DNA of 64,000 nucleotides, taken from contig NC_058337.1 in assembly GCF_905475395.1 (NCBI RefSeq), positions 62,888,368-62,952,367 of the forward strand. Direction: 5' to 3'. This document shows positions 1-64,000 of the stretch, piece after piece; the stretch's first letter is position 1; each line of letters opens with the position of its first letter. Under the pieces are notes generated by a model. It saw only the letters and a program-made list of their open reading frames with translations, was not told where the DNA came from and searched no databases. A program made the position numbers and the translations under genes. The DNA is from Chrysoperla carnea. Its lineage: Eukaryota; Arthropoda; Insecta; Neuroptera; Chrysopidae.

Positions 1-852
1 TCGATACATTAGAATACTAATATTTGGCGAAGACAATGGGGTATTCGAATCATTTTGGTGTGAATACTTTAATTATGTTCGGAAGCGACCCTTAACGGTG
101 CTTGAATTATAAGGTTTGCATTTTTTTTCTTGATTACACCCAATTATTGACAAACCACTTCACATTCGAATACTAAATCCGAGTAATTAAATTTTTTGTT
201 TTTAATCAATCGTATAAGTATAATTATTAACGCAATATTAATTTTCATATTGATTTTATTTATGAACGGTCATACAATTTGTATAAAAATAGACCCATTA
301 TAGTTGTGTAACCACAGCTAATTGAAAAATGTAAGATAAGGAATATTAATAGTTATTACATCATATTTAAAAGCGATAATTTTAAAAGTTTTAATTATAA
401 AATTATAACGATTATTTAAAGAAAAATATTATGGTCACTGAGGTAAATAACCTAATTTTTACCTACGTTATTTTATATAATGTTTACTTAAAAAATCAAA
501 AACAAAAAAACGTAATACCAAAATAATAAACAGTTATTAAAAATGAATAAATTAAATTCTAAGAAACGGAAGGTGGATTTATTAGTAGTTTTAACATTAG
601 TAATAGTTCTTTATAAGCAAAAAAAATGTTGTGAATGATTCATATTTAATTTTTTTTTCTTTTTTTTGCGTAAGCTGTTTTGAATGTTTGTTTTCTTTAT
701 TCTTCAAAAACTTTAAGAAGGGCAACACACGTAAGGAAAAGTATTGTAAGGTCAAACCTGTTATAATTTTCAACAAAGAGTTAGTTCTATGAAATGAAAA
801 TATATGACAGCACAGAAATTCGTAGGAACCGTCATGAAATGCGTTAATGATT

Positions 853-876
853 ATGCCAACTTCTTGTGAAGTTGGC
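853..876. repeat. Short perfect hairpin
   Basis: A 10-bp perfect stem (TGCCAACTTC/GAAGTTGGCA) encloses a TTGT loop. A related GCCAACTT...TAGCCT block recurs about 215 bp downstream (from 1068), so this is probably the edge of a decayed repeated element. Confidence 0.5.
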
Positions 877-1418
877 ATGATATTTTAGCCTACGTAACTT
901 TAGTTTGCAGATAATATCTCATGGATAATTTGCTGCAAATTTTAAACAAATGATCATGTAATTCAGAGATATTATAATTCGCGGAGAATTTTCGTTTCAC
1001 GCATAATCTATGAGTAGTTTGCAGTTAATTTCAAACCCACATTTAAACTATCGTAATACCATCGACCATGCCAACTTTTCGTAAAATTTGCAGAATTCTA
1101 GCCTGTGCTAACTGAAACACTCTTAACTGAATATATATACTTTTTTCCACGCTTAAAATAATTTTCAAAATTATTTATTCTTAACTTTACCGATATTACA
1201 AAAAGCAATGGTTGGAAGAAAGGAGAGGGAATTTATCTCGAAAAAATCCTACAAATTAATTAGTTAACGGTCTATGAATCTTATATTTTGACGCCTTTTA
1301 AGTCCGCCGTTCATGTGTACCCCTTGAAAATAAAACTTATTGGTTTTAAAATAGTTTTCTTATTAAAAAAAGGTAATTGATAGTAAGTAGAGAAACAAAA
1401 ATTCAATAAATTAAAAAA

Positions 1419-1441
1419 ATAATAATAATAATAATAATAAC
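1419..1441. repeat. (AAT)n microsatellite
   Basis: Uninterrupted AAT trinucleotide units, about seven to eight copies, in an AT-rich setting. Confidence 0.9.
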
Positions 1442-3849
1442 AATTATGCCCCATGGTTGAAATCTGTTAGTCCAAATCAGATACAAATTTCTTCAAGTTT
1501 TCAACTATAAATTAATATTTTAAATTACTTGGAATATTTTATAATGCGAAATTTTCTTGCTATTTCTCATGATATCGATAACATATAAGAGATACCGATT
1601 AAAAATCTTTGATTTCTCAAACGGTAATAAAATTTATTCATATTTGCATAAACTTTCGATATGAAACTGATATTATTTGTTAATATTCCAAAATGTTTCA
1701 TTTCATTTAAACTAAGCCTATCTCAATAAAATTATTATTATTATTATGTGGATTATGAAATGAAAAATTAAACTCCCAAAATATAAATTTCAGAACTGGA
1801 TTATTGTGAAAATTTTCAACTAAATCAATTGATACCTCAATTCATTTTATTAAAAGTTGACTGATTTACTAAATTTTGGATAGAATAATAAAGAAATTTG
1901 TATTTGTCAGCAAAAAAATTTTTTTTCTTCAACCCACTCAAAAAATAAACAATTTTAGTTTACAATAATTTCGTAAATTATTTAACTTTCCACTATTTCC
2001 TTAAATCCATAAAATCCACTGGTAATATCTGGGTACATCCAGGTTTGTGTTAAATCGAGGTACCGGAAAATCATAATGATAAAGGTTACCCTCAAAATTT
2101 TACTGCATACGGATTTTAAGTGTGCAGACAAACACAATAATTTGTTTAAAAAAATAATATTTCCAACAACTATTATAGTAGCAAACATCATCGTGCGACA
2201 GTGAGTATTGGAAATGATTTGTTTCATTTTACGGCTAAATTTTATTTTAAATCAAATTTCAAATTCAAAATTTTAGCATTCTATTGCTATAACTTTCTGA
2301 GTTAAAAGGGTAAGATATGTACATTTTCTATCTACCTATCGATATATATCGACTGGCTGGTTTATCCGCACAGACCAAATTCCTAAAACTTTTTCCCGAA
2401 ATATATATTTTATTAAATGTATCTGGCGTAAAAAAAAATTCGTTAGTAAAGCTACTTTTCCGCATTAGGCGTTACTTAAACAAGTGAGAGTCAACAATAT
2501 GAAAACTAATTTTATGAAAAAATGTTTCAAACCAAACTAAAAACTTTACATGCCTTAAATTTTTCTTAAAATTAAAAAACAAGAGGGGAAGGTTATATTT
2601 CAAACAAAAAAAACACATTGAAACAAGAAAATTTCTTGCTTTATGGGATCCCTGTAACGTCTACTTTCGCAGGGTTTTAAAAACCCTTGTCAATAAATTT
2701 TGCCACGCTACCTCGAACTCTGGTAAGAGATAGAAGAACACTTCTTAAGTTCTTTCATAAAAAAATCATTTTAATTGGGTCAAAGAGATCGAATCTTGCT
2801 GAAAACTAGCAGATAGGACGATATCTTCGACTGATATTAATATCATGACGGAGCCAACTAGTCCGGGTTTTTCCAGGGCATCCCCCGGATCATATGTATA
2901 AATAAGTTTTGTATTATTTATTATAATAAGCATTCAAGTCTCAATTCAAAATCAACAAATATTCATTTGATAAACTTTAACTATAATAAATAATAGTAAT
3001 ATAAACATTAGGTCACCTTATAATACAATTTTATATAATACAATATAGTTTAAAATCGAATTTGAAGGCCATTCGTATAAGAAAACAAACCTTGTACGTA
3101 ACAACCATAAAAAACGGGAGAAGGTTCTCATTTTATTTTTATCTTCGAATTTCTCGAACCAATATTTAATTTTTATCCACTAATACCTTTCTTTTAATGC
3201 CAAGAAAAAAGATCTAATGATAATTTTAAATTTTATCTATATCCTCAGGCCCATTTAAAAATCTACCATAGTTCGGCAATGATAATAAATATTGGAAAAC
3301 TTCAAATTAGAAAGCATTTCCTTATAAAAAAAACTGATATTTTTTTGAAAATCGAATAGATTTTGCAGAAATCAAGTGCAAAGTTTTATTTGTTTGTTTT
3401 ATCATTCGATTCTTGAAGGAAAGAATATTAGAAACAGTTCTTAATTTTTAACTTTTCCTCTTTATACCTATTCTTTAAAAAAAATGTTAATCCATACCAA
3501 CAGATTCGATATGAGGTTGCAACTACCAAATTAATCATTTCGCCCTTGACGTATAATATAACAATTGTAGGAGGGTAAGAATACTCAACTAAATAATATT
3601 ATAAATTTATAAACTTCGGTACTTAAGTATTTGTTGAACTAGATCGTAGACCCGTAACCGAATTGTAGCAAACTATTGCTGAACTATTCTTAAAGTGTAG
3701 TTAACTGACATTATTAACATTTCTCTGCAAAATAAATACAATTATCCAAAGCTTGATAATCAGCACTCAAGCGCAGCCAATGAAAAAAGCCTAAGTAAGC
3801 CAAAGTCTGCCAAAGTCTTGGCTAATAAATCAAATGTCTCAGAGACATA

Positions 3850-4435
3850 TTATTAATAAAATTTTATTGATTTATAAACACGCCTATCATATAGTTTTTC
3901 TATCGAAAAGTGTTCATAGCTATTTTTAAATAAATTAATTTTAATCAATTTTTTTTTATTACAATGTTTTGAAGGCAAGCCTATATTATTATTTTCGCAA
4001 TTAAATTATCTTTCTTCTGATACCAATTTCGATTGGTTAACAGGTCGATGTAGTTACCTATATTGACTTACCTGTTCATATGATATGAACAGATCTACAC
4101 CGATCTGTTAACCAATCAAAATTGTATCTGAAGAAAGATAATTTAAATATGAAAATAATGCTATAGACGGTCCTGCAATTAACTATTCTTGGAAAAAATT
4201 GATTAAAATTAATTTAATTAAAAAAATAATCCATAAAAAGTTTTTTATTATATTTCCTTTTCTTTTTTAATTTTGTTTTTAGAATTTTTGTTTTGCTCGG
4301 ATCCACGAGTCTACCTGCAAAGTTTCAGCTCGATTGGATCACGGGAAAAGGCAGACAAGCAGACAAATAGATAAGCAGAGAAGCAGAGCCTACGAGTTAA
4401 AATAGTTATAGACGTGTTTATCAATCAATCTATTC
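3850..4435. mobile_element. Foldback (hairpin) element, imperfect
   Basis: The two halves are inverted copies of each other about a centre near 4076. The inner arms share TTCTGATAC and GATTGGTTAACAG. Middle arms share AATTAATTTTAATCAATTTTT at 3925-3955 and its complement at 4192-4215. The outermost arms (AAACACGCCTAT near 3880, ATAGACGTGTTTAT near 4408) also match. The right half carries an extra unpaired segment (about 4255-4400), so the element seems to have taken an insertion. It encodes nothing visible. It fits a non-autonomous hairpin DNA transposon; no target duplication was certain. Confidence 0.65.
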
Positions 4436-5574
4436 TGATTAACAGATGAGTGAAGTTCAACCTTATAGCGCCTCCTGTACTATATAGACATTAGAGTAGA
4501 CTTGAAATTTTAGTTCGTATAACTTAAATTATCATTATTTATATTGGATAATTAATTCGATCGAGTTTAATAACATCGATGGATGGTTCGGTTATGTCCG
4601 CCATCTACGAGAGCAAATACACTTAGATTAAAAAGCTTATATAGTGATCTTTTTGCTGACTCTATCAGCTCCTCATTTATTTTGAGCAGCTGAATGCACC
4701 TCCTTCACGCATATATCATACACTTTACCAGTTCATCACATCTATTGAATTTAATTCTTTGTGACGATGGAAATCAAACCCGCTGCCCTAGATACCTTTA
4801 CCGCATACGCAATTAGGGGATATTCAGTGCTAACATATGAGCAATTAATATTAATTGGAAAATAATTTTCGATTTTTTAATGTTGGTTCTATTTTTTGTT
4901 TGTATATGATTTATTTTTTGTAAAAGTATAATATTTAACGAAAACTTTTTATACTCCAGTACAAATAATCAATACAATAACAAAATTAAATAATTTTTAT
5001 TCCTTACAAATAAAATAAAAATAATTGTTTTATCAACATATTTATTATAATAAATAATTAATTTCATAACAATTCGTAAAGTAATAAATCAATTCAAAAA
5101 ATGTTTTGCGTAACTTCAAATAATTTTATTTTATTTTATTTGAAGCATAATAATATAATATTACTACTTACTCTATACGCTAGATACCATCTTTGTATAA
5201 TTCCAGTTATTTAGAAAACCTCTAAAAACCTGCTCTAAGAAAATGTAAACCATATTAATATTTAATATATACATTATTACATATGTATGTAACTTTTTAA
5301 CTGTTCTGTAAAGGTTTCTGTAACAAGAAAAATTTCATAAGAAAAAAAATAGTTCCATCAAATTCCATTGAAAAGTTCTTATGGATCCATTTTTAACCAG
5401 AAATCCTCATTATTACACGAATTTCGACCCCTGTTACCCCGAGGATCAGTATATTAATGGCTTGACGGCAACATATATACATTTGTTCTGGTAAAATTTC
5501 ATTTAAAAAGAAACTAGACTAATACGAAACAATGTAAACATTTTAATTCATATTGATGTGAAATTCAATATTTC
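4436..5574. other. Gene-free AT-rich region
   Basis: No exon or RNA gene supported. On the minus strand around 4752-4800 there is a weak tRNA B-box-like stretch (GGGTTTGATTTCC), but no cloverleaf could be drawn. Confidence 0.5.
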
Positions 5575-5740
5575 AAAAAGTGAGGTCGAGTTCGTAAATG
5601 AGCAACATAGGTCAATTAGGTCTTGGGTCCTATAAACCGTTAGAGATAGAACAAAAGTTTAAATATAAAAAAATCCCTTATAAAAGTCCCTTATAAAAAA
5701 ATAACAACTTTTGTTTGAAACATTTTTTCGTAAACATAAC
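5575..5740 (-). repeat. Dispersed repeat family 1, left part (split copy)
   Basis: This carries family words shared with copies at 19.0, 20.9, 32.6, 52.4, 54.7 and 56.9 kb: TTCGTAAATGAGCAACATAGG, CCGTTAGAGATAGAACAAAAG and GAAACATTTTTTCGTAAACAT. The copy is interrupted after CGTAAACATAAC by the Penelope insertion and resumes at 7385. Minus is defined by the orientation of the 56.7-kb copy. Confidence 0.85.
5730..5740 (+). repeat. Target-site duplication, left copy (11 bp)
   Basis: GTAAACATAAC here recurs at 7385-7395 on the other side of the Penelope palindrome. In uninterrupted copies of the host repeat (for example 21.1 kb) the corresponding sequence occurs once. That is what an 11-bp target duplication would produce. 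Confidence 0.75.
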
Positions 5741-5833
5741 TAATATAATATTATCGAAGATAATAAATGAGAACTCTAGGATATGTCGAAATAAATTTCG
5801 ATTTTTGCCCCAATTCCTAGATCAGTTTTTTGT

Positions 5834-5884
5834 ATTTTTAAAATACGTATTTTCGACTACCAAGTAGTCATCATCAGTAAGAAT
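5834..5884 (-). ncRNA. Hammerhead-ribozyme-like motif (left arm)
   Basis: This is the mirror copy of the motif at 7291-7341, read on the minus strand, with the same core and stems. It lies near the outer 3' end of the left Penelope copy. See the right-arm entry for the structure and its deviations. Confidence 0.5.
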
Positions 5885-6178
5885 TAGCTAGTGAATGTTA
5901 CTCTTTGCTAATTTGGTGGCGGACTGCACACTGTTACATTCGTGTTTTTACAATTTATACTGTTCACAGTATCTGTCAAATTGTATTGTCAGTGGCGCTA
6001 GCCAATCAACTGCCATCAGTTGACTAGTTTGGCCAATGAGCATGATACTTGTGCGCAGGCCCATTCGAGTATTTTTTGACGTTTAAAATAATAAATTACA
6101 AATCTAACCTAAATTAAAAAACTATAAATAAATCATAAAAATAAATAATCCTTTATTTTTATAACGTATTGACAATTT

Positions 6179-6595
6179 TTAGAAATTCAACCTTGATTTT
6201 GCAATTTTTATTAAATCCGAATTTGGAATAGGTCCTTTGTCCAAGTTCATTGCTTCATTACCCATCTTTTGAATGAAGATGCTTTCATAAGCGTCTAATT
6301 CGCAAGGATTGGGTACTGATTTTAAGAGCTTAAGGTTTGATTTGTCGATTTTGTGGTCGTTTTCGATAACGTGAGCGGCTACACATGATTTTTCAAATCT
6401 TCCATATTTTAAATGGCCCATATGTTCTTTGAATCTTGTGATGATTTGTCTTCTACTTTGACCTACATACTTCTTCGAACAATTTTGACATCCAATGCAA
6501 TATATTCCCGATTGTTGTTCCTTGTTGATTTTATCTTTGGGATTTCCAAGTAATTGTTTTAATTTTGTTCGACTAATGGGTGATGGGTTCGACAC
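6179..6595 (-). pseudogene. GIY-YIG endonuclease end of Penelope-like ORF (left copy)
   Basis: This 138-codon open frame is the C-terminal part of a Penelope-like element polyprotein. The GIY-YIG nuclease signature is visible: SGIYCIGCQNC, then KKYVGQSRRQIITRF and KEHMGHL, followed by SCVAAHVIENDH and a conserved E in YESIFIQKMG. In this family the domain nicks target DNA for retrotransposition. The upstream reverse transcriptase is missing, because the frame begins at the palindrome centre. The first few residues come from the junction, so it is a 5'-truncated remnant and not a full gene. The coding stretch is intact from there to its stop at 6179-6181. It is identical, apart from the junction residues, to the copy on the opposite strand. 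Confidence 0.85.
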
Positions 6596-6996
6596 CCATT
6601 AGTCGAACAAAATTAAAACAATTACTTGGAAATCCCAAAGATAAAATCAACAAGGAACAACAATCGGGAATATATTGCATTGGATGTCAAAATTGTTCGA
6701 AGAAGTATGTAGGTCAAAGTAGAAGACAAATCATCACAAGATTCAAAGAACATATGGGCCATTTAAAATATGGAAGATTTGAAAAATCATGTGTAGCCGC
6801 TCACGTTATCGAAAACGACCACAAAATCGACAAATCAAACCTTAAGCTCTTAAAATCAGTACCCAATCCTTGCGAATTAGACGCTTATGAAAGCATCTTC
6901 ATTCAAAAGATGGGTAATGAAGCAATGAACTTGGACAAAGGACCTATTCCAAATTCGGATTTAATAAAAATTGCAAAATCAAGGTTGAATTTCTAA
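6580..6996 (+). pseudogene. GIY-YIG endonuclease end of Penelope-like ORF (right copy)
   Basis: This is the plus-strand twin of the left-arm fragment. It has the same GIY-YIG motif order (SGIYCIGC, KKYVGQS, TRFKEHM), the same downstream AAHVIENDH and the same stop. It diverges head to head from its twin, and the two frames overlap across the centre. The reverse transcriptase part is absent. Both copies start at the same point (ISRTKLKQ), which suggests one duplication or snap-back event rather than two independent truncations. Because the frame has no internal stop or shift, the insertion is probably recent. A transcript reading through both arms would form a hairpin of nearly 800 bp. Confidence 0.85.
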
Positions 6997-7290
6997 AAAT
7001 TGTCAATACGTTATAAAAATAAAGGATTATTTATTTTTATGATTTATTTATAGTTTTTTAATTTAGGTTAGATTTGTAATTTATTATTTTAAACGTCAAA
7101 AAATACTCGAATGGGCCTGCGCACAAGTATCATGCTCATTGGCCAAACTAGTCAACTGATGGCAGTTGATTGGCTAGCGCCACTGACAATACAATTTGAC
7201 AGATACTGTGAACAGTATAAATTGTAAAAACACGAATGTAACAGTGTGCAGTCCGCCACCAAATTAGCAAAGAGTAACATTCACTAGCTA

Positions 7291-7341
7291 ATTCTTACTG
7301 ATGATGACTACTTGGTAGTCGAAAATACGTATTTTAAAAAT
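7291..7341 (+). ncRNA. Hammerhead-ribozyme-like motif (right arm)
   Basis: The core CTGATGA (7298-7304) is followed by a perfect 6-bp stem II (GACTAC/GTAGTC, loop TTG) and then GAAA (7321-7324). Stem III is the self-complementary ATACGTAT (7325-7332). It is followed by TT as the expected U-H dinucleotide. Stem I pairs ATTCTTA (7291-7297) with TAAAAAT (7335-7341), six of seven bases. Hammerhead ribozymes are established components of Penelope-like element terminal regions. Two deviations are one extra U between the core and stem II, and a stem III with no loop. The latter would only work as a dimer, as proposed for other short-stem hammerheads. Activity is untested. Confidence 0.55.
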
Positions 7342-7384
7342 ACAAAAAACTGATCTAGGAATTGGGGCAAAAATCGAAATTTAT

Positions 7385-7551
7385 GTAAACATAACTGTTT
7401 ACCCGTGAGAGCGCAAATTAGGCGTAAATTGTAGTATTATATGCGTATATCAGCTATATGTGTGTGACATGTAGGTATGTGTAATGTGACAGAGTATACA
7501 TGATATTTCAACAATTAACTCAGTCAATTGTTTGTTTTCACTTGTTTTATA
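7385..7551 (-). repeat. Dispersed repeat family 1, right part (split copy), with right target duplication
   Basis: This starts with the right copy of the 11-bp duplication (7385-7395). It continues with the family words TGTTTACCCGTGAGAGCGC and TTCAACAATTAACTCAGTC and ends at TTTCACTTGTTTT. It is the continuation of the copy at 5575-5740. Confidence 0.85.
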
Positions 7552-8144
7552 AAAATTTTATTGAAAATTAAAAAAAAGTGATTTGAAAGTTATATCAAAT
7601 ATTGCACTAAAAACGAAATACAAGGGACAATGTAAAATGAAAGCCAAAATCACGCTCTAAAAAGTATGGAACAAGAAAGATATTATTATATGAAATTGTT
7701 GTTATTATTAAAACCATCATTACAGTCGGGAGATCGTTCTCTGGAAAACTTTTCAGTCTTAGATCGATCGACTGTAGTGACGATTTTACTTAGAACAACA
7801 ATTTCAGATGATAATATTTTCTTGTTAATAAAAATTTTGAAAAATTTGTGCCAAAGCGTAAGTAGTAAATATTCTACAATTTTATACAAAATATTATTAT
7901 TTCATGAAATTGGAGACATTTTTGAATAAAAACATGCAACATAAATAATAGTATAATTTTTTTTAATTTTTAATAATTTTTTTTACTTTTTAACCAATAA
8001 AACTTGCTTAAAAAGGAGTTTTCAACTGATCAAATTAGCCAAATTACTGCCTCATAACAAGTTACTATAGTAACTATGTTAATGTTTTATTTATCTCATG
8101 GTGGTGTTAATGTTATGGTTATCAATGGTGGGTGACTTTTACCT

Positions 8145-8500
8145 ATCTCATCATCATGATCCTGATTGTCTTTTTAGCGTCAGTGGTTACTGTGAACCAA
8201 ATTGAGTTGGAAATTTTTCCGAGATATTGTTGAGGCGTTTGTTGGAGATTCATTCCCATATTTGGAGGGTATGTGACGCCACATAACCCTTTTTTATTAT
8301 GGTAGTAGAAAGCTTAGATGCCAAAACTCCGGAATATGTTTTGTGCTCATGATGATATTGAACAGTTTAATCAGCCAGCCCAAGGCTATTGAACCGATAA
8401 TTTTCTATATGGCAGCAGGAATCTTATCAGGTCCGGTAGCATTCGGTCAATCATTTTAAGTAGAGCGTGTTTAACCTCGCTCACATTGATTTAAGATATG
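8145..8500 (-). pseudogene. Decayed LINE reverse transcriptase fragment
   Basis: Reading the minus strand from 8500 gives SEVKHALLKM. After a frameshift it gives NATGPDKIPAAI, a stop, then KIIGSIALGWLIKLFN and IMSTKHIPEFWHLSFLLP. This is the familiar N-terminal block of non-LTR retrotransposon reverse transcriptases (pattern KATGPDxIPAE, then W, LFN, and IPxxW). The next stretch keeps only traces of the following block. At least one frameshift and one stop make it a dead 5'- and 3'-truncated relic. The exact clade cannot be given from this piece. Confidence 0.75.
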
Positions 8501-9599
8501 GCGACATTTGATTCCAAGGTTTGGAATCATGTCTAACCTTTAGAATTTTTATACAGTTAATATTAGAACTAATAAATAAGTAGGTGCCAGCTAAAAAAAA
8601 TTTTTTTAAACAACACTTTTCGCGAAATATTGATGAAAGTTTTTAAGTAAATTGATTTGATTTTGGTGTTTCTAAATTTTATGTTGTTAGAAATATCTTA
8701 AACATACGATAAATGCGTCATAAGTCAAATTATAATACCTACGGGAGCAAATAGAACTCATTACCAAACGTCCTAGGTAACTTTTTCACAGAAACTAGGC
8801 TTTTATAGAAAAATATTCCGGGCAATAATTTGTTTATAACTTTTTACTTTAAGCTATGTAAAAGTGATATCAAAAGTTATTAGAAAAATCGAAGCTTCCT
8901 TTAAAATTATTCTGAAATAAGGTAGGTAAATAACATCTTACTTTTTACACCTCTACTTATTCCATTATTGTATTAAATATACATTTTAAAAACGAACTAA
9001 AGATGCTTCATCCTATTCAACCTAATATAGAAAGGATATTTAAACAATTATATCTTTGATGATTATACAACAATTATTACATGTCAACATGAAAAAATAC
9101 ATCTTTAGTACAAATACGTATTCAGTACATTGAAGTAGAAAAATGAAAAAACCTTGAAATAAAAATTTAGTTACTCAAAAAAGAAAATTGTAATTGTAAT
9201 AAAAAAATTAATGTCCCATCAATAATAATTTACTTATCACTTTCAAAATTATTGAGTAATTTTATTACTCCATATATATATCAAATTTTTGTTGCATCAT
9301 GTTGTGTGGGATAATATTTTTTCCAAAATTAAATAAATACACTTTAAATTATGCTTTGAAATGAAAATTTAAAAAGGGTATTTAATATTTTAATTGAATA
9401 TAAATTTAATTGCATACAAAATTATAAATATTTAATACAAAATAAAAATTGTTTATAATAAAATTATGAAGTAAGAAATCTAACGAATTTTAGCCACATA
9501 TTCGCTTCTCTAATAAGATAGTATAAAATATAGTGGAGAGAATTGTAGCAGGGATCAAAATTTACCTTAATGTGTTCAGTTTGTGTACATCAGTTTCAA
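8501..9599. other. Gene-free AT-rich region
   Basis: Nothing supported on either strand; very AT-rich with short oligo-A/T runs. Confidence 0.5.
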
Positions 9600-10020
9600 G
9601 TACACTGACTTCAAAAAAAAAAACTATTCCAAAACAATTTAATATGCACTAAAAAGTAAAAAACTAATTGCCTAATCAAATATTTTTAGAATTCTCCTAA
9701 GTAAAATGAAATTTAAAATTAAAGAAATATTGCAATTTTTGGAGTCGGTGTCAGCCAAGGAAGCAACTGTGGCAGAACACATTAACTTGGTTGACACCGA
9801 CTGCAAAAAATAGCAATAATTGTAACTACATTATATATTATCGTAATAATTTGAATGACTTTTAAGTAGTCTTATATTTTACTTAGAAGAACTCAAAAAT
9901 ATATTTTAATTATTGTTTGTTATTCAATAGAATACGAAATTATTTTTTTACTTTTTAGTGCATATTAATTTGTTTTGGAATAGTTTTTTTTTTTTTTTTT
10001 TTTGAAGACTTTTTTTGTAC
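9600..10020. mobile_element. Hairpin MITE-like foldback element
   Basis: Inverted arms of about 185 bp are present. The outer words (TTCAAAAAAAAAAACTATTCC, then CAATTTAATATGCACTAAAA) on the left recur inverted at 9950-10010. Middle words (CTAAGTAAAAT) recur inverted near 9883. The GC-richer centre is itself a hairpin: GTCGGTGTCAGCCAAG at 9744 and CTTGGTTGACACCGAC at 9785. No protein is encoded. It fits a non-autonomous DNA transposon that folds end to end. Confidence 0.75.
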
Positions 10021-11246
10021 AAAGTTTTTTATTTGAGATTTCAAAATAATAGCAATGTATTTAATAAGGATTTTCAATTATTTTTTTCTTAGATTTGCAC
10101 GGAGAATCAGGCTGAAATTTTAACCACATATTCTTTGAGTGAAAGTTCTACAAAAAAATTTAAACATTGTCATATTCATACATCCTTAGGATACATGCTA
10201 GAGACCAAAAGAGCCAAGAATAACAAAGTTGCAAATATTGTGTATTTTTAACGAAACAAAAATGATATTTTCTTTTTGCTTAGAAAAAATCAACCACCTA
10301 CTTCTATGTTATTTTAGTATCACAACTAAAAAAACCAAAAATACATAAATAGTCAATTGTAAAAGCGTAGGGTATTTTCTGGTAAATAGAACACTGTTTG
10401 CATTCAGAGGAAATTTAATGGTATTATTGTAAAATAAAACACCCCACGCTTATACAATCAAATAGTAAGAATTTGATTTTTGTGGGTTTTACAAATAAAA
10501 AGTTAGTGTTTTCTTTAAATGTAAAGTTTATTTTTAAAGTTTTTTTAATTTTATCTTTTTGTGTGGATAGACATAAATATTCTTAAGCCAAAAATTTGAA
10601 TAGCTACAACCCAAAAATGTCTACTTATATATTTCTGAATTCATTAAAAAAGTCGAGAATTAGTTCAATTCTCATAACTTTAATTTCGTAGATGAATACC
10701 AATATTTTTTATAAAAATTTTATCGTAGTCTTAGTAGTTAATTATATGAACACAAATAATTTGTTTCTGCGCACAGTGCTCCGAGATACATAACTTATTT
10801 TAGAGGCTACTAACATCGAATTTATGATTTTTTTTTTATGTTAAGCAAAGATGTTGAAGCCATATTACTCTCAAATGTACATTATTTGATAGTAAACTGA
10901 TAGTTCTCAACATTATCTAACAATATTTTTTAAATATATATAATGAATACCCTTGTATATTAGATGTACGCAGGGTATTAAAATTGACATTTTACTGGAA
11001 ATATAGTATTTTTTTTATAAACAAATTAAAACAAAAACAAAAAATTATTAACAATCGGAAATGAAACATAAAGAACATTTAACAAGTCTCTGATAAATAT
11101 ATAAAAACACATATCCGGATATATTATTTTTCATTAACAAAATTATTTAAAATTATGTAGATTTACATCATGTTTACATAAAATTGCAATTAAATTCGTA
11201 CTCGTAGACATTCGTACACGGTCGACGAATGTCTAGTTTTTAATTA
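10021..11246. other. Gene-free AT-rich region
   Basis: No coding or RNA feature is supported. Confidence 0.5.
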
Positions 11247-11912
11247 TTAACAAGTGAAATTTACAAAATTTAAAAAACCCTCGATAAATGCGATTTATTC
11301 CTTATAAACAGATTTTTGGAAACTTAGCTATAAAATGTTTTCAATCAAGTCGGTTCGACCGTTTAGGAACTACGATGCCACTAAGAAACACACAGACGCA
11401 CAGATAAACACTTTAAACTTATAACACTCCTTCATAAATCGATATCAAAGTGATGGTCAAGGACATCAGATAAGATGAAAAGGATACTTAGAGAGCTATC
11501 ATTTTTTGGGACAAATTTTTGGAAATATTTTAATTAAAATTGAAATATTTGAGTTTACTTTGTTCTATTGAATTATTGTTCTAATATCATTTCACTTTTC
11601 GAAATGAATTAATCCATGTTTATTTGACCATTCATTACCATAGTAATTATTTATATGTTAAACTTATATGTCATGCCTTTTCAAAACTGAATCGATTTTG
11701 AAGATCTTCGCCAATTTTTTAGATTTTTCGGGTGCCGAATCCTAAGCTCGCACTTGAAACATAGCTAAGAACATTCTTCGTTAAATTACCTTTCAAATGA
11801 AACCAAAACTAAAATCGGTTCATCCGTTCAGGCGCTACGATGCCACAGACAGACACACACAAATAGCGATCAAACTTATAACATCCCTTTTTTTAGTACG
11901 GAGTTTAAAAAC
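11247..11912 (+). repeat. Dispersed repeat family 2, long copy
   Basis: It begins AACAAGTGAAATTTACAAAA and ends CTTATAACATCCCTTTTTTT. It contains two diverged direct versions of one module. Module 1 (11347-11430) has CGGTTCGACCGTTTAGG, ACGATGCCAC and a TTATAACACTCC end. Module 2 (11810-11900) has CGGTTCATCCGTTCAGG, ACGATGCCAC and a TTATAACATCCC end. An inverted relative of nearly full length lies at 63.2-63.8 kb, and a single-module derivative at 59.8-60.0 kb. No protein is encoded. Confidence 0.8.
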
Positions 11913-14246
11913 TAGACAACTATAGTTTATAATATCCAGGGTAAAATCTAAAATGCATTCACTTCAGTAGCAAGCAAGTGAGGCTAGAAGCTTGAAATGT
12001 TGCACAGGATCATATTATATAACGATTGTAAGAATTAAGAGGAAATTTGGAAAATTCGTCTTCATTCATCTGATAAACAAAGGAACAAAGTTTGTAGTGG
12101 AAGGCGTAATTTTTGAAATTAAAAGACGGTTTCATTTATTACTTACTAATTTCAATCGGTTTGATTTTTTTAACGTAAATGAGCACCAAACGATTATAAA
12201 GATTGTAATAGACAAAGACTTGTATGGGGAGGGCAACATTATTGAAGTTAAAAAAAATTAATTTATTTTTATGGCAAGAAAGCGTGTTTATTTTGCCGAA
12301 ATATATTTTTTTGTGGCTTTTATTAGGAATATTTTGAACTACTTTTTTAAATATAGGAGAATACCCTGTGAGCAAATTTTAGAGTTTCATGGTAGGCGCA
12401 ATATTAACACCACTTTTAGATTGATGTCTGTGTGTACGTCTTTATGTGTGTTCGGGAATATTTTTCCTTCCCGATTTCCCGTGTATGAAAGGTTCTAGCA
12501 AGGATTGGCACCAATTGTTCGGACACCCGATTACAAAGCTCATCTCCGGCTCATTGCTGTAGATTCATGTTAAATCTTCTGATATCATATCATGTCATAT
12601 TCAAAATTAGCATTCTCCAAAACCCTCATATAACGATTTTAATGCATTTTACAGTAAGTTTACACAAAAATTTGCTAGCGTATGAAGTACCGACCCCCCC
12701 CCTTTTTTTATTTCAATCTTGGCGTTTCAATAATAAAAGGCAAATTTACAATATTCAAAAACCCCTAACGTAAAACAACGAAACTGCAACTGTATCTTAT
12801 CTTAAACTATCACCATTGTACAATAAACCAGATTGGGAGAGTAAAGTATAAATGAATATAAAATAGTGAGCTGTTTGATGACAGACCAACATGCTCCATT
12901 TTCTCGTTTTTATCCCGAATGGATTAAAAAGAAAATTTATTTGGAGGCGGATTATTGTTCTATTTTTTCGTAGGTAGAAGATCGTGTTTGCAAAAGGTAA
13001 AATGAATTTGTTATGTCTTGTTGATCTAAAGGTAGCAATAAAAGTATTATAGAAACTTCAAAATAAAATAAAAATTAAAACTTGATATTGTTAGAAAGGC
13101 CTTATCAGCTGCTTCCTTATCAGCTACGATCAGCTCTAGTTTTTATAATAAACTCTAAAACCGTGGAATATCTTAAGAGATAGCAATTCATTGCTTGCAA
13201 AATTTCTTATTTTGAAGACGTTTTTACTGATCTTAAATTTCTGGAATTATCATACTCGAATTCAGCCTAAGTTCTGTTCTAAAATCTCCAAAAGTTTATT
13301 CAACATTTTTAACCTGTTTTTGTCAACTTCATTGGAAATTTGTGTTATTAATTTCATTTTAAATATATATAGTTACGTATTTTTTATTTATTAAAGTAAA
13401 TCAAAATCAGAATAAAATAGATAAAAACGGGAAGAATAGTGGATATGGATTCACCTTAAAAATTAGTGAACAACATGTATAAAAATGAGTTATATAAAAC
13501 GAGCACAAATAAATGAAAGGGAAACCTTGGATCAAAAAAAAAAATCTGATACAATTATTAATTTTTTTAAAAATTAAATCCACATATACACACATATTGC
13601 CACAGGGCGGAGTACCCCAGGTGTGGTTCTCACACACAACATATATTTAGAAACTCTAGCCATTGCAGAGACAAGTTTTGTAAGTATCGTTCCTTTTTAA
13701 AATAAGTAAATAAAAATATGATTCATAATCAAATGATGAGGTTCAAGGTGAACTTTATATTAAACTATAAGACTTCAGTGTTATTATTAGTGACAATAAT
13801 ATGATTATATTTTAAATACAATATCTATAATTATATGAATATGTCTTATTATACAAATACAATTTATTTTTATGTGTCTTTAATTTATTAGTTGATTTTA
13901 ATTATAATTACAATAGAGTCCAATAATTATATTCATTAAAGAATCAATGTAACGAAAGATTTCAAATGTTAGTTTGCTTACAACTGAATACATTCCTCAA
14001 AGTATAAAATCATCACTCGTATATTTCCCCACTTCTCCCACCATAATTCGCTTTCATATCATATCATTCATTGGACATTAGAAGGAATAAATAGGAAGGA
14101 GCTTTGAGAAAAGATTAATACATAATTGAGTGGTTTCCTTTTAGCGAATCTACCAAATTTTCTCTCTACGACTTTTTTCAAAAGTGCTGCGTTTTCAAAT
14201 TTATATGATAACGTCATATTTAAGATATCACTCTTAAAAAACGCAG
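11913..14246. other. Gene-free region with unsupported open frames
   Basis: Two plus-strand open frames of 89 and 75 codons lie 9 bp apart (11992-12261, 12271-12498). Their translations resemble no family I know, are rich in F, I and K as expected for AT-rich chance frames, and lack splice or promoter support. I do not call them genes. The rest holds nothing recognisable. Confidence 0.45.
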
Positions 14247-14451
14247 AAGGAAATTATCGGACACTATGACCGCTTGATTTAATTATTAAACAATAAAATA
14301 TTTTGTCCGGCAAATATACTGTGCGAATGAGCTTATCTACCACCTCGAACGTAATAATTTTTGTTTTTCAATACATGCATAGTTCACTTTTGCTGGATTG
14401 TTTAATAGTTATGAAAGTTATCAAGTAGTCATAGTGTCCGACAAATTCCTT
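14247..14451. mobile_element. MITE with long terminal inverted repeats
   Basis: The 205-bp segment starts AAGGAAATTATCGGACACTA and ends with the near-complement TAGTGTCCGACAAATTCCTT. Inverted similarity continues inward about 50 bp, through GCTTGAT and TTATTAAACAAT. It is non-coding. No clear target duplication was found, so the superfamily is open. Confidence 0.8.
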
Positions 14452-17400
14452 GTATGTCCGTAACTAAGTCGTGGCAAAGGAGGCACCTGCCACCGGCCCA
14501 TAAGAAATAGAGGCGCAAAACAAAAGGTATGTTTTATACATAAAACAAGAAGTTAGTAAAGAATCATGTAAAAGACGTTCATTGGAAACCTATTAGAGAT
14601 AGGTTAATTTTTATCAAAAATTTGAAAAGTATGTCCCAAATTTAATAGGATTACATACTTGGTTTATCAAAATTGCACAAAATTTGGATGTGATAGAGTA
14701 AAATTAAATTTTTTTGATTCTGTTGACGTCATGAAGGTAATAAATTCGATTTTTTTGATAATACAGGCAAATTTGATCCAATCTAATTGGAATTCTTTTT
14801 GAAACCCACAAATTTTGGATCATTCTTTTCATCTGTGTTCAGTTTGATGCTAGCTATCATTTTTGGGTGTATCTATTAAATTGACTCACATTATATGACG
14901 AATAAAATATAAAGTAGATAATTGAATTGGAAACATTGTAGCAAATATTGAATATGTAGGAAATTTCGAAAAATAAGTTAACCGGGCACGACACATATAA
15001 CGGTGTTTTAAGATATCGAATATAATATGCCAAACATCGCACGATATACGTCCTGTTTTACACATTTATTAGATGCTTTTCGCATAAAGAATATTTGCTA
15101 CAATATTATCCTTGACTACATAATTGGTGAAAGTAAAATTGTTTCAAAGCATTAGCACGTGGGTAGTAGGTAAATTCAGAACTCTACTGCTCTGATAATT
15201 CTTTTAAAAACTCAAGACTATCGACATTGATTTAAGAGTTGAAAATATATTTCAATAATGCATATATCATTTTTACACACAAAATAAATATTAATTGGTA
15301 TATGTATGTATTATGTGTAATATATTGTAACTTACATTTATTAGTATACGAACCTACGAGACTTCTCTTGAAGGTTATAATACTACAAAAACATTAAAGG
15401 CAAAAATTATTATAATGGTGACTTACATATGTAGTTTTCAACAAATTAAACATAATAATAATGTTTTTATATAAATTAATTATTAATAATATTATTATTA
15501 CCCAAGCAGAAAACTCGTTGAAAAATTCACAATATTTCATTAACTTTATGCGTTTTCGTAATCGAGCATAAAAGCTGTTAATGTGAAACAACTGAAATGT
15601 ATAAAACTTGAAAAACTTTTCTCGAAAAATCAAGAAGTATTGTTGAATATTTGAACCCTAACAAAAAAAATGTGTTATAAGTGTGACCACTATGTGTGTA
15701 TGCCTATGTGAATCGATTTTTATTTTTTGTTTGAAAAGTAATTTAACAGAGAGTTTAAGGGATATGTCTCAAAAAATAGGTTCAGTTTGGAGATAGCTAC
15801 AAGGAAAAACGCCTTATTGGGTTTTTTTTTAATTTACTTTGTGTCCTTATATAACATAGAGTATCCCCTTTTTGAGTATCTGTCCTTATACCATATACCC
15901 GTTTAGCTACATTAAAAATGGTCCATTCGTCTGAGACCATTAGCTTCGACACCACATAACAAATATTAATGTAATTATGGCTGGATATAATCATAAACTT
16001 GGATAAATAGACAGTTTATTACACTGATCTACGCTATCACTTATTTGAATATCCTCTCACAAACTAGAATTAAGACTTTATAACATTGCAACGATATTAA
16101 TTGTCTCATTGAGCTAACGATTAGAACGTGTATCGGATCCATTAGGTTTTATAAATTATTGAGAAATAAAAAAATATCGGACAGAGGATATTGAAAACTA
16201 AAATATATTATCTCTATTGAATATTTCTTTTCAATTCTTGAGGAAGTAATTGATAATTCTCGCAAAATACGTGATAATATGTTCCAATAATCGCTTAAAA
16301 CTCTATTTAACCTAAGAAAAATTTAAAAAGTTTTTTATAGCGGATGTATACAATCAGTAAATGACCCAAAAACATATCCAAATTCATACAAAAATGAACA
16401 TCCCTAATAGGCGGCGGAATAGGGTGAACAAATTTTTCAAATTACATCTAACTGTGAAACTTTTCTGAAACAGAATTCTAGGAAAAAATTTTAGAAAACA
16501 TAAGTATTCCGTTGATTTTAGTTTAAAAATAGTAGTAAAGTAGAAAAAAATTATTAATTTACTTTTGTTTAATTAATTTTTAAAGAATCATTATTTATAC
16601 ATTAAAAATTGAGACCAATGTCCGCCTTAGAAAGTAAAAAATAGACAATGTATCAAACACACAAACTTTATGGAATTTTCTTCATAGGTGCTATTTTTAA
16701 ACGACAAATATTTTTTGGAATCTTTCTCATTTTAATAAGATTATATTTTTATTTCTAAACTAAAAACCCTTTCTTGTTAAGGCATAAAACTTTTTCAAGT
16801 TAAATTTAAATTTTATAAGTTAGTATAAAAAATGTTCAAAGTTTGTACAGAAAGTACTCGATGTTTTCAAAAAAAATTACACAATGACTGATCTAATATT
16901 GTTACTTATTTATTGAATTCGAGCATCTTCTAGTTTTTCTCGGCTAAATTTCTCTCAACTCGGCTTTCTGAGACTATAATGATATTTAAAATTCCAAGTA
17001 TAAAAACCTGCGATATCCGTACCGCCCAATATAACTTCAATAATAATTGAGAAAATAATATTTTTCGTCATATTTTCCACCCATATATCAACTTATCAAT
17101 AATGTGTTAATAAAATATTTGTCATATAATTATTTTTTCAAATGACTTATATTTTAATAGTTTATTTCACAATTTAATTAAAATTTTTATCGCAAGTAAA
17201 ATTTAATCTAATATAATAAAAATTAATACAATTATTTAAAAAAATTCAATTATTTTATAAAATAATTATACTTTTTTTTTTTATTTTACATCAAACAAAA
17301 AAATATATTAATGGGCTACACCCCAGGAATTTAAAAGTTTAAAAATATTTGTAGGTACGCTTTAATAAGACTCCTAGATTTTATAAGGGAATTGTCAATG

Positions 17401-18939
17401 TATTTTCAACAAACCTGTATAAACTGGAATTTTAAATGATGCCGAAGCCTTTCTCATTTCGCAACGAACACCTGCTAATAAATTCGTCACCAATTGTTTT
17501 TGGAGACCAAACAAAGAACAGACCACCAATTTGAATCGTCAATTTTAAGGCGGAGACATTATATATTTTTTCAAGGTTACTCTGTTTGAAATATTATGCT
17601 CATGGTAGACTAATCATTTTCGACACTTTAGCCAATTTTTTATTTAAATGTTCAGGAGCGTGCATAGATGAAAATCTTCATCTAGCCTCGTCCCGCTAGA
17701 CAATTAAGACATTGCTATTGGCTTAATAATGTAGGTGATTCTGAGGTGATTTTTGAAATATAAAAACGAAAATTATTTTTTGTTTGAAACATTTTTTTAC
17801 AGGTTTTTTCATTCAATTTTGAACAAAAATGGTCTTTATAGAAAACAAACAAATTTTATTGGATTTATTGGAAAATTTTATTCGAAGAGTGCCTAAATTG
17901 CGCAGAAACAATTATACAAAACCATATGTCAACAAAAAAATTCAACCATATGTCAACTTAAAAAAGCACCCTGTATGGAATGGTGGAAAACCCCAGTAAA
18001 GCAGATTTATATCGAAATTCTGTCTTCGGCGACCCCAAAAACGAATGGTGATCAACGTGTTCTTCGGAATCGTGACCTACGTCTTCGAAAATCTCCAAAT
18101 ATACTTTTCTGACCCATTTTATTGAATATTTTCAAAAATTTTAAATTTTCAAAAATCAACCTAAAAAATGGATTCCAATAATTAGCTTAATTTACCAATA
18201 ACAATGGCCAAACTTTCTAGCGGCATCAAAAAAAAGGACCGACATTTAAAATGAATAAAAGACATTTAAAATGACAGGACTGTATCCCTCATTGTATTTC
18301 CTATAGAATTCTGATTAATATATCTTCGTTTCGCAATTTCACACTACTGTTTACTTTTTTAAATTATCATTTATTCATTTTTATTATTATCTATTATTAT
18401 TTAAATTTTCGCTCTACTGCGGTGATCTAGTCCCTTTATGTTAAAATAATTTCTTCATTTTTATATAATATATTTAATAAAAAAACATGTATACAATGTA
18501 AAACACTATACAAAACAATCTTTGGTAAAAATTATCCTGAAAAACAATAAGCTAATATGCAGCAAACTACTAAACTACAAACTACTTTAAATTACTACAC
18601 TATATGAATTTCTTGTCAGCATACTTCTGAGAGGTGTTACCAGTCTCGAAATAAATATTTTTCCAGATCGGTAAAATAATTCAAGTATACCTAGTGTTTA
18701 GTGCAAGGTAAAGTGTTTTTCCAGAGGTAACCAATTTTAGACAAAAAATGTAAAATTGAAAAAATTTAAAAAAAAAACTCGAATTAAACTGCCAATAAAT
18801 GGTTTTAAATTCTGCAACTTGAAAAAAAATGTTGTCAAAACTTATGAGAAAGAATGAATTTTCAAAGTTTTTTAATTACAAAATTTTAAATTAAATAATG
18901 ACAACAGTGCATATGACAATAAACACTGAATCATTTATA
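14452..18939. other. Gene-free AT-rich region
   Basis: No exon supported. Around 15665-15720 there is a short fragment resembling the end of dispersed repeat family 2 (TGTTATAAGTGTGACCACTA). At 17.6-18.1 kb the DNA is slightly less AT-rich and may be an old transposon, but no protein similarity was recognisable in any frame. Confidence 0.45.
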
Positions 18940-19592
18940 CCCTGTATACATGTAATATATATCAAGGTATACTAAATTTAATCCCAAGTTTGCAACTCTT
19001 AAAAATATTGATGCGAATAACATTTTGGTATAAATGTTCATAAAATCACCTAATTAGCCCATTTCCGGTTGTCTGTCCGTCTGTCCGTCCGTAAACACGA
19101 TAACTCAAAACGAAAAGAGATATCAAGCTGAAATTTTTAAAGCGAGCTAGGGACGTAAAAAAAAAATTTCGTAAAAGTTCGTAAATGAGCAACATAGGTC
19201 AATTGGGTTTTAGGTCCGTAGGACCCATCTTGTAAGCCGTTAGAGATATAACAAAAGTTCAAATGTAAAAAATGTTTCTTATAAAAAAGTAAGCAACTTT
19301 TGTTCGAAACATATAAACGTCACTATTTACCCGTAAAAGCGTAAATTAAGATAAAAATTTGGTATACATTTTGTCCAAAACCATAAAAAATAGGAAGTTA
19401 AAAAATTTGCAGGTAGCTTCAACTAGTGGGCTTGTGAAACATTATCGAAAAACGAAAAAAAAAATTCTAGAAAATACTTTCGAAAATTTCCGACATTTTC
19501 GAAAACCAAATAAATGGTAAATATTTAACACTTATTATACGGGGTATTTCAACAATTAACTCTGTCATTTGTTTGTTTTCAGTTGTTTTTAT
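18940..19592 (-). repeat. Dispersed repeat family 1 copy
   Basis: Minus-oriented copy. It opens with the terminal part (ATATATCAAGGTATACTAAAT), then GTTTGCAACTCTTAAAAATA, a GTCTGTCCGTCTGTCCGTCC run, GATAACTCAAAACGAAAAGAG and TAAGCCGTTAGAGATATAAC. It closes with TTCAACAATTAACTCTGTCA. Some sub-segments are diverged relative to the 20.9-kb copy. Confidence 0.85.
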
Positions 19593-20597
19593 ACAATTTT
19601 TGAAATTTTATTTTTCAAATAAAGTTCCTCAAATTTTAATTATGTTATTTCTGTCTGCCTTGATGATTATTTAGACATTAATAATCGATTGACACAATTA
19701 AAAAATAATAATATAAATATAATAATAATAAATACATATAAATATAAATATAAGAGTAATAAAAACTGATTTTAACAATCATATTATTAAAAGCTTGTAA
19801 ACATTAATAATGATATGCAAATACTTCAGAAATATTGACCTCGGAATTTGAAAATATTCAATACCAACAAAAAATGAAATTGCTTATCTAATATTCGTAA
19901 TAATATATTTACATACCGGATAAAATTAAATTTATGATAATGAATAGGTTAATTTTTTTTGCATTCGTATTAATTGTTGAAATTCCATTTAGAAAGCGTT
20001 GCTACAAATAATATCAGGATAATAGCTAGTCAGATTGGCTTAAATTGGAAACTAATTTTAAGAATTTCGCAATTTGATCTATGTTGAATTTTGTTTTACG
20101 ACTTGTCTCCGCGTTAGCCCCAGATCTAAATGTAATGGAGGGACATCATGTTCTGGCATCAGCTTAAACCTAGTTCTCCGGGTTGCTTTAATAGTCAATG
20201 TAGATCCTAAAAAGTAAGAGATAGAAAAACACTTTAAAATATAAAGTTAATCCTCGTAAAAAACGCTTATTAATTTAAACATTTTTTCGAAAATCGTTAG
20301 CTTTCGGAAGAAATACGATTTTAAAAAATGGCATTATTGCATTTAAACGAAAGAAAACATGCTAGTTACAGAAAAATGCTTTAGTCAAAAGTAGTTAACG
20401 TTACTTAAAATGAAGTTTTATGATAAGAAAAGTTGTAGTAGGTAAATAAAATTAACCAAGATTTGGCGGAAGTTAAATGAAAATTCATTATATTGAAATT
20501 AAAATTTTCGACAAATGAAATCTGTATAACTTTAAATATTTTTTATATTAGGCAAAATAGCTTGTATATGTGTTATAACAATTGCTCAAGTTTTAAT

Positions 20598-20766
20598 AAT
20601 TTTTATACCATGTATATATGAAATATACATAGTATATTAAGTTTTTATACCATGTATATATGAAATATACATAGTATATTAAGTTTTTATACCATGTATA
20701 TATGAAATATACATAGTATATTAAGTTTTTATACCATGTATATATGAAATATACATAGTATATTAA
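20598..20766 (-). repeat. 42-bp tandem array at end of repeat family 1
   Basis: Four near-identical 42-bp units contain TATACCATGTATATATGAAA and TACATAGTATATTAAG. The unit is the normal terminal sequence of repeat family 1, present once in other copies and multiplied here. It happens to stay open in one minus frame (a 14-residue repeat), which is not evidence of a gene. Confidence 0.9.
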
Positions 20767-21284
20767 GTTTAGTCCAAAGTTTGTAACGCTTAAAAATAAT
20801 GATGCTAGGAAAAAAATTTTGTCATAGGTGTTCATAGAATCACCTAATTAGTCCATTTCCGGTTGTCCGTCCGTCCGTCCGTCCGTCTGTGGACACGATA
20901 ACTCAAAAACGAAAAAAGATATCGAGCTGAAATTTTTACAGCGTACTCAGGACGTAAAAAGTGAGGTCAAGTTCGTAAATGAGCATCATAGGTCAATTGG
21001 GTCTTGGGTCCGTAGGACCCATCTTGTAAACCGTTAGAGATAGAACAAAAAATGTTCCTTATCAAAAATTAAACAACTTTTGTTTGAAAAATTTTTTCGT
21101 AAACATGACTGTTTACCCGTGAGGGCGCCAATTAGGCGGAAATTTTATAATATGTACTATACTTGATTATCAGTTATGTATGTGTCACATGTTTGTATGT
21201 GTAATGTGATAAAGAAATCAACACTGACTATACATGGTATTTCAACAATTAACTCATTCAATTGTTTGTTTTCACTTGTTTTTG
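20767..21284 (-). repeat. Dispersed repeat family 1, body of copy
   Basis: This continues from the tandem terminal array. It has a (GTCC)n run near 20867-20885, ACACGATAACTCAAAAACGA, GTTCGTAAATGAGCATCATA, ACTGTTTACCCGTGAGGGCG and a closing TTCAACAATTAACTCATTCA. It is the best-preserved minus-oriented copy and shows the uninterrupted state of the site that Penelope hit at 5.7 kb. Confidence 0.85.
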
Positions 21285-23069
21285 ATAAAATAGATTGAAT
21301 TTTATAAAAATATAATTTTTTGAACCCAGAATTAAAACTTTTATATATTTGCATTTCTAATACTTATATATTTAATAAAAGATTGTAAATAATCTTTCAG
21401 CTGCACTGTTGAAGACATATTCAATTTAAATCAATATTATTTATTTTCAAATACAATAACATTTTGAAGATACAAGAGTGAATTGGACTTGTTAAAACAA
21501 AAAGCGTAACTCGTAATGCCACCCTTTCTCATCTGTAGTTTCGTTTAGAATTGAATGATGGCTAAATTTTTTTATCACTTCAGGTAAAGAATTCTCACTG
21601 CACGGACAGAAAAGTGAATTTGGTTTTTGAAAATCTTTAGAAGTACGCAAAACATAAACGTTTAAGACTCCTAATTAAACAAAGAGCATTTAAAAGTGTG
21701 ACGTCAGTGCTGAGTATCGCCAGAGAGATTACATATAAATTTGTTTTGTCAGAAAGATGCAGGCAACAATCTTTGAGTGCTTCGGACCCATTACAATTAC
21801 TTTCTATATTGGGAAGTTAAAAATCTAATCAAATATTTTTCACCCATTTTTTTTTAAAATAATTTATTCAATAATTTTTTAATTGGGAAATACTCGACCA
21901 TTAGAAAAGAGAAGAGTGTGCGGTTCGTTGCAATACATTCCTTAAGATTCTGGGATTTTAAGAGAGAATTTTGCTCTTTCTCAGTGCCAAGGTTGAAAGG
22001 ATTTTATAGCCAGCTTATTACCACATTCGAACTAAAAATTATCAAAGCTTTATCCAATCCAGGTAGGAAAATTTTTAGATTGAGCTTTTGTGGTTAATTT
22101 CATTATTCATAATAAATGATCTGGGATACGACTTTTAGCTAATAGCTATAGTGTTTCTTCCTCATTTTCAGTATCATGTTACTCCGGTTATTGGAGATAA
22201 TGCTACCATTATCGTTGGTTTTTTATCCATAATACAGAAGCGGCCTGTCGTGGGAGTTTCTTCTACTTTCAGGAAGAGGTGAAAACTATTACAGCCTACA
22301 GAAACAATACGTGATTTTGGGGGTTAATTTGGTAGAAACTGTGATATTTACTTACCTCATTACGATACTTGTAAATCCAAACAACCTGTTATGAAAATTG
22401 AGGGAAAACTTAATAAAAAATATTGTAATCGGATCAGATAAAAAGCAATATTAATCCCCTCTTTTAATTGGGGAGAGTTTGGTATTAAACTCCGTTTTTA
22501 AAAACAAACAACTTTTATCCAAAACTTTTGTCAAAGAAAGTTAAAAGCAATTATCCGGCAAAGTGGGTATTTAGCGACTAGTAGTATCTAATATGGGGTA
22601 AAAAGGAAATGAAAACTATGATACGTAATGTTCTTTTTTATCTTTGATCCGATCCAGTAATATTAATAACAGAAAAAACGGGCTGCCTTAAGTGGGTTTG
22701 GACTAAAAATACAATGGTATAACTTTTATGGGATGATTTTCAATGTTTTTTTTAACCTCATGATAACGTTTGTCCCATATATGGGACAAAATATTTTACA
22801 ACCGTTTAGCACAAATGGCGGATGGATAAAGTTTTGTTTTTCTTAAATTTTAAATTGAATATTGAACTGCCCGATAATTTGAAAGTTTAAAAATAAAATT
22901 TACCTAATAGTTTTCCAAAATTTCCCGCACATGGAATATAAAATATCATAGTTTGTGAGATTTTGTCATTTAAATGAAAAATGAATGTCAAGAATCCACT
23001 ACAATCCAAGATAACTGTAATATAAGAATTTTGCAAACGGAAATTTTATACACACTCCTTTCTCTAAAA
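21285..23069. other. Gene-free region
   Basis: No splice-bounded coding exon was recognised on either strand; nothing supported. Confidence 0.45.
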
Positions 23070-23310
23070 AAAACCAATTTAGACTTAGTCTTGAGTAGAA
23101 GCGATCATAGCATAGATGGATAGATGTTTTAAAGCTGTAATAAAGAAATGTCCTATAAACTGTTTGAAATTATGATTTTTGGTTGAAAAATGTATTGCTT
23201 GTTTACAATTTTTTACAGTTCATAGGCCATTTCTTTGCTGCAGATCAAAAAAAACTAGTACTGCAGAATTGTCGTCTCTACTCAAGCCTCAGTTTTAGTC
23301 TGAAGCTGAA
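23070..23310. mobile_element. Foldback element
   Basis: The left arm (23085-23165: TAGTCTTGAGTAGA, AAAGAAATGTCCTATAAACTG) recurs inverted in the right arm (23215-23305: CAGTTCATAGGCCATTTCTTT, TCTACTCAAG). The arms have diverged. No protein is encoded. Confidence 0.6.
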
Positions 23311-24423
23311 GCAAAGGCGACCATAGCTGTATAAAATTGCGATGTTGCTTTATCATAATTTTATTTCATAGAACATTTTTTTATCGTAGAAGAAACTAGC
23401 ATTTACACTATTATCACAGCTTTATTGCCTCAACCTAAAACAATTTTATCGGGTTATCGATCCAAACTTAGCACAAACTTTTACGATGAATCAAAAATGA
23501 AATGAATTTTTAAAGTAAAAAACAGTGCATTACATAATAAATGAGCATATTATTGATGACATATACAAATATATACTACAAATCAATAACACAATTTCTA
23601 ATAATAATTAGGAATAACGTTTACACGAGCAACTTTATACTTTTCACCGATTGGTGATTGATATAACAGGTTTTTTATCATGATATTATTAACAATAAAA
23701 GATAGACATACGTGACGTGATCAAGTGGTATCTGTGTATGGGTGGTGCTGTACATTACACGTTTTACTTTATTTTATTTTTTGATTTTTTTAAGACATAA
23801 GTTGGGAAGGAAATACAAACTACATATATTTATGATATGAATGATACATTCAGTTTAACTGAATTATTACTTAAATACCTTCCCTACATGAGTATCGCGT
23901 AGAGCTACCAAAATCACTACCATTTTGTTTGACTGATATTTTATCTAAAGGCTACTCACAAATCTAGTAACTGATTATCTACAACAGTACCTTTCATACC
24001 TATATTCTATTTTTGCACGTTTAGACACAAAATAATATCCAATTTATGCGTTAATATGCCTGGTGACTTGGCCGATCAAAAGAGGTCATGTTTTGATTAA
24101 ACCTGGTTTAGGAATATCCAAATATAAAATTGAGAATATTCTTTATTTGTTTGGCAATTATTTGACACCTAAATCATCAGCCTAAAACAATTATAAGCAT
24201 GAAAATCACCTAAGAATTCGTAATTTTCATTGAGCTGTGAAATGTATTCCATTTTCATCGAGCTTAATTTTCGCGAATTATGAAATCCAAATAAAAAGGG
24301 TACAGAATAATGATCTTATAAACAAGTTTTAAATAAAGTTGACCTCTCTAGAATTTTAAAAATTCGACACCTAACTGAGCGCTGTTCTTTTACGTTTTAA
24401 GTGACTTAAATGGAGGTTGAAGT

Positions 24424-24625
24424 CCCTGGTGGAAAAAATATTTGAAAAAAGAATAAGTCTTAATAAGTCTTAGGAAACTCTGAAAAAGTCTCAGAAACTT
24501 TAAAAAAGTATTAAGAACTCTGAATAACTCTGAATTAGACTAGTCCGAAAACGTTGAGAAATTCAAAGTTCCTAAGACTTTTTCAGAATTTCTTATTCTT
24601 TCTTCAAATATTTTTTCCACCAGGG
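24424..24625. mobile_element. MITE with 34-bp terminal inverted repeats
   Basis: The terminal repeat begins CCCTGGTGGAAAAAATATTT on the left and is perfectly mirrored at 24592-24625 for most of its length (AAATATTTTTTCCACCAGGG). The 202-bp interior has loose AAGTCT/AGACTT repeats and no coding frame. Target duplication is unclear. Confidence 0.85.
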
Positions 24626-26557
24626 GTTATATTAAAGATTACTTATATATTCGTTAAAAGACAACAATTCGTCAACATTCCTTAAGTCACTCAGTCATAT
24701 TTTAAATGCATAAAACTACAATCACAAATATCAATTGACCAAAGCCAAAATCCTTAACAAAACCAAAATTTATTAGATTAGGATTATGAAAAATAGTCTT
24801 CATTTAGACAATCAGCTACCAAAATTTGAAAGGGACTAAAATGAATTCAAAGATGTGTTCTTTTTGGAGGCAAACCATTTTGAGCATTTGTTTATCTTTA
24901 TGGTGACTTTTATTATACATGCGTTTTCTTTGGAAACGTTCACTTGAAAATTTACAATATCCCAATTATATTAAGACTATATTAACATTTAAAACATTAA
25001 ACTAAATAATATAAATGCTCAAAATGTGTAAATAACTTAAAATCGATTTCAAAATAAAAACGTAAAAAATTATGCACAAAATATCGGAAAATAAAGCCGA
25101 ACCTATCGTAACAAAGATGATCGCTTTACCCTTTTACTTTACTTTTTTAGGGCTTTGTACCTTCTGTGTATAAATTATTAATTTATGTATTTTCATTTTA
25201 CATATATTTGATTTGAGAACTTTAAATCAATTTTATAAATATTGTTTGTGCAAATTATTATAAATTTACACTTTAGCTTTATTTAGACAAATGAATAAAT
25301 ATTTATAAAATAATCATTTATCTTGAAAATCGATTCTAGAAAAATATCTGACATTTAGGCCTCACGGTCGAAAGATAGGTAGCTAAAAATTCAATAATAA
25401 ATAATTAGTAACGAAGGAAATCATATTTTAGACAATTTCTTGTTTCCGCTCGTGAAGTACTTTGTTTTTTATGCAGTTTATACAAAAATTGGGATTAAAA
25501 AAAAGTCTACATAATTTGAACACTTTTCTTTCTGATTATTTCTTTAGTTACCAATCATTATTGTGAGTACTTTTTTTTTTAAATAACTATAAACAACTAT
25601 TTGGCAACTCTACAAATTAACAAGACTAAACGAATTCTATATTGAACTATAAAATTTCATCTATTCGTTTTTTGTTTTGTTTTGATTTTTTACAAAGACG
25701 ACATTTATTTTAACAAGAAATACAGTTTTAAATATATTTTCATTTTGTATAGTGAATAATATTACCTACCATTTGATTTCACCCTTGTATTATTTTTTTT
25801 AAATATTTCTTTTGGTACATTATTTTTGTTTTATTGGATAAAAAATTGACAATATAATTTAACAATATTTATCAATTCTTAACTATATAAAATGTTAATT
25901 AGGTTATGTATAATATATATATATATAATATTTATAATATTCTGTTTCATTTGTGAAACAAATTTTTTTAACTATTTGAAATTAGCTAATAATTAATATT
26001 TCATTGTGATGATACATATCAACAAATATGCGTTCCAAATATTATTTTCTGAATTCTTAAAAAAAATACCGCATATAAATCTTACATCCTTACTACCTAA
26101 TACAACGACACACAGGCAGTGGTATATTACTTCGAAAATTAGTTTTGCCATTAATATTTACTGAGCATATTATAACCAAAATGCATCAGCAAGGGTAGGT
26201 TCAAATGAGGAGTCATAACAGACAAAGGACACTCGAACGGTTAAACCTAAGTTAATTCATATCTTTGTCAGTTTGTAGGTTTTGCCTAAGATGGTCTTGA
26301 AAATAGCTGTGTATTTGATTTGTAGTAGCCGAGGCTGGAATTTTTGAGTTGCGAATCCTTTTATTTACTTCAGAGAATGTTTACTAAATACTTTGATAAA
26401 AAAATCGTAACTATACGGTTTTCGTTTTCATTCTTTATAAAATTTCAACAGTTAAAGTTCATTATCTAAAAAAAAGAACAATTGTTGGCACAAAGAATGC
26501 ATTTAAATTAATGGATTTGTAAATATTTTTAAAATGGGCTTTGTAAGAAAAAGTACA
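24626..26557. other. Gene-free AT-rich region
   Basis: Very AT-rich, including a short (AT)n run near 25913-25925. Nothing else supported. Confidence 0.5.
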
Positions 26558-26565
26558 ATTAAATG

Positions 26566-26762
26566 CAGTGTTGTCAACTTAGTAGTTTTACCACTAAAAC
26601 TAGTGGTTTTTTTCTACTATTTTTCTACCTTTAGTGGTGAAATAATTTAAATAATTTAATATTTCAATATCATTTCTGGCAATATTATTGCTCTCTAGTT
26701 GTTTTTTAGTGGTTTTCTATCGCCTGTTTAGTGGGCCTTAGAATTGAAAGTTGGCAACACTG
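26566..26762. mobile_element. hAT-type MITE with 8-bp target duplication
   Basis: The 197-bp element has terminal inverted repeats CAGTGTTGTCAACTT and (right end, complemented) CAGTGTTGCCAACTT. It is flanked on both sides by the identical 8-bp ATTAAATG (26558-26565 and 26763-26770). Eight-base target duplications and CAGTGTTG-type ends are hallmarks of the hAT superfamily. It contains several TAGTGGTTTT sub-repeats and no coding sequence, so it must depend on a transposase encoded elsewhere. Confidence 0.93.
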
Positions 26763-26770
26763 ATTAAATG

Positions 26771-28354
26771 TCATATGAATCTACCCTTATAAAAAAGTAT
26801 GTTTATAATTCGTTGTCTAGAACATACGTATAACTAAAAAATATTGATGTATTATAAATTAGCTATTCGATATCTATGGAGAAAAATAGTGATTTGGAGA
26901 AAATACATCTCAAAAAAATACATTATTGAAGTAAACTACTCACACCAAATTCTGGCTGATGTAATCAATTGGCATTATAACTAATTTCAATGGCTAAAAC
27001 ATAGATACATAAGCAGTTATACGAAAATCAATTGCCTGTGAGCCTTTCAAAATTTTATTCACCGTAGAATCGTGTCAGAACAATAGAGCAGCTTCTACGG
27101 TCTCCCATTTATATCGTTAATCTTCCATCATAAACTTCATCATTTCCTGAACACATTGTAATATTTGAAAAGGGAATAGCAATGATACAAATAGAATACA
27201 ACTAAAATCGATTGCTCAAATGAGAAAAACGTATTTCTATTATAAAATAAAATAATGACGCATTTCGGTAGATCTGACACAATCCTGCTACATGTGAATA
27301 AACCGTATGACTCAATTTTAAGACTAATATGTATAAGCAACATTGTAGCTAAAAATTCAGGAATGCAAATTTGAAAGTATAAACGTCACTATTTAATAAT
27401 TATTACTGAATTAACATAAGTAGCTGCTGTATTTTACTATATTTTCACTTTCAAAATTATGTTGTGGGAAGCATTCCGATTAAATAGAAAGTAAAAATAT
27501 TAAATATAAGACAGTCGTTTAATTAGGAATTTAAAGAGTATCCGGAATAAACGTTTCAGTTCATTTTAAACTTTAATTAATTAAATTCTACACCTTGGAA
27601 TACATCTAGATAAGGCCTAAATATTATAAACAAAACCATTCATAACAAGTAACAACACCATAAAAAAAAAAATTTATCGCAGATTTTAGCATAAGATAAA
27701 AATATTTTCTGAATAGATTTTGTTTCAAACTGCAAAAAGTTCTTCCAATCAAAAACAATAATTTTCATGCAAAAACTTAATATAACATTCATTATGTGTC
27801 AAATCAATAACGAGACAATGGAAAACACAACGACATCGTCGAAGTTTAAGTCTGTTTTGCTTTTTTGAGATCAATTATAAAATTTCGCTTTGTCTGTAAA
27901 ATTGGTGTTACTATTATCATTTGTTTTGTTTTGAAAGAATTTTCTAAGTTAAATTTTTCATTGAATTTCACAAAACGATTTTTTAAAACATAAATATAAT
28001 TAAATCAGTCGATGTAAATTATTTCTTGGCTAAACACTTTCTAGAATAATATTTATTTTTACAAAAAGCATACCGTGATATATATTTTAAATATGTACAA
28101 TTATTTAAAAATTAATTAAAATTAACTATATTAATTAATATAAAAAAAAAAAAAAAAAAAACAATGCATAGATAATAATTCTTTGCAATAAATTTGAATA
28201 TTGCTAAACTATACAAGAGTGTTCTTTAAACATTTCTCATATAATTTTATAAAAATGATAAATAAATTAAAAAAATATTGTAAAATATTTTTGATTTGCT
28301 TATGATACATTATCTTGGTAAATCTACGTTTGGTTAAAGAACAAAACTGTCTAA
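26771..28354. other. Downstream region of flower; no gene
   Basis: This is the 3' flank of the minus-strand flower gene. A minus-strand AATAAA (TTTATT at about 28053-28058) about 300 bp past the distal stop could serve for polyadenylation, but this is weak in such AT-rich DNA. Poly-A runs lie at 28142-28160. Confidence 0.4.
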
Positions 28355-28535
28355 TCATACATTACTATCGTTGGGAACTGGAACACCTGTAAAACTAATT
28401 GGTGCAGCATTTTCAACAAGTGTGGAGCGCATATTCGATGATAGTTGTGGTGGTATCCGCACGGCACTATCTGGTTTACTTTGTGGTGCCAAGCCTGCTG
28501 CTATTGCATTATTACGCATTTCTTCTGCTGAAGCC
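28355..28535 (-). CDS. fwe: flower distal alternative terminal exon
   Basis: The acceptor (AATTATAG) is followed by one base completing K147, then 59 residues beginning [11 protein letters not shown] and ending [14 protein letters not shown] and a TGA stop. The tail SFTG...DSNV matches the C-terminus of a known Drosophila Flower isoform, so this exon is the conserved one. It gives the 206-residue form. It uses the same upstream donor (31381/31380) as the proximal exon, so the two are alternatives. Confidence 0.9.
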
Positions 28536-31500
28536 CTATAATTATAAAATTTCATATTGTGTTTGTACGACTTGAGTATAATAACGTTTGTAACTAAACT
28601 AAAAGGGATACTTCCCTACGGCCCAACGCTAATTTAAGTGCAATATTTTTTAGGGTTGCCCAAGTCCCTATAGAGTATAGAAAAATCCTAAAGCTGTTTT
28701 CCCGCAAATTCAGATTTCAAGAGGTTATAACTTTTTTTGTCAATTTTTAGTGAATTTATAGATTGAAAATTCAACCATTGTTGTTAGATGAAGATTTTGC
28801 AAGAATTTTTTCAGTTTTTCGTCAATCTTATTTTCATAGTTTATTAATGTATAAAATATTTATACAGTGGGTAACAACATATTATCAGCATAATATATAT
28901 TAGTTTAGGCCGCCCGGTTTTTCGACGGGATAATTACAAGAAAAATATTTTTTAAGAAAAAATACTTTGAAAAAAATCGTAGTGTAGATGTTTATTAAAA
29001 AACCGGGGTTTTGCAACAACAAAAAAGACCGAAAAAGCATTATTAATAAACAAACAAAAAATTAAAAAGTTGTAACGCAAAAAAACAAAAACAAAATGAG
29101 ACTAACAAAAATCAAATCTGTTCGAAATTTAACGAAAAAACACGGTTTTATGTCAAAAAACGCGTTTTTTGCCATTTATTTTCTCGGCTTGTATGACTCG
29201 CAGGAAATCCATTCGGGGTTTAAGTGTGCAGAAACAAAATAATGTTTCCGAACAATTTGGAAAAAGCAAAGTAGTTGCTTCGGAGAAGCCGTGTGCGATT
29301 GGTAACAAAGCCGCAATTAAAAAAAAATTTTCTTCATTAAGAGTTGCCCTACAATCTCTGAAAAATTATTAATCTCTTAGATGCATAATGAAATTGTGAA
29401 ATGCAAAGAAAAAAGAGAATTTACAAACATATTCCGTTGAAAAACCGGAAGGGTTATTTTTTTTAAATATGAAGCCTGTATTATTTAGCATTAGTCGCAA
29501 AAAATAATTAATTTAGAACATAAAACAATAAACAGTACAATATCATTAAACTGCACAATCCGAATGGAACATGTATTACAGGGGCATCGCAAAGGAGAAA
29601 ATTTTCTACAGTTAATCATCTGCCCATTTAATCCCTAATTTTAATATATTCAAGTTAGTTCTTAAATACAAATTTTAACATTCGATATGCTAAGTCGAGG
29701 AATTCTTAAAATAAAAAACGTTAAATAACGAAGTCGTATCTCGTTAACGGTGCATTAAATCGAAGCACTTTTAGGTTCGACATATAATGATTTATAATAC
29801 ATCCTGTACATTTATGTAATAATAAAACGATGGTCATTTTCGCCTTATCCTAGAAGAATCGATAGAAATTTGAATAGTTATGCGAAATCTCATAATTGAT
29901 ATAATGGCCATAATTATTTTCTTTAAATAAATTTGTTGTTTATTTAGGGCAAACGACTTGAGGTATTTTCTATTAAGATCTAGAACAATCCTCAAAAAAA
30001 TTTTGCACCCAAATATGCGTAGAATCATAGAGAAGCATGCTAGTGAGAAATGGAAGATACTAAAGCATCCAAACACCACCATAATGAAAAATGAAATACT
30101 CAAATCATATACAAAATGCATGCTTTTTTTTTTGAAAGAAAAATTATATAGAAATTCTAACATTAACGTGCAAACAAAAGTTAATTAAATTAATTAGTGA
30201 TTAAAATGATTAGTAAATAAAGTTGAACTTATTTATTATGCTTTTGTAGTATTCATAATTACTGATTTCACGTAAAGCGGAGAAGTACTGTTATAAAAGA
30301 TGGTTAGACCATAATTTAACGAATATTCTCTATGATTGCTTACTTGAATTTTAGAGAATTAATAAATAAAATTGATGTTTTAATCGTATCTGTCGGAAAA
30401 TTGAGGTAGTCTATCGTACATGTTTAAAAAAATTCATTGAACATACAATATGCAAAAAATAACAGGATGTTTGCAAATGATACAACGGTTGAAAACTACA
30501 GTGAAAATATGAAAAAATTTCAATGCTTTCGGCACTTGCAAACCCGAGATCCTATTTTCCTCCAAAGTTGTTTTAGATACATATTTTAAGCACTAAATAA
30601 TCACCATATAATTGAAACCGCCACCAATTTATAATTTACACCAATGATGATTACTTGATAGCTGATATACGAATCCGTAATACAAAACAATGAAAAATGA
30701 ATAAAGGATGTTTTAATAGGTCTTAAATTATAATACGCGCATAATTTCTTTAAAATTGATATGAATACCAACTTAAACGCTTCGCGAAAACATCATGACG
30801 TTACATAATTTGTGAATCTCAAAAAAGTTCACTAAAATAGATGGAAATGGAATCCTGTTTAGAAAATTAAATCATGAAGTCTACAAAATCATAAAAAAAC
30901 CAAAATTTTTCAAATAAAACAAAAATACTTTCATTAACAATAAAATAAATATATTGATGCCTGACGTTAGTGTTAGAAGTCTATGAAGATAAGGACGATT
31001 TTAAACAACAGGAGGCTAATGTAGAAGCGCGCGCGCGGGTTGATGATGATGACATGAAGATATTTAAGTTGGACGCCATACATCTGGATCCTCCATTAGT
31101 GTAGTGTGATGATCGCCAGGAACACCCCCCACCCCTCCAGTAGGACTCAAAGCTCCCGGTGATGCCATCGCGGCCATATCTTGCCGTGATCCTCTATACA
31201 ACACAAGTACCCAAACACAAGACAAAAATTTATGTTAAGTACATAACAAAAACCCAAAAATATAACATTAGTTAGTTATATAAATTATACACCAAAAAAA
31301 AAGAAGCATTAATTTATATTAAAGCTTAGTAAATTTTAATCCCATCGAATAATTTTAATAAATACTCTAATATTTACGTACTTTCTTCCAAGTGCTATCA
31401 TTCCATAAATAACACCCGTTCCAAAAATAAGACCACTGCCAAAAATACTGCCAAGACCAGGACAAAACATAATCGGCGGTATGGCAATTCTGGAGAAAAA

Positions 31501-34500
31501 TTATTTAATTAATATTTAAATTTAAAATTTTGTAATGGTCGAAATAAAAACGTTACCCCATATATAAAACGGCTTTATTCCAATTAGGACGTTTATCAAC
31601 AAAATCACTAATCTGCTGCACGAAATCAATAAACAAGCAACAACAAGGTGCTTCGCAAACAATCACTAAAAATCCTGCAAGCATTTGCCACATACCACCT
31701 AACAGACAACTAACATCACCAAGAAGTATTCCAAAACAATTGTATAATCCAAATAAAATTGCAACTGAAAGTAAAAAATTTTGTAAAGATTAAGTTAGTA
31801 CAAAAAGCAAAGAAATGTTCATCAAATTAGTCAACTAATTTCAAAGTATATAAAATTTAGACACAAATTTTGAAATTCAAATTTTGGTGGCAAATTGAAT
31901 AATTAGCAAATAATCAAGCAGAACATTTGAACATAAGAAGAGCATTGGATATAGTTTTGCTTTTATTTATATAATTATACAAATAAATAGGAAATTAATA
32001 AATATTGTGATATACTATGGTAGGTTAGGTTAGGTTAGACTTGGCTGTCCTGGGATGGGACACACTTAGACCATAGGGTTCGTTGTGATACCGAAAAAGG
32101 GTTGGCCCACCCCCGAAGAACAGCAGGAGTGCCTTGACGACGACGGACTTAAGTCGGAGAGGTCATCAAAGAGAGCCTGACTCAAGTAAGTCAATCTCCT
32201 CATGACAAGAGCTGGGTAGTGACAGATGAGACATGTCTCCTTCTCCTCACCACTGTGACAGCGCCTGCAGCAGTCGTGATAGACTGCCAGGCCCATGCGT
32301 TCAGCATGCCTGCCGCCCAACCAGTGTCCTATAATAGCCGCAACAACTTTATACCATGGTAGAAACAATTATAAAATAATAAATTTTAATGTAATATTTG
32401 CTATTTCATAAAAGTTTCAACCGCGTGTAAATGCTACACGTACAAATTTTTTTTCAACTAGTATAGCTCGAGCTATGAAAATCTATGTCTTCGTCACGTC
32501 CAAATATTTACATGTTTTCAAAAGCTTTTTTGTTATTAAAATTTTGTTGTTAATCGGTTTTTAAACACTGTATATATGTAATATCCGAAGTTTGTAACGC
32601 TTAAAAAGGTTTAACAAAATTTGTGTATAGTCATCTAAGCCCATTTCCGGCTGTCCGCCCGTCTGTCTGTGAACACGATAACTTAAAAACGAAAAGAGAT
32701 AAAACTTAAAAATGTTTTCGTAAACATCACTGTTTAACCTTGTGAAACATTCTTGTAAAACGAAAACAAATTCCAGAAAATACATTCGAAAATTTTCGAA
32801 AACCAAATAAATAGCGGCCTTAAGAAGTTTTCGGTTGGATTGTTCAACATAGGGGACCTGGTATATCAAATTAAAGGGAAGAAATTGAGCTTTCTCATGA
32901 ATACAATTTTTTTGCTTTTCGCTGAATTTTTTACTAGTTGAAGAAAATTTGCAATAAAATGGTCTCTTACAAATTAATTCCCATGAAAATGCAGTTATTA
33001 AAAATATAAAAAATATTTCTGCCAGGATAAACTCTGGCACACCTAGCTCATATTGTACCTTTCGTTAAATAGGATTGATTCATATGCCAAATTTATGTTT
33101 ACGAAAAAATGTTTCAAACAAAAGTTATTTATTTTTTATAAGGAACATTTTTTACATTTATGCTTTTCTTCTACCTCTAACGGTTTACAAGACTCAATTG
33201 ACTTTTTACGTCCTGAGTACGCTATATAAATTTCAGTTTGAAATCTCTTTTGGTGTTTAGGTGTTTTTATGAACACCTATTCACAAATTTTGTTCGTAGC
33301 ATCAATATTTTTAAGGGTTACAAACTTGTGACTAAACTTAGTATACCTTCATATAAGTTACATATATACAGGCTATTAAAATAGAGATTTTCATTTAAGA
33401 TATTTCAAGTGATGTTCTCGAGTTCTTCGACTGTTCTCATGCTTTTTGAAAACTCTGTATATTCTGTATTAAATGGAGCTACCTAAAAACGCGAAGACAT
33501 ATTCAAGCAGCTTTAAATTTTTTTCTGTATAAGAAACATTATATTATGGTTAGTAGCTATGAATATTTTGACATAATGTACAGCTTAAAATTTTATGTTT
33601 TTATGTGAATCTTGTCATGAAAAAGAATATCTAAAGGGGGACCTGTTGAATTGTCTTCATATAAGTTTTGTCAATAAGAAAAATCCAAAGTGGGGTGGAA
33701 ATTAGAGCTTTTCAAACCATATATTTTGTCATAATCCGATGACATTTTATAAATATTTATAAGACTACAAACAATTATTTTTTAAAATTTTGGACAAATT
33801 TTTTTGCCATAAATTGTGTATAAAAACGAAATAAAGAAAATAGTTTTTAATTGTTACTTTTATAAAAAAATATCGAGTGCCTCATGCCAGAAGGGGGAAT
33901 CCGCCAAAATGAGTAAGTAAGTTTTACTAATTTCTTTTAATGTTCTTGTGAAAGCACTCGTATATTAGATTTAATTTGTATTAACTTTTTATTGCTTCGG
34001 AAGTAAAGATTATATCTAATTCCAATGCAATTTATTTATTTACGCGTTATGGTTCTTCGTATGCTTTTTTGGATAATATTAGCTACCTAGCAGTTAATCC
34101 ACTCGCTTCTCTGGTCAACTGCAATTTTAAATACAAAGAATATTGCGTTATAAAATTTTATTTCATTTGCCATCACTTATCCCCGCTAATTTCGTTGGTT
34201 TTAATTTAGTGGTGTCCTAAATTTTTTAAATAAAATATAGCCCATGTTACCCGCTGACATTTCTATAGGTATATCCAATAGACACACATATACACCTATA
34301 TTAATGTATCCAAAAATTTGTATCCGCTTTTTTACCACCTTAGGAGTAAAATTTTCAAAAATCCTTCCTTAGATTCAACTATAATGTCAAAAAGCCCAAC
34401 ATGCAAATTTGCACTGGCCGAACAGATAAGTGTATAAACAACAACTGGAGTGATTGATTCTTTTTTTTTTTTTTTTTTATTAGTAATATTTATTTTTATG

Positions 34501-37500
34501 AACAGAAATTGGATACCACTTTTTATATTTAAAATAAGAATAGGAGAACATAGTGTTCATGAGAGGAAAGAAAAAATTAAAAAATTTAGTAGATATTTTA
34601 TAGAACCGTAACTATTAGTAGTTCTGTATCAAATATTCATTCTTTAGTAAAAACATGCTTTATACTGTGTTTCCTTTAGAAATGTGTTAAAAAAATTCAA
34701 GTTTCTATCTTCAAAGGTTTTTTTTTCCTCGAGTTTTTCTGCCGGTTTAAACCTTATATACATATCTTTATAACCATTGTTTCAAATTTTTCGTATACGA
34801 TTAAATATAGTTTCTGATTTTCGATTTATAAAGAAGTATTCCAAACTGCTGCTTGTGAGAAGAATAATTAGAATTCTCTTTTGTAATTATTATAAACCAC
34901 ATGGAGTTAAAAAAAACTTTATTAACATGACATTATAGCAAACGTTGATCTATATTCATCTATAAAATTATTTACACAAAATTTCATCCACTTGTTAAGC
35001 CTTTAGAGGATGAATTTCCAAAAATCCTTTCTTAGTTCACCCTGATGTCATTTTAGGAACTTGTGTACAAACTTTGATGCTTAATAACCCAGTGGTTTAA
35101 ACTCTGCGTTGATCGATCAGTCAGTTACTTCTTTTATATAGATAGAATAGAATAGAATAAATTATTGTACGTAAAACCCGCTTACTACAATGATTCGTAC
35201 AATAGGATACAATATTTAAAAGAATTAAAAGTTTATGTTTTCTCCTACATTGCCGGTTCACAAAATTTATTTTTTATTTGTAATCACTTGTATTTGTGAA
35301 TAGTTTATCCACATGCATTTTATTACTATTACTCCAAGGAGGTGTCCTATTAGTTCACTACTTTTTTTGCACGAAAACATTTTATTTAAGTCTTAAGTAC
35401 GTGCGTGCCATTAGTTCGCTACTAATATAATTACTTATATATGCCGTTTTCGAACGAGTAAATTATTTATTAAAAGTCATACGCTCCAAGATTTCAATAC
35501 AATATCTCAGTATTTTAAGCTAAATAAAATTTAGACTCAATGTTTTCCTTAAAATATGGAATGTACTGGCAAAATTTCTCAAAATCGGTAAATTGGCAGA
35601 TACGCTCTACTGGCATGAAATCTTCGATATCTTTATATGCTCAAAATTTATTACGTATTAAGTAAAATAATCAATAGATAAGATAATTGCTATTTAAAAC
35701 AATTATTTGATAATGGGGACCCTTTGATAATAGCAATAAAATATAGTATGTAAAAATTTTAGATGATTCTGGTTAATTATTATTTTTTACAGGAAAATTG
35801 TAAACGCATATTAACATTACAAAAAATTACCAAAATATTTTCAGACATTTAGTAAGTATGGCAAAAATTGACTTTTATTTTATCCATAATACTGAAGTAT
35901 CATTCGTTAACTTCACACAAAAAATGTCTTTGGGATAGAAAAATTGTAGGGTGAGTGCTACATAGAGAACGTATAAGGAATGAAAATTCACATTTCCATT
36001 GGATGGATAGACTAAAATTTTTTAAGTTTAAGTCCACGGTATACCGTATACGGTCTATTTAAACGCGGTATGAAATTATTTTTGGCCTTTTATACCGTGG
36101 GGCCCTTATACCGTGCAGTGGAGCACAAGTCACAGTAGTTTACTTCCTAGTAGACATAGGGATAGTTCGACCACATAGGTACTAACTTTCCCACCAACTA
36201 ACTTCGGTACTAAGTACAGCTACGGACATAAATGCCGTCTTCTTTTGCCAACTGACAGTGTAGAGAAATAAGACGACATTTCTGACCGTAGCTGTACTTA
36301 GTACCGAAGTTAGTTGGTGGGAAAGTTAGTACCTATGTGGTCGAACTATCCCTATGTCTACTAGGAAGTAAACTACTGTGACTTGTGCTCCACTGCACAA
36401 GTCATAGTAAAGTACTGTGACTTGTACTCCACTCCACAAGTAAATGTAAAATACTGTGACTTGTGCTCCACTCCACAAGTCATAGTAAAATACTGTGACT
36501 TGTGCTCCACTCCACAAGTCATAGTAAAATACTGTAACTTGTGCTCCACTCCACAAGTCATAGTAAAATACTGTGACTTGTATCAGTTGTACATTATGTT
36601 GTACTTTATTCATCTACGAGGATGTAGTTTTTTTTGTGGAAGATTATTCAATTTTTATTATCAATTCGAAGCTCCTTACTTACTTTATTCAAATTAATTA
36701 GTATAAAAGCATACGAGGCTCCACAAGTTAAATATATAGATGTACGATGTGCGGTTAAAAACCTCGCACGGCTTGAAAATCTCTGTATAAACGCATACCG
36801 TGTGTTATAGCTTACCGTGTGAGGTATAGAACCATTCACGGCTTAATAATCCCAATATAAACGCATACCGTGTGTTATAGCTTACCGTGTGCGGTTAAAA
36901 ACCTCGCACGGCTTGAAAATCTCTGTATAAACGCATACCGTGTGTTATAGCTTACCGTGTGCGGTTAAAAACCACGCACGGCAAAAAATCTCTGTAGAAT
37001 ACGCTTTCCCATCTGTATTGTGTATACCGTGGACGAGAGTATACCGCACACGGTATGTTACATTTCTGTAGAATACGCTTTCCCATCTGTATAATGTATA
37101 CCGTGGACGAGAGTATACCGCACACGGTATGTTACATTTCTGTAGAATACGCTTTCCCATCTGTATAATGTATACCGTGGACGAGAGTATACCGCACACG
37201 GTATGTTACATTTCTGTAGAATACGCTTTCCCATCTGTATAATGTATACCGTGGACGAGAGTATACCGCACACGGTATGTTACATTTCTGTAGAATACGC
37301 TTTCCCATCTGTATAATGTATACCGTGGACGAGAGTATACCGCACACGGTATATTTCATTTGTTTCAAATAATCCTTCCAATCTATATTGTGTATACCGT
37401 GGACGAGACTATACCGCACACGGTATAAGGGCTCGACGGCATAAAGAGTATACCGTGAAAAAGTATACCGTGCACGGTATAAGGGCCCCACGGTATAAAA

Positions 37501-38597
37501 GGGCAAAAATAATTTCATACCGCGTCTAAATAGACCGTATACGGTATACCGTGGACGGTCTAGACCGTAGACGGTATTGTGCGGATAGCCACACCGATAA
37601 TATGGTTATTTTTCAATAAAACCAATCTTAAAATCTCATTATATACAATGATATCATTTTCCAATTCTTTAAAATATTTATTAACATTTAAATTTAATTT
37701 TGAAATACTAAATTATTTCCATCAATGTTGTTTAAATTATATGATTCGATTCGATTTTTATTTGTAGCAGCATGTCAAAAAACTAACCTAGTAAAAATAC
37801 CGAATATTTTAATTCTTTGCCAAACAGACACGACGCGAATTTCAAATCTAAATTTACGGTATAATTTAAAAATCTCATTTAATAATATGAATAAAAAATA
37901 AAAATGAACCATATGGTCAGTAAATTAGAATACAAAGGCAAAAAACCGTAAATTTTCCTAAAAAGTTAACAACCATCTATGAATTTTCAAATGTGATTAA
38001 ATTATTCTGACCGGAAAAATTTCGTTAACCATTTCAGAAACATGATCGCTTTAATTTTCGAGATATAATTAATGTCTTATTTCCAAAAATTAAATTTACT
38101 TCTTTAATTTAAAAACGCGATCTACAGTTTAATTTAAATAGTTAAATAGTACATAAAGGGAGCTCAATTAACTGAATAATGAATAAATATTTAAACAAAG
38201 AAATAATTACAATCGGATTAAAAATCATTAGTCAGCTGACGAATGTAAACACAAATCACTAGTAATTGTAACAGATATATTATATTCAACCATATTAATT
38301 ATGAAAGAAACCTAATTAAAAATCAATAACCATAAATTTATATTCAGATTTAATCAATTTAATATTAAATTTCAAACCAAAAATTGAAAAACTAAAACTA
38401 AATACATACATCCACTTCCGACTGTTCCCAACCCCCGACCAGCATATTTCATCCACCAAGGAGTATCATCTTGTGGCTGATTTTCTTGACCCGGACGGGT
38501 CATTAACGACGCAATTTTCTCTTGAAATGACTACAAATAAATAATATAAGTCAAATAAATGAAATTAATTATGTTTTAAACATTAAATACATACCAT
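28355..38597 (-). CDS. fwe: Calcium channel flower (fwe), five coding exons
   Basis: Four-pass membrane protein of synaptic vesicles and plasma membrane, known in Drosophila for vesicle endocytosis and as a fitness mark in cell competition. Coding exons on the minus strand are 38597-38595 (ATG only), 38530-38410, 31764-31557, 31489-31382, then either 31193-31064 or 28535-28355. All junctions have GT/AG and keep frame. The products are 189 or 206 residues, against about 194 in Drosophila. The N-terminus is [11 protein letters not shown], then [15 protein letters not shown]. Hydrophobic segments lie near residues 42-60, 62-80, 107-127 and 128-145. E79 in VIVCEAPCC matches the acidic residue reported to matter for calcium passage. 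The signature [14 protein letters not shown] is intact. The 6.6-kb second intron holds a LINE fragment and a palindrome complex. Identity is confident; exon ends are inferred. Confidence 0.93.
28536..31063. other. Space between alternative flower terminal exons
   Basis: Intron for the distal isoform and 3' UTR/flank for the proximal one. A 67-codon plus-strand frame at 29169-29372 ([14 protein letters not shown] to [12 protein letters not shown]) has better codon-like composition than its surroundings and a lysine/arginine-rich product. It could be a decayed retrocopy of an unidentified gene, but I recognise no family. A second frame at 29958-30188 is weaker. Neither is called. Confidence 0.4.
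31064..31193 (-). CDS. fwe: flower proximal alternative terminal exon
   Basis: The acceptor (TGTATAG) is followed by one base completing K147, then 42 residues: [16 protein letters not shown], a glycine-rich linker, and the tail [13 protein letters not shown] before TAA. It is much less AT-rich than the surroundings and has clear codon structure. The tail TTLMED resembles STLVEN in the distal exon, which suggests an ancient exon duplication. Retention of this exon gives the 189-residue form. The 3' untranslated part includes a GCGCGCGCGCG run at 31027-31037. Confidence 0.85.
32014..32362 (-). mobile_element. 5'-truncated R1-type LINE with TTAGG tail and target duplication
   Basis: The insertion (about 32024-32352) is flanked by near-identical ACTATGGTAG (32014-32023) and ACCATGGTAG (32353-32362), fitting a 10-bp target duplication with one change. 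Read on the minus strand it codes for the C-terminal end of an R1/jockey-like reverse transcriptase polyprotein. The visible order is [14 protein letters not shown], a Cys/His cluster ([15 protein letters not shown]), then [18 protein letters not shown]. Its 3' end carries about three and a half TTAGG units (32022-32038, as AGGTTAGGTT...) instead of poly(A). The GC content is far above the surroundings. It lies in flower intron 2 in the same orientation as the gene. Confidence 0.8.
32066..32350 (-). pseudogene. C-terminal fragment of LINE polyprotein
   Basis: An open stretch of about 95 codons without its upstream reverse transcriptase. The terminal zinc-cluster region (HDCCRRCH ... CLICHYPAL) followed by RRL and FDDLSDL matches the end of R1-clade LINE proteins. 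The last part ([15 protein letters not shown]) reads to a normal stop, although some spacing in the Cys/His region looks shortened. Any leading methionine is simply host sequence past the truncation point. Confidence 0.75.
32560..32815 (-). repeat. Dispersed repeat family 1 fragment
   Basis: Carries AAGTTTGTAACGCTTAAAAA, the GTCCGCCCGTCTGTCTGTG run and ACACGATAACTTAAAAACGA. It then jumps to AAACATCACTGTTTAACC, so internal parts are lost. Confidence 0.8.
33090..33372 (+). repeat. Dispersed repeat family 1 fragment, opposite orientation
   Basis: Carries TTTACGAAAAAATGTTTCAAA, AACGGTTTACAAGACTCAAT, GAACACCTATTCACAAATTT and TTAGTATACCTTCATATAAG. It is inverted relative to the fragment 280 bp upstream, so the two can pair. 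Confidence 0.8.
36113..36398. repeat. Long inverted repeat (133-bp arms)
   Basis: Left arm 36113-36245, right arm 36266-36398, centre 36255.5. The outer 113 bp match without a visible mismatch (for example GTGCAGTGGAGCACAAGTCA and its complement at the right end, TAGTTCGACCACATAGG inside). The innermost 20 bp have a few mismatches around a 20-bp loop. Confidence 0.92.
36380..36583. repeat. 39-bp tandem array, about five units
   Basis: GTCATAG-type unit starts lie at 36401, 36440, 36479, 36518 and 36557, an exact 39-bp period. Each unit contains ACTTGTG...CACAAGT, so each can form its own hairpin. The unit sequence is the same as the end of the adjacent long inverted repeat arm, so the array looks like expansion of that end. 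Because 39 is a multiple of 3, open frames persist on both strands; these are not genes. Confidence 0.92.
36751..36991. repeat. 70-bp tandem array, about three and a half units
   Basis: Units start at 36751, 36821, 36891 and 36961, an exact 70-bp period. Shared words are GCGGTTAAAAACC, CGCACGGCTTGAAAATCTC and CGCATACCGTGTGTTATAGC. The second unit is the most diverged. Confidence 0.92.
36992..37425. repeat. 74-bp tandem array, five units plus one diverged
   Basis: Units start at 36992, 37066, 37140, 37214 and 37288, an exact 74-bp period, and a decayed sixth follows. Each has CTGTAGAATACGCTTTCCCA, TATACCGTGGACGAGAGTAT and ACCGCACACGGTATGTTACA. ACCGCACACGGT within the unit is nearly self-complementary. 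Units 2-5 look almost identical, suggesting recent expansion. Confidence 0.93.
37553..38409. other. flower intron 2, right part
   Basis: AT-rich intron sequence leading to the GTATGT donor of exon 2 at 38409/38408. Just past the palindrome complex (37557-37576) another TAGACCGTAGACGGTA word remains. Nothing else supported. Confidence 0.5.
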
Positions 38598-39053
38598 TTT
38601 CTAAGTAAAAACTTCACTACAACTTGTGTCAAGTATTGAATATGACAGATCGAAGAATTATAATCTGTATGTATCGTTGGAAGTCGGTGTATGTTAGAAT
38701 ACTACCAACCTCGTTTTTATTAATATTGATGTAATATATTTTTAGATAATTCACAACTTTAATATGAAATATTTTCTATAAAATTCACTTATTTGTTACA
38801 TAAAAACACGTTATGATAATTAAGAACAAGTTTTAAAAAATTTTACTAAATCAATAAATTTTTGTTCGGAAATTTATATTTCTTTATGTTGGAGAAATGT
38901 GTTCAAAACACTTGGTTGTCAGAGAGTTCCCTGCCCTCGCAAGAGTGATTTTTGACTGATAGTGGAGTTTTGTGAAGTTTGTAAATAAATTTTATTCTTC
39001 ATCATAAAAAAAGTATCAAAATTTTGTGACCGTGTTTTCAAAAAAGGAATAAA
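38598..39053. promoter_or_regulatory. Shared head-to-head promoter region of flower and diablo
   Basis: flower starts (ATG) at 38597 on the minus strand. A likely non-coding first exon of diablo ends at 39053 with AAG before a GTATGG donor on the plus strand. The less AT-rich block at about 38885-38990 (CACTTGGTTGTCAGAGAG, CCCTGCCCTCGCAAGAG) is the best candidate for initiation. No TATA box stands out. This is inference from layout and composition; transcription starts are not determined. Confidence 0.45.
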
Positions 39054-39480
39054 GGTATGGTATTATTATAAAATAATTCACACTATATTAATGTTTATAT
39101 TTTTTGGGAACAAAATGTCGTAATGTTATGAATAATTTATTAATGACCTTTGAGTTTAATTTAATTATGTTTTGATTAAAAAGTTTATTTTCACTTGCCT
39201 AAATTCCCCAAAACGCTTGACACTTGATATTTTTCTAATTAGAATGACATTTTCTAAAAATCAACATGGTTAACTGATGTGATGGATCTACTTATGAGAT
39301 CTGTTTTAAATTATGATGGAACTCAATTTTTTCGAAATAACACTAAGGTATCCATTTTTTAACCTTTTACAAAAAATTTTAATTTAAATTGATTTATTTT
39401 TTTTATAGATTGACTCAGTGTGGGGTTGGGCGTCCCCTCCGCTGGGCTTGCAGCCTACAGCAGTAGGTGCCCGAGGCAGA

Positions 39481-42400
39481 ATGGGAGACATGGTTTTAGG
39501 GGAAAGACCCCCATCACCAGCCCGACTGTCTCACACTTCTGAAAAACATCCAAGAGCAACGCTAACTGAGTTAAATGTATTACGAAGGCATCGTGAACTT
39601 TGCGATGTTGTTCTTAATGTTGGCTCACGTAAAATATTTGCACATCGTGTTATTTTGTCAGCATGTAGTCCTTACTTTCGTGCTATGTTCACCGGTGAAT
39701 TGGCGGAATCTCGGCAAACAGAAGTCACAATACGAGATATTGACGAGGTAGCGATGGATTTGTTAATTGATTTTTGTTATACTTCGCACATCGTTGTTGA
39801 GGAAGCGAATGTACAAACGCTTTTACCCGCCGCATGTTTACTCCAACTTCAAGAAATTCAAGAAATATGTTGTGAATTTCTGAAACGGCAATTGGATCCT
39901 TCAAACTGTTTGGGAATTCGAGCATTTGCTGATACACATTCATGTAGAGAACTCTTAAGGATTGCTGACAAATTTACACAACACAATTTCCAAGAAGTTA
40001 TGGAGAGTGAAGAATTTTTATTACTCCCTGTTGGCCAATTAGTAGATATAATTTCATCCGATGAGTTGAATGTAAGAACGGAGGAACAAGTTTTCAATGC
40101 ATGTATGTCTTGGGTTAAATATAATGTTTCTGATCGTCGACAACATTTATCGCAAGTTTTACAACACGTCCGCTTACCATTACTTAGTCCGAAATTTTTA
40201 GTTGGCACTGTTGGATCTGACCTTTTGGTAAGATCTGACGAGTCATGTCGTGATTTAGTAGATGAAGCAAAAAATTATTTATTATTACCACAAGAACGAC
40301 CATTAATGCAAGGACCAAGGACACGACCACGGAAACCGACACGTCGAGGAGAAGTTTTATTTGCAGTGGGGGGATGGTGTTCAGGGGATGCAATAGCTTC
40401 TGTTGAACGGTTTGATCCCCAAACGGTTGATTGGAAAATGGTTGCACCAATGAGTAAGCGACGATGTGGCGTTGGAGTGGCTGTTTTAAATGACTTACTG
40501 TATGCTGTTGGAGGCCATGATGGACAATCGTACCTGAATAGTATTGAACGTTATGATCCACAAACAAATCAATGGTCTTGTGATGTTGCTCCAACTACTT
40601 CATGTAGGACTAGTGTTGGTGTTGCGGTTCTAGATGGTTTTCTTTATGCTGTTGGAGGGCAGGATGGTGTTCAGTGTCTTAATCATGTCGAAAGATACGA
40701 CCCCAAAGAAAACAAATGGGGAAAAGTAGCTCCAATGACAACTAGACGGTTGGGCGTAGCAGTTGCTGTATTGGGAGGATATTTATATGCAATTGGTGGT
40801 TCAGATGGTCAATGTCCATTGAATACAGTAGAAAGATATGATCCTCGGCAAAATAAATGGTCTCCAGTTAGTCCAATGTCAACCAGAAGAAAACACCTAG
40901 GATGTGCTGTATTTAACAATTTAATTTATGCAGTTGGAGGACGAGATGATTGTATGGAATTATCTAGCGCCGAAAGATATAATCCTCATACAAATTCATG
41001 GAGTCCTATTGTTGCTATGACATCAAGAAGGAGTGGGGTGAGTTTTTTGTTTTGATAATATCAAAATTTCGTATACTTAAATGTCGCTTCGAATGGTTAG
41101 TACACTTGTACGACTATTTCCTGTATTTACTCAAATTTTTTAACTTGTTTTTAAGATTATTTAAAAAATAATTAGATTTAAAAATTAAATTTTAAAAGTA
41201 CCAAAGATGCCGATCTCAAACTAAACTGGTAAAATTTTCAAGTTTATTTTGCAATTTTTAGACATACGTGTTCTTGATCTGGAAGATGAAGGTTTAGTGC
41301 ATTTTCTTAAAAAAAGACGGTAAAGTGCGAAAAATTGTTATTTGTTTCCGCAGCCAAGTTGCAAATAGTTTAAATATGTGCATTAAAAAGAGGAACACAA
41401 TGAGCACCTTTTAAAAACAATTGTGTCAATGGTTAAGTCAAAAATTAAAAAAAAAAAAATGGTACTCAAAATTGTAGAAATTAATCGCAAATACAGTTTA
41501 GTTTTATACAAATATCCCTTGTTTCAAAAAAAAAAATTTTTGTACATTAGTAATGAATAAGATTGTGTTTGTAATTTACACAGTTTATTTTTCATAAGCT
41601 TATCGGAAGCTGTATGTTTTCCAATCGATCGGAGACATACAAAAAACTTTGCCACGATTTTTCATAGTTTCAAACTTAAAATTCGGGCTTACGAGATAAT
41701 AATTCTAAAACAAATAGTTAAGTGTGGATTAGACTTAAAAATTAATCTTAATTCAAAAAATTGATTCCTAAATTTTTTTTAATGTCTGATAATATATAAT
41801 TTTTTATTGGCAATAGGTTGGACTTGCTGTTGTCAATGGCCAATTATATGCTGTTGGTGGTTTCGATGGTACCGCATATTTAAAAACAATTGAAGTTTAC
41901 GATCCTGAACAAAATCAATGGCGATTATGTGGAGCAATGAACTATCGTCGTTTAGGTGGTGGCGTTGGTGTGATGAGAGCTCCTCAAACTGAGAACTATA
42001 TATGGTACATATTTCTTTTATTATTTATTACAAGAAATAGTTCTCAAAATGCAATCTATTAATCTGAATCTGCAGTGCCATTTTCTTTTAATTACGAAAA
42101 CATATACATTCACTTCGGTCACAAAAGGTGCCTTCTGGATGTGATTAATAAGTGTGCTGTTGAACTTTCACTAAAAAGTGCACGAATTTGTTTATCTATT
42201 ATAAGCATCAATAAGTATTGAATAATATTCCCATGAGTGCCTAGAATGGCGCTACGTCGCTAGTGTACATTGAAGTTATTTTAATTAAGTTAAAACAATG
42301 TCGCTCTTTTCAGCAAAACACGAGGTCTCTCAATGTACACCTCCATCATTTTTTTTTTTACTTTGAAGTTGTAAATTTTATTTACTATCACAACTAGCGA

Positions 42401-44264
42401 AATAATTGAATACAAATTATCTACAGCGCACAATAATCCATTTTATTAGAAATCTATGGATCATTAGAAAAATATATCGTTTCTTTGAATGCTTATCAAG
42501 GTGCTAGTTTGATTTTAAAAATATGACACACATTTATGTAGTATTTTAAAAATCTTTTGCAGCTTAAATATTTTTCAACAAAGTACAATTTTGTTTTTAA
42601 ATTAAATTTTCAAAAACAAATTGCAATATTTATTTTTATTTATCGGTTCGTATATTTATTCACTTCAAAATAAAATTGGTTACTTGCTAATTCATACCTA
42701 TTTATTATACTATATTCACTTCGGTGCAAAAGAAAAACTAGCAATGATAGTGGTACAAAAATATCTATAATTTCTACGACACTTGAGTTCGGAGGCCGAG
42801 CTCAAGCGGGAGAAGTTCTCTAGCCTCCATGGTATAAATTTACAGCTATACACATGCTGTACAAAATGACTTTACATTTAAAAATTTTGAACATTGAACA
42901 AACGTTAGGTATAAAATTTATACATCTTAATTTTGTACTTATTAAATAATATAATTTTCGTCAGTCAGTTTTTAAGGGAGGGGGGGGGGGTAATGAACAT
43001 GAGTATACATGGAAGAGAAAAAGCTACTACATTTCCTCCATAATGTTATACTACTTTTCCTTCATAATGTTAATCCCCATACATGGGGATTTGTTGTGAC
43101 AATGTAAAAGAAACTGATATTGTAGAAGACTTATTGTAATTGTCTTATATTCCTAAATAATAAACGTAAAATACCCTTTTTCGTTGAAAACAATGATTTT
43201 TACAATAAAATGCGAACGAGGGATGAAATGCGAAATAAGCCAGATGGAAATGGGTACATCTCCCTCATTTTTCAACAAAAAAATTTTTCAACATATCATT
43301 TAAAAGGAATTTTAATCTACTTTCTTCTGTCTGAATCAATAATCATACCTAATATCTCTGTTTAAAAAAAATTCAAGCAAAAAACCACAAAATATTCGAA
43401 ATATTTAACAGAGTCGTAAGTTATAAATATTTCACAATTTCGGAATCCAGGACCAGTCAATGAACCAAAACAGTTCGATTACATTGTTTAAAGCTTACTT
43501 AAAGAAATTAAAAACAAAACTTTGTGCGATCTTGCCCAGGAAGTGGGAGCTACTCCTTCTCGGAGGTGGAAAAATTGCGCCTTCATGGATAAACTAACAG
43601 TGATGTTTACGAAAGAATGATTCAAATAAAAGCTTTTAATTTGTTTTTAAAGGAATAACTTTTACATTTAAACTTTTGTTCTATCTGAACGGTTTACAAG
43701 ATGGATACTTTATCATTTGATTGATTGAGCAAAAAAATTCCATTTTAAAATTGACATATCTCGGTCAATTTTTAAGCTAGAACTTTTTTATTATCACCCA
43801 ACTACTCGATGTTTTTACAACCTAATAAACCAACTGGAAAATTTCACAGATACATCAATTTTTTATTTATTAACATGATATTTTATTTAATTTTGTTGTG
43901 CTATTAATAATAAGAGTTAGTTAAATATTTAAGAAATCCAATCATTTTAACTTGTAGTCTTTAAATAATTTATACACGATGTAGGTATTTATATTATCTG
44001 GCAAGATTTACAAAAAAAAGAAAATTTTTATGAAATTAATTTATTATTCTCAAATATTTTCTAAATAAAAAGTAACTGTAATTTAAAGTAAAAGGTGTTG
44101 TCAAAATTATGATAAAGCTGGTTTCGTTTCCTTCAGTTATAAAATTTGCATATCTTACGTTCGTTAAATTTAAATTAATTATATGTACTAAGGGAATTAA
44201 CATTTTTTTTTTCATTTTCAGGCCGGCAACAGTTCTAAATACAAGTAAAATGTCCATTAAATAG
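39481..44264 (+). CDS. dbo: Kelch-like protein diablo (KLHL20-type), three coding exons
   Basis: Substrate adaptor of Cullin-3 ubiquitin ligases; human KLHL20 is its relative. Coding exons are 39481-41037, 41817-42004 and probably 44222-44264, in frame with GT/AG ends, for about 595 residues (Drosophila about 620). Domains: BTB (about residues 35-140, [16 protein letters not shown]), BACK (about 150-250, [18 protein letters not shown]), then six Kelch blades with repeated YAVGG and ERYDP/W motifs from about residue 300. ATG at 39481 ([13 protein letters not shown]) is chosen because it aligns with known starts. The open frame continues upstream to an acceptor at 39407/39408, after a likely 5' non-coding exon ending at 39053. 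The last exon gives W plus [13 protein letters not shown]; it is the least certain, since some orthologues end differently. Antisense frames across exon 1 are shadows. Confidence 0.93.
41038..41816 (+). other. dbo: diablo intron (779 bp)
   Basis: The donor GTGAGT follows SRRSG and the acceptor AATAG precedes [15 protein letters not shown]. It interrupts the Kelch domain in phase 0. Reading through the donor adds three or so residues and a stop. No other feature seen. Confidence 0.85.
42005..44221 (+). other. dbo: diablo intron (about 2.2 kb)
   Basis: The donor GTACAT lies after TENYI plus the first two bases of W. The proposed acceptor is TTTTCAG at 44215-44221. The intron includes a plus-oriented fragment of repeat family 1 at about 43590-43695 (GTGATGTTTACGAAAGAATG, ACGGTTTACAAGATGG), and a G-rich run at 42976-42990. 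Confidence 0.7.
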
Positions 44265-45727
44265 TTAAGAACAAAAATATCTCTAAAAAAAGAGTGAAAC
44301 CATCAACCTCAGTTAAGTTTTTGATTTTAAAATGACTTATACATTTATTATTTTATAAATGCTTCCGCCTGTTTAGCTTCAGCAGTTTTATTATTTTCAA
44401 AATGAACGTGAAAATTCAAAATTTTTTAAAACTACATGAATTTTTATCCAAAGTATTGTAATAGCTTAATAATTAGATTTAAAACAAACAAAAAATGATG
44501 CATCGTTTCGAGAGAAAAAAAAAAGAAAACAAACGTGTAAGATTTCTATAAAATAAAATTATGTTTTTGAAAAATTTATGTGCAATTGGTAGGAAAAAAT
44601 TTATTGATTAAATAATATATGTCGTTGTTTGAACGACGAATCTTGTTGATGATCGTCTTTATCGTATATTTATAAATGAATTGGTCTCATGGTATCAAAT
44701 ATTTTCGTTGTTATTAAAAAAGAATGTATCATGACCGTTTCATCTACACACCATGTTTTAAAAAATTTACAGATATTATTTTTTTTCAATTGAAATAATT
44801 ATGTATATAACATTTAATAAGTTTAATTAATTCTTAAAAAAACGTGTATTATATTATTATATATTTAAAAAATACAAGTAATTATTAAAATATTTTCTTT
44901 TTCTAGATAAGTTTTGTTCTTTTTATTCATTTAAATGCCCTTTTTCGATCGTGTTTGTAAAGGCACATTTATTTCTATTAAAAATATATATTCACTATAT
45001 CTAAATTTTCTATAGCCAGATCTATAGATCCGTTAGAGAACTCTACATTGCTATTTAGGAAACTTCGGTCAAATGTTCCGATAGCTCATTTTTCTGATTA
45101 ATAATATTTTGGTAACTCTAATTTGACGTAAACTTCAATGTACTTTATGATTAGTCTATCAGCTAAGACCTCTTATAGGTAAAGATAATATGGGAACTAT
45201 TCGCTACTCCGTACTAAAGATGTAAATCCACGGATGTCGGATAAGTAAAGGTGTAAATCCACGAATTTTTGGAAAAGGGCTTGGTCCGATAATAAACAAA
45301 TATATGAATTAACAACAGGTTTGATTAAAAATGGGGTCACTATTTTAGAAGTTTAAATTACTCTAAAGTAAAAATGGCCAATATAAGCCGCAATAAACTA
45401 CCTTACACGTATTCCAAGGATTTTATAATTTACACTGTTTCATAATTTCATATCATTCATTTGGCATCATCATATACTAGTTTCATTTGAAAAATTGGAT
45501 TAAGCATTCCGTGTTTAAATTCCGTTACAAAATATAGATGTTTTTAAAGACTCTTAGTCGAATAATGTTCCTTGATAATACCCAGTTTTATAAAAACAAA
45601 TTTTATTTGTACCTATGAGGTTCGCGTTAAGGTAATTAAAATAATAAACAACAAATTTTAAAAATTTATGAAGTGCTTAACTAATAAAAATACAAATTTT
45701 TATTCATTTGAAATAGTACATAACAAA
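44265..45727. other. Convergent 3' region between diablo and RabGGTase alpha
   Basis: 3' UTRs of the two converging genes. On the minus strand an AATAAA (45703-45698) lies 25-30 nt past the RabGGTA stop and is a likely poly(A) signal. For diablo, AATAAA at 44552-44557 is possible. A short local repeat (GTAAATCCACG) occurs twice near 45222-45270. No further coding sequence was seen. Confidence 0.5.
45698..45703 (-). promoter_or_regulatory. Likely poly(A) signal of RabGGTase alpha
   Basis: AATAAA on the minus strand about 25 nt beyond the TAA stop, a usual spacing for 3' end formation, which supports the stop at 45728 being the true gene end. Confidence 0.55.
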
Positions 45728-48700
45728 TTATTTACCCAAATACTGTATTGTAGTTCGTTTAATTTTCGAAATTTTGTTTACTAATTTTTCATAAAATATT
45801 TTACTAGACACTGATATATTTCTTGAACCCAATAAATATTCAATATTATATAAGGCAGTGATTGATTGGTCATCGATAGTTATATTATCAAATAATGATC
45901 CATTTTTCATAACATTATTTAAATGATCATTTAATATCCATTGACTACGTAAATCATTATAATATCCTTTTCGTAAATAATCAATTTCTTTTAGTTTGTC
46001 AATCATTTCGATACTTTTCAAATTATTTTCATCTCCACCCAAGCCTCGAAGTAATAACGCCGCTGTTAATAAAGTCCCTAAAAAAAATTGCATACTAAAT
46101 ATTTTAAAATTGAAGGAAAAATAAAAGTTTATTAAAAAATTAAATTAGGACATCCTTTCAAAAAAAATTTATAAATTCCAATTTTATACATATATAGATA
46201 TAGGACCAGAGAACATTTTGGCAGCTGTTTGGAAATTTGAGAGGCTGTTGTCAAAGTTGTTGGAAGAAGTTCAAATTGAACAAAATACATTGAAGAGCAT
46301 ATACAGATAAGCAAATAATTAAATATAAACTTTTTAAAGTATCGGATAACAGACATCCTTTTTTTTTCGAGTGCACACAAAATGATTTTTCCGTTTGTAA
46401 TTCAATTTTTTAATAACGCTTTTAATGGATTTCTATCAACTACAAGTTTGTCGGACAGTCAGACAAATTTTGCGGGCCCCTTAAATGATAAATTTCCGTG
46501 AATTATAAAGTGAATAATCTTAAAAATCGTATGTCTTATCATATCTGTAGTTTTAAAGTTTTGATATTCATTGTTATAATATTAATAAGGCAACTCCCGA
46601 TTTACCCCTTTTGCAAAAGCATTATGCAATATGTCTCAGAAGTTCTTACTAACCCTTTAATGAGAATTTCTTCTAAGGTTGGGCAGATACAGAAAAATTT
46701 TTCGTATTAAGGGAGCTATCTCTTGGACAACTAGAATTGAACCCTGACTACTTTCAGTTAAAAATTTGTTCATTATAAAAACACGTATATTTTTCGAAAT
46801 ATGAATAGGTTCGATATTTTTATAATGATATATATAAATATAGATAATAATAATGAACTTAAAACCGCGAAAGCTCTTAAGATTTATTTACGTTTGTTGC
46901 ATATCTCATCATATTCACAGTGTTTTATGATTCATTTTGATATATAATATATAATCTCAATAAAAGGGCAATATTTAGGTGAGCGTTAATCATTACGCGT
47001 AGCCTTGCCGGAATGTGGGGCGGTAATTCTAGCACGTTTTGTTTGATTATACATTACAATATATTAAATTAGAATTTTTAGGAACCTCGATGATAGTGTC
47101 GACCTACCTATTAGTATCTTGTACTAATAATACCTATAACTAAATTTTCAGCTAGTTGCTAAAACTTTTATTTATATTCATATTTTTACATTAAATTTTT
47201 GCTAAACCTACCTATATTTAAAAAAAATTATGAGTTTTTATAACGAAGAACTTTCTAATTTATGCTTTTGTATCTCTTACCAGTAAAGAAAATGAGTTGC
47301 CCTTTAACTGACCTTGAAGCTAAAGATCTAATCTAAGGTGGCCTTAAGATATCCTAGATATAAAAATTTTTGCTCGAAAGTTAATTTAGAAGAAAGATCT
47401 CATTAAAGAATATATAATATGATATAATTTCAAATTTTACAGAAGCATTATATGGCGTCAAATTAAAGTTTTTGGGGTTGCGAACTCGAGAGTGTGTATT
47501 TCTAATGAACAGGAAAAAATTAAAATATATGAGTGAGTTATCGATAATCATAGAAAAAAGTCTATTTTCTTTGTCTATTTAAAGCTGTCTAAATGACTTT
47601 TTAAATTTAAAACTTCTGGAATGACAAACTGATCGAGTGAAAGGGTGAAATATAGTATTTTATGAAAGTATTCTGTTCTTTTTTTTCTCTTTGTTCTGTT
47701 CTTTTTTTCTCTTGTACAAAGTGCATCGCAAGTTCATATTAAAAGAAATTCGAAGAACGGAATTTCGAAAACGGATCAAAGTAACAGAATATAAGAAATT
47801 TAAAGCCAACTGAAGTTTAATCCAATTCGATTTACAGTGCCCCTTGATATTATAATTACTTACATTTACTATCGGGTTCTAGATCTAATAATCCACGACA
47901 TGATTCTAATTGTTCTAAAAGTATTGGTCGAATTTCCTCACTAAAACTCACTCCAAGTGGCCTTGGTTCTTTTTCTGCATACTTCAATTCTTTATTATTT
48001 ATATCATACTCCAAATTAATTAATGACTCATTATCTATGGCAATACTAACTACATCTTGATCAAAATTAATAACTGATGGAATGTCAGAAGATATCCAAA
48101 TATTCGAACATTTTGCATTTTCATCAAATGGTTGAAAATTCATAGCCGTTTTAGAATTATTTATATAAAAATATGGGGGTTTCTCGGTCGGTTTCGTTAG
48201 TGTTACAACAGCCATATTTGTATTACAAAATGCTAATAATACTTTCAAAGGGATTTCACATTTTCCAAGTAACCAACGTTGATAAAACCATGCACTTGTA
48301 TCGTTTGGATCAGTGAATGCTGCATTTTGCACTAAATCTAGTTCTTCTTTAAATAAATCACTCTTTGGTGACAGTGTTTTATATAAAATACTCCTATAAT
48401 GCCATGATGAATAATTCGAAAAATTTTGTAGAATTTTCTCAGTGGAAAATTTTAATTCATCTTCATAGGAAACTTTTGCTCTATTTACCACAAATTGTCT
48501 ATAATCCCAACAATGAACTAAAATAAAAAAATCCAAGTCATTTACGGTATGCGGTATTAAAAACTTTTTTTTAACTTACAATTTCGTTCATCTAATTTTA
48601 AATACTTCGCACATAAATCAACCTCTTTTTGCCAATCTGGCTCGGGGCAATTATCCAAAACCCAACAACGATGATGCCATGCACTGTATGATTTTGGATT

Positions 48701-49054
48701 AGTACGTAGGCATTCCTCAGTTAAATATAATTCACTGGCGACAGCTTCTTGTTTTATTTGTTTTCCCCCGTTTAATAATATCTCACGTCGTATATTCCAC
48801 AACGTGTAAATATCAGGGTTATTCGATAACAATTTAGCAATTAAAAGTAAAGTATTTTCATCGCATTCGTTTAATTTGCGTTGGCTAAAAATTGTATCGA
48901 TTCCCTGTGTGTAAGCTTTTAATTTTGCTTGTTGTTGTTTATATATAATTGCCTTTTTCTCTTCGGAAGTACGTTCCTTTACCCTGCCATGCTAAAGAAG
49001 TCATTTTAACTCAGTTATTTATTTCTTTTTATACTCATATATTTTTCTTACCAT
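45728..49054 (-). CDS. RabGGTA: Geranylgeranyl transferase type-2 subunit alpha, four exons
   Basis: The alpha subunit of Rab geranylgeranyltransferase pairs with the beta subunit and, with Rab escort protein, prenylates Rab GTPases in the cytosol. Exons on the minus strand are 49054-49052 (ATG only), 48991-48580, 48517-47864 and 46077-45728; they sum to 473 codons including stop. The start MHGRVKERTSEE matches the family's MHGR-K start. Prenyltransferase alpha repeats are visible: NPDIYTLWNIRR, NPKSYSAWHHRCW, NFHCWDYRQFV, NYSSWHYR and DTSAWFYQRWLLG. The insert that follows (AVVTLTKP to SINFD-type strands) corresponds to the Ig-like domain. The final exon (WTLLTAALLLRGLG, YNDLRSQW) matches the segment before the LRR domain of vertebrate enzymes, but only about one LRR-like turn follows (ITALYNIEYLLG) before the stop. 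Introns are 60, 62 and about 1786 bp. Confidence 0.92.
46078..47863 (-). other. RabGGTA: RabGGTase alpha intron 3 (1.8 kb)
   Basis: Donor GTAAGT after EPDSK plus one base; acceptor TTTTTTTTAG before GGACTTTATTAACAGC. Joining the exons makes W, matching the KW of orthologues. No other gene or repeat was recognised inside it. Confidence 0.8.
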
Positions 49055-50873
49055 TTTTATTTTTTAAAAGTAGCTTATTCAGTTTTTCTACAGAAATTAT
49101 TGACAACTCATGTGAGTCACACAAATTTCTGTCTACTATTATGAAAGAAAAGGGAATATACATTCACAAAGTGAAAGAAAAAGAAGTATATATTGGCTGC
49201 GTTCAATGTGCAACCCAATTTTTTGATGTTTTATTAAATTGTCATGCGCAGAAACATTTTAAATTCATAAAAAATTTAATTATTAATGCGAACATTGTTT
49301 GAAATTTAAAAAATAGGTGTTTATTTAAAATTATCTTGTAATAATCAAAACAAGAAAAAATCGCAATGTGTTTACATGTGGAATAGCTAAAATTATTTAG
49401 AATATTCATATATTTTCTTCAATTTAACAATTATCATAAAAAATTCATTTTACTACTGAAAATCCCTTTAAAATTTCACATGAGTTAAATGCTTTATTAA
49501 AATGAAATTATTTTCGACCACCTTTAATTAAAGTTAGTCCAGTAATTCTTCAATTGTATATTTTACACTTTGTATGGTCATTTTTTGGCGTTTTTTAAAT
49601 GTTAGACGAAAAAATGTTTCTATATAGGTTTAATAAGAGACAATTTTTTTGTAGAGATGATAAATATTTAATGGTTTCTGGGGGTTATGGAGACTACAAT
49701 TAATAAGTTTTTATTCAAAAAATAAAAATATTAAATTTGCAAGATAAAGGTCTATTTCAGTTTAGGTGCTCGCCAAAAATTTGAGGCACTTAGGTTTATG
49801 TAGTTGATGCGTAAATTAAAAATTTTTTTGAGCCAAAACACTCTTGGTTATATTTTGCAAAAAACTCAAACCAACACCACCTTCTTCCGGGTCCTTCGAT
49901 AAACTCAAAAAATTAAAATTAAGTATTGGGAAAAGACAAGAAGAAGTTAATAGTTTCAATCCAGTTTCTTTGTAAATACTCAAAAGTTTAATTTTTAAAT
50001 TGTGGAAGGTACATTTTTAATAGGCCACGAACAAAATAATGTAGAATTTTCAACTTTTATGATAAAATTGATTTCTGTTTTATAAAGATCTTCCTTTCCA
50101 ATATTAGAACTCTTATTAGAGTAAAAGCTTAAAGCCAAGTAAATACCATTACACATAGAAATTTCTAAAATGAACCCCTACATAATATCTATTCACTAAA
50201 ATCCAATACCAAAAGTTTCAAAATAAGAAAATTCAATTATAACAGATTTTAAGGCAGATAGATGGAATGCCAACTGAATTATTTGAATTTTTTTACAATT
50301 GATGATTATTTTTGATCATCCCGGAAATTAGAAATTGATGACGAAATCATTTAATAAACGTAAATCGAAAAGATTATATCATAAATGTTTAGTGGTTACA
50401 AAGTTAAATAACTAAAGGGATTACCTCCTCATTTTATTACTTATGACGAAATCATAATTGATAAGCATGACATACAGTTTCTTGGTAGATTAGTCACATT
50501 AGTCATAAAAGTTGTACTGTACATCATCTCTCATATTCAAACAAAGTCTTTGAAGGTGCAATACACACCACAAAGTGACACAGACGTTGTCAGACTTTAC
50601 TACACGAGTGTACTGATACTCACACAGTGTTAACTAAAACACGTGTTTGCTGCAGTTAATAGTAAGTAGTGTAGACAAAGCGAGCGCATATTAATAATTT
50701 TATTAATGCAATTTTGTTTAACTGTTAAACATGGTTAATTAGTTAATATAATTAATTTAATTTTTTTAATGTTAAGTGTATTATACATAAAAAAAACTAT
50801 TACTTTTCATACATGAATTATAAAAATTTCTTTGTGTAGTGAAAATTTTCTAAGAATTTAAAACTTTAAAACC
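49055..50873. other. Region between divergent genes
   Basis: Lies between the RabGGTase alpha start (minus) and the first exon of the next plus-strand gene. The stretch 50560-50700 is less AT-rich, with CACACAGTGTTAACTAAAAC and the palindromic AACACGTGTT, and is the likeliest promoter/5' UTR of the plus-strand gene. This is inference only. Confidence 0.4.
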
Positions 50874-53222
50874 ATGTTCAAAGAATTAAAAAAATGGGTA
50901 AGTTGGTTAAAATTTATATTTTTTAAATTTACGATTAAAATTCTTTAATTTTAAAGCTAATTTTGAATGAAATTAAATCAATTTATTAAATTTCTTTTGT
51001 TTTAATAAAATAGATAAATAATTTTAAAGCTATTTTATTTCATAACAAGTTTCAACAAGTTTTTCTCAACTATACCTATGTATTGTTGATTCATCGTTCG
51101 TTTGTATTGGTAAATTTATATGAAGCAATAATTATTTAGTACCTTTTATGGAATAAAATATAAAATTGTTACGTAAATTTTTTTTCCTGAAAGATAGATT
51201 TTAATTAAAAATTGAATTTTTTTTATATAAATAATAAAAATTTGGGGTAAATCTAGTGAGAGTTATTGTTTGAATCAGTAAAACTCACTTATCTTTTAAA
51301 ATTACTTAAAAATTTTTATTCCACCTTAAATTTTCTAGGAAATTCTTAATCCATTTTTGGTAAAAGTATCTCAAAAACTATTCTGAGAAAGAGAAGATTC
51401 ATATTTTGTATAATATTAATTTTTCCAAAATATACGAACATACACCCTATGAAATAGATTTTTTATATTTCAAGGAAAATTAATTATTCTATAGAATTTT
51501 GATTTCAAGTTATTGCAATAAAAACTTTCATTTATGTAGATATTACTTTTTTTCGATTTTGGACGATAGTTTCTTTGGATGTGTCAAGTAAATAGTTTGA
51601 ATGTGAACACGATATTTCAAGAATGATAAACGTTAAAACATTACATATTTCAAGAACAATAAACGTTATGACATGCACATTTCAATTATTTTATGCCATC
51701 AGTGTCACAAACGATTCAATTTAAAATTTGTTTGTCACTGTTGTGTATTTGGTCTTACAAAATGTATGTAGGGGCTGTTTTTGCATTTAGTTTTGCAGTA
51801 GAACGCCGATTAACCGAATAACCAATTATCCGAATCAGTGTAATAAAAAAATATTTATATAAATTAAGTATGTATGTAATTTTTGTTTTGTTGTAACAAG
51901 TTGGAACTCGTTGGAGTCCTGATATATTTGAATTGTTATGGTTGAAAGCTAGAGGCAAGACACAACATGTTTTGAATTACATATGTGCCAGTCTATGTAC
52001 GATTATCCGAATTTTCGATTATTCGAATCGACCCCGGTCCCAATTAATTCGGATAATCGGCGTTCTACTGTATTTTTAAATTCTTATACACAAGGTATTA
52101 TAAGTTTAGTCCAAAATATGTAGTGGCCACAAACATTCGTTTAAGGTAGCAACTTAAAGATTTAGGATTGATTTTTTTATTTGTAGTTGAAATACATTTA
52201 AATTAATTATCAAAGTTTCAGGGATGGGGAGGGGGTTCATCAGAGCCATTAATTATTAAATTTTTAAGTTCGAGTTTTAATACATTGCTCTTATGGAAAA
52301 ATCTTAAAAAACGACATATTTTGAAATTTTTTTAAACTTTTGTTCTATCTCTTAACGGTTTACAAGATGGGTCCTACGGATCCAAGACCCAATTGGCCTA
52401 TGTTGCTTATTTACGAAGTCAACTTTAGTTTTTACGCCCTTAACACGCTATAAAAATTTCAACTTGATATCTCTTTTCGTTCTTGAGTTATCGTGTTGAC
52501 AGGCAGACAGAAAATCGAAAACGGACTACCTAGGTGATTTTATGAACACCTATACCAACATTTTGTTGGTAGCATCAATATTTTCAAGCGTTACAAACTT
52601 GGGACTAAACTTAATTTTAATATATTTCATATAAATGGCACAAAAAGTATGAAGCCAGTTAAAAGATAAATGCGGTTTTCTGATTTTTGAAAATTCATTT
52701 GGATAAAGTTTCAACATTCTAATGTCTACCGCTGTCTGTTTTGTTGTTGGTAAATCTTGTTAAATAAAGTACTTAGGTATTCTAATAATATAGAGCTCAC
52801 ATAAGATTTTTAATAGTAAAAATTATAAAAAGAATGAAATAATTTTTTTAATGACCTTCACTAACTGCAATTTTTTTCTTGCTAAAAATTAATATTCAAT
52901 AATAACTGTATGCGACTTATTATAATTAGAAGTAACAGTTATTAATAAACTTATGAATAAAAAAATATTCTAAGAATTTTAAGTAATTAGTTTTATGTAG
53001 CATCTTTTCTAAAAAAATTAGATTTGCTTTTAGGGTAGAGTGATTCATTTTAGAAATTTTATTTTTATTTGCAGAGTGAGCGTATTATATCACGCTTACG
53101 ACATTCCTCATCTACCTCTAATACCGTATACGAAGCAGATAATACATTAGAAACAATTGATCCAAGAGAATTACCGAGACCATCACGTGATCCATCAGTA
53201 AATATTAAAGGATTTTTTGCAG
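50874..53222 (+). CDS. N-terminal exons of an unrecognised gene (partial)
   Basis: Exon 1 ends at 50897: ATG at 50874 gives MFKELKKW directly before a perfect GTAAGT donor. Exon 2 (53075-53222), after a TTTATTTGCAG acceptor, continues in phase with 49 codons and no stop: SERIISRLRHSSSTSNTVYE, then ADNTLETIDPRELPRPSRDP, then SVNIKGFFA, ending one base into a codon at GTAAGT. Codon use and GC are clearly above the flanks. The start MFK-LK recalls golgin-type N-termini, but the rest does not let me name it. The product so far is basic, then serine-rich and polar, with no signal peptide. Further exons are not identified and may lie far downstream or beyond the window. The 2.2-kb intron holds a pogo-like MITE and a family-1 repeat. 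Confidence 0.6.
51796..52070. mobile_element. pogo/Tigger-like MITE
   Basis: The 275-bp element has ends CAGTAGAACGCCGATTAACC and (right end, complemented) CAGTAGAACGCCGATTATCC. The right end continues as GAATTAATTGGGACCGGGGT. This CAGTAGAAC...GATTATCCGAA pattern is typical of pogo/Tigger terminal repeats. TA follows the right end, while TG precedes the left, consistent with a TA target with one change. It is non-coding and lies in the intron of the plus-strand partial gene. Confidence 0.85.
52322..52637 (+). repeat. Dispersed repeat family 1 fragment
   Basis: Contains AAACTTTTGTTCTATCTCTT, CGGTTTACAAGATGGGTCCT, GACCCAATTGGCCTATGTTG, GAACACCTATACCAACATTT and GCGTTACAAACTTGGGACTA. The first half of the family sequence is missing. 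Confidence 0.85.
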
Positions 53223-54442
53223 GTAAGTGCAATCTATAGACATGCAAAATACATAACTTGAATGAAGATAAAAAACGGAGAGTGGGATATATAAAGACCA
53301 TTAATTATGTCACTAAGAATTTTTTTTAAATAGAGGACAAATTTGTGGAAAAATGTGACCAACTCGGGAATATTTTTCATTTAAATATTATTGAATAATG
53401 CATAATTAAAGTGTGGCGTTACTAGGTAGATGGGGGGGAGGATTCAGAATAGGTAAATAAGAGGTCTAGTAATCTTAAAATTGTGTGACGTAATATATTT
53501 TTGATCATTTAGTAAAATTTTTCTTATTTCATAATTTTAAAAACTTTTGGAAAAAGTTCAAAAGTTTTCCTTTATTAAACAATTTTTGAAATATTTTGCT
53601 TTAAATTAAATAGATTTGTAAAAATTTGAGCTAAAAAATTTATAATTTTGGCGATATAGGCATAGTCATGTATGTGAAGGAATGCATACCTATAGAGGTG
53701 ATTTTTGTATCGTTCCAGTCGTAGGAGGAATGAAAAAAGAGCATTTAGTTAAAAGAGTTTTTGTTACACTTCAGACAGGGATCAAATTAGTTTTTTTTTA
53801 TTAGAACGCAAAAAAGCTATTTTTTTCCAAAACCTTTTTTTTTGGCAAACTGATTTTTAAGGTATTTTCAGGTTAAAAAGTTTCCACCAAGAAAATTAAA
53901 CAGTATATTTCCAAATTTTTTTACCGATTCTTATTGTTTATCAAATTCAAGTAACTGCTATTTAATTGTCATAGTTTTTATTGCTATCCAATACCGTATG
54001 TTTAGGTACCGAAAATTTAGGCCTAGGAAAAAAAATTTTGTGTCAAAGAACAATAATCTGATAGAAAATATGTAGTACTTAATTCCGAAAGTATAAAGAT
54101 GGAACTTTTTTTAAAAAATCATCCAGCATAAGAACTTATTGTACTATTTTCTGTATGGGTGTTCATGTATGAGCAAATTATAATTACAAAATTATCGGGT
54201 TCGATTTTGCATTCATTCCGCATTGTTTTGTGGTTTTATTTAATGCCCACCATTTTTTGCTTAGAAATTTTGCTAGTCAAGTTTTGAAAATAATCGTTAC
54301 TTCAAAATTTGTATTTTTTTTTTTTGGATTTTTTCTGCTAGATTCCATTGTGACTTTCTGATCACTTGGAGCTTGAAAAGAATCAATTTCCTTTATTAAC
54401 AATGTAAATAACCGAAATTCATCTTGAATGAACTGATTATAA
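53223..54442. other. No supported feature
   Basis: Presumed intron of the partial plus-strand gene. A minus-strand frame across exon 2 (53065-53301) is a shadow of that exon. Nothing else recognised. Confidence 0.4.
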
Positions 54443-54997
54443 ATAAGTGAAAACAAACAATTGTCTGAGTTAATTGTTGAAATACCATGCATAGACAGTG
54501 TTGATTACTTTAAGGCATAGCACATCCATACGTGTCACACATACATAACTAATATTCCCATATAATACACACTATGCAATTTGCGCCCTCACGGCTGAAC
54601 AGTGATGTTTACAAAGAAATGTTTCAAACAAAAGTTGTTAATTTTTTTTATAAGGAACATTTTTTACATTTAAACTTTTGTTCTATCTCTAATGGTTTAC
54701 AAGATGGGTCGTACGGATCCAAGACCCAATTGACCTATGTTGCTCATTTACGAACTCGACCTCGCTTTTTACGCCCGGAGCATGCTGTAAAAATTTGAAA
54801 TCTTTTTCTGTTTTTGAGTTATTGACAGACGGATGGACGACAGACAGACAGACAATCGGAAATGGACTAATTAGGTGATTTTATGAACACCTATACCTTA
54901 ATTTTGTTCGTAGCATCAATATTTTTAAGCGTTACAAACTTGGAACTAAACTTAGTATACCTTGATATATTTCATATACAATATACATGGTATAAAA
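54443..54997 (+). repeat. Dispersed repeat family 1, full-length copy
   Basis: Runs from AAGTGAAAACAAACAATTGT, through GAGTTAATTGTTGAAATACC, GAACAGTGATGTTTAC, ACAGACGGATGGACGACAGA and TTTATGAACACCTATACC, to CTTAGTATACCTTGATATAT and a terminal TACATGGTATAAA. Length is about 555 bp. Short open frames in it are by-products. Confidence 0.88.
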
Positions 54998-56698
54998 ACT
55001 GGTGCATTTGCACTCATCCCTAATAATATTGCTTTTAATATTTTCAAAATATATTTAAAAAAGATAATGAACTTAAATATTAAAAAATGTGCTCCGTAGT
55101 TTCAATACCGGACATTGCATCATAAAACGTAAGCGACCGTAATTTATTCATAGACAATATGATGAGTCATGTTAAGATGCAAGGATCTTTTCTTTTTAAA
55201 CAATTATCTACAATGCAGGAGGCATTATAAAGACCTGAAATGTTGACCAAATAACAGTATTTTATCTGTAGTTTGCAAATTGTTCATTTAAATACGTTTT
55301 ATGGATCTAATTTGATAATACAGGGTGTCCAAAAGAATAATTCAACAATTTTTATTATACTGTTTCAAACATTTATTTTGAAAAATTGTATTGAATAATA
55401 CAATCTGGAAAGGCTTTATTTTCGAAATAAATTGTAGATCGCTGATAGGTGTAGGCTTAATTGTTCTATTTACTCAACAAATTTTTCTTCGTCATTTTTT
55501 ATTTAGGCAGCACTGTCTTAAGGTATTACCTTCCCTTGGGCTATTAAAGAAAATGTAAGCGTCTTTTTCATAACAAAATGCCCAGAAAAGCATGTAATTC
55601 ATACAAAATTAAAAATTTAAAAAAAAAATTGTTAAATTCCAGTTCACATGATTTTTTGTTTTGTGTATTTTGATTAAGAAAAAAATATTTTCCGATGTTT
55701 TCGGGTATTCGTCGATTTCTTTTCAAATGTTCTCCTAAAAATTACTTCCTTTCCGGGAAAAAGTCAGGGGTAACGTAATCGGAGTACACTTCTAGTTTGA
55801 CATCATTTTGGTCACTCAAACTTTAGATTTGATCAACCCTAACTGGTGATACTGTACTTGGAAAAGACATCGTTGAAATTACAAAATCACAAAGTTCTTA
55901 AAAATAAATATGTTTGTACGGCGGCCAGAGGCTGACAAATGAACTGCGGCCTATTTTATAAATATGTGAAAGGTTGTTTAATCATTTAATAAAATAAAAT
56001 AATAAAAATGTGCTCCATTTAAAAGTTATTTAGAAAAAGCATCGGCTTGTTTATAATAAGCGCTTTTTACTTATGCCTCATACACACAACGAGGTCATGG
56101 TATTTCGCACTAGCAAGTTAACAAAAATGACTTCGTGTAAACAAAATTGCCTCGATTTTTAATCCAGCAAAAAACCCATCAACTAGCCCTAACCCTGTGA
56201 CTACGAGGTCAGTATTCCAAGGCAGCAACTCATTAAAACTGATTTTGAGAAAACAAAATTGTCTTAAATTTTTAATCCAACAATTCAGTTAAATAAATCG
56301 CATTGTACTAAAATAGAATGAGTTCTTTTTTTAAAGCTATTGACTTATCTGGATTTAGGAAAAAATAGATCGAAAAAATATCTGTAACAGGGTCCTATTT
56401 TTGAACAAAAGAGCTAAAATTTCAGGACCCAAGCTGATTCCCCTATAGTTGACAAACTAAATCCAATCAACTCGTAATTATAAAAATACACCGGATCTAT
56501 AAAAATTTTCGGTCTTTTTTTTCCAATTACCGACTTACCTGCTTCAGACAGCGTAGTATACAAAGCAAATTTTTAAAATTAACAGCAAGCCAGTAGATGA
56601 AATATCAAGCCTGCATAATAAAATAGAAATCAGTACAATGGTTTAAGAGATTGATTGATTTACCACGGCTTATTTTTGTTAAAGAAATTTATATTAAA
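54998..56698. other. Repeat-poor intergenic or intronic DNA
   Basis: Contains a word (TACAGGGTGTCC at 55320) often seen at the ends of insect repeats, and a diverged direct duplication listed separately. No exon was supported. Confidence 0.4.
56088..56285 (+). repeat. Diverged direct duplication, about 110-bp period
   Basis: ACGAGGTCATGG ... AACAAAATTGCCTCGATTTTTAATCCAGCAA is followed about 110 bp later by ACGAGGTCAGTA ... AACAAAATTGTCTTAAATTTTTAATCCAACAA (only parts quoted). Two units, clearly related, with drift. Confidence 0.65.
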
Positions 56699-57187
56699 AC
56701 AAGTGAAAACAAACAATTGACTGAGTTAATTGTTGAAATACCATGTATAGACAGTGTTGATTACACTGTCACGTTACACATGCATACATGTCACACATAT
56801 ACAACTGATATTCTCATATAATACATACTATACAATTTGCGCTCTCATAGGTAAACAGTGATGTTTACGAAAAAATGTTTCAAGCAAAAGTTGTTTATTT
56901 TTTTATAGGGAACATTTTTCAAAATTTAAACTTTTGTTCTATCTCTAACGGTTTACAAGATGAGTCCTACGGATCCAAGACCCAATTGACATATGTTGCT
57001 CATTTACGAACTCGACCACACTTTTTACGTCCTAAGCATGCTATAAAAACAGACAGACAACCTGATTTAATTAGGTGATTTTATGAACACCTATACCAAA
57101 ATTTTGTTCATAGTATCAATATTTTTAAGCGTTACAAACTTGGAACTAAACTTAGTATACCTTGGTATATTTCATATACACGGTATA
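56699..57187 (+). repeat. Dispersed repeat family 1, full-length copy
   Basis: Starts ACAAGTGAAAACAAACAATT and ends CATATACACGGTATAA. Compared with the 54.4-kb copy it has lost the stretch with the GACAGACGGATGG-type run (only ACAGACAGACAACC remains). It is the reference for plus orientation of the family in this annotation. Confidence 0.88.
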
Positions 57188-58991
57188 ACAATTTTTATAT
57201 TATTTGGTTTTTCCGTGTTTAAAGTATGCCGTCAAATTCTTTTAAAACAGATGATTATTTTGAAAAATGATGTATTTAAAAAAAAAAGTAATAATAAATT
57301 AAATGATAGAATTTATTATTTTAAACAATGATATATGTGAATTTTATTACCGGTAAATAGAGTTAGTTATAGGTAAGTAAGTTATTTAATAATAAATACC
57401 AATAAAATTGTAACAAAAGAGAAGTCAATTCTAAAATGTTTACAAAGTGACTCATTAAAAGAATGGTTTTTAATTAAATAAAACTTAACATATAACGTAT
57501 TACAAATATTTACCTTCAATTATTTTGAGTTCAATAAATTTATAGAATTTATCATTAACATTTTACAATATATTAGAAATAAACTCTAAGAATGTTTTTT
57601 CGATCAAAATTCTTTTCAAAGTATGTATACTCCAGGCATGGGCGAGTTATTTTAAGTCGAAGTCACCATTGTTATAACTTTATTGTGTGTCTCTTTATCC
57701 AAGTCCGCATTGCTCATAGAGGAGGAAGCGAGACGGATATACGACTCTTCTACCTATCTCAGTTTCTCTATTAATAGTAATGAGATAGGTAGAAAAAAAT
57801 GTTGCCTCTCTTTCTTTCTCGTAGCATTGGTTGTCACTGGTTAGGTTGTCATTGTCTTACTCGTATTTTAGTTACAGAAAAATTAAAAATTTCATCTAAA
57901 TTATTTTTGTGCATGTATGCTTCTAATTTTCTAAATTTTTGCCATGAAATAGTTGAATGAATGATATGGTTTTTTTTTTTCGATATAAGCGATTCATTCG
58001 CTTCACAGGAGAAAATTTTATTAACTAAATTCTATTTATTAAATTATAACGAGTATTAAAAAAAAGCTATATTTTTGCTATCAGTTACTGACTAAACTAT
58101 TCGGTTTACAAAAAAATTTTCATCTAATGTTTGTCAGTTATGAATCAGAGTGAGATTTTAATTGAATCTCAAAACTTCATGCCATCGAATCGAATGCCGA
58201 TATAAGATGTGTGCCTTTGAAACTATCATTTTTCGTTTGAAGCATTTTCCTTAATAAAGTTTATCTATGGAGTTTCAAGCATATGTCAACTTAAAAAAGT
58301 ACAAATTTCACCACGCCACTATACACAAAAATATACAGAGCCCACTATATACCAGCGTTACTCATTGACTCAATTTACATAAAACTGCGTTATACCACAT
58401 TGCGTTGTGTCTCAATTAGCGCTCGGCATAAGACATTAAAAAACATCGCAACTACGCTAACAATAATTTTGGTTTCAAAAAAATTGTGGTAGATTATTTG
58501 ACCTTTTTAAAAAATGCCCTTTTGGGTCAGATTTTTAGCTATCATCGGTAGAGTGCATCGTGGATGAGAACCAACGTAAAGCTAGTACTACTCTTACGAA
58601 AATTTAATAATTAGCTTTTCTACATACTAAACAAAAAATTACGGAAATCATATTAAATAATGTACACTTACTCTTTTAAATCATTCTGTACATACTGTTT
58701 AAATGTGGGAAATTTTGCATGTTAACTAATTCACGGAAAATATAGATTAATGAAGTGTTATGTAATGATAAATTTATTCAAAGAATACAAAGTACTATTT
58801 GTATGCGTTAATTTGTAAGAAAAAAAAATTGATTAACAATGAAAATAGAAATTTAATCTTAATTTTCTTAGTAGAAAACTAACCAAACCATTGTAAAAAA
58901 ATTTAGTTTGCATAGATTTGCTTATAGTTACCGAGATATTCCAAATTTTGTGTTTTAGAATGTTAAAATGACATCTAAGTCTTTGTAAATG
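57188..58991. other. No supported gene
   Basis: Around 57620-57860 the DNA is less AT-rich and contains a 12-bp-stem hairpin (listed). A 60-codon frame there has no family resemblance. The rest is AT-rich with nothing recognisable. Confidence 0.4.
57750..57792. repeat. 12-bp perfect hairpin
   Basis: CTACCTATCTCA (57750-57761) and TGAGATAGGTAG (57781-57792) with a 19-nt loop. It may mark a decayed transposon centre. Confidence 0.7.
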
Positions 58992-58995
58992 TTAA

Positions 58996-59337
58996 ACGTA
59001 AAGGGTATACAATAGAGGAGAAGGCTTCCATTACTGGCAACGTTAAAAAAGATTGTACGAGTTTTAACGCCTCTAGTGATTGGGTCCAGTCATAATCGCT
59101 CTTCATCTCCATAATTTTGTTAAAAAAGTTCTGTTAACAGAGCGTAGTTTCGATCTAAGGATCTCTGGGCCATGTGCCCAGCATGCTTTCACTGCGCCAC
59201 ACTATACTCTGTGTAATATTATCGTAACAACATGAACTGAATCTGTTGTAAATATTACAGTAGTATTTACAAGACCCAAATACCAGATAGCATTCGTACC
59301 TGTATACGCAACCTCTCCTCTATCTTATACTCTTTGG
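58996..59337. mobile_element. TIR element carrying a tRNA-like sequence, flanked by TTAA
   Basis: The left end AAAGGGTATACAATAGAGGA and the complement of the right end, AAAGAGTATAAGATAGAGGA, are inverted repeats. TTAA lies 4-5 bp outside the left match (58992-58995) and 2 bp outside the right (59338-59341). A TTAA target is used by piggyBac-type transposons, but the ends are not the canonical CCC type, so the assignment is only a suggestion. Inside lies an initiator-tRNA-Met-like sequence on the minus strand. It is also possible that this is a SINE rather than a DNA transposon. Confidence 0.6.
59135..59213 (-). tRNA. Initiator tRNA-Met-like pseudogene
   Basis: Read on the minus strand it contains TGGCGCAGTGAAAGCATGCT, an anticodon arm CTGGGCACATGGCCCAG-like with CAT anticodon, the T arm TAGATCGAAACTA and a 3' acceptor strand CTCTGTT pairing with CACAGAG. 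This is the layout of eukaryotic initiator tRNA-Met (GCGCAG...GCTGGGCCCATAACCCAGAG...GGATCGAAACC-type). It carries a 7-nt insertion (TATAGTG) between the 5' acceptor strand and the D arm, and A instead of C/T before the anticodon. It is therefore probably non-functional, or a tRNA-derived module of a mobile element. Confidence 0.7.
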
Positions 59338-59341
59338 TTAA

Positions 59342-59784
59342 TCGTATGTATTAAAAACAATGATCAGATAATAAATTTGTCATACCAGGTGCAATAGATG
59401 TGTTTATATTTATAAAAAACTTATACAATTGTTTTTGAATGAGACATTTTAATATATATCCAAAATTCGGCAATATTAAACGAATATATCAAGTGACATC
59501 TTTCTAATTTTTAAATTTATTGTTTAAATTTTCCCATTTGATCATTTACGACATCTGATGAATCATTCTACCATGTTTTTATGTTGTTTAATTGAAGGGT
59601 GGAAATTATTATAACTTTCCCTGATGTAAATTTTGTACTTTATTATTATTAATCATGTGATCAAACAAAATCACTATCATTAAGAATTCCCGTATTTTGA
59701 TTATTTGGTGCGATCTGATGATTACTTTTGGCTTTAAGATTTTATAAGCTTCTAAAATTCGAGTCTCTTTTAGTATAATACTTT
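59342..59784. other. No supported feature
   Basis: AT-rich with nothing recognisable on either strand. Confidence 0.5.
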
Positions 59785-60030
59785 TGAGAAACAAGTGAAA
59801 TTAACAAAATTTAAAAAAAAAACTGACAAATTTTTCGGACACGGAACCTTAAACTCGTACTTGAAACATATCTAAGAACACTCTCCATTAAATTACCTTT
59901 CAAACGAAACCAAAAAAAATTAAAATCGGATCATCCGTTTAGGCGCTACGCTGCCACAGACAGACAAACACACACACACACCCAGCGGTCAAAGTTATAA
60001 CACCCCTTTTTTAGGCATGGGGCTAAAAAT
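59785..60030 (+). repeat. Dispersed repeat family 2, short single-module copy
   Basis: Begins GAAACAAGTGAAATTAACAA like the long copy at 11.25 kb. It then jumps directly to the second module (CGGACACGGAACCTTAAACT, TTTAGGCGCTACGCTGCCAC, a CACACACACACAC run) and ends GTTATAACACCCCTTTTTTA. It looks like an internal-deletion derivative with a single module. Confidence 0.8.
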
Positions 60031-63000
60031 AAAATATTGTCTTATTGTAAACTTATTGATTTTTTAAAATTTGACTACTGTTTGCAATCTGTATATCAGA
60101 TAAACAAATATGTGTAAAATGAATATAAGGGCGTTCAATTTATATTCATTAATATAAATTGTAATTTACTTATTACGTTTATTCTTAATTTAAAACTATG
60201 AATACCCCAAGTAATAATTACTAACTACAATTACGCATAAAAAATTATCAAAATCATAGCATACTCAGATTGAATAAAAATTTTAAAATTTCTGTTTAAA
60301 CCTGCTTAAAAAAGGTCAGTATGCTTCCTTGAAACTTTTTTCAGTAAATCAGATACTAAACTATAGAAAAGTAGATTATGTATTTTGATGTATGCTATGT
60401 TGGATAATATTTTATGGGGAAGTTCTTGAAACAGTTACACTATCTTAAAGATAGCGTAATTAGCAAAGCTGCCATTTGCGATATGTAATTTCTTGTAGGG
60501 TAACTTTGTCCCATCTTATTTGTCGAAGCACTCAAGGGATTTCCATGGTCGATTGAGATCGCTATATTTCTGCCTCCTGAATCACAACTTCAAGGGTGGA
60601 AATTTGACAAGCCCAAAAAAATGTAATTCGATAAAAAATTCGTTTGTTTCGATAAACAAAATATTTCTACACACTCCTTGGCTTGCTCGAACAATTTAAA
60701 TTTTTTAAAAATGAACCTAAGTTCTGTAGCTACCGAGCAATGAACTGATAAAATATCTAAAAAACGTGACATTCAAAAAATATTTTTTGTATTAACTAAG
60801 CCAAAGAGTTGTTTGCATTTTAAATAAGCCAAAGATGTTTTTGTGGGTGTGTTTTCGATCATCTACCCTTAAAATTCTGTTTCAGCTGACATCAATCGGG
60901 TAAGGGAATACCTTGGGATCCAGGACTATATCGATGTAAACCAATTTAAAAATACTAGCGCTCGACAAACATTTGGTAGTTCTGGCTCTACAGAGCCCAA
61001 AAGAAAATACTCTTGTTTGATTAAAAAAATTCTCATAATTTTTATTGATATAAATTATTTCATATAAAAATTTGTAATGATTAGTAGCAATCAAGAACAT
61101 AAATTTTTGTCACATATGCGCGCTCACTGCCTGCATTCAAAGTAATAAAAATTTTTCAAGAAAACAAAAAAAAAGTTTGTGTAAAGAATGTGTAAAATGG
61201 AAAGTCGTAAAACAGGTGATTGTAATAATACTAGCATATAGATAAAACATTATTAATACTTAATAGTGACCTAATCGGAATCTTTTTTTAAATGTAAATA
61301 ATATGATTAACAATAATATTGAAATATAAACATTGTTGACGCCATTAAATGATTAAAAACTGGGATATGTTTTACTTTCAGTACTTATAAACTTTACGCT
61401 TTGTTGCTTATCAGTTTTTCAATAAAGGTAACAATTAGCTTTAGTTAATTGTTTATATTATAATACCCTGTGTATTTATTCGTTACTAATACTAATAGTA
61501 GTTTTTATGATATCGAGAGCGTATTAGCATGATACGTAGTTTAACAACTATCGGAAAAACGATAGTGGCGGATATATATGGGTGGACCACCACATATATA
61601 AAATATTATATAATTTATTATATTATAATAAATTATTAATTATACTTTTATAGGAATTTGGAATATTAAAAAATATGAGCTTTAGAAAATTCAAAAATTC
61701 CAATCCATCAAAAATTTTCTCAATGATAACAAAACACTTTAACGTTTATTTCATCTTTTAGGTGAAATATTTCAAAACTTAAAATCTTCTGATATATTTA
61801 AGTTGTACTCTTCAAGAACTAATATTTCCCAAATTTTCAGAAAATTTGAGTGGGATCACTTTCTCAGAAGGAATCGCAGGGTACATAAGCACTTGACGAG
61901 ACTATTCTGTTAAATCAAAACTAGGAACCAGAGGATCTAAATACTATAAAAAAATTGAGGGAGGGTAACTATCTAAGTAATGCCCACGTGAAAGGTATAA
62001 CATATACACAAGGTATAAGTAAATAGAATAAAATACTATAATCGTAATAAATTATACTGAAAGAATCAGAAAATGAGATAATTTTAAAAATAGAAAATTA
62101 ACATATGATCTGTTATTAAAAAAATCAAGGATATTGAATAATTCAAATTTGTGTCAGTGGAATTTTTGGCTCAAAAACCTCTGGATAACGCAAAATGAGT
62201 ATTGCTGTTTGATTTAATCGTTATTGTATTTGCACAGAATGTGTTTAAATTTCAAGCAAAAAACACAAATTTTCAGATTAATTTTTTTTTCCCAAAAAAA
62301 TATTTTCCTTAAATACGTTAAACTAATTCGTTAGGTTCTTAGCCACCTCCGTGATTTTACCCTATAGAGAAGACGTTTCCAATCCGCGTGTATACGGATC
62401 GCAAAGACCTTAAATACATTCACAAACTAATTTTGAATTTATGGAATTTAGACTTCAGTAGGTTAGATATTATGAAATAAAAACGTCGAAATATTTGTGC
62501 TGGTTTTAAAAGCGTCGATAATTGATAAACGGTATCACTGTGGATATCGGAGAGCCAAATAAAAAAATGAATGGAGAAGTTTTTAATGAGGCCGGCAAAT
62601 CATTAACAAAAGAGCAGAACGGCGACTTATGCAGACAAAAGGTCGGACGTCCCTGCTTTAGTGCAACATACGATATCAATACCTACAAAACTCAGTGTAT
62701 TCGTACTCGATGTCATTAAACAATTATAAATATGTACATAATTATACTTTAGTTTCGGTACTTCTGTGTAGTACACCTTATCACTCTTTAAACAATTACC
62801 TATTATAATTTATACATTAGTCCACAGAGAATATAATGTTTTATTTTTTATTTTTTTATTTAAGATAAAATTTATAATATTATAATATATGATGAACTAA
62901 ATTTTATTATTTATTTTATAATAGAGATTTTTTTAATATGAAAAATTTGTTACTAAATAATATTGTATAAAGTCAGTGTTCCAATTAAAATATTGCAATT

Positions 63001-63194
63001 TATTAAAAATATTAAAATGTATGAGTGTGTATGTGGTATATGTGTATAGATAGATAGAACTTTTTACAGATTATAAAATATCATAACATATTTATATGTA
63101 TTTTGTGTAATCAAAAGTATAGAATAGGTATGTGAAATTACACGAGCGTATCTTTTAAAAGGTATAAATAAATTGGGCCATAAATTTCTTTTTT
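60031..63194. other. Mostly featureless AT-rich region
   Basis: Two adjacent small hairpins lie at 61547-61600 (listed). A 65-codon plus-strand frame at 62522-62719 is less AT-rich than its surroundings (GRPCFSATYDINTYKTQCIR near its end). It could be an exon or relic, but I recognise no family and see no convincing splice context, so it is not called. No other feature supported. Confidence 0.4.
61547..61600. repeat. Two adjacent hairpins
   Basis: First: ACTATCG/CGATAGT with a 6-nt loop (61547-61566). Second: TATATATG pairs with CATATATA (61573-61600), with a further GGTG/CACC pairing inside and one bulge. Their tight spacing is unusual in this AT-rich stretch; the function is unknown. Confidence 0.6.
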
Positions 63195-63778
63195 TATCCC
63201 CGAACTAAAAAAAAAAAAGGCTGTTATAAGTTTGACCGCTATATGTGTGTGTGTGTGTGTGTGTGTGTCTGTCTGTGGCGTCGTAGCGCCTGAACGGATA
63301 AACAAGTGCGAGCTAAAGTATCCGTACCCGAAAAAACTAAAAAACTGGCGATGATCTTCAAAATTTATTCAGTTTTTTGAAACGGCATCACATATAATTT
63401 TAACATATAGATAATTACTATAATTTTAACATACAAATAATGAATAGTCAAATAAACCTGGTTCAATTTATTTCGAAAAGTGAAATGGTAAAATAATTAG
63501 GTAATTCAAAACAATAATTAAAAAGAACAAAGTCAACAAATATTTCAATTTGAATTAAAATATTTCCAAAAATTTGTCCCAAAAAATGATAGCTCTCTAA
63601 GTATCCTTTTCAACTCATCTGATGTCCTTTACCATCTCTTTGATATGGATTTAAGAAGGAATGTTATAAGTTTAAAGTGTTTATCTGTGCGTCTAAACGG
63701 TCGAACCTACTTGATTGAGAACATTTTATGGAAGTTTTCAAAAATCGGTTAACAAGGATTTTCTAAATTTCACTTGTG
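63195..63778 (-). repeat. Dispersed repeat family 2, long copy, inverted
   Basis: Minus-oriented relative of 11247-11912. It has AGGCTGTTATAAGTTTGACC, a (GT)n run at 63245-63268, GGCGTCGTAGCGCCTGAACGG, CCAAAAATTTGTCCCAAAAA, GATAGCTCTCTAAGTATCCT, AAACGGTCGAACCTACTTGA and the terminal TAAATTTCACTTGT. Both modules of the family are present in the same order when complemented. Confidence 0.85.
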
Positions 63779-64000
63779 ATAAGCTTTTATTTACCTAACT
63801 GAATTTTAAAACAGTTTAGTGATGTGCCGAATATTGTATTTTGTTCATTTGCGAATAGGAATGTTTAACTTGGTTTATCTCCAATATTCGCGATGCGAAA
63901 GAAAATGTTAACTTTCAAACGAAGCGACCGCAAATTGTTTTGTATTAACTTAATTACATATAATTTTTCATCAGCGTGAAAGAGTTCGTCATATAAGTCC
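63779..64000. other. Window end, no supported feature
   Basis: Unremarkable sequence to the window edge; nothing assigned. Confidence 0.5.

What the first reader, a model, noticed from the sequence alone, without database searches (positions are those of the whole stretch)
36030..37552. Nested palindrome plus three different tandem arrays inside a flower intron
An outer inverted repeat (about 80-90 bp) encloses an inner 133-bp-arm hairpin and arrays of exact 39-, 70- and 74-bp period, all built around TACCGT/ACGGTA words. The layering (palindrome within palindrome, arrays derived from palindrome ends) does not match any standard element I know. It could be a foldback transposon under satellite expansion, or a structured intronic element that could fold in the flower pre-mRNA.
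Basis: partly seen in the sequence, partly recalled or inferred. Interest (0 to 1): 0.75.

Follow-up and report, generated by a model that had tools for sequence, protein, structure and literature searches.

The report
Truncated foldback transposon in flower intron
The strange nested palindrome with three tandem arrays is one damaged copy of a jumping-gene family (a Mutator-type foldback transposon) that occurs many times in the same genome, so it is a real mobile element of a known kind rather than something unexplained.

Summary
In detail: 86-bp outer arms (84/86), a 133-bp-arm inner hairpin (129/133), and arrays of period 39, 70 and 74 lie in a 6.6-kb intron of flower. The window's own genome could be searched and holds a dispersed family: 237 matches in the 40 candidates scored of 156, and 96 copies of the family's terminus against 0 for a reversed control. 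Of 22 two-ended copies, 14 carry an exact 9-bp target-site duplication; cross-pairing their flanks gives 0 of 462. Twelve of the 22 carry 74-bp units in both inverted ends. This is a non-autonomous foldback element of Mutator type. The window copy keeps its right half to 37596; its left half lacks the 40-bp tip and 1,077 bp, joined at a 5-bp GTGCA present at both break points. That exact joint occurs once in the genome. Hence 'palindrome within palindrome': the inner hairpin is the element's centre. A MULE-encoding element in the same genome shares the layout: 9-bp duplication, 4-nt tip, GTGGCTAT, tandem-repeat termini. Closest known: Tm1 (PMC3169594) and Tetris (PMC4079207).

The parts
36032..36117 (-). 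left outer arm: what is left of the left terminal inverted repeat (84/86 identical to the right arm); the 40-bp terminus that should lie to its left is absent
36113..36117 (.). GTGCA joint between outer arm and central palindrome; GTGCA occurs only twice in the right half, exactly at the two corresponding break points; the exact joint occurs once in the genome
36113..36398 (.). central palindrome (133-nt arms, 20-nt loop); 240 of its 286 nt recur at 96.7-99.2% in L010, L012 and L062, there as a palindrome with shorter arms (87 nt)
36367..36581 (+). 39-bp tandem array; the unit tested (36484-36522) folds into a hairpin better than all 100 shuffles; the first unit is the end of the palindrome
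36582..36742 (+). A+T-rich spacer, shared with other copies
36743..36990 (+). 70-bp tandem array
36991..37426 (+). 74-bp tandem array, six units, each with the dyad ACCGCACACGGT
37427..37470 (+). block B between array and arm, partly like the 74-bp unit
37471..37556 (+). right outer arm
37557..37596 (+). right terminus of the element, ending GGATAGCCAC + variable 4-nt tip ACCG
37597..37605 (.). ATAATATGG, right copy of the presumed 9-bp target-site duplication; no exact left copy in 34000-36060 (one 1-mismatch word at 35551)
31765..38409 (-). flower intron that holds the element (853 bp from the donor, 4,267 bp from the acceptor, measured from the outer arms)

Best explanation
The feature is one copy of a non-autonomous foldback DNA transposon of Mutator (MULE) type. 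The best-kept half reads, from the end inwards: variable 4-nt tip, GTGGCTATCCGCACAATACCGTCTACGGTCTAGACC, outer arm, block B, 74-bp array, 70-bp array, spacer, 39-bp array, central palindrome; this order is whole in the window's right half and in one half of L012, L015 and L062. SHOWN: a multi-copy family, a defined terminus, 9-bp duplications, 74-bp units in both inverted ends of 12 of 22 two-ended copies, no coding capacity found in the copies examined. SHOWN for the window copy: right half of 1,341 bp complete; left half only 224 bp, lacking the 40-bp tip and 1,077 bp between two GTGCA words. INFERRED: a MULE transposase acting in trans moved the family (one in this genome shares tip layout, GTGGCTAT and 9-bp duplications); after insertion the left half was rearranged, by deletion or by inverted templated repair at the GTGCA microhomology; array numbers change by slippage or unequal exchange; dyads repeated in the arrays may be secondary transposase binding sites, as shown for Galileo. 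The window copy, with one terminus, is probably immobile and neutral in flower.
For: Own-genome search: 237 matches in 40 scored of 156 candidates. Terminus GTGGCTATCCGCACAATACCG at 96 places with up to 2 mismatches, control 0. 22 two-ended copies, 79-2,675 bp; 14 with exact 9-bp duplication, A+T-rich; 0 of 462 cross-pairs exact. Module maps of 53 loci: 74-bp units inside both inverted ends in 12 of 22 two-ended copies (scripted count). Terminal inverted repeat of 656 and 670 bp at 96% in L023. Joint unique in the genome and GTGCA at both break points. Other MULE: 736-aa open frame with PF21056 2.3e-10, PF10551 4.8e-6 (27.4 bits, cut-off 27.6), PF03101 7.1e-5 (23.9 bits, cut-off 28.1); three of three copies examined have exact 9-bp duplications, a 4-nt tip, then GTGGCTAT, and 33-bp arrays at both ends.
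Against: 8 of 22 two-ended copies lack an exact duplication (2 to 9 mismatches), and 10 of 22 lack the 74-bp units in both inverted ends. The window copy has no left terminus and no exact left duplication, so its own insertion cannot be proved by it. Only 22 of the first 40 loci keep any terminus. No transposase was found in the family: no pair of termini is farther apart than 2.7 kb, and the seven loci scanned for frames show only repetitive or short ones. In the three other copies that keep the centre, the palindrome is shorter and only one side runs into the 39-bp array, so a fully symmetric ancestor is an idealisation. Beyond GTGGCTAT the MULE's termini did not match the window element (no hit at E up to 1).
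Confidence: 0.9

Rival explanations
1. Two nested transposons: the inner palindrome with its 39-bp array is a separate hairpin element inserted into an outer TACCGT-rich element.
For: The two parts have different vocabularies: no TACCGT or ACGGTA in 36118-36742; abrupt joint at 36117/36118.
Against: The order 74-70-spacer-39-centre recurs in other copies (L012, L015, L062, and L010 without block B); the window's joint is private to it. No target-site duplication around the inner part was looked for beyond reading the joint. An old insertion in the family's founder is not excluded.
Confidence: 0.08
2. Helentron-associated non-autonomous element (HINE/DINE-1 type): palindromic subterminal repeats, central tandem repeats, no duplication.
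For: Before the genome was searchable this fitted: perfect 12-bp palindrome ACGGTATACCGT at both ends, extra sequence beyond the right arm only, central repeats.
Against: 14 of 22 two-ended copies have exact 9-bp target-site duplications; no target-site modification was found for HINEs (PMC4067079, passages).
Confidence: 0.02
3. A functional structured element of the flower pre-mRNA: the intron hairpin serves as ADAR or Dicer substrate or in splicing.
For: On the flower strand 36100-36420 folds at -252.4 kcal/mol, z -33.6, 0 of 100 shuffles as good.
Against: The element is one of many dispersed copies, and its present form includes a joint found nowhere else in the genome; the six Rfam matches are all below gathering scores.
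Confidence: 0.05
4. Assembly artefact (collapsed or expanded arrays, chimeric palindrome).
For: Long identical inverted arms can arise as read chimeras (recalled); not testable here without reads.
Against: The same modules occur at dozens of independent loci, many with target-site duplications; the palindrome has a 20-nt loop and four mismatches.
Confidence: 0.02

Closest known systems
Tm1, Mutator/Foldback family of root-knot nematodes (PMC3169594; passages read)
   Same: 9-bp target-site duplications; short asymmetric motifs outside the inverted repeat at each end; termini made of tandem repeats in variable number; non-coding copies plus a single MULE-encoding kind
   Different: Tm1 termini: 7-bp end motifs, about 14-bp repeats, GA-rich motif D; here 4-nt tips, GTGGCTAT, and three arrays of 74, 70 and 39 bp; sequence relation not tested
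Tetris, foldback transposon of Drosophila virilis (PMC4079207; passages read)
   Same: non-coding foldback with outer domain, tandem-repeat domain and inner domain in each terminus, 8-10 bp duplications, repeats expanding satellite-like; [quoted passage not shown]
   Different: one kind of repeat (TIR-220) per terminus there; three different arrays and a central palindrome here; sequence relation not tested
Galileo, P superfamily foldback (PMC3688188, PMC3573991; passages read)
   Same: long internally repetitive termini; transposase binding sites shown in the tandem repeats; structural dynamism of the termini
   Different: 7-bp duplications and P-type THAP transposase there; 9-bp duplications and a MULE-type candidate here
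The MULE with 33-bp arrays in the same genome (L073-L075)
   Same: 9-bp duplication, 4-nt tip, GTGGCTAT, termini built from tandem repeats whose unit carries a dyad
   Different: codes for a transposase (736 aa in L050); terminus differs after the first eight bases

Membership tests
Mutator-like elements (MULE) | 8-10 bp, usually 9-bp target-site duplication | tested here: met
   14 of 22 two-ended copies exact, 0 of 462 cross-pairs
Mutator-like elements (MULE) | terminal or subterminal inverted repeats | tested here: met
   termini in convergent pairs
Mutator-like elements (MULE) | family member that encodes a MULE transposase | tested here: not met
   no terminus pair above 2,675 bp; no significant match of the 736-aa MULE protein in the 53 loci (best E 0.49). 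A MULE with the same terminal octamer exists. The family is therefore called MULE-type by duplication and termini, not by a transposase of its own
Foldback elements | long composite terminal inverted repeats with tandem repeats in varying number | tested here: met
   74-bp units in both inverted ends in 12 of 22 two-ended copies; terminal repeat of about 660 bp at 96% in L023
Tm1 | Tm1 terminal motifs A1, A2, B and 14-bp motif C | not tested
   only the printed motifs were seen; no search was run with them
Tetris | TIR-220 repeat sequence | not tested
   no Tetris sequence on hand
Helentron-associated HINE/DINE-1 | no target-site modification | tested here: not met
   9-bp duplications
Galileo / P superfamily | 7-bp duplication | tested here: not met
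   9-bp duplications; 7 bp stated for Galileo in PMC3573991 (passage)
Known structured RNA (Rfam) | match above gathering score | tested here: not met
   best 64.3 bits against 90 (MIR7807); all 6 listed matches below their gathering scores

The most novel reading that the evidence does not exclude
This genome houses a lineage of Mutator-type elements whose termini are built, in at least two families, as tandem arrays of dyad-carrying units (33 bp in the coding MULE; 74, 70 and 39 bp here), because arrays multiply transposase binding sites; the same selection for more sites drives satellite birth (34 units of 74 bp in L020, 30 units of 39 bp in L072), and the hairpins in turn break and rebuild the elements.
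Probability: 0.3. Interest if true: 0.6.

Novelty: new member of a known kind. Interest (0 to 1): 0.4.

Why it matters
It turns an odd-looking intron structure into an ordinary but well-resolved case: a family in which terminus, target-site duplication, three minisatellites and a candidate transposase can all be read in one genome. Such families are a source of satellites and of rearrangements, and the terminal octamer shared with a coding MULE makes it testable whether tandem terminal repeats are binding-site amplifiers. For flower itself it probably means little beyond a very stable hairpin in an intron.

Tried and rejected
Searches outside the own genome led nowhere: four exact patterns in viral contigs, 0 hits; genome contigs 0 hits and one 20-mer in Paenibacillus rigui, taken as chance; blastn of 36030-37580 against phages and plasmids, no match. 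The window holds no other copy at E up to 1. Text search for CGGTATACCG gave 7 papers, none by its title about a transposon; by their listings, the paper searches showed no description of this element. I do not claim that the family is undescribed: no repeat library was on hand.

Rejected on evidence: Helentron/HINE, which I considered seriously, fell to the 9-bp duplications. A stem-loop beyond the right arm was not significant (z -0.9 to -1.4; the longer stretch 37520-37620, which includes the arm's dyads, gave z -3.9 and -2.9). A first guess that base G in unit 1 of the 39-bp array was copied from the joint is refuted: L010, L012 and L062 carry it too. The duplication word for the window copy used coordinates two bases off; one search has the right ones. 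The palindrome finder gave only short hits for the 39-, 70- and 74-bp units because it allowed few mismatches and no loop; unit hairpins rest, where only the 39-bp unit folds better than all 100 shuffles (the 70- and 74-bp units do not). In one search the 70-bp unit did not match block B better than chance, and the 39-bp unit did not match the 74-bp unit, so the arrays are not all relatives of each other. PF10551 gave 14 hits; of the ten fetched, two (L050, L051) are the MULE used above; one of the rest (L058) was scanned and is bacterial.
Full report
OBSERVATION. The structure is there and far beyond chance. Outer arms 36032-36117 and 37471-37556 match at 84 of 86; the inner palindrome 36113-36398 has 133-nt arms with 129 matches, the first 113 perfect, and a 20-nt loop. 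Tandem arrays of 39, 70 and 74 bp follow each other. In 60 dinucleotide shuffles of the region no array appeared and the best inverted match had 35.6 bits, against 434 and 147 observed. The words TACCGT/ACGGTA are confined to the outer arm and the part from 36743 on; 36118-36742 has none. The element lies in a 6,645-bp intron of flower on the minus strand (exon match PF10233, 9.9e-18; splice sites by reading).

GENOME CONTEXT. The own-genome search, at first unreachable, was answered: the window is C1:62888368-62952367 of a 559-Mb genome in 337 contigs. The element found 237 matches in 40 scored of 156 candidates. I fetched 39 other loci and the window's own (L010-L049). Reading outward from the outer arm, many copies continue through GGTCTAGACCGTAGACGGTATTGTGCGGATAGCCAC and then become unique after about four more bases; 22 of the 40 loci, the window's included, hold at least one such terminus within 3 mismatches of a 21-mer. 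That is the true end of the element. In the window it is present on the right (37557-37596) and absent on the left.

TRANSPOSITION. The 21-mer GTGGCTATCCGCACAATACCG occurs 96 times in the genome (45 forward, 51 reverse, up to 2 mismatches), its reversed control 0 times. The 96 form 22 convergent pairs 79-2,675 bp long. After a 4-nt tip (in the first 40 loci mostly GCAA, CGGT, GGAA or CGAA), 14 of the 22 have an exact 9-bp direct repeat made almost only of A and T; of 462 cross-pairings of the same flanks none is exact and 2 are within one mismatch. The two tips differ in 12 of the 14, as the asymmetric end motifs of Tm1 do (PMC3169594, passages). The other 8 of 22 have 2 to 9 mismatches; I did not find out why. 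Nine base pairs is the usual length for Mutator-like elements.

ANATOMY. Module maps show that the arrays belong to the inverted ends: 12 of 22 two-ended copies have 74-bp units next to both termini in opposite orientation (L010, L023, L024, L029, L030, L032, L046, L047, L065, L066, L067, L069; scripted count); 10 do not. L023 has a terminal repeat of 656 and 670 bp at 96%. Array numbers go up to 34 (74-bp units, L020) and 30 (39-bp units, L072). Other copies are scrambled by internal inversions and by a further short palindromic repeat around GTATACCGTCTATACG. The whole order terminus - arm - B - 74 - 70 - spacer - 39 - centre is kept in the window's right half and in one half of L012, L015 and L062. 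The central palindrome recurs, by matches of 180 nt or more, in L010, L012 and L062 (3 of 52 other loci) at 96.7-99.2% over 240 of 286 nt: on one side it runs into the 39-bp array, on the other into different sequence. There its arms are 87 nt long (positions 47-133 of the window's 133). So the inner palindrome is the element's centre.

THE WINDOW COPY. Its right half, 36256-37596, is 1,341 bp long; its left half, 36032-36255, only 224 bp. The left lacks the 40-bp terminus and 1,077 bp between outer arm and centre. The word GTGCA occurs twice in the right half, precisely at the two places that are fused on the left. Within two mismatches the fused 24-mer is found at 7 places: exactly in the window copy alone, and with two mismatches at six places lying together at C2:17.23 Mb, which read like the 39-bp unit (not fetched). 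The palindrome's outermost 46 nt on the left are not shared by the three other centres. Two routes fit: deletion inside a symmetric left half, or repair that copied the right half in inverted form and jumped at GTGCA. I do not choose between them. The right flank ATAATATGG should be one target-site duplication; its exact partner is not within 34000-36060, so the left boundary was probably lost together with the tip.

PARTNER. I found no coding copy: in the seven loci scanned the longest frames are repetitive or short and the MULE protein has no significant match in the 53 loci (best E 0.49). The genome has a MULE (L050, 736 aa; PF21056 2.3e-10; PF10551 4.8e-6, just below its cut-off for this frame; PF03101 7.1e-5, below its cut-off). 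Its protein has 11 matches in the genome, one of them full length without stops. Three of three copies examined are flanked by exact 9-bp duplications, begin with a 4-nt tip and GTGGCTAT, and carry 33-bp arrays at both ends; the unit holds a 19-bp dyad. The family begins tip + GTGGCTATCC. A chance match of eight bases at that offset has probability 1.5e-5 (the comparison was made after seeing both). Further on the two termini do not match. That this transposase or a relative moves the family is inference. In Galileo the tandem terminal repeats do bind transposase (PMC3688188, passages), which is the model for the dyads here: ACCG(N0-8)CGGT occurs 13 times in the element against a mean of 0.25 in 300 shuffles, though tandem duplication accounts for about half of that number.

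RNA. The flower strand of 36100-36420 folds at -252.4 kcal/mol, z -33.6. The hairpin may attract ADAR or Dicer; nothing here tests it. Rfam matches stay below gathering scores.

VERDICT. A real mobile element of an ordinary kind in an unusual state: a family of Mutator-type foldback elements, new to me as far as these tools show, with one copy rearranged inside flower.

Noticed in passing
window 5742-7384: Insertion with a 12-bp duplication GTAAACATAACT (5730-5741 / 7385-7396) into a copy of an interspersed repeat; it is a near-perfect palindrome (arms 792 bp, 100% identical, about 10-nt loop), each arm with a 139-codon frame; the frame scanned (6577-6993) has a GIY-YIG domain (PF01541, 2.4e-5). 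Possibly Penelope-like (recalled)..
   Followed up: partly
window 3923-4224, 7670-7826, 9613-9994, 24424-24625: Further self-palindromic or inverted-repeat stretches; no match to this element.
   Followed up: no
window 5575, 7385, 18934, 20724, 33095, 43572, 52331, 54436, 56693 (starts): Interspersed repeat, up to about 500 bp, with pieces at these nine starts; the first two are halves of one copy split by the palindrome at 5742-7384.
   Followed up: no
window 20600-20770: 42-bp tandem array, 4.1 copies, 100% matches.
   Followed up: no
L052-L059 (C1:138.3-139.4 Mb): Short open frames with MULE-domain matches; the one scanned (L058) has bacterial-type transposases (PF00872 2.7e-67, PF01797 1.7e-45), so the end of C1 may hold bacterial DNA, by transfer or scaffolding.
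   Followed up: partly
own genome, contigs C1-C6: Family termini are uneven: 5.45 per 10 Mb on C6, 2.58 on C2 and C4, 1.17-1.18 on C3 and C5, 0.64 on C1.
   Followed up: no
C2:17228991-17237151: Six near-matches (2 mismatches) to the joint pattern, reading like the 39-bp unit, within 8 kb on one strand; perhaps a larger array of that unit.
   Followed up: no
L060 (C3:72971150-72974100): A family copy interrupted by about 1.16 kb of A+T-rich sequence that matches no module.
   Followed up: partly
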